From: Epilithonimonas caeni DSM 17710
GTDB lineage: Bacteria > Bacteroidota > Bacteroidia > Flavobacteriales > Weeksellaceae
Assembly: GCF_000426465.1 (NCBI RefSeq)
Contig: NZ_KE384527.1
Location: forward strand, 334,543 to 398,542
DNA: 64,000 nt
Direction: 5' to 3'
Shown: positions 1-64,000 of the stretch, one piece after another
Position numbering within the stretch: the first letter of the stretch is position 1
Layout of the letters: each line of letters opens with the position of its first letter
Position numbers and translations under genes: made by a program
Notes under the pieces: model-generated
The model's database searches: none
What the model was told of the DNA's origin: nothing
Seen by the model: the letters and a program-made list of their open reading frames with translations, nothing else

Positions 1-3
1 ATT

Positions 4-1653
4 ATGAAAAACCTTTTACTCGCTTTAATTTCAGGAGTTTTGCTAGCCATTTGCTGGCCGACTTACGGGATTCCGTTTTTTATATTTTTTGCTTGGGTTC
101 CGCTTCTGATGATGGAACACAACATTGCAAAATTTAGCGATATTAAAAAGAAAAAATTAGCAGTTTTCTGTTTTTCATACCTCACATTTCTGATTTGGAA
201 TGCAGTAACCACGGGTTGGCTTTACAATTCACAATTACCTGACGGAAGCAAGTCTCTTTTGGCCGTTCTGTTTCCTGTTTTGACCAATTCATTTTTTATG
301 GCATTGGTTTTCCTGGCTTATCATTTTTATAAGAAAAGTCAGGGGACTTATTTTGGATTGGTGTTTTTTGTAGCGATTTGGATGTGTTTTGAAAAGCTTC
401 ATCTCGTTTGGGAATTCACCTGGCCTTGGCTCAATCTCGGAAATGTCTTTGCAGAATATCATCAGTTTGTTCAGTGGTATGATACTTTGGGTGCAACAGG
501 CGGAAGTTTCTGGATTTTGACTTGTAATGTACTGGTATTTTATACGATAAGAATCTGGGAAGCCGGAAGAAAAAGAAAATCATTGATTAACAATGTTTTG
601 ATGACAGCTGGTTTCATTATTTTACCAATGGTAATTTCTTTGATTAAATATTATAATTATTCGCCAGAAACGGTTGGCTCTATCAATGTAACGATGCTTC
701 AACCGGCACTTGACCCTTACACCGAAAAATATCAAAAAGACAGTTTGACAATTGAAGGTGATCTGTTGAAATTGGCTACAGAAAATTCAGTTTTACAAAG
801 CGATAGAAAATCAAAAATCGATCTATATCTTTCACCGGAAACTTCGCTTCCTGGACCAGGTTCTATTAGCGAAAAAGGGTTCAACAATAGTCTGCTCATC
901 AATAACATCAAAACGTTTCTTTCCCAACATCCGAAATCTGTTTTCTCTGGCGGGATTTCCAGTTATTATGTTTATCAAGAAAATGAAGAAAAACCATCAA
1001 CAGCCAGTTTTCTGGAAAGGCAGGGCATTTGGGTGGACGAATATAATTCTGCAATCCAAATCATCCCTAATCAGCAACTGGAAATATATCACAAAGCAAT
1101 GCTCGTACCTGGCGTTGAGATTTTTCCTTATATCAATTTCTTCAAACCGATTTTAGGAGATGTAATGTTGGATTTGGGGGGAACAACACGTTCTCTCGGG
1201 ATTTCTGAAGAAAGAAAAGTCTTTGCCAATCCTTATAACAAATCTGTAATTGCGCCAATCATCTGCTATGAAAGTATTTATGGAGAATTCGTGACCGGTT
1301 ATGTAAAAAAAGGAGCAAATCTTCTAACAATTGTAACGAACGATTCCTGGTGGGGATATTCGCAGGGACATAAGCAATTACTGGTTTATGCAAAGCTTCG
1401 TGCAATCGAAACCAGACGCGAAATTGCAAGAGCGGCGAACAGCGGAACCAGTGCGCACATCAATTCCCGAGGCGATATTGTGGATGAATTACCTTACGGT
1501 GCAAAAGGCGCATTGACTGCAAAAGTTAATTTGATTGACAAAGAAACATTCTACACCAAGAGCGGCGATTTCCTTTCCAGAATTTGTCTTTTTGTGATTG
1601 GTGCTTTGTTGCTTTTTATTCCGGGGAGGAAGTATTTGACGAAGAAGAAATAA
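4..1653 (+). CDS. lnt: Apolipoprotein N-acyltransferase
   Basis: Inner-membrane enzyme that transfers an acyl chain from phospholipid to the N-terminal cysteine of lipoproteins, the last step of lipoprotein maturation. The first ~215 residues are hydrophobic, with several membrane segments; a nitrilase-like periplasmic domain follows and a last membrane helix lies near the C-terminus. The family's Glu-Lys-Cys triad is visible: E279 in PETSLPGPG, K364 in YHKAMLVPGVE and C421 in IICYESIYGE. At 549 residues it is slightly longer than the ~510 of E. coli Lnt. The start lies 4 bases into the window, so an upstream operon partner would not be seen. Several lipoproteins in this window would be its substrates. 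Assignment is secure. Confidence 0.95.
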   Translation: MKNLLLALISGVLLAICWPTYGIPFFIFFAWVPLLMMEHNIAKFSDIKKKKLAVFCFSYLTFLIWNAVTTGWLYNSQLPDGSKSLLAVLFPVLTNSFFMALVFLAYHFYKKSQGTYFGLVFFVAIWMCFEKLHLVWEFTWPWLNLGNVFAEYHQFVQWYDTLGATGGSFWILTCNVLVFYTIRIWEAGRKRKSLINNVLMTAGFIILPMVISLIKYYNYSPETVGSINVTMLQPALDPYTEKYQKDSLTIEGDLLKLATENSVLQSDRKSKIDLYLSPETSLPGPGSISEKGFNNSLLINNIKTFLSQHPKSVFSGGISSYYVYQENEEKPSTASFLERQGIWVDEYNSAIQIIPNQQLEIYHKAMLVPGVEIFPYINFFKPILGDVMLDLGGTTRSLGISEERKVFANPYNKSVIAPIICYESIYGEFVTGYVKKGANLLTIVTNDSWWGYSQGHKQLLVYAKLRAIETRREIARAANSGTSAHINSRGDIVDELPYGAKGALTAKVNLIDKETFYTKSGDFLSRICLFVIGALLLFIPGRKYLTKKK

Positions 1654-1798
1654 TCACTTATCCATTAAATAAATTTAGATTGATTAAAAATTGATATAAT
1701 TTAAAAGAAATAAAATAGGTATAAAATAGGAAAAAAAGACCATCATCAACACTCTATTGTTTTGTATTACCAAAAACCTTTACCTTCGTTTCGAAAAC

Positions 1799-1829
1799 AA
1801 AGTCTCTCGCACAGCGGGGGGCTTTTTTT
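1799..1829 (+). terminator. Rho-independent terminator after lnt
   Basis: A 12-bp stem (1799-1810 against 1814-1825, three G-T wobbles) with an ACA loop runs into a T tract. It lies about 145 bases past the lnt stop, and I see nothing coding in between. It could also serve a short transcript that starts in that gap. Confidence 0.6.
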
Positions 1830-1857
1830 ATTAGACATATTGAGTTAAATATATCAA

Positions 1858-1998
1858 ATGGATTATACAATATTATTAACAATAGCAGTTATAGGCACTT
1901 TAATTATATTTGGAATAGGAATATTAAAGAAGAAAAAAGTAAAAGCATATTTAAAAATTTGGAAAATATTTGAAGGAAGCATTGAAACCGAAGATTAA
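1858..1998 (+). CDS. Possible 46-residue single-pass membrane peptide
   Basis: A short frame of 46 codons starting at ATG 1858. Residues 3-22 are almost all Ile, Leu, Val, Gly, Ala and Thr and would form one membrane helix. A Lys-rich stretch (KKKKVKAYLK) follows at once, then a short acidic end (ETED). That layout, a helix with a positive flank, is typical of real small membrane proteins. It is the only gene candidate in the 408 bases between lnt and the DinB-like gene, and sits between two hairpins (1799-1829 and 2021-2056). No strong ribosome binding site is seen, which is usual in Bacteroidetes. Function unknown; conservation would decide whether it is real. Confidence 0.4.
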   Translation: MDYTILLTIAVIGTLIIFGIGILKKKKVKAYLKIWKIFEGSIETED

Positions 1999-2020
1999 GA
2001 TACTGCAAAAATTGTTTATA

Positions 2021-2056
2021 AAAATAATGAGATAACCCAAATCACCTCATTATTAA
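2021..2056. terminator. Hairpin between convergent genes
   Basis: AATAATGAG at 2023-2031 pairs with CTCATTATT at 2046-2054, and both outer sides are A/T rich. It ends the DinB-like gene on the minus strand and may also end the small membrane peptide on the plus strand. Confidence 0.5.
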
Positions 2057-2061
2057 TTTTG

Positions 2062-2565
2062 TTATAAATTCGGCAAATACCTTTCCTTAATAATATTCAA
2101 ATGATGAATGTTGTGACCAACGGTTAATTTCCCGATGGTTTCCACTTTGATATCATTTCCATTTACTTTTCCGGAAAGTTGATATGCTTCTTCCGGAAGG
2201 TTCTTAAAGAATTTGATAGTTAATTTTCTGGTTAATTTGAACTCTTTAATCAGGCTTTTCAAAGTTCTGTTGCCTGCATAAGAATTATCTGCCCAAGCTT
2301 CTTCATCAAATCCCGAAACCAAAGACTGGTCTTTTCTGGAAAATCTGAGTGCACGATAAGCAAAGACTTTTTCCGTATCTATAAGGTGTTGCAAAAGTGT
2401 TTTCAAACTCCATTTTCCTTCTGCGTAGGCATAATTCCCTTGTTCTTCGGAAAGCGATTCATATATTTCCAAAGTGGCATCTGAAGCTATTTTCATTTCT
2501 TCAAGCCAGTTTTCTGAAGGAACCGAATCCAGGTAACGCTGTATATATTTTTCGAATTCTGTCAT
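2062..2565 (-). CDS. DinB/YfiT-family metal-binding protein
   Basis: A 167-residue protein of the DinB/YfiT four-helix-bundle superfamily, which holds a metal with three histidines. Here they appear to be H60 (LLQHLID) and H151 and H155 in the C-terminal GHNIHHLNII segment. Known members include thiol S-transferases using bacillithiol or mycothiol and putative hydrolases, so the reaction cannot be fixed from sequence. It starts at ATG 2565 and is separated from the GNAT gene upstream by an inverted repeat (2582-2640), so it is probably its own transcript. No signal peptide; cytoplasmic. Confidence 0.8.
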   Translation of the reverse strand: MTEFEKYIQRYLDSVPSENWLEEMKIASDATLEIYESLSEEQGNYAYAEGKWSLKTLLQHLIDTEKVFAYRALRFSRKDQSLVSGFDEEAWADNSYAGNRTLKSLIKEFKLTRKLTIKFFKNLPEEAYQLSGKVNGNDIKVETIGKLTVGHNIHHLNIIKERYLPNL

Positions 2566-2581
2566 AATTTGTTTATTTATC

Positions 2582-2640
2582 CTTCGAGAACCTCAGGATG
2601 ACAAAGTTTTTGTGCGATTGTCAGGCTGAGGTTCTCGAAG
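2582..2640. repeat. Dispersed inverted repeat, copy 1
   Basis: The arms CTTCGAGAACCTCAGGATGACA and TGTCAGGCTGAGGTTCTCGAAG are nearly perfect inverted copies around a ~15-base loop. The same arms recur at 3440-3487 and 7620-7682, with a half-copy at 9284-9306. It lies downstream of the GNAT gene, where it may act as a terminator. Related GTCA-CTGAG-TCGAAG elements are common between genes in flavobacterial genomes. Confidence 0.75.
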
Positions 2641-2676
2641 CCTTTCAATATTAATAGAATCAATAATCCTTCATAA

Positions 2677-3129
2677 TTAATTATCAACTTCCCACTCATA
2701 GAAATTCACTTCGTCGTATTTTTTGAAACCTGCACTTGGATACAATTGATTTCCAATCAGATTTTCTTTGCCTGTTTCAAGGTACATTCCGCAAGCGTTG
2801 GATGTTCTGCAAAGCTCTTTCGCTTGTTCTATCAAAACTTTGGAAAAACCTTTTCCTCGGGAATTGGAATTAACATAGAGGTCATTCAGCAGCCAATAAC
2901 GTTTCATTCTTGTTGATGAAAACAATGGATACAATTGAACAAATCCCACCAATTTTCCTTCATCTTCAGCTACGAAAATCTCTGAATCCTTTTTTTCTAA
3001 TCTTTCAGATAAAAATTGCTGTGCGCCAGACAAATCTGATGTTTTATGATAGAACATCCTGTATTCATCAAACAATTGTGACAATTGCATCAAATCTTCC
3101 GAAGTCGCTTTTCTGATATTACTCCTCAT
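2677..3129 (-). CDS. GNAT-family N-acetyltransferase
   Basis: A 150-residue acetyltransferase of the GNAT fold, which moves acetyl from acetyl-CoA to an amine. The acetyl-CoA pyrophosphate loop is visible as SRGKGFSKVL after the beta-4 strand NDLYVNS, and the C-terminal LYPSAGFKKY is the usual last part of the fold. The substrate is unknown. ATG 3129 is chosen because the only in-frame codon further up (3144) is TTG. With this start the gene overlaps the barstar stop by 11 bases, so the two are translationally coupled and belong to the barnase-archaemetzincin-barstar cluster. A role in modifying a toxin or immunity protein is only a guess. Confidence 0.85.
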   Translation of the reverse strand: MRSNIRKATSEDLMQLSQLFDEYRMFYHKTSDLSGAQQFLSERLEKKDSEIFVAEDEGKLVGFVQLYPLFSSTRMKRYWLLNDLYVNSNSRGKGFSKVLIEQAKELCRTSNACGMYLETGKENLIGNQLYPSAGFKKYDEVNFYEWEVDN

Positions 3130-3406
3130 CTTCGTACTGTTCAAGATAGTAACTAAATGTAAAACCTTCTACCTCATCTTCCAAATCTTCCAAAGTGGTC
3201 AAAAGGTCTTCGAAAAGCTCCAATTGGTCCACGCTCATATTTACAAATTCAATATGAATCGGCATTTCTAATTCTCCGGAAATAACATCAGAAAGCGCAT
3301 CAAGATTATCTCCGAAATATTCCGGCAATTCTAATTTTGATTTCAGTTGTTCATAAAAATCTTCGTAATCGCCGATGTTGACGAAATCGATATATATTTC
3401 TTGCAT
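3119..3406 (-). CDS. Barstar-family ribonuclease inhibitor
   Basis: A 95-residue acidic cytoplasmic protein matching barstar, the protein that plugs the barnase active site. The core LPEYFGDNLDALSD lines up with the barstar segment containing the two aspartates that bind barnase (D35 and D39 there, D36 and D40 here). The tryptophan at barstar position 38 is Ser39 here. The C-terminus is very acidic (EQYEDEE). A barnase-like RNase lies two genes upstream on the same strand, so the pair is probably cognate even though an archaemetzincin gene stands between them. A strong hairpin (3440-3487) sits just before this gene, so it may have its own expression level. Confidence 0.88.
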   Translation of the reverse strand: MQEIYIDFVNIGDYEDFYEQLKSKLELPEYFGDNLDALSDVISGELEMPIHIEFVNMSVDQLELFEDLLTTLEDLEDEVEGFTFSYYLEQYEDEE

Positions 3407-3439
3407 TTTTAATTGTTATTGATTATTCATTTATATGTC

Positions 3440-3487
3440 CTTCAAGAGCCTCAGGATGACAACGCTGTCAGGCTGAGGCTCTCGAAG
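3440..3487. repeat. Dispersed inverted repeat, copy 2, upstream of barstar
   Basis: Two ~22-base arms, from CTTCAAGAGCCTCAGG and ending CTGAGGCTCTCGAAG, pair almost perfectly around a loop of about four bases. It lies in the 90 bases between the archaemetzincin stop and the barstar start, so a transcript from the barnase gene would fold into a long hairpin here. It could stop, weaken or stabilise the message at this point. Confidence 0.75.
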
Positions 3488-3496
3488 CCTTTCATT

Positions 3497-4108
3497 TTAA
3501 TTAAATTTCCAGTGTTTATTCTTTAAAAAGCCTTTACAATTGTCACAAAAATCGATTTCTTCATCAGTTGGATTTCCACCTTCCGCATCTCTCATAAAAC
3601 AAGTTTGCTCTGGACAATGTTTTAAACCTTGAGTATGTCCAATCTCGTGAATGATTATTTTATAAAACTGCTCTTTTCTTTTTGAGGGATTTAATCGAAA
3701 AGATGATGCAACACAAGCTTTTCCCGGACGATATCCTAAACCCATTATTCCAAAATCTCTTACATTTCCTTTCGTTGCACTTATATCTTTTGTCGTTAGT
3801 CCAACTTTGATAAAATTATCTTTTGTTTGAGAACTCAAAAACTTTATTATCGAGTCTGCTCTGTATCTATTTCTTGGCTGATAATATGAATTTTTCGGAA
3901 AATCAATTGCCTGCAAAACTGCAACATCCGAATAAATTTTCTCAATTTGGTTTGCAATATTACCAACTTCATCCATCTTCATATCTTTAAAAGGCTGAAG
4001 CTGAATTATAATTTTCTCAGTTGATTTTGTAATTTCAGCTTTCTGATTCTCATTACACGAAACTAAAAAAAGAATTGCAAAAAGAAAGTTTACTAAGAAG
4101 ATTTTCAT
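3497..4108 (-). CDS. Archaemetzincin-like zinc protease lipoprotein
   Basis: A 203-residue predicted lipoprotein: the signal peptide ends in a lipobox (FLVSC, C18). The C-terminal half carries the archaemetzincin signature: H154-E155-x2-H158-x2-G-x2-H164 directly followed by C165, then C170, M172 (Met-turn) and a CxxC pair at C188/C191. These are the zinc ligands, catalytic Glu and second structural zinc site known from AMZ proteases. The spacing before the CxxC is 15 residues here against about 17 in the usual signature. It lies 10 bases after the barnase-like gene and 90 before barstar, on the same strand. Archaemetzincins are usually soluble aminopeptidase-like enzymes, so a lipid-anchored one beside an RNase is odd. 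Substrate unknown. Confidence 0.85.
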   Translation of the reverse strand: MKIFLVNFLFAILFLVSCNENQKAEITKSTEKIIIQLQPFKDMKMDEVGNIANQIEKIYSDVAVLQAIDFPKNSYYQPRNRYRADSIIKFLSSQTKDNFIKVGLTTKDISATKGNVRDFGIMGLGYRPGKACVASSFRLNPSKRKEQFYKIIIHEIGHTQGLKHCPEQTCFMRDAEGGNPTDEEIDFCDNCKGFLKNKHWKFN

Positions 4109-4118
4109 TTCGAATCAG

Positions 4119-4634
4119 TTATCGTTTCTCAAAAGTTTTGTAATGATTTTTCGTGAGCCAAACATCGCCATTTTTAGTAAAGACAATTCGGTCCGCATTT
4201 CGGTTTCCACAATTGTAGTTGACGTCAGCTTCGTAATACTGTTCGCCTTTCGGTAATTGTTTTTCACGATTACTGAACTTATCGCCTCCAATTGCTTTTC
4301 GCGGCAAAATGTCACAAAGATTTCCTTTGGAAGGACTCCAGCCTTGCCTTTTTGCTTCAGATTTAGTAATATAAAAATTGGGCAATTTATGATTCGATTT
4401 GACGTAAGAAATAACTTTAGTTTCATTAGTCAATTCTTGTATTAAACTTCCGGCAGAAGGTTGTTCGGCATCAAATTGAGTTTCGGATCGTACAACATCC
4501 GACTTCTGACTTCCGGCTTCCGACGAAATTTGATTCCTTTTCTCGATTTTATAATTCGAAATCAGATACATTACCGAGATTCCGGCAAATGCTCCGATGA
4601 GAAAGAAAAACAGGGTTTTCAGTTTTGGATTCAT
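4119..4634 (-). CDS. Barnase-family ribonuclease, membrane-anchored or exported
   Basis: A 171-residue protein with one N-terminal membrane helix (residues 7-27), a polar linker (28-80) and a C-terminal barnase domain (82-171). Residues can be matched to barnase without gaps around the active site: K91 (K27), E135 (E73, general base), R145 (R83), R149 (R87) and H164 (H102, general acid). KSEAKRQGW and GNL-DI-P motifs also match. An active guanyl-preferring RNase is therefore expected. C107 and C142 fall at barnase positions 43 and 80. ATG 4634 (MNPKLK) is chosen over codons further up because the membrane helix then starts at residue 7. No lipobox. It heads a cluster with archaemetzincin, barstar and GNAT genes. 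Confidence 0.9.
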   Translation of the reverse strand: MNPKLKTLFFFLIGAFAGISVMYLISNYKIEKRNQISSEAGSQKSDVVRSETQFDAEQPSAGSLIQELTNETKVISYVKSNHKLPNFYITKSEAKRQGWSPSKGNLCDILPRKAIGGDKFSNREKQLPKGEQYYEADVNYNCGNRNADRIVFTKNGDVWLTKNHYKTFEKR

Positions 4635-4672
4635 TAACATTAATTTCTTTGCTAAAATAATGAAAACCTCGA

Positions 4673-4686
4673 TTCTTACGTAAGAA
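4673..4686. promoter_or_regulatory. 14-bp perfect palindrome, possible operator
   Basis: TTCTTACGTAAGAA reads the same on both strands. It lies between the divergent barnase-like gene (start 4634) and acyl-CoA dehydrogenase gene (promoter 4708-4736), about where a repressor of the barnase cluster would bind. No regulator gene is adjacent. The role is inferred from position and symmetry only. Confidence 0.35.
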
Positions 4687-4707
4687 AAAACAAACATTAA
4701 AAAAAAA

Positions 4708-4736
4708 TTGTGCTTAACCTAATTTTTCTATATTTG
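4708..4736 (+). promoter_or_regulatory. Bacteroidetes-type promoter for acyl-CoA dehydrogenase
   Basis: TTG at 4708-4710 (-33 element) and TATATTTG at 4729-4736 (-7 element) with an 18-base spacer, a full match to the TTG/TAnnTTTG consensus. The -7 box ends 17 bases before the ATG. Confidence 0.75.
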
Positions 4737-4753
4737 GGCACAAAGATAAAAAT

Positions 4754-5893
4754 ATGGAAACCGTCACTATGGACAACCTAAAAATGATAGCCGAAACGGC
4801 CAAAGATTTTGCCGAAAAAAATATACGCCCAAATATTATGGATTGGGATGAGAGCCAGACTTTCCCTGTGGAATTATTCCACCAATTGGGAGAATTGGGT
4901 TTTATGGGAATTGTGATTCCGGAAGAATATGGCGGTTCCGGGCTTGGTTATCAGGAATATGTAACGATTCTCGACGAGATTTCTCAAGTTGACCCATCCA
5001 TTGGATTATCTGTTGCTGCGCACAATTCACTTTGTACCAATCATATTTATGAATTTGGGAATGAGGAACAGAGAAGAAAATGGTTGCCACAATTAGCATC
5101 CGGAAAAGTCATCGGTGCCTGGGGATTGACCGAACATAATACAGGTTCTGACTCCGGCGGCATGTCCACAACCGCTGTAAAAGACGGTGACGACTGGATC
5201 ATCAACGGTGCAAAAAACTTTATCACACACGCTATTTCCGGAGATATTGCTGTTATAATGACAAGAACGGGAGAAAAAGGAGCAAAAAATAATTCCACCG
5301 CTTTTGTTTTGGAAAAAGGAATGGCAGGTTTCACTTCCGGAAAAAAAGAAAATAAATTAGGAATGCGTGCTTCTGAAACCGCTGAATTGATTTTCGATAA
5401 CGTTCGGGTTCCGGATTCTCACAGATTAGGAGAAGTGGGGAGCGGTTTCAAACAAGCGATGAAAGTCCTGGATGGTGGCCGTATTTCTATTGCAGCATTG
5501 AGCTTAGGAATTGCGAGAGGTGCTTATAAAGCTGCTCTTAAATATGCACAGGAAAGACATCAGTTCGGAAAAGCGATTTCAAGTTTCCAGGCTGTTAATT
5601 TTATGCTGGCTGATATGGCAACAGAAATTGATGCTTCAGAATTATTGATCAGAAGAGCTTCCGACCTTAAAAACGCCAAGCAAAAAATGACACGTGAAGG
5701 CGCAATGGCAAAATTATACGCTTCCGAAGCCTGTGTTAGAATTTCCAATAATGCGGTTCAAATATTCGGTGGTTATGGTTATACGAAAGATTTTCCTGTT
5801 GAGAAATTTTACAGAGATTCTAAGCTTTGTACGATTGGCGAAGGAACTTCTGAAATCCAAAGATTGGTGATTGGAAGAGATATCACTTTATAA
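4754..5893 (+). CDS. Acyl-CoA dehydrogenase
   Basis: FAD flavoprotein that introduces the alpha-beta double bond into acyl-CoA, feeding electrons to electron-transfer flavoprotein. The 379-residue length is typical for the short/medium/branched-chain group. The N-terminal helical domain is followed by the beta-domain motif AWGLTEHNTGSDSGG (FAD and acyl binding) and the C-terminal helical domain with RHQFGKAISSFQ and QIFGGYGYTKDFPVEKFYRD. The catalytic Glu is predicted at E363 in GEGTSEIQR. Chain-length preference cannot be read reliably. It stands alone between a full promoter and a strong terminator. Confidence 0.93.
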   Translation: METVTMDNLKMIAETAKDFAEKNIRPNIMDWDESQTFPVELFHQLGELGFMGIVIPEEYGGSGLGYQEYVTILDEISQVDPSIGLSVAAHNSLCTNHIYEFGNEEQRRKWLPQLASGKVIGAWGLTEHNTGSDSGGMSTTAVKDGDDWIINGAKNFITHAISGDIAVIMTRTGEKGAKNNSTAFVLEKGMAGFTSGKKENKLGMRASETAELIFDNVRVPDSHRLGEVGSGFKQAMKVLDGGRISIAALSLGIARGAYKAALKYAQERHQFGKAISSFQAVNFMLADMATEIDASELLIRRASDLKNAKQKMTREGAMAKLYASEACVRISNNAVQIFGGYGYTKDFPVEKFYRDSKLCTIGEGTSEIQRLVIGRDITL

Positions 5894-5916
5894 TAAAAAG
5901 AATCTGTTATGATTGA

Positions 5917-5949
5917 AAAGCCTTCCAAATGATTTTGGAAGGCTTTTTA
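5917..5949. terminator. Bidirectional terminator
   Basis: AAAGCCTTCC pairs with GGAAGGCTTT around a 10-base loop, followed by a T run. It lies between the convergent acyl-CoA dehydrogenase and DUF305 genes and can serve both. Confidence 0.85.
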
Positions 5950-5950
5950 T

Positions 5951-6409
5951 TTATTCCAGTCTTTTCAGAATTTTGTTCATTTGATCGATTTCTTTTTCCT
6001 GAGACTTGATGATACTATCTGCCAACTTTCTGACTTCAGCATCTTTGATATTTGCGTTTTTACTGGTCATAATTGCAGATGAATGATGCGGAATCATTGC
6101 TTTCATATATTGAATATCTCCGACAGGTGTCTGCGTTCTCAATCCTATTAATGAAAATGCAAAAACGGCAACCGAAGAAATAATAATTGCAACGTTGATT
6201 TTTCTGTTTTTATACATCATTTTCATACGTAAGACCATCAAAATTGCCATTGGTGAAATCATTAGAAAAGTCATATAAACCCTTGTAATACTTGTATGAT
6301 AATCTTCTATTTTATCCATATTCAGAAACATAACCAAATACATTATCACAAAGGAAATTATCAACGTAACTGCAAGCTTGCCATAGGTGTGGGAATCCAT
6401 ATTTTCCAT
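5951..6409 (-). CDS. DUF305-family membrane protein
   Basis: A 152-residue protein with about three hydrophobic helices in the first ~105 residues and a C-terminal helical DUF305 segment. The family hallmark MIPHHSSAIMTS is present, preceded by QYMKA, and the end is a charged helix (KSQEKEIDQMNKILKRLE). DUF305 proteins have a ferritin-like helical fold, and the His-His pair suggests metal or copper handling, but no activity is established here. Two ATG codons are possible, 6409 and 6400. A promoter-like box for the divergent MazG-like gene lies 65 bases away on the other strand. Confidence 0.8.
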   Translation of the reverse strand: MENMDSHTYGKLAVTLIISFVIMYLVMFLNMDKIEDYHTSITRVYMTFLMISPMAILMVLRMKMMYKNRKINVAIIISSVAVFAFSLIGLRTQTPVGDIQYMKAMIPHHSSAIMTSKNANIKDAEVRKLADSIIKSQEKEIDQMNKILKRLE

Positions 6410-6473
6410 AACTTTTTTCTGTAATTCTGCAATATCCGAACCAATAAAATTCTTCTCTGTAGATTCTGTTTTT

Positions 6474-6481
6474 TATATTTG
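6474..6481 (+). promoter_or_regulatory. -7 promoter element for the MazG-like gene
   Basis: TATATTTG matches TAnnTTTG and ends 18 bases before the ATG at 6500. No clear TTG is seen at -33. Confidence 0.55.
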
Positions 6482-6499
6482 TTAAAATTTTAGAAAATA

Positions 6500-6967
6500 A
6501 TGGAAAAATTAGATAGCCTGAATCAGGTAGCCGAATTTCACAGAACCTTCAATGCACCAATTTTGGATACGCCTCAAATCCCTTCAAAAGAACGCGCAGC
6601 TTTGAGAGTCAGTCTTTTACAAGAAGAATTAGACGAACTAAAAAAAGCAATTGAAGACAATGATCTTGTAGAAGTGGCGGACGCCCTTTGCGATTTGCAA
6701 TATGTTTTGAGTGGCGCAGTTCTGGAGTTTGGTCTGGGAGAAAAATTCGTGGAATTGTTCAATGAAGTTCAGCGTTCTAATATGTCAAAAGCTTGTGATA
6801 ATGAAGTTCAGGCTCAGGAAACTGTAGAATTCTACAAAGCCAAAGGAACCGATGCCTATTATGAAAAATCCGGAGACAAATATAATGTTCACAGGGTTGC
6901 TGACAACAAGGTTCTTAAAAACAAATATTATTCTGCTGCAGACCTGGCAGACATCATTAATAATTAA
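6500..6967 (+). CDS. MazG/HisE-like nucleoside triphosphate pyrophosphohydrolase
   Basis: A 155-residue all-alpha NTP pyrophosphatase, which would cleave a nucleoside triphosphate to the monophosphate and pyrophosphate. The magnesium motif is visible: EExxE at 42-46 (QEELDEL), then E58, D61 and D65 (VEVADALCDLQYV). The ~60 residues after the core (NEVQRSNMSKACDNE...YYSAADLADIINN) are as in phosphoribosyl-ATP pyrophosphohydrolase-like proteins of this phylum. There are no histidine genes nearby, so house-cleaning of odd nucleotides is more likely than histidine synthesis. It has its own -7 box and is not tightly linked to the next gene. Confidence 0.85.
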   Translation: MEKLDSLNQVAEFHRTFNAPILDTPQIPSKERAALRVSLLQEELDELKKAIEDNDLVEVADALCDLQYVLSGAVLEFGLGEKFVELFNEVQRSNMSKACDNEVQAQETVEFYKAKGTDAYYEKSGDKYNVHRVADNKVLKNKYYSAADLADIINN

Positions 6968-7063
6968 CCACAAAAGACACAAAGATTTTTCATAAAGAAT
7001 ACAATTTTTAAACTTTAATAATTTTTAATTTGTGAACCTTGTGTTTAAAAAACAAAAAACATA

Positions 7064-7609
7064 ATGAGAAAAATCTCAATATTATTAGGGATCATCACAT
7101 TGACAAGCTTTAATTCCTGTGCAGAACGAGTGATTGTTAACAGAGAAGTGGAATCGAAAAACGACGGCAAAATACTGCTTGGAACACAAACGCTTGACCA
7201 GTTCCGCAAAGAGCCTTTCAAAACTTGGTTCGATGAAGAGTACAACCGTTATCAAGTTGACCAGACAAGTCTTTCTCAGCTGAAAAAGGAAAAACTGAAT
7301 TCCTACAATCTGGTTGTTTTCGTCGGAAGCTGGTGTGAGGACAGTCACAGAGAATTTCCAAGACTGATCAAGATCCTGGAAACCTTGAAATACAATACCG
7401 CCAAAATGCAGATCATTGCCGTCAACAGAAAAAAGGAATCACCATCCGGAGAAGAAGGACTTTATAATATCACCAGAGTTCCGACAATCATCGTAAAAAA
7501 GTACGGAAAAGAAATTGGAAGAATCACAGAAATGCCGGAAACCGGATATTTGGAAAGGGATTTGCTTAACATTCTGAAAAAAGATAATAATTCAGGTTTG
7601 TTTAAATAA
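7064..7609 (+). CDS. Thioredoxin-like lipoprotein with a CxxS active site
   Basis: A 181-residue predicted lipoprotein (lipobox TSFNSC, C19) with a thioredoxin fold. The active-site loop reads GSWCEDSHREFP, giving C91-E-D-S94, so the second cysteine of the usual CxxC is a serine. The cis-proline of the fold is P140 (RVPTIIV). Loss of the resolving Cys means it is unlikely to be a disulfide reductase of the normal kind; monothiol, isomerase-like or thiol-protecting roles fit better. The family is widespread in flavobacteria next to unrelated genes. It lies on the cell envelope, probably facing the periplasm. Confidence 0.8.
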   Translation: MRKISILLGIITLTSFNSCAERVIVNREVESKNDGKILLGTQTLDQFRKEPFKTWFDEEYNRYQVDQTSLSQLKKEKLNSYNLVVFVGSWCEDSHREFPRLIKILETLKYNTAKMQIIAVNRKKESPSGEEGLYNITRVPTIIVKKYGKEIGRITEMPETGYLERDLLNILKKDNNSGLFK

Positions 7610-7619
7610 TTTAAATAGT

Positions 7620-7682
7620 CTTCGAGAGCCTCAGACTGACAAAGCCTTTAGTATTAGAGTTGTCACACTGAGCTTATCGAAG
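7620..7682. repeat. Dispersed inverted repeat, copy 3
   Basis: Arms CTTCGAGAGCCTCAGACTGACA and TGTCACACTGAGCTTATCGAAG are imperfect inverted copies with a longer loop than in copies 1 and 2. It lies between the thioredoxin-like and DUF4230 genes and may end the first transcript. Confidence 0.65.
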
Positions 7683-7724
7683 TGTTTTTTAATAAATTAA
7701 ACATTGCTGACAAATTCTAAATCA

Positions 7725-8336
7725 ATGAATAGATACACAGGCATACTTTCGTTCATTTTCGGGATCATCTTAACGGTTTTCGTTTTCCTGTCGTGGAGAA
7801 GCTGCAACAAAAAAGATGAAGCAGCTCTCGTGAATCAGGATTATTATCTGATTACGAATCAAATCCAGAAAATGAACAAAATGGTGGTCTTGGAACAGGA
7901 TTTTTCCAGCTTTCAAACGCACAAAAGTTCTGCAGCAAGCATTGCCGGATTTGATATTCTGCCAAGAGAGATGGTACTTTATACGACAGCAAAAACTCAG
8001 GTTTCTTATGATTTGAAAAGAATGAAAATCGATGTGGACACCATTAACAAAAAAGTTATCATTAATGAATTGCCTCAGCCGGAAATCAAGATCTTCCCGG
8101 ATGTGAAGATTCATTTCATGGATGATTATGCGATCAACAGATTCAGCCAGAAAGACATCAACGGCATTATGGAATCTGCAAAGAAAAATATGGCGAAAAG
8201 TGTGAATCAGGAAAATCTGAAACAGCAGAGTAAAAAACAATTGAAAGAAAATCTTAACGAAATTTTTGTTTTGGCAAAAGCCTTGCATTATTCTATAGAA
8301 GATAAAACGAATACGTTCCCTTCCACCGAACTATAA
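7725..8336 (+). CDS. DUF4230-family membrane-anchored protein
   Basis: A 203-residue protein with one N-terminal membrane helix (residues 5-23, ILSFIFGIILTVFVFLSW) and a soluble domain resembling DUF4230: an early LVVLEQDFSSF-like strand, then YTTAKTQVSYDLKRMKIDVD and IIINELPQPEIKIFPDVK, then a helical C-terminus. ATG 7725 is preferred because the codon at 7704 is TTG and lengthens the cytoplasmic tail without reason. Function unknown; the exported beta-rich domain suggests an envelope role. A small hydrophilic gene follows after 12 bases. Confidence 0.75.
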   Translation: MNRYTGILSFIFGIILTVFVFLSWRSCNKKDEAALVNQDYYLITNQIQKMNKMVVLEQDFSSFQTHKSSAASIAGFDILPREMVLYTTAKTQVSYDLKRMKIDVDTINKKVIINELPQPEIKIFPDVKIHFMDDYAINRFSQKDINGIMESAKKNMAKSVNQENLKQQSKKQLKENLNEIFVLAKALHYSIEDKTNTFPSTEL

Positions 8337-8348
8337 AAAATTACCGTT

Positions 8349-8528
8349 ATGAATCCTGATAAAAAGACCGAAAACAGCAACAGTTCTGAAAATAAAAAGC
8401 AGACCGAAGATTTTAAAAATATTCCTGCTGCCTCTGACAAGAAAAACCCACCTGACATTGACAAACAGGATATCGACAAAGGTTCGAAAGTGAACAAAGA
8501 CGGAAAAACAGACAATACAGAAAAATAA
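8349..8528 (+). CDS. Small hydrophilic protein, 59 residues
   Basis: A 59-codon frame starting at ATG 8349, 12 bases after the DUF4230 gene and followed by a good terminator (8551-8579). The peptide is almost wholly Lys, Asp, Glu, Asn, Ser and Pro (KKNPPDIDKQDIDKG in the middle), with no hydrophobic core, so it is probably disordered. The position inside a terminated transcript argues that it is real. No family recognised. Confidence 0.5.
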   Translation: MNPDKKTENSNSSENKKQTEDFKNIPAASDKKNPPDIDKQDIDKGSKVNKDGKTDNTEK

Positions 8529-8550
8529 TTTCTTTCTTAAAAAATTCATC

Positions 8551-8579
8551 AATCCTTTCAAGATTTGAAAGGATTTTTT
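8551..8579 (+). terminator. Rho-independent terminator
   Basis: AATCCTTTC pairs with GAAAGGATT across a short loop, followed by a T run. It ends the DUF4230 and small-protein transcript. Confidence 0.8.
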
Positions 8580-8751
8580 ATTAAAATCCATTCTAAAAAT
8601 AAACAATCGTTTAATTCTAAAGCAAGAAAAAATTAATCAAATTTAGGTTTGTTTAATAAATTAATGTATATTTAATACTGAAAATCAAACGTTAATGAAT
8701 TTGGTTTCGCTGTGTTCTTTAAATTCCGTTTCACTTAAAAACATTACAGCT

Positions 8752-9255
8752 ATGTCTTATATTGTAGTAGGGCTTTTCCCGAATCAGATGGAAGCTGATA
8801 AAGTCCTTTTAAAATTGGAAAACGCAGGTTACAATGACTACATTCTTTCTCATTCGGATGAGGAGATCTCGCAAAATGCAGCCATTGAGAAGAAAAATGG
8901 GTTTTGGAATTGGTTATTTGATGATAATCATCTCGATATTGCCCGTTTCGAATACGCAAGTATCGACCACAACACAATCACCGTACATCTGAAAACAGAA
9001 CAGGATGCACACATCGTGAAAGATATCCTGGACAACAATGGCGCAGTGAATGTTGAAGAAAAAACTAGAGAATATATGTTTGAGAATCATTCTGAGAAAC
9101 TTCAAACCTATTCTAATTCTGAAAGTATTAATGCCAAAATCGTTGCAAAAGCAAAAAACAATCTATTCTTTACAAACAACAGAAAACCCCATCATCATCA
9201 CGAAAAAAGAACTTCTGATGAAATCGATGGGTTAGTATTTACAAAATTCAAGTAA
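8752..9255 (+). CDS. Possible stress protein, tandem paralogue 1
   Basis: A 167-residue soluble protein. The N-terminus (MSYIVVGLFPN then KVLLKLENAGY) resembles the start of YflT/GSP17M-type stress proteins, in which a short beta-alpha unit senses or binds an unknown ligand; this likeness is weak. It shares FEYASID-NTITV, DILDNNGAVNVEEKTREY and AKAKNNLFFTNNRK with the gene at 9603. An ATG at 8695 would add 19 residues, but the shared sequence begins at 8752. The C-terminus holds a HHHHEKR run that the paralogue lacks. Confidence 0.6.
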   Translation: MSYIVVGLFPNQMEADKVLLKLENAGYNDYILSHSDEEISQNAAIEKKNGFWNWLFDDNHLDIARFEYASIDHNTITVHLKTEQDAHIVKDILDNNGAVNVEEKTREYMFENHSEKLQTYSNSESINAKIVAKAKNNLFFTNNRKPHHHHEKRTSDEIDGLVFTKFK

Positions 9256-9283
9256 AATGATTGGGGTAGCTTTATCTCCCACT

Positions 9284-9510
9284 TTGTCACTCTGAGGCTC
9301 TAGAAGAGTCCGTTCAGGCCGGGCTGCACAATTCGTGCGTTTTCAAATCTTTACAAACTCAAACGAAAACCTTTCTTAAACAACTGAAAGGTTTTTTTGT
9401 TGGGAAAATGTCTATTCTGCGAAGCGCGCCCCGGCCTGAGTGGAGCTCTTTTTCTTTTTTGTAAAAAAAGAAAAAAGCGGGAACGGAGGACGGATAAAGG
9501 CGCCCAAATA
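9284..9510. repeat. Composite repeat block between the tandem paralogues
   Basis: This fills the 347-base gap between the two paralogues. It holds, in order: a half-copy of the dispersed inverted repeat (9284-9306); TCAGGCCGGG at 9314-9323, which is the exact inverse of CCCGGCCTGA at 9430-9439; a terminator between those arms (9366-9398); and a long A/T hairpin (about 9444-9476, CTTTTTCTTTTTT against AAAAAAAGAAAAAAG). It ends GGCGCCCAAA, like the AGCTGCCCAAAA ends of the repeats at 28136 and 34327. No reading frame of note. Confidence 0.6.
9366..9398 (+). terminator. Rho-independent terminator after paralogue 1
   Basis: AAAACCTTTC pairs with GAAAGGTTTT around a 10-base loop, followed by T residues. 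Confidence 0.8.
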
Positions 9511-9602
9511 TTAAAATAAAGTTAAAATTTATTGATATCCTGACTGTGACATCATTTTTGTTTAGAAAAAGACAAATATGTTTAATACCAAAAAATATTA
9601 TT

Positions 9603-10100
9603 ATGTCTTACACTATTATCGGGATTTTCCCAAACGAAACAGAAAGCAGAGATGTGATCACAAAACTGGAAAACGCCGGTCTTTATGAATATACGATTTC
9701 AAAGTCCGAAGTTGAAGCGCTTGAAAATATTGATACAGACAGAAAAGCTAATTTTTTTGATTGGTTGTTTGACAATGATGTTGTTGAAAAGGACCGCTAC
9801 GAATATGCAAGCATCGACAGCAATACGATTACAGTTTATGCAGAAACTGAAGAGGATGCCAATGCCGCAAAAGCCATCTTAGACGAAAATGGAGCGATAG
9901 ATGTGGAAGAAAAAACAAGAGATTATTTGGCCAATAGATATCCGGACCGACATAAAGAATATCCAATTCCAGAATCAACAAGGGCAAGGATTATTGCAAA
10001 AGCTAAAAATGATCTGTATTTTACGGATAATAGAAAAGCGACAACCACCATCCAAGAAGGAATGATAGATGAGATGGATTCTATGGGAAATAAAGATTAG
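9603..10100 (+). CDS. Possible stress protein, tandem paralogue 2
   Basis: A 165-residue acidic soluble protein clearly paralogous to the one starting at 8752: both begin MSY-(I/T)(V/I)-G-(L/I)-FPN, carry KLENAG, (F/R)YEYASID-NTITV and VEEKTR-Y, and end near AKAKN(D/N)L(Y/F)FT(D/N)NRK. ATG 9603 is used since the in-frame codon at 9546 is GTG and the likeness starts at MSY. The C-terminal tail differs from paralogue 1. Likeness to YflT/GSP17M stress proteins is weak. It has its own terminator, so the two copies are separate transcripts. Confidence 0.6.
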   Translation: MSYTIIGIFPNETESRDVITKLENAGLYEYTISKSEVEALENIDTDRKANFFDWLFDNDVVEKDRYEYASIDSNTITVYAETEEDANAAKAILDENGAIDVEEKTRDYLANRYPDRHKEYPIPESTRARIIAKAKNDLYFTDNRKATTTIQEGMIDEMDSMGNKD

Positions 10101-10119
10101 TTTTAAAATTTAATCTTAT

Positions 10120-10150
10120 AAAAAGAGCCGAATTTCTTCGGCTCTTTTTT
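10120..10150. terminator. Bidirectional terminator
   Basis: AAAAGAGCCGAA pairs with TTCGGCTCTTTT around four bases, with T runs on both strands. It lies between the plus-strand paralogue and the 3' end of the leu operon. Confidence 0.9.
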
Positions 10151-10167
10151 GGCTTCATATCAATATT

Positions 10168-11289
10168 TTATACAATTGTGGATTTTCCCAATTGGATATT
10201 TTCGTAATTGTAGTAAGATTTTTCTGAGAAATGAATATAATCCGCAATGAAATCTCCCACTTCTGATGTTGCGTAATTCTGCTCAGCGTTCAGATCTACT
10301 GTTACAAATTTGCTTTCGATAGCGTGTTCCACACTTTGACGAAGTTTTTCTGCTGCTTGATTTAAATTTAAATAATCTAATAACATCGCAGCACTCAGAA
10401 TCGATGCGACCGGATTTGCAATTCCTTTTCCCTTAGCCTGAGGATAAGAACCATGTATTGGTTCGAAAAGTCCATTATCCTTACCAATAGAAGCTGACGG
10501 TAATAATCCGATTGAACCGCCAATAACGCTAGCTTCATCCGAGATAATATCACCGAACATATTCTCTGTCAAGATTACATCAAACTGTTTTGGATCAAGA
10601 ATCATCTGCATCGCCGCATTATCCACAAACATAAAGTCTAAGGTAACGTCCGGATATTCCAAAGCGATTTCTTTCACAATCTTTCTCCAAAGTCTGGATG
10701 TATCAAGAACGTTGGCTTTGTCAATCAATGTCAGTTTTTTCTTTCTTTTCTGAGCATCCTGAAACGCCAAATGTGTAATCCCGCTTATCTCTTCTTTAGA
10801 ATATTTGCAAAGATCGTAGGCATATTCTCCATTTTCATCAGTAAATTTTTCCCCGAAGTAAATTCCGCTAATCAGCTCACGATAAATCTGAATATCCGTT
10901 CCATCAATGATTTCTTTTTTCAAAGGGCTTTTTTTGATCAAAGAAGCGTAGGTTTTGATTGGTCTGATGTTGGCAAATAATCCCAGTTCTTTTCTAAGTT
11001 TGAGCAAACCTTGCTCGGGACGAACTTTTGCATCGGGATTATTATCAAATGCTGGGTCGCCAATGGCCCCGAACAAAACGGCATCAGAATTTTTACATAA
11101 TTCCAAAGTCTCATCCGGCAAAGGATTTCCGGTCTGATATATCGCCTCTGCTCCCATCACACCGTAATTAAATTCGAAATTATATTGAAAAACCTCTCCT
11201 ATTACCTTCAGTATCTTTACGCTTTCATTGGTAACTTCCGGGCCGATTCCATCCCCCGGTAAAACGGCTATTTTATAATTATTGCTCAT
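10168..11289 (-). CDS. leuB: 3-isopropylmalate dehydrogenase
   Basis: NAD-dependent oxidative decarboxylation of 3-isopropylmalate, the third step of leucine synthesis. 373 residues from ATG 11289 ([18 protein letters not shown]), the usual length. The family motifs are clear: GDGIGPEV at the N-terminus, the substrate region [30 protein letters not shown] with the metal-binding aspartates, and [19 protein letters not shown] for NAD binding. A longer start at 11313 would add eight basic residues not usual for LeuB. The start overlaps the leuD stop by 11 bases, so the two are coupled. Last gene of leuACDB. Confidence 0.96.
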
Positions 11290-11878
11290 ATACTTTCTGT
11301 GCTTTTTGTTCAAATGCTTTTATGGCGTCTTTTTTACTTGTTAAAAAATCGATATCATCGTAGCCATTCATCAGGCATATTTTTTTGTAGGAATCCAACT
11401 CGAAACTTTCTGTTTTTTCATTGAAAGAAATCGTCTGTTTCTCAACATCTACAGTAATTTCAGTGGATGGATTTCCAGTAATGGTTTCTATCAGATCTTT
11501 AAGATATCCCTCAGAAACCTTCACCGGAAGAAGTCCGTTGTTAAGTGCATTTCCTTTAAAAATATCCGCAAAATAACTTGACACTACAACCTTGAATCCG
11601 TAGTCTGTCAACGCCCAGGCTGCGTGTTCCCGGCTGCTTCCGCATCCAAAGTTATTTCCGGCAACGAGAATTTCGCCAGAATATTTGGAATTATTCAGAA
11701 CAAAATCAGCATTGGGTTCATTAGTATGAACATTATATCGCCAGTCTCTGAAAAGGTTTTCCCCAAATCCTTCTTTGCTGATACTTTTCAGGAAACGAGC
11801 AGGAATTATCTGGTCTGTATCTATATTTTCACTCGGCAATGGAACAGCCTGAGAATTGATTAAAACTAATTTTTGCAT
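11279..11878 (-). CDS. leuD: 3-isopropylmalate dehydratase, small subunit
   Basis: Forms isopropylmalate isomerase with LeuC, interconverting 2- and 3-isopropylmalate. 199 residues, as in other LeuD proteins. [13 protein letters not shown] and the swivelling-domain motif [16 protein letters not shown] are present. It lies 69 bases after leuC and overlaps leuB. Confidence 0.95.
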
Positions 11879-11947
11879 ACTTATAATTCAGTGTTCAAAA
11901 TTTAAAATTCAATGTTTTTAAATTCCAGTGTATAATTAATTCAAATT

Positions 11948-13321
11948 TTAAAAAGCCGGGATTCTTCCTTCCACAGCAACTTTCGCAGCAGTTAAAGGAC
12001 TTGCCAAAAGTGTTCTCGCACCTTGACCTTGACGACCTTCGAAGTTTCTGTTGGAAGTAGAAACACAATATTCGCCTTCCGGGATTTTGTCTTCATTCAT
12101 TGCCAGACACGCTGAACATCCTGGCTGACGGATTTGAAAACCAGCATCATTAAATACTTTGTCCAATCCTTCGTCATAGATTTGCCTGGCCACTTGCTGT
12201 GAACCCGGAACCAGCCAGGCCACAATATTTTCAGCCTTTTGTTTTCCTTTCATATAAGCTGCAGCGGAACGGAAATCTTCAATTCTCGCATTGGTACAGC
12301 TTCCGATAAAAACATAATTTACTTTGATATCCGATGTCGATTGTCCGGCATTCAGCCCCATATATTTTAATGCCTTTTCCTCAGATTCATTTTGAGCGGC
12401 CGGAATTTTGGAATCAATGGAAATTCCCATTCCAGGATTGGTTCCGTAGGTAATCATCGGTTTGATATCTTCCGCAGCGAATTCAAATTCTTTATCAAAA
12501 ATTGCTTCAGAATCCGATTTTAAAGTTTTCCAATATTCAACTTTTTCTGTCCACTCCTCACCTTTTGGTGCAAATGTTCTGTCTTTGATATAATCGAAAG
12601 TCGTTTCGTCCGGTGCGATCATTCCGCCTCTCGCTCCCATTTCGATGCTCATATTACAAACCGTCATTCTTCCTTCCATAGACATTTCTTCAAAAACATT
12701 TCCTGCGTATTCACAGAAATATCCTGTTCCGGCATCCGTTCCGATTTTTGAAATAATATAAAGAATCACATCTTTTGCCTGAACATCTTTATTCAATTTT
12801 CCATTCACCGAAACCCGCATCGATTTCGGTTTGTTCATTAACAGACATTGACTCGCAAAAACCTGCGCCACCTGGCTTGTTCCAATTCCGAAGGCAATTG
12901 CTCCGAATGCGCCGTGTGTGGAAGTATGGCTATCGCCGCAAACAATACTCATTCCTGGTTGCGTAATTCCCAACTCTGGTGCGATGATGTGAACAATTCC
13001 TTGATACTGATGCCCAAGTCCATACAATTCGATGTTGTTCTTTTTACAATTTTCGGTCAGTTGTTGAACCTGCGTTCTTGATAACTCATCTCTGATTGGC
13101 AATTCCTGTCCAAGTGTCGGAACATTGTGGTCTGCTGTTGCCACAATCTGGTTTGGCCGAAAAACTTCCAGACCTCTCGCTTCCAGTTCTGCAAAAGCCT
13201 GCGGACTGGTCACTTCGTGAATCAGATGTTTATCGATATAAATCACCTGAGGTCCATCCGGAACGGTTTCTACAACGTGTGCATCCCAAACTTTATCAAA
13301 TAATGTTTTGTTTTGGCTCAT
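11948..13321 (-). CDS. leuC: 3-isopropylmalate dehydratase, large subunit
   Basis: Aconitase-family catalytic subunit carrying a [4Fe-4S] cluster. 457 residues. The cluster cysteines are recognisable in [15 protein letters not shown] and in the pair GCSAC ([13 protein letters not shown]). Substrate and cluster region motifs [14 protein letters not shown] and [20 protein letters not shown] are intact. It starts 8 bases after the leuA stop. Partner of leuD, next in the operon. Confidence 0.96.
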
Positions 13322-13329
13322 TTTATTTT

Positions 13330-14493
13330 CTATCCGATTTTTTGATTAAATGATTTCATCATATAGCTTAAATCATCATTATTAACTTCTTTTTTGGTAT
13401 CGGCAATTTTCAAAAACTCCTGATACAGAAAATCCAATTCGACTTTTGTCACATCAAAACCAATATTTTTGAAACGATAAGCCAGAGCAGAGCGTCCGCT
13501 TCGGGCAGTCAAAACAATTGATGACTCGTTGATTCCAACTTCTCTTGGGTCGATGATTTCGTAAGTTTCCCTGTTTTTGATGACACCGTCCTGATGAATC
13601 CCTGAACTATGCGCAAATGCATTAGCACCAACAATGGCCTTGTTTGGCTGAACCGGCATTCCCATCAGGTCAGAAACCAAATAACTCATTTCATTGAGCA
13701 TCTTAGAATTGACATCGGTGAAGAAATTAAGATTTGGATGTTGTTTGATAATCATCACAACCTCTTCCAAAGCCGTGTTTCCGGCGCGTTCCCCAAGCCC
13801 GTTGATGGTGCATTCGATTTGTCTGGCGCCGTTGATAATCCCAGAAATCGAATTGGCAGTCGCCATCCCCAAATCGTTGTGGCAATGGCAGGACAAAATT
13901 GCTTTGTCGATATCTTTTACGTTATCTTTCAGGTATTTAATCTTTCTTCCATATTCTTCCGGCAGGCAATAACCTGTCGTATCAGGAATGTTAAGAACCG
14001 TCGCTCCCGCTTTAATGACTTCTTCGCAAACTTTTGCAAGGAAATCATTATCGGTCCTTCCTGCATCTTCTGCATAAAACTCGACATCATCTACAAAGTT
14101 CTTCGCATATTTCACCGCCTCAACAGCGCGTTTTATAATATCTTCCCTTGTGGAATTGAATTTGAATTTAATATGAGAATCCGAAGTACCGATTCCTGTA
14201 TGGATTCTCGGTCTTTTTGCATACTTCAGAGCTTCCGCAGCAACTTCTATATCTTTCTTATTAGCTCTGGTAAGTCCGCAGACTTTGGCATTTTTTACAA
14301 TTTTTGAAATCTCCTGAACTGACTTAAAATCCCCAGGGCTGGAAATCGGAAAACCGGCTTCAATAATATCAACACCCAAAAAATCGAGTTTCTCTGCGAT
14401 AACTAATTTTTGTTCCGTATTCAGTTTACATCCCGGAACTTGTTCACCATCTCTCAGCGTCGTATCAAAAATTTCAATTTTTTCAGGATTCAT
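13330..14493 (-). CDS. leuA: 2-isopropylmalate synthase, short form
   Basis: Condenses acetyl-CoA with 2-ketoisovalerate, the first committed step of leucine synthesis. 387 residues: the TIM-barrel catalytic domain is complete ([26 protein letters not shown] with the metal-binding His-x-His, and [14 protein letters not shown]), then the linker region with [11 protein letters not shown] and [14 protein letters not shown]. The C-terminal LeuA dimer domain of ~130 residues, where leucine binds in the long enzymes, is absent. Short forms like this are usual in flavobacteria. Homocitrate or citramalate synthase would be the alternatives, but the leuCDB context settles it. First gene of the operon. 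Confidence 0.93.
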
Positions 14494-14521
14494 AATAGAG
14501 TTTTTATCTAATTTTGATATT

Positions 14522-14529
14522 CAAAAATA
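14522..14529 (-). promoter_or_regulatory. -7 promoter element for the leu operon
   Basis: On the minus strand TATTTTTG matches TAnnTTTG, 28 bases before the leuA ATG. No good -33 TTG at the right spacing. The short leader leaves no room for a leader peptide with attenuator, and none is visible. Confidence 0.45.
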
Positions 14530-14641
14530 AAATTTGAACATTTGTTTATAATAGATTCAATTCAAAAAATACAATATCCGATTTGCTCAAAATAATTTAT
14601 AAAAACTTAATTATCAATTATTTAAATATTCAATTTTTACA

Positions 14642-16177
14642 ATGTCAGAATTACAGAAAGATTTTTTATTTGTCCTCATAAAGTCACTTTCGACCTCGGA
14701 AAAGAGACAATTTAAGCTATATGTCAATCGTCTCGGAATCAATGTCGATGCAAAATTTCTTCTGCTTTTTTCTGAATTGGATAAAATGAAAGAATACAAC
14801 GAGGAGATCATTCTTGAAAAAAAAATATCATCGAAACAACAGCTTTCCAATCTGAAAGCGCATCTTTACAAACAGATCTTGGTAAGCCTGAGACTCAATC
14901 CAAGTCATCAGAATAACAGGATGCAACTTCGGGAACAGCTTGATTTCGCCAATATTCTTTACCAAAAAGGATTACACAAACAAGCTCTGAAAATCCTGGA
15001 CAAAGCCAAACAATCGGCTATGGAGCTGGATGAAAAAACGATTGCATCCGAAATCATAGAACTTGAAAAGGTCATTGAATCTCAATTCATTACCCGAAGT
15101 ATTGATGGGCGGGCTGATGAACTTATCCGCCAATCCAGCGAAATAAGCCAGCAGAACAGGTATGCGACCAAACTTTCTAATTTGTCCCTGAAATTATATA
15201 GCGAAATGTTGACGCACGGCTACATCAAAAACGATGAAGACCGGGAAAAAATCATCGACTTTTTTGATAAAAAATTAGCAAAAATAGACCTCCAAAAACT
15301 GAATTTCACAGAAAAACTCTGGTATTACAAAGCCCACGTCTGGAAAAACCAGCTTCTGCAGGATTATAAATACACCCTGAAATATGCTTATCAATGGGTA
15401 GAATTGTTTCACCAGAATCCGGAAATGATAAAAAGTCATCCGGTCTGGTATATCAAAGGTAATACTTACCTGTTCAAGCTTTTGTTTATCTATGGAAGTA
15501 TCAAAGGAATTGAGAAGAGTTTTGAGAAGTTCAATAATGTTGTGAAATCTGAGATTTTTGTTCATAACGAGAATTCTCAATCTTTGATTTTTCTTAATTA
15601 TTATAACACTTTGATGAATCTCTATTTCATCAAAGGAGATTTTTTCAAAGGCACAAAACTGATTCCTGAGCTGGAACTTAAGATGGAAAAATTCCGTGAT
15701 AAAGTGGATGAACATCATTTGTTGATACTTTATCTGAAAATTGCTTCGATGTATTTCGGAAGTAAAAATTATCAGAATACGATAAAATACGGTTTGAGAA
15801 TCATTAATTCCAAAGGCAACATTCAGGAGGATTTGCTTTTCCATACAAGAATTTTGATTCTTATGGCAAAATTTGAAGCCAGTTTTGATGAAGATTATGA
15901 CGACTTCGTGAAAAATACGTTGAAGTTTGCTAAAAAGATGAAAAACCCATCAGATTTACATTTCAACATTGTGAATTTTTTCAAACAAATCAGTGATAAA
16001 AATTCGGCAGAACAGATGTCCGCTTTCAAAGAATTCGAAAAGCAACTGGAAGAATCCGAAAAAAACCGATACGACAAAAGAACGCTGATGTACATCGACA
16101 TCCACGGATGGATAAAATCAAAAGTCAGAAATGTAGATGTTATTGAGATCATAAAAGAGAAAGTTAAGACCAAATAA
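14642..16177 (+). CDS. All-helical protein of unknown function, 511 residues
   Basis: I do not recognise a named family. The whole chain is predicted helical, with repeated pairs of amphipathic helices such as LDFANILYQKGLHKQALKIL and YLKIASMYFGSKNYQNTIKY, which look like TPR units (small residue at position 8, aromatic near 11, basic end). The N-terminal part (LIKSLSTSEKRQFKLYV) recurs in unnamed Bacteroidetes proteins as far as I recall. No signal peptide, membrane segment or catalytic motif, so a cytoplasmic scaffold is the best guess. It is divergent from leuA with 148 bases between, and ends 56 bases before thrS, which has its own -7 box. Confidence 0.7.
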   Translation: MSELQKDFLFVLIKSLSTSEKRQFKLYVNRLGINVDAKFLLLFSELDKMKEYNEEIILEKKISSKQQLSNLKAHLYKQILVSLRLNPSHQNNRMQLREQLDFANILYQKGLHKQALKILDKAKQSAMELDEKTIASEIIELEKVIESQFITRSIDGRADELIRQSSEISQQNRYATKLSNLSLKLYSEMLTHGYIKNDEDREKIIDFFDKKLAKIDLQKLNFTEKLWYYKAHVWKNQLLQDYKYTLKYAYQWVELFHQNPEMIKSHPVWYIKGNTYLFKLLFIYGSIKGIEKSFEKFNNVVKSEIFVHNENSQSLIFLNYYNTLMNLYFIKGDFFKGTKLIPELELKMEKFRDKVDEHHLLILYLKIASMYFGSKNYQNTIKYGLRIINSKGNIQEDLLFHTRILILMAKFEASFDEDYDDFVKNTLKFAKKMKNPSDLHFNIVNFFKQISDKNSAEQMSAFKEFEKQLEESEKNRYDKRTLMYIDIHGWIKSKVRNVDVIEIIKEKVKTK

Positions 16178-16203
16178 ATATCAATTTTCTTTAAAAAAAT
16201 CAC

Positions 16204-16211
16204 TATTTTTG
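16204..16211 (+). promoter_or_regulatory. -7 promoter element for thrS
   Basis: TATTTTTG matches TAnnTTTG and ends 22 bases before the thrS ATG at 16234. The -33 region is not clear. Confidence 0.55.
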
Positions 16212-16233
16212 CATCTTAAAAATTTCAGTCATA

Positions 16234-18174
16234 ATGCTAAAAATTACACTTCCTGATGGCAGCATCAGAGAATATGAAGGAGCAGTTACTCCACTACAAG
16301 TTGCGCAAAGTATAAGTGACGGTTTGGCAAGAAATACCATTTCTGCAATCGTGAACGGAAAACAGACAGAAGTAGAAACCACGATAACGGAGGATTCTAC
16401 AGTGCAACTTTTGACGTGGAATGACGATATGGGTAAAAAAGCATTCTGGCATTCGTCAGCTCACTTATTGGCACAGGCAATTATGGAATTTTATCCTGAT
16501 GCAAAACTGACAATCGGGCCTGCAATCGCGAACGGGTTCTACTATGATGTGGATTTCGGAGGAAAGCCTTTGTCGGAAAATGACTTCGAGAAACTGGAAA
16601 AGAAAATTTTGGAAAACGCTAAGAAAAACTCCACTTTCAACCTTCGTGAAGTTTCTAAAGCTGACGCATTAAAAGAATATGCAGATAACCCTTTCAAAAC
16701 TGAACTGATTGAGAATCTGCCTGATGGCGAAATCACTTTCGTAACCCACGATAACTTCACAGACCTTTGTAGAGGTGGTCACATCCCTTCAACAGGAATT
16801 GTGAAAGCTGTGAAAATCCTTAACGCAGCCGGAGCTTACTGGAGAGGCGATGAGAAAAATCCTCAGCTGACAAGAGTTTACGGCATCTCTTTCCCTAAAC
16901 AAAAAGAATTAACTGAATATCTTGAAAGACTTGAAGAAGCTAAAAGAAGAGACCACAGAAAACTAGGAAAAGAACTAGGAATTTTTGCTTTTTCTGAAAA
17001 AGTTGGACAAGGTCTTCCACTTTGGTTACCAAAAGGTGCAGCACTTAGGAAAAAATTAGAGAATTTCCTTTCTGTAGCTCAGAAAAAACAAGGTTATGAA
17101 TTCGTAATTTCTCCGCATATCGGAGCAAAAGAATTATATGTAACTTCCGGACACTGGGACAAATACGGAGCAGACAGCTTCCAACCAATCAAAACACCTA
17201 ACGAAGGTGAAGAATTTTTGTTGAAGCCAATGAACTGCCCTCACCACTGTGAAATCTATAAGGCTCAACAATGGTCTTATAAAGATCTTCCAAAACGTTA
17301 TGCAGAGTTTGGAACCGTATACAGATATGAGCAGTCCGGAGAATTACACGGTTTAACAAGAGTTCGTGGATTTACTCAGGATGATGCACACCTTTTCTGT
17401 ACGCCTGACCAATTGTTACAGGAATTTGAAAAGGTAATTGACTTAGTTTTGTACGTTTTCGGTTCACTTGGATTTGCTGACTTTACGGCTCAAATCTCAT
17501 TGAGAGACCCGGAAAACAGGGAAAAATATATCGGTTCCGATGAAAATTGGGAGAAAGCGGAAAACGCCATCGTAACTGCAGCTAAAGCTAAAGGCCTTAA
17601 AACTGTCACTGAATATGGCGAAGCAGCTTTCTATGGTCCTAAGCTTGACTTTATGGTGAAAGATGCTTTGGGAAGAAGCTGGCAGTTGGGAACAATTCAA
17701 GTAGATTACAACTTACCGGAAAGATTTGACCTTTGGTATAATGGTAATGATAATGAGAAGCACAGACCAGTGATGATCCACCGAGCACCATTTGGTTCTA
17801 TGGAGAGATTCATTGCGATTCTGATTGAAAATACAGCGGGAGATTTCCCACTTTGGTTGAGTCCGGAACAGTTTACGATTTTGCCGATCAGTGAAAAGTA
17901 TGCAGATTATGCAAAAAAAGTTTCAGAATCATTGGAAATTCACGATATTTGCGGATTGATTGACGACAGGAATGAGAAAACGGGTAAAAAAATCCGTGAT
18001 GCCGAGTTGAAAAAGTTACCATTTATGCTTATTGTAGGTGAGAACGAAGAAAACAACGGTACGATTTCTGTAAGAAGAAGAGGCGAAGGCGATTTGGGCG
18101 AAATGACGATCGAAGCATTCATCACCTATTTCAAAGAGCAGGCAAAACCGGCATTTGAACTGGGCTCAAACTAA
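16234..18174 (+). CDS. thrS: Threonine-tRNA ligase
   Basis: Charges tRNA-Thr with threonine. 646 residues, close to the 642 of E. coli. In order: TGS domain (1-60, [16 protein letters not shown]), the SAD editing domain ([10 protein letters not shown] with the HxxxH motif, [17 protein letters not shown]), the class II catalytic core with zinc Cys in [11 protein letters not shown], motif 2 in [31 protein letters not shown], zinc His in the [16 protein letters not shown] region, and the anticodon-binding domain. Both zinc-site and editing residues look intact. It starts the conserved thrS-infC-rpmI-rplT order. Confidence 0.97.
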
Positions 18175-18216
18175 CAAAACCTTATTAAAGAATATTAATT
18201 TTAAAATTTTAAAACC

Positions 18217-18780
18217 ATAGCACTAAAAAGAAACAACAGCAGAGGTCCGATGAGACGTCCAGTTCAGGAAGACCTTCATCAAATCAACGATAAGATCCGT
18301 GCAAGAGAAGTACGTCTTGTGGGAGATAACGTTGAACCAGGAGTTTATCCATTATCAAAAGCTTTAGAGATCGCAAGAGAACAAGAGTTGGACCTTGTGG
18401 TTATTTCTGATAAAGCAGAGCCTTACATTTCCCGTATCCTGGATTATAAAAAATTCTTGTACGAGCAAAAGAAGAAGACCAAAGAACTAAAAGCGAAGCA
18501 AGTAAAAGTTGTTGTAAAAGAGATCAGATTCGGACCTCAAACCGATGATCACGATTACGAATTCAAGAAAAAGCACGCTGAAAAATTCTTGGAAGAAGGT
18601 TCTAAGCTGAAAACTTATGTTTTCTTCAAAGGACGTTCTATCATTTTCAAAGACCAGGGAGAGATCCTTCTTTTGAAACTGGCTCAAGATCTGGAACATG
18701 TTGGAAAAGTAGACCAGCTTCCTAAACTTGAAGGAAAAAGAATGATCATGATGATGAGTCCTAAAAAGGCTGCTAAATAA
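18217..18780 (+). CDS. infC: Translation initiation factor IF-3, likely AUA start
   Basis: Binds the 30S subunit and checks the start codon-initiator tRNA pairing. From ATG 18250 the protein has 176 residues: N-terminal domain ([18 protein letters not shown]), linker helix ([18 protein letters not shown]) and C-terminal domain ([21 protein letters not shown]). The frame runs upstream without ATG, GTG or TTG to a stop at 18202, encoding [10 protein letters not shown] just before that ATG. Flavobacterial IF-3 proteins, as I recall, begin MA(L/I)-x-N-x-RG, so ATA at 18217 is the likely start, giving 187 residues. infC of other bacteria uses AUU in the same way for autoregulation. If ATG 18250 is used, the basic N-terminus is lost. 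Confidence 0.88.
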
Positions 18781-18805
18781 GACTACAAATATCTATTTAT
18801 AATAT

Positions 18806-18836
18806 AAAACCTCGAATTAATTTTTGAGGTTTTTTT
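18806..18836 (+). terminator. Rho-independent terminator after infC
   Basis: AAAACCTC pairs with GAGGTTTT across a 12-base loop and a T run follows. It separates infC from rpmI-rplT. Confidence 0.85.
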
Positions 18837-18849
18837 GTATAGCTGGTAT

Positions 18850-19314
18850 CTAATCTTTATATGGAAACATCATAACAGTTTCAGATGAATCGAAAAAAGA
18901 TGAAGCAATTAAATGTTTAGCTACAAATTTTTTATTTTCTCCCTCCAATGGATATTCAAATCCTTTGTACAAAGCATCTCTATTATCGTACAAATTAATA
19001 TTACATTTGAATCCTGTATAGAAACCTCTAATTTCATCAAAAATTTTCTTAGCTTCTTCTTTGTTATTAACTTTAACTTTTAATAATACGTTTATATTAC
19101 GAAGCATTATTTGTGGATTTAAATCCAATTCAAGTACTTCAAATTTTTCAGTTTTTAATTTTTCATTAATATCAGGTGCATCTTTCATTAATTCAGCATC
19201 TTCAATTCTTACTCTTTCATTGTGTTTAGAAACTTGATGTCGTTTATATAAATACCAAATTATAATTATTGAAAAAAGAATTATAAATATTTTTAAACAG
19301 CCATTTTTTTTCAT
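18850..19314 (-). CDS. Unknown single-pass membrane protein, 154 residues
   Basis: Not recognised. One N-terminal membrane helix (residues 8-23, LKIFIILFSIIIIWYLY) after a short basic start, then a soluble domain of ~125 residues with alternating helices and strands. No lipobox fits (C6 is too early). It reads against the thrS-infC-rpmI-rplT cluster and splits it in two. The base composition is more A/T rich than the genes around it and the wobble positions are A or T heavy, which would fit later arrival. No promoter box is seen on its upstream side. Confidence 0.65.
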   Translation of the reverse strand: MKKNGCLKIFIILFSIIIIWYLYKRHQVSKHNERVRIEDAELMKDAPDINEKLKTEKFEVLELDLNPQIMLRNINVLLKVKVNNKEEAKKIFDEIRGFYTGFKCNINLYDNRDALYKGFEYPLEGENKKFVAKHLIASSFFDSSETVMMFPYKD

Positions 19315-19514
19315 AATAGTGATGTTATTAGATATGATGATTCTGTAAATACTAAGATTTTATTAAAAAGTTTGTCTCCCAAAATTAAGATTCAAATTTC
19401 ATATATCCTTACGGAAAACCGTATTTAAATTTCTTTTTGAATTAAAAAAAGCAATCTCCATTCATTCACAAAATCAAACAGAAATTTCATTATCCTACTC
19501 TCAGAAATTTTTCG

Positions 19515-19522
19515 TAATTTTG
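19515..19522 (+). promoter_or_regulatory. -7 promoter element for rpmI-rplT
   Basis: TAATTTTG matches TAnnTTTG, 71 bases before the rpmI ATG, leaving a leader of ~65 bases in which an L20 binding site could lie. No -33 TTG at the right distance. Confidence 0.55.
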
Positions 19523-19593
19523 CAAACTATTATTCTTAGATACGTTTAAGAATAAAGAATAGATATTGATAACAAACCATAAAAAGCAGAACA

Positions 19594-19791
19594 ATGCCAA
19601 AATTAAAAACGAAATCAGGTGCTAAAAAGCGTTTTGCTCTTACCGGAACTGGTAAGATCAAAAGAAAGAATGCTTTCAAAAGCCACATCTTGACTAAGAA
19701 AGAAACTAAGCAAAAGAGAAATCTAACGCAAACTTCTTATGTTGCTGCTGTGGACACTAAGAGTGTTTTGAGACAATTAGCAATTAAGTAG
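19594..19791 (+). CDS. rpmI: 50S ribosomal protein L35
   Basis: 65 residues, very basic, with the L35 start [31 protein letters not shown] and the usual length. Assembly protein of the large subunit, cotranscribed with L20. No terminator is seen before rplT, so both are likely on one message. Confidence 0.96.
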
Positions 19792-19872
19792 TTTTTATAA
19801 ATCTATATTCGGTTTATAAGAATTCAAAACAAATTCAACAATTTAACCCTGAAATGGAGCCACTAAGTGAAT

Positions 19873-19900
19873 GATAAATGATAAATGATAAATGATAAAT
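19873..19900 (+). repeat. Heptanucleotide tandem repeat, 4 x GATAAAT
   Basis: Four exact head-to-tail copies of GATAAAT in the 177-base rpmI-rplT spacer. Just after it, GATTTATAATCAATCATC and ATTATCAATCAT continue a similar A/T pattern and could pair with it in RNA. Similar loose copies lie before cysS (about 57335-57355). Confidence 0.8.
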
Positions 19901-19968
19901 GATTTATAATCAATCATCTATTATCAATCATAAATCTTCCGCACATTTCAAAAAAAACAATTTAAATT

Positions 19969-20313
19969 ATGCCAAGATCAGTAAATTCTGTAGCGTCCAG
20001 AGCGCGTAGAAAAAAAGTATTAAAGCAGGCTAAAGGTTTTTTCGGTAGAAGAAAGAACGTTTGGACTGTAGCTAAAAATGCGGTAGAAAAAGCAATGCAA
20101 TATGCTTACCGTGGTAGAAAAGAGAAGAAAAGAAACTTCAGAAGCCTTTGGGTAACTCGTATCAATGCGGGTGCAAGAGAACACGGATTATCTTACTCTC
20201 AGTTCATGGGAGCTCTTAAGAAAAACAACATCGAGCTAAACAGAAAAGTTCTTGCAGACCTTGCAATGAACCATCCAGAAGCTTTCAAAGCTGTTGTAGA
20301 TCAAGTAAAATAA
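19969..20313 (+). CDS. rplT: 50S ribosomal protein L20
   Basis: 114 residues, with the L20 pattern [30 protein letters not shown] and the RNA-binding helices; the C-terminal domain that represses its own operon in other bacteria is complete ([32 protein letters not shown]). It lies 177 bases after rpmI, farther than in most bacteria. Confidence 0.96.
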
Positions 20314-20336
20314 TTACAAATCTTTGTTATCAATAT

Positions 20337-20366
20337 AAAATCCTGAGAAATATCTCGGGATTTTTT
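20337..20366 (+). terminator. Rho-independent terminator after rplT
   Basis: AAAATCC-GAGA pairs with TCTC-GGATTTT around AATA and a T run follows. Confidence 0.8.
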
Positions 20367-20390
20367 ATTTTTACCAATAAATTTTCAATA

Positions 20391-21575
20391 ATGATAAAAA
20401 GAACTATTTTTTATTTTATTTTATTTGCATCTGCGCAAATTTCGAAAGCACAGACTTTTATACAGGCATATCAGGACAGAGCAAATCAAGTTTCTCAAGC
20501 CAACATCAATACTTATTTACAGGAGTTTGAAGCTTTGGGCGTTAAAAGAACAGGAACAACACAAAATACCAATACCTTTAACTGGATCAAAAACAAATAC
20601 ACATCCTTTGGCTATACAACATCTGATTTTTTTGAACACTCCTGGACTGCGAGCGGTTACTCTTCCAAAAATCTTATCGTCACAAAAACAGGAATACTTT
20701 ATCCAAATAAATTCGTGATCGTATGCGGACATTTTGATTCCATCAACGGCCCCGGAACCAACGACAATGGAAGCGGCACATCCATTATTCTGGAAATCGC
20801 AAGGATTCTGAAAAATGTTCCGACGGATTACTCTATCAAGTTCATCCACTTCTCCGGAGAAGAACAAGGTCTTTTGGGAAGTTCCAGATATGTTTCACAA
20901 ATCGTAAACGGAACCAATCCAAAAATGGACATCAAAGTCGTGGTGAATCTAGATCAGGTTGGCGGTCTTGCAACTAAAGCGAACACGAAACTTTATCACG
21001 ATAGAGACCAAAGTAATCCAACGAGCAATAATGCCGCTGCTGCCATTGCTGTTCAGGAACTTGCAAATTGCACACTTCTATACTCTCCATTAGCCGTAGA
21101 TTTTGACCCGGCAGAAAGCACAGATTACGTTCCTTTTCAACAGAACGGAGAAATCATCACAGGTTATTGGGAATATGAAGGTGGCTATAACAATCCTTAT
21201 GTCCATACAGCAAATGATCTTTTAGTGAATATGGATCCGGTTTATGTTTTGAATGTGGGCAAATCTGCAGTTGGAGCAATACAGCATTTTGCTGTGGCCT
21301 CTACTTCGGTTTTGTCTGTAGATGACCTTTCAATTTCGAGAATATTGGAATCTGTACAATTCTATCCAAATCCTGCTAAGAATATTTTAAATTTGAAAAT
21401 TGATGACTCAATAAAAAATTTCACATTCGAAATAACCGATATGAGTGGAAGCCAAATCTTTACAAAAAAACAGAATACGAATCAAGTTGATATTTCCAAT
21501 TTGAAGCCTGGCGTTTATCTTGGAACCATAGCTATTGGCAATGATAAAGTCACAAAAAAAATAATTATAGAATAA
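20391..21575 (+). CDS. Secreted M28 aminopeptidase with T9SS sorting domain
   Basis: Zinc aminopeptidase of family M28, 394 residues. Signal peptide 1-20 (ending SKAQ). The five zinc ligands fall as in the family: H114 (CGHFDS), D125 (TNDNGSG), E157 or E158 (SGEEQG; the first Glu is the general base), D188 (NLDQVGG) and H272 (YVHTAND). From ~315 a T9SS type A sorting domain follows (VQFYPNPAKNILNLKI ... ISNLKPGVYLGTI ... KKIIIE). It should be exported by T9SS and released or anchored at the surface. Single gene between two terminators. Confidence 0.93.
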   Translation: MIKRTIFYFILFASAQISKAQTFIQAYQDRANQVSQANINTYLQEFEALGVKRTGTTQNTNTFNWIKNKYTSFGYTTSDFFEHSWTASGYSSKNLIVTKTGILYPNKFVIVCGHFDSINGPGTNDNGSGTSIILEIARILKNVPTDYSIKFIHFSGEEQGLLGSSRYVSQIVNGTNPKMDIKVVVNLDQVGGLATKANTKLYHDRDQSNPTSNNAAAAIAVQELANCTLLYSPLAVDFDPAESTDYVPFQQNGEIITGYWEYEGGYNNPYVHTANDLLVNMDPVYVLNVGKSAVGAIQHFAVASTSVLSVDDLSISRILESVQFYPNPAKNILNLKIDDSIKNFTFEITDMSGSQIFTKKQNTNQVDISNLKPGVYLGTIAIGNDKVTKKIIIE

Positions 21576-21595
21576 AATTGAATCCACCAAAAATC

Positions 21596-21624
21596 ATAAG
21601 CCTTCCAATAAGGCTTATTTTTTT
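21596..21624 (+). terminator. Rho-independent terminator
   Basis: ATAAGCCTT pairs with AAGGCTTAT around CCAAT, then T residues. Confidence 0.85.
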
Positions 21625-21671
21625 ATCTTGACGAAAATATTTAGATTTGTTCTCAATAAAAATTAGACGCA

Positions 21672-22934
21672 ATGTTTTTATCAAAACTCAAATTTAAAAG
21701 ACTTTCAACAATATCCTTGCTTGGAATTTCCACGTTGTATTTTGCTCAGAAAAAAATAGACCCGGAGCAAGCTAATGAAGATAATCTGAAAAGACATGTT
21801 TATTATTTAGCTTCTGATGAATTACAGGGAAGGCTGACAGGTTCCGAAGGTGAAACAAAAGCAGCCAATTATCTTTCTGCAGAATTCAAAAAATTGGGAT
21901 TGAAGCCTTACGAAGGGAAATCTTTCATCCAGGATTTTGAATATAACGTGAAGCTAAATCCTCATGATGACAAAACATCTACGACTGTAAAAGGCAAAAA
22001 TGTTGTAGCCGTTCTTAATAATAAAGCTGAAAAAACCATCGTGATCGGTGCTCATTATGATCATCTCGGACTTAACGAACATCACAATTCCACGCTTGTC
22101 AATTCCGAAGGACAGATCCATAATGGTGCCGATGACAACGCTTCCGGAACCGCTGCCGTTCTAGAATTAGCCAGAATGTTCTCACAAAATAAAACAAAAG
22201 AAAATGTCAATTATGTTTTCGCATTGTTCTCCGGAGAAGAAGACGGATTGATGGGTTCTAAAAAACTGGCAGAAACCATCAAAACAAACTATCCGAATAC
22301 AATTTTTATGATCAATATGGATATGGTTGGCCGACTTAATAGCAACAAAGACCTGACCGTCGGTGGTGTTGGCACCTCTCCTATTCTAGCGGATCTGGTA
22401 AAAAAATACAAGCCAGAAGGTATTAATCTAGGTTTAGATGAATCTGGAGTCGGGCCAAGTGACCACACTTCTTTTTATCTGAAAGACATTCCTGTTCTCT
22501 TCCTTTTTACAGGAACTCATAATGATTATCACAAACCAACTGATGACTCGGATAAGATCAATTACCCAGGTCAGAAAATCATTACAAATTATGTTTTCAA
22601 TCTGGCCAATGCTTTAGGTAATGAGAAGGAAATCCCGTTTACAAAAACTAAAGTTGCTGCAACCAAAGCGGTTCCAAAATACAAAGTCAGCTTAGGGATC
22701 ATGCCAAATTATGCCGATAGCAAAGACGGAATGGGAATCGATGGTGTAATCGATAACAGACCAGCTGCAAATGCAGGAATCCTGCAAGGTGATGTCCTTA
22801 CAAAAATCGGGAAATGCGAAGTGAAAGAAGTCTATTCTTATATGGATTGTCTGGCAAAGGTCAACGCCGGAGAGGAACATCCTGTGACGGTGAAACGTAA
22901 CGGTGAAGAAAAAGTTTTCAATGTGAAATTTTAA
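21672..22934 (+). CDS. Exported M28 peptidase with PDZ domain
   Basis: 420 residues. Signal peptide ends near SLLGISTLYFAQ (residue 25). The M28 domain (40-315) has H128 (GAHYDH), D154 (GADDNASG), E189/E190 (SGEEDG), D217 (NMDMVGR) and H287 (DYHKPTDDSD). A PDZ domain covers ~330-420 (LGIMPNYADS, GVIDNRPAANAGILQGDVLTKIG). There is no T9SS tail, so it likely stays in the periplasm. It is a separate family member from the upstream T9SS-bound M28 protein; domain order M28-PDZ is common in Bacteroidetes. Confidence 0.92.
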   Translation: MFLSKLKFKRLSTISLLGISTLYFAQKKIDPEQANEDNLKRHVYYLASDELQGRLTGSEGETKAANYLSAEFKKLGLKPYEGKSFIQDFEYNVKLNPHDDKTSTTVKGKNVVAVLNNKAEKTIVIGAHYDHLGLNEHHNSTLVNSEGQIHNGADDNASGTAAVLELARMFSQNKTKENVNYVFALFSGEEDGLMGSKKLAETIKTNYPNTIFMINMDMVGRLNSNKDLTVGGVGTSPILADLVKKYKPEGINLGLDESGVGPSDHTSFYLKDIPVLFLFTGTHNDYHKPTDDSDKINYPGQKIITNYVFNLANALGNEKEIPFTKTKVAATKAVPKYKVSLGIMPNYADSKDGMGIDGVIDNRPAANAGILQGDVLTKIGKCEVKEVYSYMDCLAKVNAGEEHPVTVKRNGEEKVFNVKF

Positions 22935-22938
22935 ATAA

Positions 22939-22977
22939 AAAAGCAGCGGACAAAATGGTCGCTGCTTTCTTTTTTTG
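22939..22977. terminator. Bidirectional terminator
   Basis: AAAGCAGCG pairs with CGCTGCTTT with a partly paired loop between, and T runs on both strands. It lies between convergent peptidase genes. Confidence 0.88.
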
Positions 22978-22993
22978 ATTAAAATTTTTCCTA

Positions 22994-24838
22994 TTAATTC
23001 TTAATAAATTTCTGAACGATATCGGTTCCTTTTATCTTTAATAAGTAAACACCTTTATTGAGTTTAGAAACATTGATCACATTATTATTTGAGTTAATAT
23101 TGGACTCTGAAACTTTTCTTCCATCCAAACTATAGATCTCTGCCGCTTCTGTCTTTTTGAAGTTCATAGAAACTGTTAAACTTTCAGTTACCGGATTCGG
23201 GTAAATAGAAACAGTATTTTTAGAAATATCTGCCACAGCCAGATTAACGCATTGATACGTTGGCAATGTATATCCGGAGGTCGTTAATTCTTCCGTAATA
23301 ATATTAATGTCATCGCAAGTAAACCCATAAGTTCCCAGCATATCGATAGCAGCTTGTCTCACAGCGACAGCCGCCGTCTGCTGATTGGAGGAGGAATTGG
23401 TCATACCGAGACCTTCAAGGAAAATCCTATCTGTCTTTTCTTTACCAATTCTATCATAGATCCTCATCAAAGATGTGGCCCAGATCTGTCCGTTTGTATG
23501 AATTGCAGAAGAACTATTAATATTGGATGTAGGATATTTAGGTGCATAATTTGTTATACGTCCTGCCCAACATGTGTTATGACCATCCCAGCTAAACATC
23601 CAGTTATAATGAGGTTCTGATGGAGACCATTGATTCAAACTTCTGCTGTATGACATTGCCCAATAATCCCCTGAGCCTTCTCCCAGACCTTGCGAAGAAG
23701 AAGATTTAAGGCCTGTTATCCAATGATGAATAGCATGCCCAAATTCGTGCAATACCACATCCGCATCTTCAGCATCATCCACACATCCTTCTCCAAAGGC
23801 CAATCTTTGCGAACTCGGGATGAAGTGAGAATTGTCGTCACCGCTTAAACCATGTGGATCAAAAAGCAGTATCCCATTGTTAAGAGTAGATTTACAATCG
23901 ATGCCCAATGTCTCATTGATATAGGCCATACTTCTGTCCAAATGATAAAATGCATTGACCGCTTCAAAACCTTGTTCATTTCTATTAAACAGAAAATCCG
24001 GAGTAGCTTGTGTAAACAAACCTGTAGAAGGAGATTCGAAGTCGGCTACCTGCACATATTTGCTTTTCAAACTATAAACTCCATTTGAAAACGTGATATC
24101 CGGAAGAATAACCAAACTTCTTGCGGCATCCAGGCTTGCGTTTGTAGCATCATTATTATCAACATAGTCTCCACCGTAAGCTACATGTGCTCTTGACAAT
24201 GGATCTGGGTCAAAAATATAAGCTGTTCCGGCAGCTCTCAACTCATCAGTCTTTTCTTTGTTTTTCTTCTTTGGTTTCTCTTTATGATGATAATTGGCAA
24301 TATCCTGAACTCTGATCACTTCCCCAGAATGTGCATCTACTATAGTTTCCCAATCGCCAGGCGTTTCGTATGAGTTGATAATAACCCTGTGGACCAGTCT
24401 TGTCTCTCCAGAATCTGTCAAAAATATGTACAGATCATTTTCCTGATGTGTGATCTCTCCCTTGATATCAGCTGCAATCTTTGCTTTTTCAAAAGCATCA
24501 ACCTTATTAAATGCGGGTGTCGTATCAACTTGTTTCAACTTTTTTGAAACAGGTACATCTGTAGCGTAGGTCACTTCTCCCTGCTTATTGAAATGCACTG
24601 CAATATCACCTTCATAAACAGGAATTCCATTGATAGTCTGCTGGAATCTCAGAGTTTCCCCGGACAAACTTTTCCTTGAAGACCTAAAGTCGAAGTTATC
24701 ATTCGGTGTTGTGCCTGTTTTATTTGAGTTTTTAGAGATCCAGTCTCTTGCCTTAGATTCCAGGGTTGTGGTCTGGGCATACATCGTAGAAAATGTGAGC
24801 GCAAATCCTGTTACAAGAAGAGTAGTTTTTAACTTCAT
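22994..24838 (-). CDS. Secreted M4/M36-like metallopeptidase with T9SS sorting domain
   Basis: 614 residues. Signal peptide 1-21 (STMYAQ); an FTP/PepSY-type propeptide (about 30-180, with LRFQQTINGIPVYEGDIAVH and GDWETIVDAHSGEVI); a Lys-rich linker (HHKEKPKKKNKEK); then a thermolysin-superfamily catalytic domain with H364-E365-x2-H368 (HEFGHAIHH) and the third zinc ligand at E387 (GEGSGDYW). The last ~80 residues are a T9SS type A domain (VSIYPNPVTESLTV ... VSKLNKGVYLLKI). The propeptide would be removed outside. M36 (fungalysin) is slightly favoured by the GEGSGDYW context, but M4 cannot be excluded. Confidence 0.9.
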   Translation of the reverse strand: MKLKTTLLVTGFALTFSTMYAQTTTLESKARDWISKNSNKTGTTPNDNFDFRSSRKSLSGETLRFQQTINGIPVYEGDIAVHFNKQGEVTYATDVPVSKKLKQVDTTPAFNKVDAFEKAKIAADIKGEITHQENDLYIFLTDSGETRLVHRVIINSYETPGDWETIVDAHSGEVIRVQDIANYHHKEKPKKKNKEKTDELRAAGTAYIFDPDPLSRAHVAYGGDYVDNNDATNASLDAARSLVILPDITFSNGVYSLKSKYVQVADFESPSTGLFTQATPDFLFNRNEQGFEAVNAFYHLDRSMAYINETLGIDCKSTLNNGILLFDPHGLSGDDNSHFIPSSQRLAFGEGCVDDAEDADVVLHEFGHAIHHWITGLKSSSSQGLGEGSGDYWAMSYSRSLNQWSPSEPHYNWMFSWDGHNTCWAGRITNYAPKYPTSNINSSSAIHTNGQIWATSLMRIYDRIGKEKTDRIFLEGLGMTNSSSNQQTAAVAVRQAAIDMLGTYGFTCDDINIITEELTTSGYTLPTYQCVNLAVADISKNTVSIYPNPVTESLTVSMNFKKTEAAEIYSLDGRKVSESNINSNNNVINVSKLNKGVYLLKIKGTDIVQKFIKN

Positions 24839-25015
24839 ACTATTATTTTTTTATTATAAAGCTAAAATAACAATTTAATTTATAAAATTAATAAAAACAG
24901 TCCTAAAATTAATTATTTCGCATTAAAAACAACAAACCGTTTAACATAATATAAATTTTAAAAATGCTATGGGAAATTGTGGAAAACTAAAAAAACATCC
25001 TACACTTTATCTTCA

Positions 25016-25023
25016 TAACTTTG
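25016..25023 (+). promoter_or_regulatory. -7 promoter element for umuC
   Basis: TAACTTTG matches TAnnTTTG and ends 25 bases before the ATG. The nearest TTG (24977) is too far for a normal -33. Confidence 0.45.
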
Positions 25024-25048
25024 ATTAAAATCCCATAATATCTCAGTA

Positions 25049-26329
25049 ATGTATGCCTTGTTAGACTGCAACAATTTCTTTGTTTCCTGCGAAAGAACAC
25101 TAGACACCGATCTAGAGGGGAAACCTGTTGTTGTCCTTTCTAATAATGATGGCTGTGTCGTTTCCAGAAGTAATGAGGCAAAAGCTTTGGGAGTACCAAT
25201 GGGAGCACCAGCGTTCAAATATAAGGACCTGTTCGCTGCGAATGATGTAAAAGTATTTTCTGCGAAATTTGAACTTTATAATTTCCGCAGTCAGCAGGTA
25301 ATGGAAATGGCCAAAAGCTTTCTGCCAGATGACGCTTACGAAGTTTACAGTATTGATGAATTGTTCCTTGATTTTCACGGTTTCAAATATTTTGACCTTT
25401 ATGAATATTGCAATAAAATCAGGCAAAAAATCGATACAGAGCTCAATCTCCCCACAAGTATCGGAGTCGCCCCCACCAAAACACTTTGCAAGATAGCGAA
25501 TCACATTGTGAAAAAGAACACTGGAAAATACCCCAACGGTGTTTATATCATGGATTCCCGAGAAAAAATAGAAGAAGCTCTAAATGATCTGGACATTGGG
25601 GATGTTTGGGGAATCGGCAGAAAACTAAGTGCAAGGATGAGAGACCACGGCGTTTATAAAGCTTCTGACCTATTATTAAAGCCAGAGATGTGGATCAGAA
25701 AGATCATGGGAATCCAGGGTGTGAGGATGATCAATGAACTGAAAGGAATCCCTCAATTGGAACTCGACAAAGCTTCGCCAAAACGATCGATCATGGTAAG
25801 CCGAAGTTTCATGAAGATGATCTCCACAAAAGAAGAATTAGCAGAGCGCATCGAAACTTTTGCTATCTATTGTGCCGAGAAATTGAGGAAACAAAACTCC
25901 TGCTGCAAAGTGATCAGTGTTTTTATTCAAACCAATCGATTCAGAAAAGAACTGGGAGAATATAAAGAAGGATTTTCTATTATTCTTCCAAATCCTAGCA
26001 GTTCGTCTATTATCTTGGCAAAATATGCCAATTCGATTTTTGAAGCGATCTATAAAGAAGGGTTTCATTATAAAAGAGCCGGCGTTATGGTATCGGATCT
26101 TGTCCCGGATAACGAAAGACAGATCAGTCTTTTCGAAAAAGATATTGACGACAAACACATCCCGATCATGAAGGCGATGGACAAGCTCAATTCAAAATAT
26201 GGTAAAGATAAAATTCGTCTGGGCGGAATGTCCGGAAAAAACACCTATGGAAGAGCTACACTTTCTCCGGAATATGAGGAATTTCTAAAGAATAACATCT
26301 TGCCCGAGGCCGATTACAGATTTCAGTAA
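25049..26329 (+). CDS. umuC: Y-family translesion DNA polymerase, UmuC-like
   Basis: Error-prone polymerase of the pol V catalytic-subunit type, 426 residues. Palm carboxylates: D6 (ALLDCNNFF) and D103/E104 (SIDELFLDF). The thumb with helix-hairpin-helix (DVWGIGRKLSARM), little-finger domain, and C-terminal UmuC tail (GRATLSPEYEEFLKNN) are complete; a likely clamp-binding peptide is QISLFEKD. DinB proteins lack this tail, so UmuC is preferred. UmuC normally needs UmuD, but no umuD gene lies beside it here. No SOS box could be identified. Confidence 0.92.
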   Translation: MYALLDCNNFFVSCERTLDTDLEGKPVVVLSNNDGCVVSRSNEAKALGVPMGAPAFKYKDLFAANDVKVFSAKFELYNFRSQQVMEMAKSFLPDDAYEVYSIDELFLDFHGFKYFDLYEYCNKIRQKIDTELNLPTSIGVAPTKTLCKIANHIVKKNTGKYPNGVYIMDSREKIEEALNDLDIGDVWGIGRKLSARMRDHGVYKASDLLLKPEMWIRKIMGIQGVRMINELKGIPQLELDKASPKRSIMVSRSFMKMISTKEELAERIETFAIYCAEKLRKQNSCCKVISVFIQTNRFRKELGEYKEGFSIILPNPSSSSIILAKYANSIFEAIYKEGFHYKRAGVMVSDLVPDNERQISLFEKDIDDKHIPIMKAMDKLNSKYGKDKIRLGGMSGKNTYGRATLSPEYEEFLKNNILPEADYRFQ

Positions 26330-26335
26330 GAACAA

Positions 26336-26362
26336 AAAACTACCACAAAGTGGTAGTTTTAT
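26336..26362. terminator. Bidirectional terminator
   Basis: AAAACTACCAC pairs with GTGGTAGTTTT around AAA, with T-rich ends on both sides. It lies between convergent umuC and clpS. Confidence 0.9.
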
Positions 26363-26363
26363 T

Positions 26364-26666
26364 TTATACTATTTCTGAACTCAAACCTCTATCAAGCAAA
26401 GCTTGATTCATGGGTTTAAGTTTTTCCAACGCTCCTGTCTTTACGGTACATTTCCCTTTGTAGTGAACAAGCATCGTACATTGTTCCGCCTGTTCCAAAG
26501 TATGTCCACAGATCTCTATCAGACATTCTATCACAAAATCAAATGTGTTGACATCATCATTATGAAGCACCAATTTATACACTTCATCCTCTTCTTCCAA
26601 AACCAATACTCCTTCCTCGTACTGGCGTTTTGGTTGGTCGTAAGATCTGTTATTATGGATTTTCAT
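26364..26666 (-). CDS. clpS: ATP-dependent Clp protease adaptor ClpS
   Basis: Delivers N-degron substrates to ClpAP. 100 residues from ATG 26666 (MKIHNNRSYDQ). The core matches ClpS: YKLVLHNDDVNTFDFVIECLIEICGHTLEQAEQCTMLVHYKGKC, with the Asn-Asp pocket (NDD) and the His (VHYKGK). Starts further up would run into the end of the CorC-type gene and add a stretch unlike the family. The gap to that upstream gene is 7 bases, so they share a message. ClpA is not in the window. Confidence 0.93.
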   Translation of the reverse strand: MKIHNNRSYDQPKRQYEEGVLVLEEEDEVYKLVLHNDDVNTFDFVIECLIEICGHTLEQAEQCTMLVHYKGKCTVKTGALEKLKPMNQALLDRGLSSEIV

Positions 26667-26673
26667 AACAATT

Positions 26674-28032
26674 TTAAGCTTCTGTAATTTCGTCTGTAAT
26701 ATCTTCAATCAAAGATTTGTTATAGAACAATTCTACCAATTCCACACTTTTGTTCTGCATTTTAAGGATTTTAAAATGATAAGCTCCGTAATCGAATTCT
26801 TGATTTTCTTCCGGAATATCTTGCAGCTCGTTCAGAATAAATCCAGCTAATGTATTGTATTCTCCTTCTTCAGAAAGTGGAATTTTTCTTGGTAATTTCT
26901 CATTGATCTCGTCGAGAGGCTGAGTTGCCTTTACCCAAAAGGTATTCTCACCAACCTTATCAACAATCTTCTCCTCTTCATCTTCCTCGTCCTGGATTTC
27001 TCCGACCAGTTCTTCCAAAATATCTTCCAGCGTAATGATACCCTCTGTTCCACCGAATTCATCAATGACAATCGCCATATGTTGTTTCTTGAATTGGAAC
27101 ACTTTCAGTAAATCGGAAATTTTCTTGCTTCCGACAACGAAGAATGCCTCTCTCATCAGACCCTTCAAATCTTCGTGGGTCAATTCACCTTTGCTTTTGA
27201 TATATTCTCTGATGATTTCTTTTGTATAGAAAATACCTATAATATTATCAATAGAACCTTCATAAACCGGAATTCGGGAATATCCGCTGTCCATGATCTG
27301 AGAAATGATCTCTTCCGTACTATCTTCGATATCGATAGAAGAGATATTCTGTCTCGTGATCATGATCTGTTTTGCATTATGATCCGTAAAATCGAATGCA
27401 TTTTTTATGATCTCATAATTCTCTTCTTCAATCTCTCCACTATCCGCAGATTGTTTTACCAAAAGTTGAAGTTCCTCCGTAGAGTGAATATCATGCTCCG
27501 AAGCCGGGTGAATTTTAATAATTCTTAAAAATCCGTTGGACAATGAGTTCATCAACCAAATAAAAGGTCTGAAGATATTATAGAATAGATGTAACGGATA
27601 CGCTATAAAAAGTGTTGTAGCTTCGGATTTTCTGATAGCAATAGACTTAGGGACCAATTCTCCAAAAACAATATGCATCACGGTAATCAACAAAAAACTA
27701 CAAACAACAGAAATCGTGGTAACAGTAGCTTCCGCCAATTCTATATTCAGTGAATGGAAAATCGATTCTATAATATGATGTAAAGCGCTTTCCCCGACCC
27801 AACCTAAAGCAAGTGATGCCAAGGTAATTCCTAATTGGGTTGCTGACAGATAAGCGTCAAGATTTTTGATAATGTTTTCGGCTTGTTTAGCCATTGTGTT
27901 TCCCTCAGCAGCTTTTAGCTGGATTTGGGAGTATCGTACTTTAACGATTGAGAATTCGGCGGCTACGAAAAAGCCATTCAGAAGAACTAAAAATAATGCA
28001 ATGAGAAGTTTGACTAAACTATCGGGGTCCAT
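26674..28032 (-). CDS. CNNM/CorC-type membrane protein (DUF21-CBS-CorC_HlyC)
   Basis: 452 residues. An N-terminal DUF21 domain with about four membrane segments (LVLLNGFFVAAEFSIVKVR start, GELVPKSIAIRKSE end) is followed by a CBS pair (~200-335, including SRIPVYEGSIDNIIGIFYTKE and AIVIDEFGGTEGIITLEDILEELVGEIQDE) and a CorC_HlyC domain (FWVKATQPLDEINEKL ... NTLAGFILNEL). The family exports or senses Mg2+ or Co2+; old 'hemolysin' names are misleading. GldE of gliding bacteria is related, but no other gld gene is nearby. Its own -7 box lies 26 bases upstream. Confidence 0.92.
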   Translation of the reverse strand: MDPDSLVKLLIALFLVLLNGFFVAAEFSIVKVRYSQIQLKAAEGNTMAKQAENIIKNLDAYLSATQLGITLASLALGWVGESALHHIIESIFHSLNIELAEATVTTISVVCSFLLITVMHIVFGELVPKSIAIRKSEATTLFIAYPLHLFYNIFRPFIWLMNSLSNGFLRIIKIHPASEHDIHSTEELQLLVKQSADSGEIEEENYEIIKNAFDFTDHNAKQIMITRQNISSIDIEDSTEEIISQIMDSGYSRIPVYEGSIDNIIGIFYTKEIIREYIKSKGELTHEDLKGLMREAFFVVGSKKISDLLKVFQFKKQHMAIVIDEFGGTEGIITLEDILEELVGEIQDEEDEEEKIVDKVGENTFWVKATQPLDEINEKLPRKIPLSEEGEYNTLAGFILNELQDIPEENQEFDYGAYHFKILKMQNKSVELVELFYNKSLIEDITDEITEA

Positions 28033-28057
28033 TTAATGTGTTTATATACAATATCTG

Positions 28058-28065
28058 CAAAGATA
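28058..28065 (-). promoter_or_regulatory. -7 promoter element for the CorC-type gene and clpS
   Basis: On the minus strand TATCTTTG matches TAnnTTTG, 25 bases before the ATG at 28032. Confidence 0.5.
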
Positions 28066-28135
28066 GATAATTTTTTTAACTTGAATTTGTACTGTGTATT
28101 AAGTCTGAGAAAATGATTGAAACAGAGAATCTCTC

Positions 28136-28302
28136 GCAGCCCGACTTATCTTCTATTTATATATTTTTTATTTGAATCGATGAATCTCGTTCCTCTATTT
28201 GAGCGGAAATCCTTTTTACGCAACGCAGTGGAGTGAAAAGATTGACTTTGTCGAACCACTTCGTTAGGTTTGGGAGTGGAAGGCGGAGAAAGCTGCCCAA
28301 AA
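28136..28302. repeat. Dispersed ~160-bp repeat element, copy A
   Basis: Starts GCAGCCCGACTTATCT and ends AGCTGCCCAAAA. It shares with the copy at 34327-34484 the blocks GAATCGATGAA, GAGCGGAAATCCTTT, ACGCA-CGCA, GGAGTGAAAAGATT and AGGCGGA. GCAGC and GCTGC at the ends are a short inverted pair. It has no coding frame of its own. Together with the terminator it fills the 340-base gap between the CorC-type gene and atpG, apart from the -7 box at 28058. Confidence 0.75.
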
Positions 28303-28303
28303 T

Positions 28304-28342
28304 AATAAAAAGCACTGAAGTTTGACCTCCAATGCTTTTTAT
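28304..28342 (-). terminator. Terminator of the ATP synthase operon
   Basis: ATAAAAAGCA pairs with TGCTTTTTAT around ~19 bases; on the minus strand the right arm runs into more T residues. It follows atpG. Confidence 0.7.
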
Positions 28343-28372
28343 AACTAACTACTAACTTTAACTTTATCTTTA

Positions 28373-29239
28373 TCAACTGTTCTTAAGAGCCTCTGCTCCG
28401 GAAACAATTTCTAATATCTCATTGGTAATGGCAGCCTGTCTTGCTTTGTTGTAGAAGATTCTCAGTTCGTTTCTAAGTGCTTCTGCATTATCGGTTGCCT
28501 TGTGCATTGCCGTCATCCTTGCTCCGTGTTCTGATGCTACGGAATCCAAAACAGCTTTGAAGATCTGAGTCTTGATGGACTTAGGAATCAACGTTTCCAA
28601 AATCTCCTGTCTTCCCGGTTCGAAGATATAATCTACATTAACCTCGGAAGTTGTTTTCTCCGCTGAAACAGCAATTGGCAAAACCTGCTCCGTAACGACT
28701 TCCTGTGTTGCAGCATTGATAAATCTATTGTAAACAACATAGACCTTATCAAATTTTCCCGCTTTGAAGTCCTTCATTACTTTGCCAGTCATATTTGAAA
28801 CGTGGTCAAAAGAAAGGTTGTCAAACAGAGAACTGTGGTTTTCATAAACCGTTCTGTTTTTTTTCAACGCGTCAAAAGCTTTTTTACCGATTGTCAAAAC
28901 TTCAACCTCTACATTTTCGTTAGCTGCGAACTGAATGTTCAATTCTTTGATAACCGAAGAGTTGAAAGCACCAGCCAAACCTCTGTTGGAAGTTACGGTA
29001 ATGAAAAGGACTTTTTTCACTTCTCTTTCTACTGCGAACTCAGAGATGTTTTCTGCATCAGAAGCTGCACTTACATTCTCTATGATCTCCTGAAGTTTTT
29101 CAGAATAAGGTCTCAGCATTACGATTGCGTCCTGTGCTTTCTTTAGTTTCGCTGCGGAAACCATTTTCATAGCACTTGTGATCTGCATCGTAGAAGATAT
29201 AGATGAAATTCTGCCTCGTATTTCTTTTAAGTTTGCCAT
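28373..29239 (-). CDS. atpG: ATP synthase F1 gamma subunit
   Basis: Central rotor shaft of F1, 288 residues. The two long coiled-coil helices at both ends are clear (EIRGRISSISSTMQITSAMKMVSAAKL and ARMTAMHKATDNAEALRNEL...RQAAITNEILEIVSGAEAL). Length is normal. Last gene of this operon; atpD and atpC, which usually follow, are absent and a terminator comes instead. Confidence 0.96.
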   Translation of the reverse strand: MANLKEIRGRISSISSTMQITSAMKMVSAAKLKKAQDAIVMLRPYSEKLQEIIENVSAASDAENISEFAVEREVKKVLFITVTSNRGLAGAFNSSVIKELNIQFAANENVEVEVLTIGKKAFDALKKNRTVYENHSSLFDNLSFDHVSNMTGKVMKDFKAGKFDKVYVVYNRFINAATQEVVTEQVLPIAVSAEKTTSEVNVDYIFEPGRQEILETLIPKSIKTQIFKAVLDSVASEHGARMTAMHKATDNAEALRNELRIFYNKARQAAITNEILEIVSGAEALKNS

Positions 29240-29303
29240 TCTAAATATTCAAAGTTTAAAATTCAGAGTTTAAAGTTCATTAAACTCTGAACATTGAATT
29301 TTT

Positions 29304-30881
29304 TTAATTATACTTCGCTGCAAGGTCAGTTGCAACTTGTTTCAAAGTACCAGTGATCGAGTCATCAATCTTACCAGCTTTAAGCGCTGACATTACTTCC
29401 GGGTGTTTGTTTTTCAGGAAGTCAACATATTCCACCTGGAATTCTTTAACTTTTCTGATCGGAACATTTCTCAATAAGTTCTCAGTTCCTGCGTAGATCA
29501 TCGCAACTTGATTTTCTACCGGAAGAGGAGAGTTAACCGGTTGCTTAAGAAGCTCCACGTTTCTCTCACCTTTAGAGATAACCGCAAGCGTTGCAGCATC
29601 CAAATCAGAACCGAACTTAGCAAACGCTTCCAATTCTTTATATTGAGCCTGGTCTAGCTTCAAAGTACCAGACACTTTTTTCATAGATTTGATCTGAGCA
29701 TTACCTCCTACTCTCGATACAGAGATACCAACGTTGATCGCAGGACGAACCCCAGAGTTGAATAAATCAGATTCCAAGAATATCTGTCCGTCTGTAATAG
29801 AGATCACGTTTGTAGGAATATATGCAGAAACGTCACCCGCCTGAGTTTCGATAATTGGAAGTGCTGTTAGAGAGCCACCCCCTTTTACGATCGGTTTAAG
29901 AGACTCTGGAAGGTCGTTCATCTGAGCAGCAATCGTATCATCAGCGATAACTTTCGCAGCTCTTTCCAACAATCTTGAGTGAAGGTAGAAAACGTCTCCC
30001 GGATAAGCCTCACGTCCCGGTGGTCTTCTCAATAGAAGAGAAAGCTCACGGTAAGCAACAGCTTGTTTTGACAAATCATCATAAACGATCAAAGCTGGTC
30101 TACCAGTATCTCTGAAGAACTCACCGATAGATGCCCCCGCCATAGCAGAATAAACCTGCATTGGAACCGGGTCAGAAGCGTTAGCAGCTACAACAACTGT
30201 GTAAGCCAGAGCGCCTTTGTCTTCTAATGTTTTAACGATCTGAGCTACAGTCGAAGCTTTTTGTCCGATTGCAACATATATACAATATACTGGTTGTCCA
30301 GCATCATAAAATTCTTTTTGATTGATGATGGTATCAATAGCCACAACCGTTTTACCAGTTTGTCTATCACCAATGATCAACTCCCTTTGTCCTCTTCCTA
30401 CCGGAATCATTGAGTCAATCGCAACGATACCAGTTTGTAATGGTTCCGTTACCGGCTGACGGAAGATAACACCCGGAGCTTTTCTCTCCAATGGCATCTC
30501 ATAAAGTTCACCACCTATTGGTCCTTTACCATCGATCGGGTTTCCTAATGTATCAACAACTCTACCAAGCATTCCTTCACCAACTTTGATAGAAGAGATT
30601 CTTTGAGTTCTTTTTACAGTATCACCTTCTTTTACCAATTTGGATTCACCCAAAAGTGCAACCCCAACATTATCTTCTTCAAGGTTAAGAACGATACCTT
30701 CTACTCCAGCCTCGAATTTTACCAATTCTCCGTACTGTACGTTCTCCAAACCGTAAACACGAGCAATACCATCACCTATCGTAAGAACAGTACCAACTTC
30801 TTCTACGTTAGATTGGGTATCGAAATTTGCTAATTGCTGCTTCAGTATCGCTGATACTTCTGCCGGATTTATTTCTGCCAT
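29304..30881 (-). CDS. atpA: ATP synthase F1 alpha subunit
   Basis: 525 residues. Non-catalytic nucleotide-binding subunit with Walker A GDRQTGKT and the alpha signature [17 protein letters not shown]. It starts 17 bases after atpH and ends 64 before atpG. Confidence 0.97.
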
Positions 30882-30898
30882 TATATGGTTGTTTTTTC

Positions 30899-31435
30899 TT
30901 AATTAAGTTGAAATTCTTTTTTGATATTGCCCAGCTTAGTTCTTACTGAAGCATCGATTTGCTGGTCACCGATTCTTAGGATATAACCTCCAAGAATTTC
31001 CGGTTTGATGATCGTTTCCAAATCATAGTTAGAAACATTCACCATTTTGGAATCAGCAATGATTTTCTGAATATTATCTTTTGATAAAGCCGTTGCAGAA
31101 ACCAAAGTAATACGTTGAGTACCTTTGATATCCTCTACTTTATTGATGAATTCCTGAGCAATATTCTTAAGCTGCGCTTCTCTCCCCTGTTTGATAACAA
31201 GTCTGATAATATTTTTAGAAACGGGAGAAAAATCTTTGAATATTTCTAAAGCAATCGCTTCTTTCTTTCTTGAATCAATGATCGGCGTGTTCACAAACTG
31301 ATTCAGTTCCTTTGAAGAAGACATTATTTTCACAATATCCTTCATCTCTCCGAAAACAGCTTCCGTATTACCGGATTCCTGAGTGAAATCCAATAAACCT
31401 TGTGCGTATCTTTTAGCTACTTTAGATGTTAACAT
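30899..31435 (-). CDS. atpH: ATP synthase F1 delta subunit
   Basis: 178 residues. Links F1 to the peripheral stalk. N-terminal helical bundle ([16 protein letters not shown]) and the C-terminal [22 protein letters not shown] strand are typical. 5 bases after atpF. Confidence 0.94.
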
Positions 31436-31440
31436 CCTGA

Positions 31441-31938
31441 TTAGTTAAGGTTAGATTTGTTAAGAATATTTTCTACCAAAGCATTCTGAGCGCTATCGTT
31501 GTTCAATTTCTCTTTCAGGATACTTTCAGCGATGTTCACAGACAAAGTCCCGATTTGAGTTTTGATGTCTGCCATTGCAGCATTTTTCTCAGTCTGGATA
31601 GATTGTCTTGCAGCTTCAATCATTTTTTCTCCTTCTACTTTAGCAGAATCTTTAGCCTGATTTACAATTTTGTCTTTCATCTCTCTCGCTTCTTTCAAGA
31701 TGCCATCTCTTTCAGCTCTGGCTTCACGAAGAATTCTTTCGTTATCTTCTTTCAACTGCGCCATCTCTTGTTTAGCTAATTTAGCCTGATTAAGAGCATC
31801 AATGATAGAAGTTTCTCTCTCGTCGATAGATTTAAGAATTGGTTTCCAAGCAAATTTTCCTAATACGAAAAGTAAGATCAAGAAAATGATGGACTGAATG
31901 ATAAATAATCCTGATGAAAACTGATGAAGTAATTCCAT
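31441..31938 (-). CDS. atpF: ATP synthase Fo b subunit
   Basis: 165 residues: one N-terminal membrane helix (LFIIQSIIFLILLFVLGKFAW) and a long charged helix (KQEMAQLKEDNERILREARAE), the peripheral stalk. Usual length for b. Confidence 0.94.
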   Translation of the reverse strand: MELLHQFSSGLFIIQSIIFLILLFVLGKFAWKPILKSIDERETSIIDALNQAKLAKQEMAQLKEDNERILREARAERDGILKEAREMKDKIVNQAKDSAKVEGEKMIEAARQSIQTEKNAAMADIKTQIGTLSVNIAESILKEKLNNDSAQNALVENILNKSNLN

Positions 31939-32024
31939 TATATAGTGAGATTAAGTTTTTTAAATTTTTAAATTAAACATTGTCGCAGCCAACCGCTGCA
32001 ACAATGTTTATGATTTTGTTTGGC

Positions 32025-32216
32025 TTATGATGCGAATAACGCAGCGAAAGCAACACCTTCTACTAGTGCAGCAGCAATAAGCATAGCAGTTTGGATTTTT
32101 CCAGATTGTTCTGGTTGTCTAGCGATTGCTTCAAGAGCAGCAGCACCAATTTTTCCAAGACCGATACCTACACCTAGTACAATAAGACCTGCACCAATAA
32201 TTCTAGGGATTTCCAT
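32025..32216 (-). CDS. atpE: ATP synthase Fo c subunit
   Basis: 63 residues, shorter than the ~79 of E. coli c. Two membrane helices joined by the polar loop ARQPEQSGKIQ. The ion-carrying carboxylate is the Glu in AALVEGVAFAA; the following Gly rather than Ser/Thr argues for protons rather than sodium. Confidence 0.94.
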   Translation of the reverse strand: MEIPRIIGAGLIVLGVGIGLGKIGAAALEAIARQPEQSGKIQTAMLIAAALVEGVAFAALFAS

Positions 32217-32252
32217 AATATATAATTTAAAAAATTGTTTTTATAAATTTAA

Positions 32253-33368
32253 TTAATGAGCGTGTTCATGCTCATGTTCTTCTACCGCCATTCCGATAAA
32301 CAAAGCAGAAAGCATTGTAAAGATATAAGCCTGCAAGAACGCTACTAATACTTCTAACAAATAAATTACGAATGTCAAGAACGGGAATGCAACACCTGCG
32401 ATCCAATTTTCAAAGATGTAAATCGACCCGATCAAAGTCATTACAACGATGTGACCCGCTGTCATATTCGCAAAAAGTCGAATCATCAATGCAAAAGGCT
32501 TGGTCAAAGTTCCCAATAGTTCGATTGGCATCATGATAAACTTCATTGGAACAGGAACTCCCGGCATCCAGAAGATATGTTTCCAATAATCTTTTGAACC
32601 TGAGAAAGTTGTGATCAAATAAGTCATAATTGCCAGGAAAAATGTAATAGCAATATTACCGGTTACGTTGATCCCGAAAGGCATCAGACCTAAAACATTC
32701 AGGAATAAGATGAAGAAAAACACAGTCAATAGATAACCCATAAATCTCTTATACTTATGTCCGATGTTTGGAATCGCAATATCATCTCTTACGAAAATAA
32801 TAATTGGTTCTAGGAATTTTGCGGCACCATTTGGAACAAGAGATTTTTTGTAAGACCTGGCCATTCCTCCGAACAATACAATCATCAGAACTGCAACTAG
32901 GAAAATAACCAAAACACTTTTTGTAATAGACAAATCCAAAACTCTTTTTTCAGTTGGGTGATGATCTTTATCTAATGTTAAAGTTCCTTTAGAATCTGTT
33001 CTGTAGATTTTTTCGTGATGAAGTATATAGAATTTACCGTCACTTTCTACCGGAGAACCGTGAATAAACTCGTGTCCATCCACACCTTCCGTATTACTCA
33101 TAAAGAAATGAAATCCTTCATCATAAATAATTACCGGCAGAGGAAAACCAATGTGATGACCGTCTTTGACCATCAAGGCAACATCGTGAGCATCCAAAAT
33201 GTGATGGTCTACGAATTCTTTAACTTCCTTGGTTCTCTCTTCTTTTCCAGAAAGTTCCGGAGTTTCAGTTACAGGTTTACCGTGTTGGTTTTCAACATTT
33301 TCGTGCTGCGCAAAAGCCGTAGCAAACATCAATAAACTGTAAAATAAAATTGCCGTTTTCTTTAGCAT
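32253..33368 (-). CDS. atpB: ATP synthase Fo a subunit with long periplasmic N-terminus
   Basis: 371 residues, about 100 more than E. coli subunit a. Residues 1-20 form a cleavable signal peptide (ATAFAQ). Residues 21-~145 are an extra polar domain rich in His (FVDHHILDAHD, KDGHHIGFP, YILHHEKIY). The membrane part then follows, with the essential Arg in LFALMIRLFANMTAGH-like form (PFALMIRLFANMTAGH) and the last helices (LLEVLVAFLQAYIFTMLSALFIGMA), ending in a VEEHEHEHAH tail. Extended a subunits occur in other Bacteroidetes. A -7 box lies 24 bases upstream. Confidence 0.95.
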   Translation of the reverse strand: MLKKTAILFYSLLMFATAFAQHENVENQHGKPVTETPELSGKEERTKEVKEFVDHHILDAHDVALMVKDGHHIGFPLPVIIYDEGFHFFMSNTEGVDGHEFIHGSPVESDGKFYILHHEKIYRTDSKGTLTLDKDHHPTEKRVLDLSITKSVLVIFLVAVLMIVLFGGMARSYKKSLVPNGAAKFLEPIIIFVRDDIAIPNIGHKYKRFMGYLLTVFFFILFLNVLGLMPFGINVTGNIAITFFLAIMTYLITTFSGSKDYWKHIFWMPGVPVPMKFIMMPIELLGTLTKPFALMIRLFANMTAGHIVVMTLIGSIYIFENWIAGVAFPFLTFVIYLLEVLVAFLQAYIFTMLSALFIGMAVEEHEHEHAH

Positions 33369-33391
33369 CGGTAGATTTTTTTTTCGTTTTG

Positions 33392-33399
33392 CAAAAATA
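33392..33399 (-). promoter_or_regulatory. Internal -7 promoter element before atpB
   Basis: On the minus strand TATTTTTG matches TAnnTTTG, 23 bases before the atpB ATG. It could add transcripts of atpBEFHAG beyond those from the atpZ promoter. Confidence 0.5.
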
Positions 33400-33428
33400 G
33401 ACTATTTTTTCTCTTTTGAAGAATATTT

Positions 33429-33800
33429 TTACTGTTTTTTGTCATAATTAATTAAGCTAATGGCATAGTAGGTAAGCAACGCTGTCAGAACAAAATAAGG
33501 GATGATAAAATGGAATTTATAATTCGGAATTTCCTCGAAATGAAGCTTATTTTTTATCAGATACATCATCCCGAATTTCACCAGAATCAGTCCTATTACA
33601 GCAAGGCCGAGAAACTGTGGAACGATTCTGTTGATGAGAATAATCAAAGTTATCATCATCATAAAAATGATACTTAAGAAAAGATAAAACTTGATAATCG
33701 TCACTTCATTAAGATGAAAAACGAATTTCCAAAGTATAAAATGGATAATGAATGTAAGGAAAAATATTACACTGATGACAATATTACTTTTGTTTTGCAT
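33429..33800 (-). CDS. Four-helix membrane protein in the atp operon
   Basis: 123 residues with four hydrophobic stretches (9-24, 37-56, 63-79, 98-117). It overlaps the end of atpZ by 17 bases and lies 60 bases before atpB. By position it takes the place of AtpI, which helps build the c-ring and carry Mg2+ in other bacteria, but I see no clear AtpI motif, so the link is by location. The loop KNKLHFEEIPNYKFHFIIPY is the least hydrophobic part. Confidence 0.7.
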   Translation of the reverse strand: MQNKSNIVISVIFFLTFIIHFILWKFVFHLNEVTIIKFYLFLSIIFMMMITLIILINRIVPQFLGLAVIGLILVKFGMMYLIKNKLHFEEIPNYKFHFIIPYFVLTALLTYYAISLINYDKKQ

Positions 33801-34035
33801 TTTCTTCTTCTTTATTTAGAATTTCGAGTCGTTTCAAAGTTGTATATAATGAAAGACAAAGCCCGCTTAGTCCAATCACTAGAACCAAAACATTGGAACC
33901 GGTTTCAAAATACAAATCCAGCTGATGTCCACCCCAAAAAGCAATCCCAATAATAAAAAGCATCTGAAAAACAACAGACGAATATTTCCCATATTTTCTG
34001 AGGGAATCGGAGGCGTTATTTTTTTTGTCTTCCAA
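33784..34035 (-). CDS. atpZ: AtpZ/AtpI-like protein
   Basis: 83 residues with two membrane helices (24-40 and 48-66) and the motif FQMLFIIGIAFWGGHQLD, typical of AtpZ, a small helper of ATP synthase that forms a Mg2+/Ca2+ carrier with AtpI. The start codon is TTG at 34035: no ATG occurs in frame before residue 24, which would cut into the first helix. First gene of the operon. Confidence 0.8.
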   Translation of the reverse strand: MEDKKNNASDSLRKYGKYSSVVFQMLFIIGIAFWGGHQLDLYFETGSNVLVLVIGLSGLCLSLYTTLKRLEILNKEEENAKQK

Positions 34036-34048
34036 TTTTTGATTTTTG

Positions 34049-34056
34049 CAAAAGTA
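34049..34056 (-). promoter_or_regulatory. -7 promoter element for the atp operon
   Basis: On the minus strand TACTTTTG matches TAnnTTTG, 13 bases before the TTG start of atpZ, so the leader would be only a few bases long. No -33 TTG at normal spacing. Confidence 0.45.
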
Positions 34057-34204
34057 AACATTCTGGACAACTTGAAAGATTTATAAATTTTTGTGCGGAT
34101 TTCAAACGCAAAGTGCACAAAGATTTCTTTTGACATTATTGAAAATATTTTAAGGTTCGCAAAGGCGCTTTGCTTATCAAAGAAATATAATTGTAACATC
34201 TAGT

Positions 34205-34286
34205 TTGTCATTCCGTAGGAATCTCGACAGCTAAGTTTAGATTGACTCCGTCGAACCACTTCGTTAGGTTTCCTACGGAATGACAA
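34205..34286. repeat. Inverted repeat with 17-bp perfect arms
   Basis: TTGTCATTCCGTAGGAA at 34205-34221 is the exact inverse of 34270-34286. The loop holds GACTCCGTCGAACCACTTCGTTAGG, also seen near 28250. Part of the 533-base gap between atpZ and ffh, which contains this repeat, the element at 34327-34484, a half-copy CCTTCGACTTCGCTCAGGA (about 34436-34454) and the ffh promoter, but no gene that I can see. Confidence 0.8.
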
Positions 34287-34326
34287 TATTGTATTTAATG
34301 CTAAATGTTGTTTTAACGTTGAATCT

Positions 34327-34484
34327 GCAGCCCGACTTATCTCATTTTTTTTTAATATAGAATCGATGAACCACTCCGTTAGGTTTGAGCGGAAATCCTT
34401 TCTACGCAGCGCAACGGAGTGAAAAGATTAGGAGCCCTTCGACTTCGCTCAGGATAAACTACAGGCGGATTAAGCTGCCCAAAA
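34327..34484. repeat. Dispersed ~160-bp repeat element, copy B
   Basis: Same orientation and same end sequences (GCAGCCCGACTTATCT ... AGCTGCCCAAAA) as copy A at 28136-28302, with the shared inner blocks listed there. The middle differs: CACTCCGTTAGG after GAATCGATGAA, and a CTTCGACTTCGCTCAGG insert near the end. The two copies bracket the atp operon. Confidence 0.75.
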
Positions 34485-34535
34485 ACTCATAATTAATCTA
34501 ACCATTTCGTAATGGGATGATTGCCGAATTTTTCT

Positions 34536-34543
34536 TATTTTTG
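34536..34543 (+). promoter_or_regulatory. -7 promoter element for ffh
   Basis: TATTTTTG matches TAnnTTTG and ends 25 bases before ATG 34569. It rules out the longer frame from TTG 34521. Confidence 0.6.
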
Positions 34544-34568
34544 CAACCTTAAATATCTTATTAAAGTT

Positions 34569-35933
34569 ATGTTCAACAGTTTACAAGACAAGCTAGATAA
34601 AGCGCTTCATAATATCTCCGGACGTGGAAAAATCACGGAAATCAACGTTGCAGAAACGGTAAAGGAAATCCGAAGAGCATTGGTAGATGCCGATGTAAAT
34701 TATAAAGTTGCCAAAGACCTTACGAAAAGAGTTCAGGATAAAGCGATTGGAGAAAACGTTTTGACTTCGCTGACGCCGGGACAATTGATGACGAAAATTG
34801 TTCACGACGAATTGGTTGACCTAATGGGTGGTTCTCAGGAAGGAATCAACCTTTCCGGAAAACCAACTGTGATTCTGATTGCCGGTCTTCAAGGTTCTGG
34901 TAAAACGACTTTCTCAGGAAAATTGGCTAATTATCTGAAACAGAAAAGAAGCAAAAAGCCACTTTTGGTAGCCTGCGATGTTTACAGACCTGCGGCTATT
35001 GACCAGCTGAAAGTTCTTGGTGGACAAATCAATATCGAAGTTTATACTGAGGAAGAAAATAAAAATCCTGTTGCGATTGCTGAGAATGCAATTAATTATG
35101 CTAAATCTAATGGATTTGATACGATTATCGTGGATACGGCCGGTCGTCTGGCGATTGATGAGCAAATGATGAACGAGATCAAGTCAGTTCATCAAACCAT
35201 TAAACCGACTGAAACGCTTTTCGTAGTAGATTCGATGACGGGGCAAGATGCGGTAAATACTGCAAAAGCCTTCAATGACACTTTGAATTTTGATGGTGTT
35301 GTTCTTACTAAATTAGATGGTGATACCCGAGGTGGAGCTGCGTTGACAATTCGTTCTGTAGTTGAAAAACCAATCAAATTCATCTCTACCGGCGAAAAAT
35401 TGGAAGCACTTGACCTTTTCTATCCGGAAAGGATGGCGGACAGAATTCTTGGAATGGGAGATGTTGTTTCCTTGGTGGAAAGAGCTCAGGAACAATTTGA
35501 TGAAGAGGAAGCTAAAAAACTTCACAAGAAAATTGCTAAGAATGAATTTGGTTTCGATGACTTTTTGAAGCAAATCAACCAAATCAAGAAAATGGGTAAT
35601 ATGAAGGATCTAATGGGGATGATTCCGGGTGTTGGAAAAGCGATTAAAGATGTGGACATCAACGATGATGCTTTCAAACATATCGAAGCAATCATCCACT
35701 CGATGACACCTGACGAAAGAAGAAGACCTTCTATCATCAATGTTTCAAGAAAACAAAGAATTGCTAAAGGTGCTGGAAGAAAATTGGAAGATGTAAATGC
35801 ACTAATGAAGCAATTTGACCAGATGGGCAAAATGATGAAGATGATGCAAGGGCCACAAGGTAAACAAATGATGCAGATGATGAGCAAGATGCCGAATATC
35901 CCTGGAATGGGTGGTGGGCTGTTTGGGAAGTAA
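34569..35933 (+). CDS. ffh: Signal recognition particle protein Ffh
   Basis: GTPase of the signal recognition particle, which brings nascent membrane and exported proteins to FtsY. 454 residues from ATG 34569 (MFNSLQDKLDKAL). N domain, then G domain with GLQGSGKTT (G1), DVYRPAAIDQL, DTAGRLAIDE (G3) and TKLDGDTRGGAAL (G4/G5), then the methionine-rich M domain (MGKMMKMMQGPQGKQMMQMM) that binds 4.5S RNA and signal peptides. The RNA gene was not seen here. Confidence 0.97.
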   Translation: MFNSLQDKLDKALHNISGRGKITEINVAETVKEIRRALVDADVNYKVAKDLTKRVQDKAIGENVLTSLTPGQLMTKIVHDELVDLMGGSQEGINLSGKPTVILIAGLQGSGKTTFSGKLANYLKQKRSKKPLLVACDVYRPAAIDQLKVLGGQINIEVYTEEENKNPVAIAENAINYAKSNGFDTIIVDTAGRLAIDEQMMNEIKSVHQTIKPTETLFVVDSMTGQDAVNTAKAFNDTLNFDGVVLTKLDGDTRGGAALTIRSVVEKPIKFISTGEKLEALDLFYPERMADRILGMGDVVSLVERAQEQFDEEEAKKLHKKIAKNEFGFDDFLKQINQIKKMGNMKDLMGMIPGVGKAIKDVDINDDAFKHIEAIIHSMTPDERRRPSIINVSRKQRIAKGAGRKLEDVNALMKQFDQMGKMMKMMQGPQGKQMMQMMSKMPNIPGMGGGLFGK

Positions 35934-35952
35934 CATTGAATATCTAAAAATT

Positions 35953-35991
35953 AAAAACCTGAGAAAAATTATTATTTTCTCAGGTTTTTTT
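35953..35991 (+). terminator. Rho-independent terminator after ffh
   Basis: AAAAACCTGAGAAAA pairs with TTTTCTCAGGTTTTT around 7 bases, then T residues. Confidence 0.9.
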
Positions 35992-36009
35992 GTTGATGAA
36001 ATACTAAAA

Positions 36010-36037
36010 CTATAACCCGCATTACTGCGGGTTATAG
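36010..36037 (-). terminator. Terminator of the susC-susD transcript
   Basis: CTATAACCCGC and GCGGGTTATAG form a perfect 11-bp stem around ATTACT; on the minus strand TTTTAG follows. It lies 20 bases past the SusD stop. Confidence 0.8.
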
Positions 36038-36056
36038 TTATGTAGAAATTAATTTC

Positions 36057-37712
36057 TTAGTTTTTGTCCCATATTAGTTTGGTAGTTAATTTATCACCAC
36101 CAGTACCTAAATTCGATACTCCGGAATTGTATCCATTCGGATTATACTGCAATAATGTAACCGGATAGGTAATTCTAGCTGGCATTTCAGTTAGTGTTGA
36201 ACCAGCTGGGGATATTGGAGTAAATACATACGTCGTTGCTCCTGCAGTTGTTGGTATTAAAAGATTATTGGTTTCTCCCGGTTTCAGTAGGAAGTCCGGA
36301 TAGCCTGTCCTTCTATATTCTGCATAAGCTTCTTGTGGTTGCATAAATAATGCTAAGTATTTCTGGTTCAATACATTTGCCTGATTTGCTACCGGTAATG
36401 CATTAACAAATGAATTTATATCAGCAGTAGAAACACCCCATCTTTCCATAGAAGCTCTGACACCATTTTTATAATGATTATCATCCCAGCCGTTTACTTC
36501 CGATAATAAAAATTCAACTTCTGCATATTCCATTAATACTTCGCCAAAATCAGGTTTAATAACATTATTACTCCAGTTGGATGCTCCAGATGCATTTTGT
36601 ACAGCCACCATCTGCCTTGTCAGACCGTAAGGTAAACCTATATAATTGTCCAATCTTTTACTTGATGTATATGTAAAAGAACCTAAAGAAGGTGTCACGA
36701 AATTTTGCTGTCTATTTCCACTATCATCTAAAATATAATTATCATCAGCATCAACTTTGAAAACAGGAGCTGCATATTTATAAAGTCTAGGATCTAAACC
36801 AAAACCACCCTTTTCTCCTTTCAATGCTTTTACCATAGTGTCTGTAATCTTAAAATCTGTTCTAGAATTTACAAACATTGCTGTATACATCGGAGATGCA
36901 AGCTGTGGATTACTAGAATCATAAACTAAAACAGCATTATCATCATTCGATGTCATAACACCACTATTAATTGCATCAGTTATATGAGATTGAGCTTCTG
37001 GAATTGCTGATTTTAATCTATTTGCGATTCTTAAGCGAAGTGAGTTTGAAAACTTCTTCCATTTACTCATATTACCACTATAAATTGGATCACCATCAAA
37101 TTTATTATCTGATAAAACCAATTGATTTGAAGCCTCTTTCAATTCTTTTAAAATATCTGAATAAATTTTATCTTGCGATGCATATTTTGGTTGTGGATAA
37201 ACTGTCAGATTAAGAGCTTGAAAATCTGAATCAGAATTACCATAGGAATAGTAAGGCACAGAACCAAATGTATCTGCCAAAATTGAAAAAATATAGCTCA
37301 ACATTATCCTCGAAACCGCTATCTGATTATTATTATTACCATAAGCAGAAGCTTGAGTTCGTGTAGTGGGATCGGTATTTAACTTAATAATACTTTGATA
37401 GTCAACTGCAACTCTATATAAATTATTATAGATTGCAGCGCTTGATGTCTCTCTAAATTGAAATCTATCTTCTTCAGTATAAGCAACTTGTGCAGAATAT
37501 TGAACCCATGGTAATGTCATTCTTCCCGACTCAAAATCGTTCCTAGTAGCATCCATAAGCTCTTTCGTAGCTGAATTCATTAAACCTGAAGTCGGTACTT
37601 GTTCAGGCTGATTGGGGTTGACATTTATTTCGTCTAAAGATTCTTGACATCCAATAAAAGTCATCAAACCAATTGACAAAATGGCTGTTTTTGTAATATT
37701 TATAGCTTTCAT
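36057..37712 (-). CDS. SusD/RagB-family outer-membrane lipoprotein
   Basis: 551 residues, a surface lipoprotein that caps the partner SusC channel and grips the nutrient. Lipobox at FIGCQES (C22). The helical SusD fold is suggested by NVNPNQPEQVP at the start, the RVAVDYQSIIKL helices, FGSVPYYSYGNSDS (a SusD hallmark, typically FGDVPY) and the C-terminal GVSNLGTGGDKLTTKLIWDKN. It is of the SusD-like_2 type. It starts 6 bases after SusC. The ligand is unknown. Confidence 0.92.
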   Translation of the reverse strand: MKAINITKTAILSIGLMTFIGCQESLDEINVNPNQPEQVPTSGLMNSATKELMDATRNDFESGRMTLPWVQYSAQVAYTEEDRFQFRETSSAAIYNNLYRVAVDYQSIIKLNTDPTTRTQASAYGNNNNQIAVSRIMLSYIFSILADTFGSVPYYSYGNSDSDFQALNLTVYPQPKYASQDKIYSDILKELKEASNQLVLSDNKFDGDPIYSGNMSKWKKFSNSLRLRIANRLKSAIPEAQSHITDAINSGVMTSNDDNAVLVYDSSNPQLASPMYTAMFVNSRTDFKITDTMVKALKGEKGGFGLDPRLYKYAAPVFKVDADDNYILDDSGNRQQNFVTPSLGSFTYTSSKRLDNYIGLPYGLTRQMVAVQNASGASNWSNNVIKPDFGEVLMEYAEVEFLLSEVNGWDDNHYKNGVRASMERWGVSTADINSFVNALPVANQANVLNQKYLALFMQPQEAYAEYRRTGYPDFLLKPGETNNLLIPTTAGATTYVFTPISPAGSTLTEMPARITYPVTLLQYNPNGYNSGVSNLGTGGDKLTTKLIWDKN

Positions 37713-37718
37713 TTTTTC

Positions 37719-40658
37719 TTAAAATTTAAATTGAACATTTAATCCATATGTTCTAGTAGAAGGTAATGATCCTCCCTCTAAACCTTGTACATTGTTACTA
37801 GAATATGATGCTGTTTCAGGATCAATATCCCAAGCTAAGCCCCAAGTAAATAGATTACGTGCAAAAGCTGTGATTGTAACATCAGATATTGCATCTCCTA
37901 AAATACCCTTTGGTAAAGTATATCCTAAAGTAACTTCTCTTAACTTCCAATAACTTGCGTCAAAAACGTTAGCAGCATCCACAACATTATAATGGTTTGT
38001 TGCATATGTGTAAGCGTCTAAAACTTGAGTATTTGGAGCATAGCTTCCATCAGTTTGCAGAACTACACCAGGTAAAACAATACCGTTTTCTCTAATCCCG
38101 TTATCTGCTGTTTTATCCAACATACCTGAATACATCCCCCACATATGTGAAGTAGAAAAATATTTACCTCCTTTTTGTCTGTCTATCAAGGCACTTAGTG
38201 TAATATTTTTGTATCTAAAGGTATTTCTTAGACCTCCATTCCAATCTGGAAGATAAGATCCTAAATACACAGGAGTAGATGTAGGAGTGTAGTATCCATT
38301 AGCCCCAATAATTTTGTTACCATTATTATCATATGTATAATCAGTTCCATAAATCTGCCCATACTTCATTCCTTCTACAGCATATACTCCGACACGGAAA
38401 GGAGCATTTGCAAGTCCTAATGTTTTTGATGTATCCGAAAGTTCTACTAACTTATTTTCATTTTTAGCAAAATTTAAAGTCATATCCCAAGAAAAGTCTT
38501 GTGACTTCAATATCTTTCCATTCAAAACCAATTCAATACCTTTATTAGACATCTCTCCAACATTAATATTAGCTTGAACAGCTCCTGTTCCTCCATCAAT
38601 TGGGAGAGGAATAATCTGATCCGTTACTTTAGCATCATATAATGTCAAGTCAATTCCAAAACGATTGTTAAACATTCTCGCTTCTAAACCTAATTCAACA
38701 GTTTTTTTATTCTCACTAACCAAGTTTGGATTTTTACTGATATCAGTATTACTATATCTTGGGAAACCTAAGAATGGTATTCTAACATCGTAAACATTTA
38801 CGAGTTGATATGGGTCAGTATCGGATGAAATGTTTGCCCATCCTCCTCTAATTTTCGCAAAATTTAACCATGGAGCATTTACTAAACTTGAAAAAACGAT
38901 ACTACCTGAAATTGATGGATAATTATATGGTTTATTTGGTAGTGACGATGACCAATCTGTTCTATTAGTTGCATCTACAAAAAATATGTCTTTATAGCCT
39001 AATGAAACTGATTCATAAAGAGAATAAACCCTCTTATAGTTGCTAGTATATGTAACTGTAGCCGCTGCTGCACCATTATTTAAGTTATAAAAATTAGGAA
39101 TTACCAAGCCTCCATTGGTTTGAGCTGCTATTAAATCAGCTTTTGCCTGACGCATATTAGTTCCATCAAAAGAATTTACACTAAAGTCTCCAAATTTTTT
39201 ATCATAATGTACTCTTAATTCATAGTTGTACTCTGAAAAATTCCTTTTATTAACAGTATAACCAGATTGCGCTTGAGAACCTATTGCAACTCTTGTGTCA
39301 TTAGTAAATGAATAAACATCACCTAACAAATTACCCACAACATACAAATCTTTCGTAACATTATAAGTTAATGTAGCATTACCATAGACCCTCTGTCTTT
39401 TGTCAGTTGTGTAGTTTTCATAAGCAGTCCAATATGGATTATCTGAATACTTTAAAGTTGCATTATCCCAGCTTGTTCTATTCCAACCTCTTTGTTGACC
39501 ATTTGCTAGTTTATAATCTTTTAGCTTGGAAAAATCTAAACTTCTAGCTCCCCATTGGAAAAATTTCTGAGCTACAGAATTATCTCCATATCCTTGTTCA
39601 GGTCTATTAAATGCATCGTTCAAATTGTAAGTCAATCCTACATCCATTTTTAACTTATCACTCAACTGACTTGTTACACTAAGGTTCAAAGTGTTTTTAT
39701 TTAACTTTGAATTAGGGAAAATACCTTCTGTTCTTACATTACTATAAGAAAACCTTACTCCCGTTTTTTCAAAAGATCTACTTATTGAAATATTATTGTT
39801 GTAAGTAACTCCTGTCTTAAAAAATGAATCCACATCATGTGTTGGAGCAACCCACGGCACCGCTTTTAAATAATCATTAGAAAATTCAGGATCAAAAGCA
39901 TACCAAGGAAGATATGTTAGATTGCTATCATATTTTGGACCCCATGATTCATCGACTGCATATTCAGCAACATTATATGTCTGTCCATTAATATTAGCAG
40001 TAGAAAAAGTATCTTGGCTACCCTGTCCATATTGTCTTTGTAAATTAGGCATTTTATATACTTGATCAAAAGACACACCAGAATTTAAAATAATTTGGGT
40101 CTTTCCGCCCTTCCCTCGTTTGGTTGTATAAACAATTGCTCCATGTATTGCTCTAGCCCCATAAAGAGCAGCGGCAGGACCTCCTTTTAATACAACGATT
40201 GATTCAATATCATCTGGATTTATATCTGCAGACGTATCACCATAATCAACACCACCAGCTCCTCTTGCCGTATTACCTGTGTTAAAATTAGAATTATTAA
40301 ATGGAATACCATCTACAACAATTAAAGGTCTGTTATCTCCAGTAATAGAACCTACTCCTCTAAGAGTTATCCTGGTAGAGCCACCCAATGAGGCAGATGA
40401 AGCTGTTACTTGAACACCAGCCACATTTCCAGATAATGAACTAATAGCATTTGTCTGTCTAGATGCCGTTATAAGATCCCCTTTAATTTCCTGAGCGGCA
40501 TAACCAATAGCTTTTTGCTCTCTCTTGATACCCAAAGCCGTCACTACTACGCCTTCGATATCTGTTGTATTAGCTGTATCTTTTACCGTTTGTGCAGAAA
40601 CCACTGCAAAAGACGACGAAAGAACTACTGCCAACACACTTGTTGTTAATTTTTTCAT
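37719..40658 (-). CDS. SusC/RagA-family TonB-dependent channel
   Basis: 979 residues, a TonB-dependent outer-membrane transporter working with the following SusD. Signal peptide 1-22 (VVSAQ). The plug begins almost at once: DIEGVVVTALGIKREQKAIGYAAQEI, then GSITGDNRPLIVVDGIPFNN and DDIESIVVLKGGPAAALYG. The carboxypeptidase-like domain that opens many SusC proteins (GTVTDENGEPL-type) is missing, so only a short linker carries the TonB box region. The C-terminal strand ends GLNVQFKF, as usual for BamA recognition. There are no glycoside hydrolases, sensors or ECF sigma/anti-sigma genes around it. Confidence 0.94.
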   Translation of the reverse strand: MKKLTTSVLAVVLSSSFAVVSAQTVKDTANTTDIEGVVVTALGIKREQKAIGYAAQEIKGDLITASRQTNAISSLSGNVAGVQVTASSASLGGSTRITLRGVGSITGDNRPLIVVDGIPFNNSNFNTGNTARGAGGVDYGDTSADINPDDIESIVVLKGGPAAALYGARAIHGAIVYTTKRGKGGKTQIILNSGVSFDQVYKMPNLQRQYGQGSQDTFSTANINGQTYNVAEYAVDESWGPKYDSNLTYLPWYAFDPEFSNDYLKAVPWVAPTHDVDSFFKTGVTYNNNISISRSFEKTGVRFSYSNVRTEGIFPNSKLNKNTLNLSVTSQLSDKLKMDVGLTYNLNDAFNRPEQGYGDNSVAQKFFQWGARSLDFSKLKDYKLANGQQRGWNRTSWDNATLKYSDNPYWTAYENYTTDKRQRVYGNATLTYNVTKDLYVVGNLLGDVYSFTNDTRVAIGSQAQSGYTVNKRNFSEYNYELRVHYDKKFGDFSVNSFDGTNMRQAKADLIAAQTNGGLVIPNFYNLNNGAAAATVTYTSNYKRVYSLYESVSLGYKDIFFVDATNRTDWSSSLPNKPYNYPSISGSIVFSSLVNAPWLNFAKIRGGWANISSDTDPYQLVNVYDVRIPFLGFPRYSNTDISKNPNLVSENKKTVELGLEARMFNNRFGIDLTLYDAKVTDQIIPLPIDGGTGAVQANINVGEMSNKGIELVLNGKILKSQDFSWDMTLNFAKNENKLVELSDTSKTLGLANAPFRVGVYAVEGMKYGQIYGTDYTYDNNGNKIIGANGYYTPTSTPVYLGSYLPDWNGGLRNTFRYKNITLSALIDRQKGGKYFSTSHMWGMYSGMLDKTADNGIRENGIVLPGVVLQTDGSYAPNTQVLDAYTYATNHYNVVDAANVFDASYWKLREVTLGYTLPKGILGDAISDVTITAFARNLFTWGLAWDIDPETASYSSNNVQGLEGGSLPSTRTYGLNVQFKF

Positions 40659-40764
40659 ATCAAATCAAATTTTTCAATAAACAAAAATGCAAAACATTAT
40701 TAATATATACAACATAAATTCTTAAAAATTTGTTAATAATATTTATTAAAGCCTTACTAATACA

Positions 40765-40772
40765 TAACTTTG
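40765..40772 (+). promoter_or_regulatory. -7 promoter element for rnhB
   Basis: TAACTTTG matches TAnnTTTG and ends 17 bases before ATG 40790. It lies inside the longer frame from 40730 and so supports the shorter start. Confidence 0.6.
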
Positions 40773-40789
40773 CAATATTATTTTTTATT

Positions 40790-41386
40790 ATGCAACTAAT
40801 ACAGAATTTTTCAATCGACCTTATAGAAGCGGGTTGCGATGAAGTGGGGAGAGGTTGTCTGGCCGGACCCGTAGTAGCTGCGGCTGTAATTGTCGATAAA
40901 AATTTTAAGCAAAATTTAGTTAACGATTCTAAAACGTTAAATTTCAAAACAAGGCAGAATCTCGACCTATATATTCGTGAGAATGCAGTGGATTTTGCTA
41001 TTGCAGAGCTTTCTCCTGAATTTATTGATCAACATAATATTCTTAACGCCAGCCTCCATGCAATGCATCGCGCTCTCGACCAATTGAAAACAAGACCTGA
41101 ACTGATCCTGGTTGATGGCAACAAGTTCCATCCTTATAATTACATTCCGCATCATTGTATTATTAAGGGAGACAGCAAATATCTATCAATTGCAGCGGCG
41201 TCCATCATTGCCAAGAATTATCGTGATAATCTGATGATAAAACTTCACGAAGAGTTTCCTGACTATGGCTGGAACACTAATTTCGGTTATTGTACAAAAA
41301 CACATCAAAAAGCTTTAAAAAAATTCGGACCCAACATTCACCACAGGAAATCATTCCGTCTGGACTATGATATTGAAATTGATTAA
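40790..41386 (+). CDS. rnhB: Ribonuclease HII
   Basis: Removes ribonucleotides and RNA of RNA-DNA hybrids. 198 residues from ATG 40790 (MQLIQNFSIDLIEAGCDEVGRG). The DEDD carboxylates include D17 and E18 (CDEVGRGCLAGPVVAAAVI) and the Asp in ILVDGNKF; IKGDSKYLSIAAASIIAKNYRD is the conserved central block. The C-terminal NFGYCTKTHQKALKKFGPNIHHRKSF is typical for RNase HII. Likely shares a message with the helicase gene 44 bases on. Confidence 0.96.
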   Translation: MQLIQNFSIDLIEAGCDEVGRGCLAGPVVAAAVIVDKNFKQNLVNDSKTLNFKTRQNLDLYIRENAVDFAIAELSPEFIDQHNILNASLHAMHRALDQLKTRPELILVDGNKFHPYNYIPHHCIIKGDSKYLSIAAASIIAKNYRDNLMIKLHEEFPDYGWNTNFGYCTKTHQKALKKFGPNIHHRKSFRLDYDIEID

Positions 41387-41430
41387 AACAATTGAAACTA
41401 TTTTGTAAATTGCTTCTTTAATATATAAGG

Positions 41431-44400
41431 ATGCAAAACTCATATACCGTCATCAACGCTTCCGCTGGATCGGGGAAAACTTACCGCTTGGTTCAGAATC
41501 TATTAATGATCTGCTTGAGATTTCCCAATCAGTCAGATGCCATTAGAACCATTTTGGCATTGACCTTCACCAACAAAGCGGCCAAAGAAATGAAGGAAAG
41601 AATCCTTTTCTATCTTGGTGAATTTGTAAAAGACAATTACCTCGAAAATCAAGACCTTAAAAATATCCAGGATGCTCTTGCTGAAAAAGGCTACAGAGTG
41701 ACTTTGGAAGATCTGCATCACCGCTCTCAGAAAGTGCTGGATTATATTTTGCATCACTACTCTACGCTTAATATCGGAACGATTGACAAGTTCAATTCCC
41801 GATTGGTAAAGAGTTTTTCTTATGAATTAGGTTTGGCTCAGAACTTCAATCTGGAAATTCAACCAGAACCATATTTGATTGAAGCAGTTGATAAAATGCT
41901 GGACGAAATTGGTGAAGACCAAACCGTTTCCGATGCTTTTATGGATTTCATCAATTATAACCTGGACAACAACGAGCGGGTCAACCTCAACCAGACGCTT
42001 TATAATTCTGCAAAGAAATTTGTGAGCGATGTCCATTATAAGCCTTTGCAGGACAACAAAGATTTTGAATGGCAAGCTTATGAAAACAAGAAAAATGAGC
42101 TTAGGGAAAACATCAATTCCTACAAAGCAAAATCCCTTGAAATTACAAAACAGGCTTTAGAATTAATTAAAAATCGAGGAATTGAAATCGAGGATTTTGC
42201 AAGTGGGAAAAGCGGAATCGGCGGTTTTTTCCAGAACATTCTCGAGTTTCATAAGATCAAGGATAAAAAATTCCCGTTCCCTACCACTTCCGAAGATTCT
42301 AAACTCGAAACGTTTTTAAAAGGTGCTTCCACAAAAGGGAAACACAAGCAGGCGGAAATCGTGGAAATACTTCCACAGTTGATTTCCTGGCGACGGGAAA
42401 TCATCGATCTATATATCAATTCCCAGAAAAAGGAAAAAGTTCTGCAAGCGATTCTTCCTTTGAAAGTGAATGCGGATATACAGAAAAAATTATTGGAGAT
42501 CGAGGAAGAGAATGATCTGGTCTTACTCTCAAAATTCAATATTCTGATCAATGAAAATCTCAGGAATGAACCATCAGCTTTTATTTATGAAAAAGTAGGA
42601 ACACAATTCCAGCATTACTTTTTTGATGAGTTTCAGGATACCTCATCCATGCAATGGCAGAATTTTTTGCCACTTCGCGATAACAGTATTACCTCGGAGA
42701 ATACGAGTTTCACCATCGTCGGCGACCCGAAGCAGAGCATCTACAGGTTTCGTGGTGGAGAGAGTGAACTGATGCTCGACATTATTAATAAGAAAGAAAT
42801 CACGCCGAAATTCGCGACTCTGGAAAACCTCGAATTCAATTGGAGAAGTGCCAAAAACATCGTCGATTTTAATAATCGATTGTACGATTTTATGTCGCGG
42901 GATCTGAATGAAGAGCATCAGAAAATTTTCGGAGAAAATGCGGTTCAGGGAGCGAAATCGAAATTGGAAGGCAGGGTAAAAATCCATCTTTTGGAAAATT
43001 CTACCAAGGATATTTTCTACGAAGAAACTGTGGAAAAAATGCAGAATGATATCCAAGAAAGTCTGGATAATGGTTTTGATTTTTCTGACATCACCATTCT
43101 TTGCCGAGGAAATTCTGATATTTTCAATTATTCTCAGTTATTAGGAAATTTGAAAGTTAATTATAAAGGAAAAGAAACTTACATCAAAACGATTTCTGAG
43201 AAAGGATTAACGCTTGATTTAGCATTTACGCTAAAAGCTTTGATTGAATTTCTGAAATGGAATCTAGTTCCAAAAAACCGTCAGTTTCTGGTAAAGATGA
43301 TGTATTTCTTAAACGTTTCCGGCAGGATCAAAATGACAGATTTCACTTCAGAGATCAGAAAAATCCTAAACCTTGAATCAATAACTGAAATCGAGGATTT
43401 TATTAATTCAAAATATAATGTAAGGCTTGTTCAGAAAGACATTCCTCAACTGAATCTTTATAATTTCATCGAATATTACGTTCACGAATTTTCTATCGAG
43501 AATAAAGAAACCGATTTCCTTTTGAACTTCTTGGAAATGCTTCATAATTATACCCAAAATGCAGGCACAACATTGAAAGAATTTTTGAAATTCTGGGAAG
43601 ATGAAGCTTCTAAAATAAGTATTCAGGCGAGTGAAAATGTGGACGCCATTCAGATCATGACGATTCATAAGGCAAAAGGTCTGGAATTCCCGATTGTTTT
43701 TATTCCTATGAGGAATAATTATAAAGCTGTTAAGGACAAAGAATTTTCGGAATGGTTTGACCTTGGAAGTGGAGACGAACTGAAAACAGTAATTCTAAAT
43801 CAATTTTCTGAAGAGCTGGCACGATATGATGAAGAATTGGCAGGCTTTAATTCTACAAATACTTACCGTAATAGAATTGACCGTTTTTGTATCCAATACG
43901 TTGCAACAACAAGACCTGTGGAACAACTTTTTTTCTACCTTGAAAAACCCACCAAAACAAATAATTATCTCGAAATATTTGATTTTGTGACACAATTTCA
44001 GCCAACAGAAAATGGAGAAAAACCAGATTCTTTCGATATATTCGAAACCTCAGCAGAATCCTTAAAAAAACAAAAGAGAAAAGAGAAAAATGAATATCTT
44101 TCGGAGAACATCCATTCGATTTCCCAGCCTACAGAAAAATCTTCTAATATAGAAATTGCCACAACGTCCAAAAGTTATCAGAATCGTGTAGAGCACGTAA
44201 GAATGGGAATCTTCACACACGAGATCCTATCCAGGATCAAAACTAAAAAAGATGTTTCCAAAGTTCTCAATTCTTATCTTCTGGAAGGAATCGTGACCAT
44301 TGAAGAAAAACAATCGATTCTCGGGAGAATTGAAGCTATTCTGAATCATAAGGATCATTCGGGCTATTTTGAGGAAGACCTTAAAATCATCAATGAAAGA

Positions 44401-44598
44401 GAGATGTTTGCTACTGAAAACGAGACCTCGAAAACCTACCGGCCGGACAGGATGATCGAAACTGGTGAGGGATTCATCATTATCGATTTCAAAACCGGAG
44501 AAGAGAATGAGAAAGACCAAAAACAGGTTGAGCTTTATAAAAACAAACTTGAACAGTTTGGGAAAAAAGTTATTAAAACAGATGTGATCTATATCTAA
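41431..44598 (+). CDS. UvrD-family helicase with C-terminal nuclease, AddA/RecB-like
   Basis: 1055 residues. SF1 helicase: Walker A ASAGSGKTYRL (10-20), TFTNKAAKEMKERI, Walker B FFDEFQDTSSMQW, GDPKQSIYRFRGGE, and IMTIHKAKGLEFPIVFIP with YVATTRPVEQLFF. The last ~150 residues hold a PD-(D/E)XK nuclease (PDRMIETGEGFIIIDFKTGE then QVELYKNKL). This is the build of AddA, which resects double-strand breaks with AddB. No AddB gene is adjacent; in flavobacteria AddB-like partners are often elsewhere. Cytoplasmic. Confidence 0.9.
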   Translation: MQNSYTVINASAGSGKTYRLVQNLLMICLRFPNQSDAIRTILALTFTNKAAKEMKERILFYLGEFVKDNYLENQDLKNIQDALAEKGYRVTLEDLHHRSQKVLDYILHHYSTLNIGTIDKFNSRLVKSFSYELGLAQNFNLEIQPEPYLIEAVDKMLDEIGEDQTVSDAFMDFINYNLDNNERVNLNQTLYNSAKKFVSDVHYKPLQDNKDFEWQAYENKKNELRENINSYKAKSLEITKQALELIKNRGIEIEDFASGKSGIGGFFQNILEFHKIKDKKFPFPTTSEDSKLETFLKGASTKGKHKQAEIVEILPQLISWRREIIDLYINSQKKEKVLQAILPLKVNADIQKKLLEIEEENDLVLLSKFNILINENLRNEPSAFIYEKVGTQFQHYFFDEFQDTSSMQWQNFLPLRDNSITSENTSFTIVGDPKQSIYRFRGGESELMLDIINKKEITPKFATLENLEFNWRSAKNIVDFNNRLYDFMSRDLNEEHQKIFGENAVQGAKSKLEGRVKIHLLENSTKDIFYEETVEKMQNDIQESLDNGFDFSDITILCRGNSDIFNYSQLLGNLKVNYKGKETYIKTISEKGLTLDLAFTLKALIEFLKWNLVPKNRQFLVKMMYFLNVSGRIKMTDFTSEIRKILNLESITEIEDFINSKYNVRLVQKDIPQLNLYNFIEYYVHEFSIENKETDFLLNFLEMLHNYTQNAGTTLKEFLKFWEDEASKISIQASENVDAIQIMTIHKAKGLEFPIVFIPMRNNYKAVKDKEFSEWFDLGSGDELKTVILNQFSEELARYDEELAGFNSTNTYRNRIDRFCIQYVATTRPVEQLFFYLEKPTKTNNYLEIFDFVTQFQPTENGEKPDSFDIFETSAESLKKQKRKEKNEYLSENIHSISQPTEKSSNIEIATTSKSYQNRVEHVRMGIFTHEILSRIKTKKDVSKVLNSYLLEGIVTIEEKQSILGRIEAILNHKDHSGYFEEDLKIINEREMFATENETSKTYRPDRMIETGEGFIIIDFKTGEENEKDQKQVELYKNKLEQFGKKVIKTDVIYI

Positions 44599-44641
44599 TT
44601 TCCCCGAATATGCTTTACTCCGTTGCTATTGCCTTTCCGAC

Positions 44642-44760
44642 GTTCCGGAAAGCTTGCTGCAGGGGTGCAACATACTTTCGGGAAGTCACAAAACCATGTC
44701 GCAGGGGTGCAGGGAGCTTTCGGGAAGCAATGAAAGTTTGTTGCGAGGCTGCAGGGAAGT
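44642..44760 (+). repeat. GC-rich 42-bp tandem repeat
   Basis: Two units of 42 bases start with TTTCGGGAAG (44676 and 44718), each with GCAGGG near its end, preceded by a shorter unit (44642-44675, TTCCGGAAAG and CAGGGGTGCA). It is far richer in G and C than its surroundings. Next to it is a small GCTCC-TAC-GGAGC hairpin (44770-44782). It fills the 309-base gap between the helicase and the minus-strand DUF3857 gene. The frame through it (44610-44918) reads as repeated CRRGAG-type peptide and is not taken as a gene. Confidence 0.75.
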
Positions 44761-44873
44761 TTTACAGGCCGCTCCTACGGAGCTTGGATTATTTTGTTTG
44801 CTTTTCTATTAACAGGTCGTCGCTCTGCGACTTTCATGATTCATGTTCAATAAAGTTCATTAATATTATAAAA

Positions 44874-44903
44874 CAAATCCCGAGAAATAATTCCTGGGAT
44901 TTG
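44874..44903. terminator. Hairpin between convergent genes
   Basis: CAAATCCC pairs with GGGATTTG around ~14 bases. It lies 5 bases past the stop of the minus-strand DUF3857 gene. Confidence 0.6.
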
Positions 44904-44907
44904 CTTT

Positions 44908-46878
44908 CTATTTCTTAACAGCTGTTACAACCTGACCTTCCATCTTTGTTATATTATCAAAGATCTGTTTGAAGGCCGGATAATATTCTTTAGGATAAAC
45001 AGGGTCTTCCACAGTTGTAGTGGTTTCTACAGTTAGTTTATTTCCTTCTTGTGTTACTTTGTAAACATATTGGATCGCACTATCTTCTGTCCGGAACTTT
45101 TTGGATTTCGGGACATTTTCGAAAACATAGCCATCCGGTAAAGTGACCGTCACCTTTTTGATTTTGTCATAGCCCGTGTAAAGTTCTATAGGAGAGCGCC
45201 TTTCATCCGACTGGTCAAATTCGTGGGATTTGTTGTATAAGAACAATAATGGATTGAAAACCATTTTTCCACCGATACCATCTACAAATGAATCTGAGTC
45301 AAAATCAAAGCTGGTCTGAAAATCATTGTTATCCAACAACTCTGTCTTGATGTTTGTAAAGGGAAAAGTGTATCGTTCTTTGTAGGATTCTTTTTGGTAA
45401 GCCGCTTTATCCTGATCATATCTTTCGTTGTTCATCATGGCATAAAGCTGCGTATCTCTGTCAGAGAAATTTCCTGTAACCGTTCCATCCGGGTTCAGCT
45501 TTGCATCTACGGTAAGGTAAGTTGTGCTCTTTCCAGGGGAGAATATATTAATTTTTTTAGCCTCTTTTTCTGTCATCAAATATCCGTTGTAATTAAGTGC
45601 AGTTGGACGGATGAGGTTTGGAAGCATCATCTTGGAGGTTGCATCATAAATAGTGGCTTTTCCTCCAATATCGACCAAAGCCAAGACATAATTGAGTTGA
45701 TTCAAAGACGGAGAATGATCCAATAGAAGTCCTCGTCCTATTGTAGATAAAACAACTGGCTGCGCATCCAGACCGGCACTTCTCATCAATAATATCAACA
45801 ATAGGTTTATCTCCCCTGAACTTCCTACCCTGGTTTCCAAAAGGTTTCTGATACCTTTTCCTTCTTCTGCGCCAACGGTATAATAATTATTCCATGTATA
45901 ATTTTTCTGAACAAATTTCTGGACCGCAGCCGCTTTTTCCTCAGGAGAAGAAATAGTCTTGATATCTGCAGGAAGAAGCTCTTTCACCAAAGATTTCTTC
46001 TTCAACTGGTCTCCAAAAAATTCAGATTCATATAATTGTTTTCTGATATCATTCCAACTTACAGCATAAGACTTGAAACCACCTGTATCACTATAATCAT
46101 AGGCTCCCGGTATTCTTGTAATATTGGTAGAGTTAAGCTCCGCTCTTATAGATGTTCTATAGTTATCCAGATTATGGACATATTTTTCATCTCTGTAAGG
46201 TGCTATATTTTCATACCCAAAACGATATGTATAATATTCTCCTCCGTAGATGTTTTTATCTGCAACATCTCTATTCTTTGGTGTCAAACTTCCTTTATAA
46301 TCTATGTTAAATCCAAGATATTTTGGAAAGTCCAACACATAATCAAAACGACGCGTAGGGACATTATCTTCTATTGTAACTTTATCCACAGACCAAACAT
46401 AAGGTGATAGCACCGAGTATTTATATTCTATGACAGAACCATCTTTTACATTCTCAAAAGCAAATTTCGTAACTGTATAATTTTTAGATTCCTTGGATTT
46501 GTATTTGGAGTTCTTTTCAACAGTTGTGGTCTCCACTTTATCATTAACAAGATTATAAGTCAGTACTTTCAGAGAGGTAACCTTTTCTGACTTGTTGTTT
46601 TTACCATCATAGGTATAGATTTCCTGATCAAGGAATTTCCCAGCCTGGTCTTTTTTATAGATTTTCACACGGCTTACAACATCCAGATTCAATTGTCCGT
46701 CTGATATATAATAATGATAGGACTTATAAAGAATCTCCGCTGCTTCTGATGGATTTTTTGCATAAGCTGTAGATTTCAGATCATCGTTGTCCAGTTTAGG
46801 GATATCAAGAAATTTGTACTGTGCAAACATTGGAAGGATTGCACAGGTTAACATCAATTGTAAGATTTTAGTTTTCAT
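44908..46878 (-). CDS. DUF3857 protein with inactive transglutaminase-like domain
   Basis: 656 residues, exported (signal peptide ends MFAQ, residue 20). DUF3857 (about 55-240, with GSVIEYKYSVLSPY) is followed by a transglutaminase-like domain (about 290-415) and a C-terminal beta region. In active members a Cys-His-Asp triad is expected; here the place of the Cys holds Ser (S353/S354, TRVGSSGEINLLL), that of the His a Tyr (Y397, LNYVLAL), and only the Asp (D412, IYDATS) is kept. So the fold is likely kept for binding. It lies 13 bases after the active-looking paralogue. Confidence 0.85.
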   Translation of the reverse strand: MKTKILQLMLTCAILPMFAQYKFLDIPKLDNDDLKSTAYAKNPSEAAEILYKSYHYYISDGQLNLDVVSRVKIYKKDQAGKFLDQEIYTYDGKNNKSEKVTSLKVLTYNLVNDKVETTTVEKNSKYKSKESKNYTVTKFAFENVKDGSVIEYKYSVLSPYVWSVDKVTIEDNVPTRRFDYVLDFPKYLGFNIDYKGSLTPKNRDVADKNIYGGEYYTYRFGYENIAPYRDEKYVHNLDNYRTSIRAELNSTNITRIPGAYDYSDTGGFKSYAVSWNDIRKQLYESEFFGDQLKKKSLVKELLPADIKTISSPEEKAAAVQKFVQKNYTWNNYYTVGAEEGKGIRNLLETRVGSSGEINLLLILLMRSAGLDAQPVVLSTIGRGLLLDHSPSLNQLNYVLALVDIGGKATIYDATSKMMLPNLIRPTALNYNGYLMTEKEAKKINIFSPGKSTTYLTVDAKLNPDGTVTGNFSDRDTQLYAMMNNERYDQDKAAYQKESYKERYTFPFTNIKTELLDNNDFQTSFDFDSDSFVDGIGGKMVFNPLLFLYNKSHEFDQSDERRSPIELYTGYDKIKKVTVTLPDGYVFENVPKSKKFRTEDSAIQYVYKVTQEGNKLTVETTTTVEDPVYPKEYYPAFKQIFDNITKMEGQVVTAVKK

Positions 46879-46891
46879 TACTTAGTTTTAT

Positions 46892-48772
46892 TTATAGTTT
46901 AGTTATCAGGATTTTCGTATGGTCTATTTTATTGGTTTTCTTTCTGAAATTAATATAATCTGAAATTTTATCAGGAGAAAAAGTCCCTTTCTTCAACATG
47001 AATTTTCTTTTGACCAAAAGCTTTTTATCCACCGGGATGAACTCCATAGAAAAACTTCCAAACTCGGAATCTATTTTTACAGGAGATAAGATTTCGGAAA
47101 ATTTATAGGTTTCCGGGATCGTGTATTCTACCTCATAATCATCTGTGAATCCGAAAGGAATCTCTATGGGAAGTTTCCTGTCTGTATTTTCCAGATGAAA
47201 ATCAGAGTCTAAAAAAGGAATCGCTCTGAAATAAATATCAGCACCCAAAGATTTGGAATAATTGTTGGCTTTAAAGTTCAGATCAAAAGTTATCTTTGCC
47301 CCACTTCTGTCATTGTCCAAATTGGTCAAATCGATATTGGAAAACTGAAGATAATCATAACGTTTTTTCAGAGCATCTTTCTGATCAGTCGGAGACAAAG
47401 AAACCAATGGTAGAAGCATATCATACATCCCTCCCGAAAAATTGAAATTGGAAGAAACGCTCAATGTATTATCAGCTGATATATTGGCTTTTATTCTTAA
47501 TATTTCTTTATTATTTTCTGATAGAGATTTTGGTGTATCGATGAGTTCAGCAGTGCTATCTTTTACCATGATCACATTCCTATCCATCGTTCTGTAGCTC
47601 AGATGGTTGAAAGCGATATTTTGAGAAGTATTCTCTAACCAGATATTGCCATCCTCTGTCGGCACACAAAGTATCACATGATTACCGTCCATCTTTGGAA
47701 AATCCTTATCAAAGACCTTTGCTGTTTTATCACTATAGATAACTGAATAATAAGATGGTATGCCAGCGGCTTTCAAAAGAACTCTCATATAATTGGTCAG
47801 AGCTTTGCAATCTCCATAACCTTTTTTCCTAACATCATCCGCAGACATCGGCTGCCAGCCTCCAATGCCTATCGCAACAAAAACATACCGAGTTTTGCTC
47901 TGCATATATTGATAGATCTTCTGCACTTTTTCAGAAACAGTCCCTGTAAGAGCAAGAGCATCAACCTCTTGTTGAATTTCCGGAGTGACAACAGAAACAG
48001 GCTCCAACAAACCTTTGTACCAATTAGCAAAACTGTTCCAATTAGAAAAATCGCCACAAACACCTTTCAAACAAGCTCTGTCTAACGCAAATTCTACTTT
48101 GGAAACAACCACTCTTTGATCCGGCGAATAACTCTCATCTTTATAGGCCGGAAGATTTTTGTAAACCGCTTTTAAAAAATTATCAGATTCTGTGATTTCT
48201 GCTTTTCCAAAAGATGTTTCTGTGACTTTTTTACGAAGCTTGATGCCAGATTCATTTTTGAATTCCACACTCCAATTTTGCACTGAAACATTTTCGTCCA
48301 TATAGGGCTGCAATACAGGGAGGAATACTGTGTCTGACGACCTTTCCGTATAAGAAGTCTCTATAGTGTAAGGATAAACCGGATTAATAATTCTCATTCT
48401 CAAAGCTCTGTCATCAGAATACAAATAAGAATCGTCTGACTGGCTCACATCATTCAAATCACTTTTTGAGTAGGTTTTGATTTGTTTTCCATTCTCATCC
48501 AGGACTTTGATCTTGATATCAGAAATTTTGCTGTATTTGTCATAAGGAATATAGACGTATGAGTTGCCTTCGCCCGCTTTATTTAATATCGAAATAATGA
48601 TTTTCTTTTTTAATTCAATACTATTTTCAGCTTTGATAACATACTCAGAACTAATGTTACGAATTACAGCATTCGCATCTTTCTTAAGTTCTTCAGGAAT
48701 TTCTGAAATACCGTAATTCTGTGACAACATCCTTACAGAGATGACCACAAACAGGGTTATTAGTTTTTTCAT
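46892..48772 (-). CDS. DUF3857 protein with transglutaminase-like domain
   Basis: 626 residues from ATG 48772. Signal peptide ends near RMLSQ (residue 18). The DUF3857 domain covers ~40-220 (SYVYIPYDKYSKISDIKIKV; YTIETSYTE). The transglutaminase-like domain has C322 (GYGDCKALTNYM) and H365 (DGNHVILCV); the third position reads WLENTS, Glu instead of the common Asp. So a thiol protease or amidase-like activity in the periplasm is possible. It starts 15 bases after the ferritin stop, which puts ferritin and both DUF3857 genes in one operon. Confidence 0.88.
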   Translation of the reverse strand: MKKLITLFVVISVRMLSQNYGISEIPEELKKDANAVIRNISSEYVIKAENSIELKKKIIISILNKAGEGNSYVYIPYDKYSKISDIKIKVLDENGKQIKTYSKSDLNDVSQSDDSYLYSDDRALRMRIINPVYPYTIETSYTERSSDTVFLPVLQPYMDENVSVQNWSVEFKNESGIKLRKKVTETSFGKAEITESDNFLKAVYKNLPAYKDESYSPDQRVVVSKVEFALDRACLKGVCGDFSNWNSFANWYKGLLEPVSVVTPEIQQEVDALALTGTVSEKVQKIYQYMQSKTRYVFVAIGIGGWQPMSADDVRKKGYGDCKALTNYMRVLLKAAGIPSYYSVIYSDKTAKVFDKDFPKMDGNHVILCVPTEDGNIWLENTSQNIAFNHLSYRTMDRNVIMVKDSTAELIDTPKSLSENNKEILRIKANISADNTLSVSSNFNFSGGMYDMLLPLVSLSPTDQKDALKKRYDYLQFSNIDLTNLDNDRSGAKITFDLNFKANNYSKSLGADIYFRAIPFLDSDFHLENTDRKLPIEIPFGFTDDYEVEYTIPETYKFSEILSPVKIDSEFGSFSMEFIPVDKKLLVKRKFMLKKGTFSPDKISDYINFRKKTNKIDHTKILITKL

Positions 48773-48787
48773 CAACAAAATAAAATA

Positions 48788-49297
48788 TTAGTTCTCAGCA
48801 GCCGGATTAAAAACCCTTTGTGCCAATTCCTGATCGAATAGATACAATGCAGAAGGATTATCCTTTACCATTTTGATTTTCGTTACCAATAGAGAAGCGC
48901 TAGATTCCTCTTCCACCTGCTCATTAATGAACCATTGGAGGAAGCTTGTCGTCGCAAAATCACCTTCATCATTGGCCACTTTCACGATATTGAAAATACT
49001 CTTTGTCACCAATCTCTCATGATCAAGCGCTTTTTCAAAGATTTCCTGGGCATTGTTGAATTCGTGCGGCGGCTTTGGAACTTCGTTCAAAATGATTTGT
49101 CCTCCGATGTCGTTCACATAATCGAACATTTTGTCAGCGTGCATCAATTCTTCTTTGGATTGTACACGAAAATAGTTCCCGATACCTTCCAGATCCTGTG
49201 CGTAAAACCAGGCGCTCATAGAAAGATACAATTGTGCCGCATATTGTTCTTTGGTAATTTGTTCATTGACCAATGTGATAATTTTCTCTGAAACCAT
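48788..49297 (-). CDS. Ferritin (non-haem, FtnA-like)
   Basis: Iron-storage cage subunit, 169 residues from ATG 49297 (MVSEKIITLVNEQ). Ferroxidase residues are recognisable: Glu in NEQITKEQYAAQ, the ExxH pair in SKEELMHADKM, and the later helix Glu in FINEQVEEESSAS with Gln nearby. No haem-binding Met of bacterioferritin. The longer start at 49393 would run through a terminator and promoter and is rejected. First gene of an operon with two DUF3857 genes. No Fur box found. Confidence 0.93.
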   Translation of the reverse strand: MVSEKIITLVNEQITKEQYAAQLYLSMSAWFYAQDLEGIGNYFRVQSKEELMHADKMFDYVNDIGGQIILNEVPKPPHEFNNAQEIFEKALDHERLVTKSIFNIVKVANDEGDFATTSFLQWFINEQVEEESSASLLVTKIKMVKDNPSALYLFDQELAQRVFNPAAEN

Positions 49298-49337
49298 AAC
49301 TTTTTTATATTTTTTATAAAATTTTAACTTTAAAGCC

Positions 49338-49345
49338 CAAATATA
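49338..49345 (-). promoter_or_regulatory. -7 promoter element for the ferritin operon
   Basis: On the minus strand TATATTTG matches TAnnTTTG, 40 bases before ATG 49297 and directly after the terminator of the Spy-like gene. Confidence 0.6.
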
Positions 49346-49348
49346 AAA

Positions 49349-49379
49349 AAAAGAGCCGTTAAAAATATAACGACTCTTT
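49349..49379 (-). terminator. Terminator after the Spy-like gene
   Basis: AAAGAG-CGTT pairs with AACG-CTCTTT around a short loop; on the minus strand a run of T follows. Confidence 0.8.
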
Positions 49380-49404
49380 CTGAAATTAATCACTAACTAA
49401 AAAC

Positions 49405-49785
49405 TTATTTCACAACTGCTGAATTAGCACTTTTTCTTTCTTGGAACTTTTCTTTTCTTTCTGCCATTTTTTTAGCTTTCAACTCTTGGAATTTTTTGAA
49501 TTGTTCCGGTGTCAGGATTTTCTGCATTTCAGCCTCATTTTCTTTCATCTTCTGCATTCTGTCTCCTTTTTTAGCTGTCATTTCTTGTTTTCTTTCAGCA
49601 GCCTTGGATTCGTGCAATGCTTTGATCTGTGCCACCTGAGCATCCGTTAGATTCAACTCTTGTTTCATCTTTTGAAGATGTTCTGCTTTCTTTTGTTCAA
49701 AGTTTGCTTTTCTATCTTGTGTTGTTTGAGCAAATCCGAAAACACCTAGTCCAAGAAATGCTGCGCTTAAAATTAATTTTTTCAT
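49405..49785 (-). CDS. Spy/CpxP-like periplasmic protein
   Basis: 126 residues. Signal peptide 1-19 (GVFGFAQ), then a long highly charged helix set with the LTxxQ hallmark twice: LNLTDAQVAQIKAL and ILTPEQFKKFQEL. Such proteins are ATP-independent chaperones or metal-responsive factors in the periplasm. The chain is rich in Lys, Glu, Gln and Met (KMKENEAEMQKI). The gene for the Y/D- and R/N-rich secreted protein lies 96 bases upstream; they may be cotranscribed. Confidence 0.85.
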   Translation of the reverse strand: MKKLILSAAFLGLGVFGFAQTTQDRKANFEQKKAEHLQKMKQELNLTDAQVAQIKALHESKAAERKQEMTAKKGDRMQKMKENEAEMQKILTPEQFKKFQELKAKKMAERKEKFQERKSANSAVVK

Positions 49786-49881
49786 TTTTTGATTGATTTT
49801 AATATTAATAAATTTTATCTGTTAGTTTGATGTCAATTTTTAATCCAGGTTAAAATTTCAAATAATAAAATTTGTTAAATT

Positions 49882-50811
49882 TTATCTTGAGACAAATCTG
49901 GTTCCAGAACCTCTTCCATTATTTTGGGATCTTGGAGCAGAATTTCTTTGGTCAGAACGCTCATTACTTCTGTTCTCGATTTTTCTTTCAGAGTTTTGAT
50001 TTTGTCTGACTCTGCCTCCCTCATTTCTAATACTTGGCGATGGCTGGTTTCTCACATTGGCAGAGTTACTTCCGTTTCTTATTCCTCCAAAGTTACCTTC
50101 TCTTGTCCCTCCAGAATTTCTTATCTCATTATTTTCAGAGCTTCTGATTCCTCCCCGATTATTTCCATTAGAACCACTTCTTGGATCATCATTTCTGATT
50201 CCGTTATTTCTGATTGGATTTATCATACCTTGGTTTCTTACATTTTCTCTAAATCCTTCTCTGAAGTTTCCTCGGTTGACTTTATAGATATTGATATTCA
50301 CATTTCTGTAAACAGGTCTTACCGGATATCGTCTAGCATAGAAGTTAACGCAACGGTTTCTGTAATATACGAACGGACTTGCTCCACGGAAATAAACATT
50401 CTGATAAACGACGAAGATTCTTGGTCCTAAAATGTGTTGAAGGGCATAAAATCTGTCATAGTACCATCTATCCGGATTCCATCTGTAATAAGAGTTCCAA
50501 GCCGCATAAGATGCAAAACGATTATTCAGAATCATGATCTGATTGATTTGGAACGGGCTCAAACGATATTGTACAAAAAATTGATTCCAGTTCACAGAGA
50601 AAACCGCATTTCGGTAATCGTTGTAATAACCTTGATAATATTGGTCGGGATAATAATCCGTTGGATAGTTGTAATAATAATCATCCGGATAATCGTAGGA
50701 ATCATCATAATATTCGTATCCGTTATAATCGGTTGGATAAGTGTCGTAGTAATCTTGTGCAGAAACTAATCCACCAAAAATAATAGCAAGTGTTAAAAAT
50801 ATCTTTTTCAT
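49882..50811 (-). CDS. Secreted low-complexity protein with split charge
   Basis: 309 residues, not recognised. Signal peptide 1-18 (GGLVSAQ). Residues 19-65 are almost only Tyr and Asp with Pro and Asn (SYDYPDDYYYNYPTDYYPD), giving a very acidic aromatic part. Residues 70-170 are more like a fold (VNWNQFFVQYRLSPFQINQIMILNN and NPDRWYYDRFYALQHILGP). Residues 175-309 are basic and low in complexity: Arg, Asn, Gly, Ser (RNNGIRNDDPRSGSNGNNRG). So acidic and basic ends could pair or bind other polymers. No membrane anchor or T9SS tail. It precedes the Spy-like gene. Confidence 0.75.
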   Translation of the reverse strand: MKKIFLTLAIIFGGLVSAQDYYDTYPTDYNGYEYYDDSYDYPDDYYYNYPTDYYPDQYYQGYYNDYRNAVFSVNWNQFFVQYRLSPFQINQIMILNNRFASYAAWNSYYRWNPDRWYYDRFYALQHILGPRIFVVYQNVYFRGASPFVYYRNRCVNFYARRYPVRPVYRNVNINIYKVNRGNFREGFRENVRNQGMINPIRNNGIRNDDPRSGSNGNNRGGIRSSENNEIRNSGGTREGNFGGIRNGSNSANVRNQPSPSIRNEGGRVRQNQNSERKIENRSNERSDQRNSAPRSQNNGRGSGTRFVSR

Positions 50812-50982
50812 AACTTTTTATTTTAAAAATTGAATTCGAAAATCCATTTTTCCCTTGAAATGAAACTTTCTATCTTTTGGATATTGACGGATAATAAAAG
50901 TTAAACGAAAAGTTAGATTAGAAATTAAAATTGAATCCAAAACCAGAATTTACGCCTGATAATCAGACTAATAATTTTCAAT

Positions 50983-51013
50983 AAAAAAGCCCTTCAAAAA
51001 TTTGAAAGGCCTT
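50983..51013 (-). terminator. Terminator after malQ
   Basis: On the minus strand GGCCTTTCAAA pairs with the TTTGAAGGGCTT side, followed by a T run. Confidence 0.8.
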
Positions 51014-51031
51014 AAAATTCATTTTTTCGGA

Positions 51032-53686
51032 TTAAAATCGGTCGCTATTTTCAACCCAACTTGCAACTTTCTGATTGAATCTGTCTTTGGTTTTCAAATC
51101 TTCCAATTTAAGATGCATTCTGTATCGCCAATAGTGTGGAAAAACTGCAGGATTGTTGATTCTTTCTTCATCCATATTCGGGTTCATCAATTCATGGTCA
51201 GTCGCCAAAAATTCCTGAATCGGGAAAATCGCCAGCATCGCATCTGTGTAAAGATGCTGTTTCATTATCATTTCTGACAATTCCGGAGCCAAATCCCAAG
51301 GCGCAGTTCCATACTGTCCTAATTGGTTATTAAAATATTTCTGAGTCAGATTTCTGTCTTCGTGCCACCATTGTCTCAATGTAGAACTATCGTGAGAAGA
51401 AGCTGTAACAACATTCAGATAGCTTGCATTTTTTGGGTCGTACCAAGCGATATTTTCAGAAGGCATTCTTTGAACTTTCAAAGCGGTAATCGCCAATTTA
51501 TCCATCACAACCGGAACTGAATCCGGAACCAATCCTAAATCCTCGCCACAAATCAACATCGTTGTAGAATTCAGCAAAGCAGGTAATTTTTCCATCGCTT
51601 TGTGATACCAAAGCCCATCCTGACGTTTGAAGAAATAATCGTTGTAAACATCATTCAGTTTTGCTTTTTCCCAATCCGGAAGATATTTATAAGAAGTCGT
51701 TTTGGCAATATTGAATCTCGGATGATAAACAACTCCGTTTTCTGTTTCTTCAGTTAAGAATAGAACATTTCCAGCCAAAGAAATCAATTTTTCTTCCGCC
51801 CAATCCCAAGATTCTTTCTTGAAATAATCGGTTAATTTTCTCTGAGTATCAAACTCCGGTTTGAAAGTATAAGTTCCATTATGATGATTTTCAAAGAAAT
51901 GATTCTGAACTTTATCCTTCACATCTCCGAAGTTTTCCCAAAGTATAGGATCATTTACGAATGGCTTTACATATCTGTCAAAGCTAAACGGAATCTGTCT
52001 GTCAGCAAATTCTTTCTCAGTTACAGGAAGCGCCGGATAAAAATAGCCCAACAAACCTTGAGTCGCAGAAATCGGCATTCTCCAGATTCTGAAAAATCCA
52101 AGAATATGGTCAATTCTCATGGCGTCAAAATACTGTTCCAGAACTTTGAAACGTTTTTTCCACCATTGGTAACCGTCTGCTTTCATCACTTCCCAATTGT
52201 AAGTCGGGAATTCCCAGTTTTGTCCCAGATCCGAAAATTGGTCTGGCGGTGCACCAGCCTGGAAATCCATTCCGAACAGTTCCGGCTCTGTCCAGGCTTC
52301 TACAGAATGCCTGTAAATCCCAATCGGCAGATCTCCTTTTACAGAAATCCCCAAATGGTGCAGATATTCCACAGCGTCTTGTAACTGCAAGTGCAATTGA
52401 TACTGAATCCAAGCGTGAAGCATCACTTGAAAGTATTCTTTATGTTTTGGCGAATAAAGTGTCGCTACTTTTCCAGCAACATATTTTTTATGAGTCTTCC
52501 ATTCATTAAAGTTGGGCGTTTTGTATTTGTCTCTCAAAACACAAAAGGCAGAGTAAGGCATCAGCCATCCCTCATTATCTTTAATGAACTTTTTGAAGTT
52601 TTTATCTTTAAGAATAGCCTCTTGATTTTCCTCGAAAACAGCTTTTGCATATTTCCATTTTCCGGAAATCATCTGCTCATAATCAATCAGAGATAAAGCA
52701 TTAAGTTCTGCTTTTTTCGTTTGATAATCTTCAACCAAATCTTTTGGTAAAGCATACTCTAATTTTTCAATCGAAAGATATTGCGGATGAAGTGCATAAA
52801 CCGAAATCGCTGCATAAGGATAAGAATCTGTCCAACTGTAATTCGCCGTTGTATCGTTGATCGGTAAAATCTGGATCACAGACAATTTGGTTTCATTGGC
52901 CCAATCTCCCAATTTTTTGATGTCAGGAAATTCTCCAACACCAAAACCGTCTTCTGTTCTCAAAGAGAAAACCGGAACCGCAACGCCCGCAGAATGCCAA
53001 AGCGTATGATTATCGAATTTAAAATAATGGTCAGCTTTCACATAAAGAATATCCTTGTTTGGATTTCCAAAAACCCAACGATTTTCGTTTGGTTCTATGT
53101 AAAAAACTTGGCCTGTATTTTTATCTTTGATGGCGTATTTGTAAAGAATCGTCTGATGAGAATTGATTTCTACGCCGGTTTCCCAAACACCGTAATCAGT
53201 TTCATTCAGTTCGATTGCCTTTTCATAATCCCAGTTTCCCAAAGCATCAACATTGCCAATCAAAACCAATTTCCAATTCGGATGATAAAGTGGTGCTTCT
53301 ATCCTAAAAAGATGCGTATGCTTCTTAACAACAGGTTGTTTCGCAGGCTGAAAACCTTGTAGACGATTGTGAAGGATTTTGTTGGTGAGATAATTTTCCG
53401 GAAAATTTTTGAGATTCCATTGGTCAAAAATTACAAATTCTTTGAAGCTGTTCGGAAGATTGAGCTGATGAAAAGGAATCTCTTCCTCCAAAACCTCCCC
53501 ATCTTCCTTCACGACAAGATATTTGTAGAGAATCAATTTAGAAAAATAATCAATTTCTGTGGTCCAGTTATTATTTTCGGAATAAGCTAAGTCGTAGTCA
53601 CGATGCTCATTTTTGTCGTCAAATAGGCGCAAAATGAGTCTCTGGCCAACTTTTGTCCCGAAGTTAACACTAAAGTATAGTTTCAT
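51032..53686 (-). CDS. malQ: 4-alpha-glucanotransferase with two N-terminal CBM20 domains (DPE2-like)
   Basis: 884 residues. Moves glucan segments between maltodextrins and releases glucose. The first ~230 residues look like two starch-binding CBM20 modules (VNFGTKVGQRLILRLFDD and IEAPLYHPNWKLVLIGNVDALGNWDYEKAIEL). The GH77 barrel follows with nucleophile D526 (DAMRIDHILGFFRIW), acid/base E715 (ICGEDLGLVP) and D766 (ASSHDSSTLRQWW). This build matches plant DPE2 and some bacterial enzymes that use maltose and larger glucans. No signal peptide, so cytoplasmic; no maltose transport or other amylase genes are near. Confidence 0.93.
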   Translation of the reverse strand: MKLYFSVNFGTKVGQRLILRLFDDKNEHRDYDLAYSENNNWTTEIDYFSKLILYKYLVVKEDGEVLEEEIPFHQLNLPNSFKEFVIFDQWNLKNFPENYLTNKILHNRLQGFQPAKQPVVKKHTHLFRIEAPLYHPNWKLVLIGNVDALGNWDYEKAIELNETDYGVWETGVEINSHQTILYKYAIKDKNTGQVFYIEPNENRWVFGNPNKDILYVKADHYFKFDNHTLWHSAGVAVPVFSLRTEDGFGVGEFPDIKKLGDWANETKLSVIQILPINDTTANYSWTDSYPYAAISVYALHPQYLSIEKLEYALPKDLVEDYQTKKAELNALSLIDYEQMISGKWKYAKAVFEENQEAILKDKNFKKFIKDNEGWLMPYSAFCVLRDKYKTPNFNEWKTHKKYVAGKVATLYSPKHKEYFQVMLHAWIQYQLHLQLQDAVEYLHHLGISVKGDLPIGIYRHSVEAWTEPELFGMDFQAGAPPDQFSDLGQNWEFPTYNWEVMKADGYQWWKKRFKVLEQYFDAMRIDHILGFFRIWRMPISATQGLLGYFYPALPVTEKEFADRQIPFSFDRYVKPFVNDPILWENFGDVKDKVQNHFFENHHNGTYTFKPEFDTQRKLTDYFKKESWDWAEEKLISLAGNVLFLTEETENGVVYHPRFNIAKTTSYKYLPDWEKAKLNDVYNDYFFKRQDGLWYHKAMEKLPALLNSTTMLICGEDLGLVPDSVPVVMDKLAITALKVQRMPSENIAWYDPKNASYLNVVTASSHDSSTLRQWWHEDRNLTQKYFNNQLGQYGTAPWDLAPELSEMIMKQHLYTDAMLAIFPIQEFLATDHELMNPNMDEERINNPAVFPHYWRYRMHLKLEDLKTKDRFNQKVASWVENSDRF

Positions 53687-53757
53687 TTATTAAGGTCTAT
53701 TAATATTGATGCAATTTAACGATTTATTGAATTATAAATAATATTCCTGTAAAAAAA

Positions 53758-54489
53758 TCATTTTTTACTAATTCTTTCCAAATATGCACCAATATTATTA
53801 TCCAAAGAAACTGTAAGTCCGCCAATATTTTTGGCTTTCATATACATCAGGACTTTTTCGTCCTGCAATGCAAACATCAGAAAATCATTCATATTTTTAG
53901 GCTCAATTCCTGCATCACGAAAATATTCCCAATCTACATTATTTTTGACCCAAGCCAAACCTTCCTGTAAATCTTCGTATTTGTAAAGCCGTCGCAATCT
54001 TCTCGACTTCCCACTGACAACATCATAAATCGCCTGAAAATTAAGCATTGGAGGAATGCCGATCAAAGGTTTTACAATATCATCCACAGCATCAGCCGGT
54101 TTTTCACGTGGTTTTTCCGGTCCTTTTGGTAATCCGATATCCTTTCTAAGCTTTTCTTCCTGAGATTCCGCAATTCTTTTGTTGATCATGCTAACCTCCT
54201 CTATCTCTTGTGGAATTTTCTCAAGTTGAACAACCTGGAAATTATTAGAAGTGATGATGGTCTTCGCAAGTCTGTAGCCCTCCTTTGCAAACCGAATCTC
54301 ATCGCCAATATTTCCACCAATCACAAATTTCCCGTAGGCATCGCTGTATGTTCTTTGGTTGGAGGTCATATTCACAATCAGAACTTTGGAAATCATTACT
54401 TCATCTTCGGACATTACGTTTCCTGAAATATTCTGAGAAAAAATAAATCCTGCCAAAACGAGAAAAATGATTTGTAAAAGTCTTTTCAA
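53758..54489 (-). CDS. Exported protein with carboxypeptidase-like regulatory domain
   Basis: 243 residues. The start is TTG at 54489: an in-frame stop lies two codons up and the next ATG comes at residue 26, past the signal peptide (LQIIFLVLAGFIFSQ). A beta-sandwich of the CarboxypepD_reg-like type follows (ISGNVMSEDEVMISKVLIVN ... TYSDAYGKFVIGGNIGDEIRFAKEGYR). The C-terminal half is helical and not recognised (ADAVDDIVKPLIGIPPMLNF; KYEDLQEGLAWVKNN). Probably a periplasmic or surface protein. A -7 box lies 15 bases upstream. Confidence 0.75.
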   Translation of the reverse strand: MKRLLQIIFLVLAGFIFSQNISGNVMSEDEVMISKVLIVNMTSNQRTYSDAYGKFVIGGNIGDEIRFAKEGYRLAKTIITSNNFQVVQLEKIPQEIEEVSMINKRIAESQEEKLRKDIGLPKGPEKPREKPADAVDDIVKPLIGIPPMLNFQAIYDVVSGKSRRLRRLYKYEDLQEGLAWVKNNVDWEYFRDAGIEPKNMNDFLMFALQDEKVLMYMKAKNIGGLTVSLDNNIGAYLERISKK

Positions 54490-54504
54490 AAGCTATTGTT
54501 TGTT

Positions 54505-54512
54505 CAAAAGTA
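54505..54512 (-). promoter_or_regulatory. -7 promoter element for the carboxypeptidase-like gene
   Basis: On the minus strand TACTTTTG matches TAnnTTTG, 15 bases before the TTG start. Confidence 0.4.
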
Positions 54513-54529
54513 AATTACTTTATCAAAAT

Positions 54530-54563
54530 AAAAATACGGTTTAACTTTCATTAACCGTATTTC
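54530..54563 (-). terminator. Terminator after the T9SS gene
   Basis: AAATACGGTT pairs with AACCGTATTT around ~11 bases; on the minus strand T-rich sequence follows. Confidence 0.75.
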
Positions 54564-54587
54564 TAAATATTTATGATTGAAAATAAT

Positions 54588-55733
54588 TTACTTCACAATG
54601 ATTTTCTTAGAAACAATCGTTTTACCATTTTCGGATTCTACATTTACCACATAAACACCGGAAACTAGTTTGTCTAATTCAATTCTGTTTTCAGAATTGG
54701 AAATATTGGTAATGGTTTGATTGGAAACCAAATTTCCTGAAACATTATAAACTTTCACATTGGCATTTCCTTTCTGGTTGTCTGCCATTCTAACATTCAC
54801 AAAACCTTCGGAAACTATTGTTGGATAAATGTCATTTTTATTATTATCAACAGTCGCTTTATTTGATTTCAAAACATAAGGACTTCCGAGGTCATAGATT
54901 GGCATATCAAGATTATTGTTCATTTTTTCGGACTGTAATGTTTCAAGATTCAAAGTATGGAAAACACCGCCTTTTGCACTGGCCAAAATGATTTTTCCTT
55001 CAGAATTGACAGCCGCTCCATTGATGGAAAAATTCTCAGGCAAGGATTTTATCTTTCCGATGAATTTAGCTTTCATATCTTTCACTTTGAAGACATTTCC
55101 CAAAGCAGAGAAAACATAGAAATTATTATTCTCATCAGCAATCATATCACCGCCAAAACCAGTCTGCATCTTACTCAGCAGATTTTCTCCATTTCCTGAG
55201 TCATCTTTTACAATTCCCAGATCTGTAACCGAATATTTACCATCTTTATTAGAAATTTTCAGAAGCTGAGAACCAGAATTAGAAAGTGCATAAACATTAC
55301 CATCACTACCTGTTGCCATTCTGGAAAACTGGGAACCAATGTCACAAGATGTTGGGTTAGAAAGATCATTTTCCAACAAAGTGATGTCTTTGGTTTTTGA
55401 ATCCAGAATATAGATATTGGAAGAAAACATCGGCATATAAACCAACTTCCCTCTTCCATCCACAGCCAAAGTTGCAATTTGATTGGATAAGGCATTGGCT
55501 GAAGATTTATTATCCGCAGAAACTTCCTTGTTTAATTTGGTAGAATAAATTCTGGGTTGGTCCTTACCTGACAACAAAATATTTTCAGTAATACCTTTTT
55601 TGGAATCTAAGGAACGAAAATCCTGAAAAATAATATTTGTAACGTCTTTCCCTGTCAGTGCAAAAATATCTTGCTGAGCAAAAGCCATTGTACTAACAGA
55701 TAACAATAATAAAGTAGATAAAGTTTTTTTCAT
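54588..55733 (-). CDS. T9SS-sorted secreted protein, beta-propeller-like
   Basis: 381 residues. Signal peptide 1-19 (STMAFAQ). Residues 20-290 show repeated strand patterns of the kind found in NHL or YncE-like propellers: GRGKLVYMPMFSSNIYILDSKTKDI, GSDGNVYALSNSGSQLLKIS, DENNNFYVFSALGNVFKVKD, SEGKIILASAKGGVFHTLN, each of ~45 residues. The last ~75 residues are a T9SS type A domain (NGKTIVSKKIIVK end, KLVSGVYVVNVES). No enzymatic motif seen, so binding is more likely than catalysis. Confidence 0.8.
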   Translation of the reverse strand: MKKTLSTLLLLSVSTMAFAQQDIFALTGKDVTNIIFQDFRSLDSKKGITENILLSGKDQPRIYSTKLNKEVSADNKSSANALSNQIATLAVDGRGKLVYMPMFSSNIYILDSKTKDITLLENDLSNPTSCDIGSQFSRMATGSDGNVYALSNSGSQLLKISNKDGKYSVTDLGIVKDDSGNGENLLSKMQTGFGGDMIADENNNFYVFSALGNVFKVKDMKAKFIGKIKSLPENFSINGAAVNSEGKIILASAKGGVFHTLNLETLQSEKMNNNLDMPIYDLGSPYVLKSNKATVDNNKNDIYPTIVSEGFVNVRMADNQKGNANVKVYNVSGNLVSNQTITNISNSENRIELDKLVSGVYVVNVESENGKTIVSKKIIVK

Positions 55734-55796
55734 AGTTGATATTTTAAATTACTATGACTAAGTTAGTTATTTTTAGAATACAACGTTACATTCAAC

Positions 55797-55828
55797 AAAA
55801 AAACCTTCCGCTTTTTACGAAAGGTTTA
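55797..55828 (-). terminator. Terminator after cysS
   Basis: AAACCTT pairs with AAGGTTT, with CCG/CGA partly paired inside; on the minus strand T residues follow. Confidence 0.7.
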
Positions 55829-55847
55829 ATATTATTATTTTAAATAA

Positions 55848-57317
55848 TCAATTCAAAACGTAAGTTGTTCCGTCTCTTCCATCCTTCAGCTCGATCCCTT
55901 TTTCAAGAAGCTGGTCACGGATCTGGTCAGACAATTCCCAATTCTTGGATTTTCTTGCCTGATTTCTCAGATCGATCAAAACCTGCAAAGTCTGGTCGAG
56001 CTTATCGTTATTGGATTCTTCAATCGTTTCTAATCCTAAAACATCAAAAACAATCGCATTCAGGAATTGTTTCAGATCTTCATAATCTTCTGTAGAAATA
56101 CTTTCTTTGCCTAATTTTGAAGCTGAAATAAACTTCACGGCTTCGAATAAATGGGAAATCAGGATCGGACTGTTGAAATCGTCTGACAAAGCCTCCAACA
56201 CTTTTTCTTTCCAATTTTTATAATCAAAAGAAGAAGTTTCCACGCCTTCTACAGGAACTTGCGTATTCAGGATTTTCACAGCTTCCATCAATCGGTTAAA
56301 ACCTTTTTCGCTCGCCAGCATCGCATCATTGGAAATATCCAGAACACTTCTGTAATGGGCCTGTAAAAAGCAAAACCTCAAAACGCTCGGATGAAACGCT
56401 TTCTCAAAAAAGTCGTTATGCCCGGTAATCAATTCCATCGGAAGGATATAATTTCCGGTCGATTTACTCATTCTTTGTCCGTTCATCGTCAGCATATTGG
56501 CATGCATCCAATATTTTACAGGTTCTACCCCGTTGCAAGCTTTCCCCTGGGCAATTTCACATTCGTGGTGCGGGAATTTCAAATCCATTCCACCACCGTG
56601 AATATCGAATTGGTCACCAAGATATTTGGTGCTCATTGCTGTACATTCCAGATGCCAGCCTGGGAAACCTTCTCCCCAGGGCGAAGGCCATTTCATGATA
56701 TGTTCCGGTGATGCTTTTTTCCAAAGTGCAAAATCCTGAGGATTCTTTTTCTCGCCCTGTCCATCCAGATCTCTTGTATTGGCAAATAATTCCTCGATGT
56801 TTCTTCTGGACAACTCGCCATAATTAAGACCTCTTGCATTATATTCCAAAACATCGAAATAGACAGAACCATTGCTTTCGTAGGCAAAACCTTTTTCTAC
56901 CAAAAGTTTAGTCAGTTCCAATTGTTCGATGATGTGACCTGTTGCTGTCGGCTCAATAGTTGGCGGAAGCAAATTGAACTTCTTCAGAACATCATGAAAA
57001 TCGACTGTATATTTCTGTACAATTTCCATAGGTTCCAGCTTCTCCAACCTGGATTGTTTGATGAAACGGTCATTATTGATATCGCCATCGTCTGTCAGAT
57101 GTCCTGCATCAGTAATATTTCTGACATATCTGACTTTGTAGCCAAGAAACTGAAGACTTCTGTAGATGAAATCGAAAGACAAAAAAGTTCTCACGTTACC
57201 CAAATGCACATTGCTGTAAACCGTTGGCCCGCAGACATACATTCCGATATTACCTTCTAATATGGGTCTGAAAACTTCTTTTTCGCCTGACAGCGAGTTG
57301 TATATTTTTAGTTGCAT
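55848..57317 (-). CDS. cysS: Cysteine-tRNA ligase
   Basis: 489 residues. Class I synthetase: [20 protein letters not shown] carries the zinc Cys and the HIGH-type motif (HLGN); the other zinc ligands lie in [11 protein letters not shown] and [13 protein letters not shown] reads RMSKSTGNY. The DALR-type anticodon part ends the protein. The spacer before it holds GATAAAT-like repeats and no clear promoter box. Confidence 0.97.
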
Positions 57318-57433
57318 TGATTTTTAATTAATGATAAATAATTGATAAATGATTAAATATGGGCACAAAAAATCAGCAACAAATGATGGTTGCGATGAAA
57401 ATCTTATGAGAATATTTTTTAAATTTTATCATT

Positions 57434-58099
57434 TCAATCAAATTTCGCATGGCTTCCTACATAATGTAAGAATTCCTGTCTCGTAATCGGGTTTGTTCTA
57501 AAAATCCCGCTTAATTCCGCCGTGATTGTGGAGCTTGCCGTATCCTTGATTCCTCTGCAATTCACACAAAGATGTTTAGCATCTATGATACAAGCTACGT
57601 TTTTCGTTCCTAAGGCTTCTTTCAAAGCATCAACAATCTGCATGGTCAGTCTTTCCTGGACCTGCGGGCGTTTTGCATAATAATCAACAATTCTGTTGAT
57701 TTTTGACAGTCCAATTACTTCTCCGTTAGATATATAAGCTACATGCGCTTTTCCGATAATTGGTAAAAAATGATGTTCACAGAAAGAATAAACCGTAATA
57801 TCCTTCTCAACAAGCATCTGACGGTATTTATATTGATTTTTAAATGTCGAAACTCCAGGTTTGTTCTCTGGGAGAAGACCACCGAAAATCTCATTCACAT
57901 ACATTTTTGCAACACGTTTTGGAGAATCTTTCAAAGAATCGTCTGTCATATCCAAACCAAGCGTATGCATAATCTCTGCAAAAAGACCTTCTATTTTTTT
58001 CACCTTATCTTCTGGCTTTAGTTCAAAAGCATCGGGTCTCAAAGGAGTGTGGTCTTTGCCTGTGAACAGATCATCGTCATTATTAGGAAAATGTTCCAT
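57434..58099 (-). CDS. folE: GTP cyclohydrolase I
   Basis: First enzyme of tetrahydrofolate synthesis, turning GTP into dihydroneopterin triphosphate. 221 residues. Zinc ligands: Cys and His in SFCEHHFLPIIG and the later Cys in LCVNCRGI. GLSKINRIVDYYAKRPQVQERLT and the C-terminal RQEFL are typical. The ~30 residues before the core (FPNNDDDLFTGKDHTPLRP) are acidic and not conserved in E. coli. Its -7 box is 22 bases upstream. Confidence 0.96.
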   Translation of the reverse strand: MEHFPNNDDDLFTGKDHTPLRPDAFELKPEDKVKKIEGLFAEIMHTLGLDMTDDSLKDSPKRVAKMYVNEIFGGLLPENKPGVSTFKNQYKYRQMLVEKDITVYSFCEHHFLPIIGKAHVAYISNGEVIGLSKINRIVDYYAKRPQVQERLTMQIVDALKEALGTKNVACIIDAKHLCVNCRGIKDTASSTITAELSGIFRTNPITRQEFLHYVGSHAKFD

Positions 58100-58121
58100 A
58101 ATATTATTTAATAATAAGTCG

Positions 58122-58129
58122 CAAAAATA
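58122..58129 (-). promoter_or_regulatory. -7 promoter element for folE
   Basis: On the minus strand TATTTTTG matches TAnnTTTG, 22 bases before the ATG at 58099. Confidence 0.5.
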
Positions 58130-58219
58130 AACAAAATTTTGCAGCCTATCCAGAGTAAATATAAAGATTTGATTATAAAAAGGATAGATTTAGAACAAGT
58201 TTAAAAAACTAAAAAAAAA

Positions 58220-58248
58220 TTGAAATGATTTGAAATTTTATATATTTG
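58220..58248 (+). promoter_or_regulatory. Bacteroidetes-type promoter for the acpP operon
   Basis: TTG at 58220-58222 and TATATTTG at 58241-58248 with an 18-base spacer, the same layout as the promoter at 4708-4736. It lies 31 bases before the acpP ATG. Confidence 0.75.
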
Positions 58249-58279
58249 CACCAAATTAACATAATTAAAAATAAATACT

Positions 58280-58519
58280 ATGTCAGACATTGCATCAAGA
58301 GTAAAAGCTATCATCGCTGATAAGCTTGACGTTGAAGAAACAGAAGTAACTCCAGAAGCTAGCTTCACTAACGATTTAGGGGCTGATTCTTTGGATACTG
58401 TAGAACTTATCATGGAGTTCGAAAAAGAATTCAACATTCAAATTCCAGATGATCAAGCAGAAAAAATTACAACTGTAGGTCACGCTATTGCTTACATCGA
58501 AGAAGTTGTAAATAAATAA
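58280..58519 (+). CDS. acpP: Acyl carrier protein
   Basis: 79 residues, acidic. The phosphopantetheine serine is S37 in [10 protein letters not shown]. Carries the growing acyl chain in fatty acid synthesis. 24 bases before fabF. Confidence 0.97.
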
Positions 58520-58543
58520 TATTATCTAGACAGAAAAAAATTT

Positions 58544-59791
58544 ATGGAATTAAAAAGAGTAGTTGTAACCGGTTTTGGCGCCATTACACCAATCGGAAAT
58601 AATGCGAAAGAATACTGGGAAAACCTTAAAAAAGGAGAGAGCGGAGCTGCTCCCATTACTCTTTTTGATTCCACTAATTTCAAAACTAAGTTTGCCAGCG
58701 AGGTAAAAAACTATGACCCTCTCAATTATTTCGATAAAAAAGAGGCGAAAAAGATGGATAGAAATTCCCAGTTCGGGCAAATTGCCGCAAGAGAAGCTAT
58801 CGCTCACAGCAGACTTATAGAAGATAATGTGAATAAAGACCGTGTGGGTGTTATCTGGGGATCAGGAATCGGTGGACTGGAGACTTTTGAAACAGAAGTT
58901 TTAGGTTTTGCTGAATCCAACGGTATTCCGAGATTCAATCCTTTCTTTATTCCAAAAATGATCGCAGACATTACGCCTGGAAATATTTCTATCGAATATG
59001 GTTTCCATGGGCCTAACTACACAACTGTTTCTGCTTGTGCTTCTTCTGCCAATGCTTTGATTGATGCTAAAATGCTAATCAATCTTGGTAAAGCGGATGT
59101 TATTGTCTGTGGTGGTTCGGAAGCTGCTGTTACAGCGAGCGGAATGGGAGGCTTCAACGCGATGCATGCACTTTCCACAAGAAATGATGATCCAAAGACA
59201 GCTTCCAGACCATTTGACAAAGACAGGGATGGATTTGTTTTGGGAGAGGGTGCCGGATGTATCATTCTGGAAGAATATGAGCACGCAAAACAGAGAGGTG
59301 CAACGATCTATGCAGAATTAGCCGGTGGAGGGATGAGCGCAGATGCACATCACATGACCGCTCCACATCCTGAAGGACTTGGTGCTTATCTGGTAATGAA
59401 AAATTGCCTGGAGGATGCCGGTGTAACTGCTGATGAAGTAGATCATATCAACATGCATGGTACATCTACTCCACTAGGAGACATCGCAGAATCTAATGCA
59501 ATTGCAAGATTATTCGGAGAGCATGCTTACGACATTCAGATAAATTCTACAAAATCCATGACCGGACATCTTTTGGGTGCTGCAGGTGTTATAGAAGCTA
59601 TTGCAGCTTTGCATACTATTATCCACGGTATTGTTCCGCCAACCATCAATCATTTTACCGATGATGAAAAAATCGATAGTAGGCTTAATTTCACTTTCAA
59701 CACAGCTGTTGAAAAAGACGTTAATATTGCCATGAGTAATACTTTTGGTTTCGGAGGACATAATGCTTGTGTACTTTTCAAAAAAATATAA
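58544..59791 (+). CDS. fabF: 3-oxoacyl-ACP synthase II
   Basis: 415 residues. Elongating condensing enzyme. Cys-His-His triad: Cys in TTVSACASSANAL, His in NMHGTSTPLGD, His in SMTGHLLGAAG. The C-terminal NTFGFGGHNACVLFKK is characteristic. Pairs with acpP upstream; rnc follows after 9 bases. Confidence 0.97.
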   Translation: MELKRVVVTGFGAITPIGNNAKEYWENLKKGESGAAPITLFDSTNFKTKFASEVKNYDPLNYFDKKEAKKMDRNSQFGQIAAREAIAHSRLIEDNVNKDRVGVIWGSGIGGLETFETEVLGFAESNGIPRFNPFFIPKMIADITPGNISIEYGFHGPNYTTVSACASSANALIDAKMLINLGKADVIVCGGSEAAVTASGMGGFNAMHALSTRNDDPKTASRPFDKDRDGFVLGEGAGCIILEEYEHAKQRGATIYAELAGGGMSADAHHMTAPHPEGLGAYLVMKNCLEDAGVTADEVDHINMHGTSTPLGDIAESNAIARLFGEHAYDIQINSTKSMTGHLLGAAGVIEAIAALHTIIHGIVPPTINHFTDDEKIDSRLNFTFNTAVEKDVNIAMSNTFGFGGHNACVLFKKI

Positions 59792-59800
59792 TATGTTTTT

Positions 59801-60568
59801 ATGGAGTTGAAAAATTATTTTTCTAAATTCCTTCCTAAAAACAGAATAAAACTTTCGGAAAAAGACATTATTTTTCGAAAAAAAATCTCAGAAATAGTTG
59901 GCTACAACGTCCATGATTTGGAAATTTTCAAAGAAGCTTTCTCTTTAAAGTCTTCTTCGAAAAGCACGAGTAAAAAAAATTACGAACGTCTAGAGTTTTT
60001 AGGGGATTCTGTTTTAGGAACCATCATTTCCTGTCATCTTTTTCAGACATATCCTAATGGAAATGAGGGTTATCTTACCCAGATGAAGTCCAAGATTGTT
60101 AACAGAAAGAATCTTAACAAATTAGGCGATGACCTAAAACTTAGTCATCTTCTGCAATCTGATATCAGCCAGACCATACTTAGTGAGAATATTTCGGGAA
60201 ATCTTCTGGAAGCATTGATAGGCGCTATCTATTTGGATATAGACTATGAATTTTGTAAGAAAATAGTTTTGGAAAGAATTCTTACACCTTCTACCATTAA
60301 TAAACTGGAAAACAAGATCATAAGTTACAAAGGTCTTTTGCTGGAATGGAGCCAAAAGAAAAAGATCCCGATCAGATACGAGACGTGTGAGGAATTTCAG
60401 CCGAATAAAGTAATTGTATTTCGCTGTCATGTATGGCTGCAAAATGAGAAAATTGCAAATGCTGTGGAAACCTCAAAAAAGAAAGCCGAAGAAAAAGCAG
60501 CGCAAAGGGCTTTTTATATGCTAAGCAAAAAAGAAAATATTATTGAAAATCAAAAAACAATATCTTAA
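59801..60568 (+). CDS. rnc: Ribonuclease III
   Basis: 255 residues. Endonuclease for double-stranded RNA (rRNA processing). Catalytic motif ERLEFLGDSVLG and the later GNLLEALIGAIYLD with the metal-binding Glu. A C-terminal dsRNA-binding domain follows (SYKGLLLEWSQKKKIPIRY ... TSKKKAEEKAAQRAF). The N-terminal ~25 residues are longer than in E. coli. The end overlaps the next gene by 26 bases. Confidence 0.96.
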   Translation: MELKNYFSKFLPKNRIKLSEKDIIFRKKISEIVGYNVHDLEIFKEAFSLKSSSKSTSKKNYERLEFLGDSVLGTIISCHLFQTYPNGNEGYLTQMKSKIVNRKNLNKLGDDLKLSHLLQSDISQTILSENISGNLLEALIGAIYLDIDYEFCKKIVLERILTPSTINKLENKIISYKGLLLEWSQKKKIPIRYETCEEFQPNKVIVFRCHVWLQNEKIANAVETSKKKAEEKAAQRAFYMLSKKENIIENQKTIS

Positions 60569-61016
60569 GCTTGAAGTAGATCATACAGAGATCTCCATTG
60601 GATTGATAAGGCTTACAAGACCAATCCCAGAGCACGAATTGTTTTTTTTCATTAATAAGGTCAATCAGTTCCAATTCAAGAGAATCAGCGACATCTTTGT
60701 CAAAGGAGAATATTTTGACTATTATTTTTCCCGATATCAGGCCTATGACCGAGCCACCAAGAACTGCTATAGTTTTATTTCCAACAAATCGATTCTCGCT
60801 GTAGAGAAGAAAGTGCAAGATCTACTTTTTTCAGATGAATCAAATATTAAATATTTACTAAATCTACACGAAGATGTGGATTACCTTTTAACTAATTCTG
60901 ATATATTTGGGGATTTTTCGTTAATTTTGCTCCCGGAAAATTTCGCGTTCCATATTCAGGAATATCCATTGAGTTCTGAAGAGGAACTTTATCAATTAAT
61001 TCAATACTATGAATAA
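60543..61016 (+). CDS. IPExxxVDY-type small protein
   Basis: 157 residues. It matches what is called the IPExxxVDY family in Bacteroidetes: RPIPEHELFFFINKVNQFQFKRI near the N-terminus is the name-giving region. The only usable start is TTG at 60543, since a stop lies at 60522 in frame and no ATG or GTG occurs before it; translation is thus likely coupled to rnc, with which it overlaps by 26 bases. It also overlaps pyk by 8 bases. Function unknown. The order acpP-fabF-rnc-this-pyk is common in the phylum as far as I recall. Confidence 0.8.
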   Translation: MKIKKQYLKLEVDHTEISIGLIRLTRPIPEHELFFFINKVNQFQFKRISDIFVKGEYFDYYFSRYQAYDRATKNCYSFISNKSILAVEKKVQDLLFSDESNIKYLLNLHEDVDYLLTNSDIFGDFSLILLPENFAFHIQEYPLSSEEELYQLIQYYE

Positions 61017-62454
61017 AAACCTAAAAAAGACAAAAATAATTGCAACACTGGGACCTGCTACTTCTAGCAAGGAAACAATGATACAGATGATACAAGCTGG
61101 TTGCGATGTATTTAGAATAAATTTTTCACATGCCGATTATGAATTGGTAAAAAGAAATATCGATCTGATTCGTGAGATCAATAAAGAATATGGCTACTCC
61201 GTCTCTATTTTGGGAGATCTGCAAGGTCCGAAGCTTAGAGTTGGTGTCGTGAAAGAAGGTTCATTCCTTAATCCGGGAGATGTTTTGACGTTTACTAATG
61301 AAAAACTGGAAGGAGATGCTACAAAAGTTTATATGACTTACGAGAAGTTTCCTCAGGATGTAAAAGTTGGAGAAAGAATCCTTATCGATGATGGAAAATT
61401 GGTATTTGAAGTTATCGAAACCAACAATGTTGATACAGTAAGAGCCAAAACGATACAAGGCGGACCTTTGAGTTCTAAAAAAGGGGTAAACCTTCCAAAT
61501 ACGAATGTTTCCTTACCTGCACTTACAGAAAAAGATATAGAGGATGCTAACTTCATGCTCGATAACGAGTTTGATTGGATAGCTCTATCATTTGTACGTC
61601 ACGCACAGGATATCATCGATCTAAAAGAATTGATGGCAAAACATCCAACGAACAAGACAAAAACCCCTATCATCGCTAAGATAGAAAAACCGGAAGGTGT
61701 TAAGAACATCGATCAGATCTTGATGGAATGCGATTGTCTTATGGTTGCGAGAGGAGACCTGGGAGTAGAAGTTCCTATGGAGCAAGTTCCTGTGATCCAG
61801 AAAAACCTGGTGAATAAAGCCAGATTATATGCCAAGCCTGTGATTATTGCAACTCAGATGATGGAGACGATGATCAACAGTTTAACACCTACAAGAGCGG
61901 AAGTAAATGACGTTGCAAACTCTGTATTAGACGGAGCTGATGCAGTAATGCTTTCCGGAGAAACTTCCGTAGGGAAATACCCTGTAGATGTTGTAAGAAA
62001 CATGGCAAAGATCGTAAAGAATATCGAACAAACTCCACTTTATGGAAAATTAAACCACGTGATCGAGGAAAAGATCAATTGTGTGGATGAGAGATTCATC
62101 ACAGATAAGGTTTGTCGTTCTGCTGTTGACATTGCAAAATCTACCGGATCTGAAGCAATTGTAACGTTAACAAGCTCTGGTTACACAGCTTTCCAAATAT
62201 CCGCACACAGACCTTCTTCTCACATTATTGTTTTCAGCAACAACAAGCGTGTTATCACCATGTTGAATCTTCTTTGGGGGGTAAGAGCGTTCTATTATGA
62301 CATGCAAAAATCTACTGACGAAACTGTGATCCAGGTCAATATGCTGACTCACAACTATGGTTTTGTAGAGCAAGGAGATTTCGTAGTGAATCTGAATGCG
62401 ATGCCAGTTCATAATGGAGGGAAAACCAATACTTTGAGATTATCTACAATCTAA
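61009..62454 (+). CDS. pyk: Pyruvate kinase
   Basis: 481 residues. Makes pyruvate and ATP from phosphoenolpyruvate. TKIIATLGPATSS start, RINFSHADYE, the catalytic Lys in IIAKIEKPEGVKNID, MVARGDLGVEVP and the signature region MLSGETSVGKYP are intact. The C-terminal allosteric domain is complete. Translation is coupled to the preceding gene (8-base overlap). A strong terminator follows. Confidence 0.97.
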   Translation: MNKNLKKTKIIATLGPATSSKETMIQMIQAGCDVFRINFSHADYELVKRNIDLIREINKEYGYSVSILGDLQGPKLRVGVVKEGSFLNPGDVLTFTNEKLEGDATKVYMTYEKFPQDVKVGERILIDDGKLVFEVIETNNVDTVRAKTIQGGPLSSKKGVNLPNTNVSLPALTEKDIEDANFMLDNEFDWIALSFVRHAQDIIDLKELMAKHPTNKTKTPIIAKIEKPEGVKNIDQILMECDCLMVARGDLGVEVPMEQVPVIQKNLVNKARLYAKPVIIATQMMETMINSLTPTRAEVNDVANSVLDGADAVMLSGETSVGKYPVDVVRNMAKIVKNIEQTPLYGKLNHVIEEKINCVDERFITDKVCRSAVDIAKSTGSEAIVTLTSSGYTAFQISAHRPSSHIIVFSNNKRVITMLNLLWGVRAFYYDMQKSTDETVIQVNMLTHNYGFVEQGDFVVNLNAMPVHNGGKTNTLRLSTI

Positions 62455-62484
62455 TCATGATAGAGATGTAGAAATACTTAATAA

Positions 62485-62520
62485 AAAAAAGGCACTAAAT
62501 GTAGATTTAGTGCCTTTTTT
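62485..62520. terminator. Bidirectional terminator after pyk
   Basis: A perfect 16-bp stem (62485-62500 with 62505-62520; core GGCACTAAAT) around GTAG, with T and A runs at both ends. It serves pyk and the S8 protease gene. Confidence 0.92.
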
Positions 62521-62541
62521 ATGTTTAAAACTCAATGAATA

Positions 62542-64000
62542 TTATTCCTTAATAATCTTTTTAGAAATCGCCCCTGATCTGGTTTTTATTGTAATGACAT
62601 AAACAGCGCTTGGGAATTTATTTAGGTTAATGATTTGAGATTTTGCTTTATCAGTTGTCTCAAATAACATTTTCCCATTCATATCAAAAAGAGCAATTCT
62701 CTCTGCCTCATTTTGAAGGTTGATATTCACTACATCTTTTGTTCGTGTCGGGTAGATTTTTACATCGTCTTTAATTGAATTATTTACAGACATCGTAGCT
62801 ATTTTCTTAGTTCCAGTTGCAACCAAAGCAAAATCTTGTGTCGCTGGATTCCCATCTTGGTTCACAAGAGAAGTCTTATTTCCTACTTCTATTCTATAGA
62901 TTGCTCCTGCTGTCGGGCTGTCTATGACAACTTGTTCCACATTGTCCACTGTATTATCACCTTTTGTGGCATTGGCATTTGGATCATTGATGTCCAATCT
63001 CCAAGGATAATAAATTGCACCAGAACTTACCTCTACTACTCTCAGATCCAGATCATTCACAAGCCTGGAAGCGTGATTATTCTGCATATCATCATCTGTT
63101 ATAAAAGGTACAGCAGCGGGGTCTACCCATGAGATGCTTACCTTAAGTGGCTCAGATCCTGTAGCCTGTATTTCTTTAGTAAATACATTCCCAGACTGTA
63201 ACGTATTTCTACTAAAAACAGCATCCTCAGTTAATTTATTTACTAAAACCTGAGCAGCTTTTTTAGCATCCACAAGCCCCCATCCATACCAGACATCAGG
63301 CCCGGGCCTTCCTGCTTCGTTGGCTGTATGCGTTAACAACGCTTTCATTTCATCTGCCTTGAAAATAAATGTACTGTTACTTTGTAAATTCCTTTGAACC
63401 TGGGTCAATGCTCCGGCAACTCCACTGACCACTGCCGCCGAATATGAGGTCCCGAGAGAAACCAAATAAGAATTATTTACACTATTAGAGGTATAATTTG
63501 GCATGATCATATCAACACCAACTGCCACTAAGTCTGGTTTTACAGCACCATCTTTTCTTGGTCCTGCACTTCCAGAAGAATATTTGACAACATCAGAAGA
63601 TTGCGTATATTTTTGTCCGGTAGTAGTCAATTGATTTACAGCACCTACAGTAATAATATTTTTAGCTAAAGAACCATAACCTACACAATTATAGCCAAGA
63701 CTACAATTGGCAGGCGGCAGCTCATCACCTGAAGCAAATTGCACCCAATTTCCCGCTACCGTATCATATCTATATTTTACAGAAGATGCATTAGGACCAA
63801 TTCCGTAATAGTTGCCTGTAGATTTTATAATGATCTGATTTGGTTGGGAATATACGATCTTATCAAATTTAGAATCATCTGTTCCATAAGTACCAGAGTA
63901 AGTATCAAGATGACTAAAATCGTAATTGCCATACCAATAGTATGTATTAGCAGCACCAGGCTTATTCCATCCATTATTCGCACCATAAGAATGGTTTGAA
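62542..64000 (-). CDS. Subtilisin-like (S8) protease with T9SS sorting domain, N-terminus outside the window
   Basis: The frame is open to the window edge, so the gene is 5'-truncated here (486 codons visible). Visible parts: SNHSYG close to the edge, an S8 motif that lies past the catalytic Asp and His; an insert with Tyr/Gly/Asn; KNIITVGAVNQL; and the catalytic Ser in SLGTSYSAAVVSGVAG. A beta domain follows (VSISWVDPAAVPF, LVNDLDLRVVE, YRIEVGNKT), then a T9SS type A tail (VKIYPTRTKDVVNINL ... VYVITIKTRSGAISKKIIKE). The GTG at 63744 in the run GNWVQFASGD is an internal codon, not a start. Confidence 0.9.
   Translation of the reverse strand, partial: SNHSYGANNGWNKPGAANTYYWYGNYDFSHLDTYSGTYGTDDSKFDKIVYSQPNQIIIKSTGNYYGIGPNASSVKYRYDTVAGNWVQFASGDELPPANCSLGYNCVGYGSLAKNIITVGAVNQLTTTGQKYTQSSDVVKYSSGSAGPRKDGAVKPDLVAVGVDMIMPNYTSNSVNNSYLVSLGTSYSAAVVSGVAGALTQVQRNLQSNSTFIFKADEMKALLTHTANEAGRPGPDVWYGWGLVDAKKAAQVLVNKLTEDAVFSRNTLQSGNVFTKEIQATGSEPLKVSISWVDPAAVPFITDDDMQNNHASRLVNDLDLRVVEVSSGAIYYPWRLDINDPNANATKGDNTVDNVEQVVIDSPTAGAIYRIEVGNKTSLVNQDGNPATQDFALVATGTKKIATMSVNNSIKDDVKIYPTRTKDVVNINLQNEAERIALFDMNGKMLFETTDKAKSQIINLNKFPSAVYVITIKTRSGAISKKIIKE

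Follow-up and report, generated by a model that had tools for sequence, protein, structure and literature searches.

The infC gene, which encodes initiation factor IF-3, is known to begin with rare codons in several bacteria. A published account describes IF-3 as destabilizing initiation complexes formed at codons of this kind, and infC as self-regulated with an ATT start in E. coli and an ATC start in Streptomyces, where the start is misannotated in most Streptomyces (PMC5472188). Our E. coli control (MG1655) has an annotated ATT start for infC with GGAGG before it. The AUA codon was assigned to the same gene in S. aureus by Ribo-Ret ribosome profiling in a 2026 study, which predicts an extended Shine-Dalgarno (SD) sequence there and calls infC feedback only likely (PMC13009471). 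Listeria infC has a fixed non-canonical start, ATT, said to be experimentally confirmed (PMC13068326), and in Yersinia, peptides mapping ahead of the annotated start of infC are reported, with ATT as start (PMC3091656).

The locus described here lies in a 64,000-nucleotide stretch of an Epilithonimonas genome, which was analyzed as a whole and is referred to as the window. It resembles E. coli infC in having a near-cognate codon proposed as the start of the IF-3 gene, with thrS directly upstream, but the codon is AUA rather than AUU and no tetramer of the GGAGG type precedes it; the IF-3 feedback described for E. coli would apply in the window by analogy. S. aureus infC shares the codon but differs in its predicted extended SD and in its phylum, and Streptomyces and Listeria, also of other phyla, differ in their codons. 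Since S. aureus also uses AUA, the codon is not unique, as opposed to the initial annotation, which regarded it as an unusual variant of the feedback logic. Rare infC starts are known in E. coli, Streptomyces, Listeria and S. aureus, and we therefore view the locus as adding a new lineage to those with this established device. Among the open-licence papers listed in our searches, we found no report of a non-AUG infC start, AUA or other, in Flavobacteria or Bacteroidetes. What is new within that literature is order-wide, codon-swapping conservation in Flavobacteriales-like genomes, which are reported to lack SD. The Bacteroidetes ribosome is described as not using SD, and rpsU of many Flavobacteriales as carrying an extended SD (PMC6847099, PMC9976891).

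The features of the locus are collected in Table 1. Downstream of the TAA at 18202 the infC frame reads AAT TTT AAA ACC ATA(18217) GCA CTA AAA AGA AAC AAC AGC AGA GGT CCG ATG(18250), and this reading bears out the initial claim that between TAA and ATG no codon but ATA belongs to the bacterial start set. A mechanical caller restricted to ATG, GTG and TTG returned infC as 18250-18780 (176 aa), the shorter product that automatic annotation had been expected to choose.

Table 1 Features of the thrS-infC region in window coordinates
Feature	Position	Strand	Evidence or remark
Proposed AUA start codon of infC	18217..18219	+	sole start-set codon between stop 18202 and ATG 18250
infC, IF-3, 187 aa if AUA-started	18217..18780	+	TIGR00168; solved IF-3 structures
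Codons 2-11, basic N-terminal tail	18220..18249	+	absent if ATG 18250 is the start
First in-frame ATG, probably an internal Met	18250..18252	+	context score, sparse in relatives
In-frame TAA bounding the infC frame upstream	18202..18204	+	
A/T-rich leader ahead of the AUA start (thrS-infC gap), no SD-like tetramer	18175..18216	+	
thrS, upstream neighbour, ATG start	16234..18174	+	TIGR00418, 694.7 bits
Terminator-like stem-loop 3' of infC	18806..18833	+	11 pairs, T run; consensus match only
154-aa ORF between infC and rpmI	18850..19314	-	no NCBIfam match

The genome contains one infC match. Its product matches TIGR00168 over the full length of the model (176 bits, curated cut-off 60, profile positions 2-169 of 170) and 11 distinct sequences of solved structures at E <= 0.001 (best 9e-39), all of them named initiation factor 3. 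In the product started at ATA the model sets in at residue 18, and the ATA and ATG products score 176.0 and 176.3 bits. Because the model begins there and scores the two products alike, the upstream residues are best described as a lineage tail. The conserved basic N-terminus that had been noted before the first ATG therefore stands as a basic tail conserved in the lineage, but it lies outside the universal IF-3 domain.

To place the codon among relatives, we used the best 80 of 585 matching places in named genomes, which with the window genome gave 81 loci. Among those best 80, the nearest were Epilithonimonas and close strains (96-98% identity), followed by Chryseobacterium, Kaistella and others, so that Epilithonimonas, at 98%, replaces Chryseobacterium, the genus first taken as reference. 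Alignment of the upstream codons, as initially proposed, placed ATA in the open infC frame in 81/81 loci (the window and the best 80 of 585 named); three loci escaped one search pattern, and ATA was read directly in each. Together with 8 loci from the window's family (f1) and 26 from another family of the same order (f2), these formed a set of 115 distinct infC loci; the duplicates removed before counting (7/301 loci) were all f1 loci identical to named ones. Taking as the site the first start-like codon with Ala as the next residue, we found 113 ATA and 2 ATC among the 115 loci, counts that are not independent because the loci are related. Codon 2 is Ala in 122/122 ATA loci, although Ala is part of the selection rule, and it is GCA in 116. 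In the remainder of the 122 ATA-start infC genes, Ile is encoded by ATT 776 times, by ATC 494 times and by ATA 157 times (n = 1427; ATA 11.0%), and an ordinary Ile position would thus seldom be ATA. The observation is confirmed: ATA 18217 is in frame, and the codon is commoner than chance among related loci.

We then compared distinct single-nucleotide codon variants on the two sides of the site in 46 Chryseobacterium-type, 23 Kaistella-type and 11 Epilithonimonas-type loci. Downstream of ATA, synonymous and nonsynonymous variants number 3/0, 12/5 and 3/0, respectively; upstream they number 2/18, 5/21 and 1/5, with 1, 6 and 4 changes to stop codons. Among all possible changes, the synonymous share expected is 0.15-0.23. 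Missing stops downstream of ATA carry no weight as evidence because the frame was picked as open. Upstream, an in-frame stop stands at codon -5 in 71/122 ATA loci, and 109/115 loci have a stop within 14 codons of the site. A longer protein begun at an upstream canonical codon was considered and rejected, as only 1/115 loci (L181, TTG) has such a codon in the open frame. By this measure, conservation of the coding type begins at the ATA codon. These comparisons strongly support an infC start at AUA, and AUA 18217 is very probably the main one.

Control genes at the same loci start with ATG wherever they were matched: rplT in 58/58, rpmI in 58/58 and thrS in 30/30. There were 82 control sources (the 81 loci and the window stretch, which repeats L001, so that the window genome is counted twice), of which 24, 24 and 52, respectively, were unmatched. 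The thrS pattern admitted only M, L, V or I as first residue; those for rplT and rpmI left it free.

A broader draw, from the order, matched the family in 145/146 genomes and provided 116 loci, 109 of them distinct and 105 resolved; the name Flavobacteriales for this draw rests on the named relatives (best 80 of 585). Start labels were ATA 55, ATC 24, CTG 22, ATG 2, TTG 1 and GTG 1, with 4 loci unlabelled (n = 109). These labels, and the others used for the IF-3 tree, were assigned by the same first-start-like-then-Ala rule or, failing that, by our own reading (26 manual entries, 5 without call; f4 was set to ATG), and many labels beyond the two main families are our own reading. Near-cognate starts are kept in relatives on both scales, with 113 ATA and 2 ATC among the 115 loci, and with ATA, ATC and CTG making up 101/105 resolved order loci against 2/105 for ATG. 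The four loci left out of the 105 include one, L186, with an ATG near the domain, and the sole TTG label (L170) is weak, lying six codons before the domain. All 14 labels in f46 were hand-set to ATA, although an ATT or ATC next to it may be used instead; leaving this family out gives ATA 41, ATC 24 and CTG 22, or 87/91 resolved loci. The f46 genomes (e.g. L204, L213) are small, mostly about 0.6 Mb, and ATT usually stands right before ATA, sometimes with ATC between them. In 22 loci of f34 and f37 (e.g. L122, L139, L228), infC appears to start at CTG.

On a tree of the IF-3 domain (149 rows, 144 of them labelled, taken from the order, class and named sets), at least 16 start-codon changes are needed, although the tree is poorly resolved, with 61/143 inner branches open. 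Well-supported branches force at least two gains or losses of the CTG label. The class draw (20 loci) contains ATG starts in f4 (6) and f6 (1), TTG in f3 (5) and f5 (2), ATA in f7 and f9 (1 each) and a mixture in f8 (4). A phylum draw, in which the family was matched in 146/148 genomes and many infC starts are ATC, ATT, TTG or ATG, was kept out of the counts, several of its families having SD-like sequences. In its distant families f10-f33, infC often starts with ATC or ATT behind such sequences; two f15 genomes of this draw (G044, G094) gave no infC match.

Across the order, then, the sequences show the non-ATG class to be kept while the codon itself shifts among ATA, ATC and CTG. Such swapping, with ATG rare, fits selection for a codon that IF-3 rejects. 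We consider it somewhat more probable than the contrary that infC in this order, which is reported not to rely on SD, keeps an IF-3-discriminated codon through turnover of AUA, AUC and CUG with avoidance of ATG, that feedback would act via the codon alone with no more than a leader rich in A and weak in structure, and that the ATG-start families f4 and f6 lost or replaced the loop. If so, f4 and f6, being of the same class, would constitute a natural experiment.

In the mechanism we propose, infC of this Epilithonimonas-like bacterium would be translated from AUA 18217, yielding an IF-3 of 187 residues that carries a short basic tail. IF-3 would reject initiation complexes on near-cognate codons such as AUA, and its own message would therefore be translated well only while free IF-3 is scarce, closing a negative feedback loop. 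By analogy with E. coli and Streptomyces, we infer initiation with fMet, IF-3 discrimination and feedback at infC; we also infer the size of the effect of the AUA start. If AUA is the main start, feedback by IF-3 is likely, and so is the whole explanation, an AUA-started infC under negative IF-3 feedback. The initial interpretation is supported overall, its AUA start by comparison and its feedback step by that analogy.

A start at AUA could also act as a fixed brake that sets IF-3 output low, without feedback. In favour of such a brake, weak start codons reduce the output of other genes: S. aureus cvfC1, ccpN and citZ reporters starting from AUU or AUA are reported to reach, in poor medium, about 10% of the AUG level (PMC13009471). 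However, the product of infC is itself the factor described as rejecting codons of this kind, and the identity of the codon changes while its class stays; we consider this explanation unlikely.

How the ribosome finds the AUA codon was approached through the leader. None of GGAGG, AGGA, GGAG or GAGG occurs upstream of ATA 18217, and ribosomes would therefore have to locate the site by a purine at -3 and by a leader that is A-rich and weakly structured. A strong SD backing the weak codon is thus absent here, a feature that in our view is not strictly defining. The mean unpaired probability is 0.71 around ATA and 0.61 around ATG 18250, both above the gene-start median of 0.53. The context score of ATA is 1.74 compared with a gene-start median of 3.95, and 22% of gene starts score lower. 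Context scoring was discarded as a pointer to ATA: several neighbouring non-start codons outscore it because the whole leader is A-rich, so that nearby leader codons are not separated and the scores speak only against ATG 18250. They therefore exclude ATG better than they pick out ATA. A purine occupies -3 in 98/105 placed infC starts of the order draw (among which f46 locus L227 may sit at the wrong ATA) compared with 76% of the 46 genes of the window. This agrees with published work on F. johnsoniae, in which A(-3) is reported to be preferred (PMC6847099). C occupies -1 in 44/105 of these starts compared with 0% of the 46 window genes. As the composition at -3 to -1 differs between lineages, a special signal at these positions was rejected and no element is claimed.

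The use of ATG 18250 was evaluated by asking whether relatives have an ATG at all before the IF-3 domain. There is none in 55/81 loci of the window and named set (best 80 of 585 named), in 5/8 f1 loci and in 26/26 f2 loci, and the f2 loci all lack GTG and TTG there as well. The first ATG after the site falls at least 18 residues inside the domain in 94/122 ATA loci, and at least 145 residues inside in 61 of those. When GTG and TTG are counted too, 78/122 ATA loci have a canonical codon before the domain, most often, in 45, a single residue ahead of it. In 16/122 ATA loci, including the 11 of Epilithonimonas type, an ATG precedes the domain by 11 codons. This last group could mean that Epilithonimonas makes use of both starts, AUA giving the conserved form and ATG 18250 a shorter second form, but the context of that ATG is poor (score -8.57, lower than all 46 window gene starts), it is missing in most relatives and it could simply be an internal Met, which makes dual use improbable. 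That ATG 18250 is the true start and the upstream stretch an untranslated leader conserved for some other reason is very improbable, for although a standard caller chooses this ATG, an SD-like AGAGG stands shortly upstream and its product retains the entire TIGR00168 domain, the upstream stretch varies in a protein-coding manner, the domain lacks a preceding ATG in most of the loci just counted, and the context score falls below that of every window gene start. The AGAGG lies at 18241-18245 (+), within the codons AGA GGT and 4 nt before ATG 18250, and may mislead SD-based gene callers.

With AUA as the main start, the start of an essential gene would be corrected across a large group, and a textbook feedback loop would extend to bacteria whose initiation does not depend on SD pairing. 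This raises the question of whether start-codon discrimination alone can suffice for autocontrol in such bacteria. Lineages with ATA, ATC, CTG, TTG and ATG within one class offer ready-made comparisons.

Regarding the neighbourhood, a scan of the window against Rfam at gathering scores returned no match and a tRNA search of the window found none. The genes run in the order thrS-infC-rpmI-rplT, but infC and rpmI are separated here by an 813-nt gap that contains an opposing ORF (Table 1). This gap reaches at least 400 nt in 21 of the 54 measurable loci among the 81 (window and best 80 of 585 named), and given its wide variation the spot may collect inserts. Between rpmI and rplT, at 19870-19903, the motif AATGATA occurs in nearly five head-to-tail copies.
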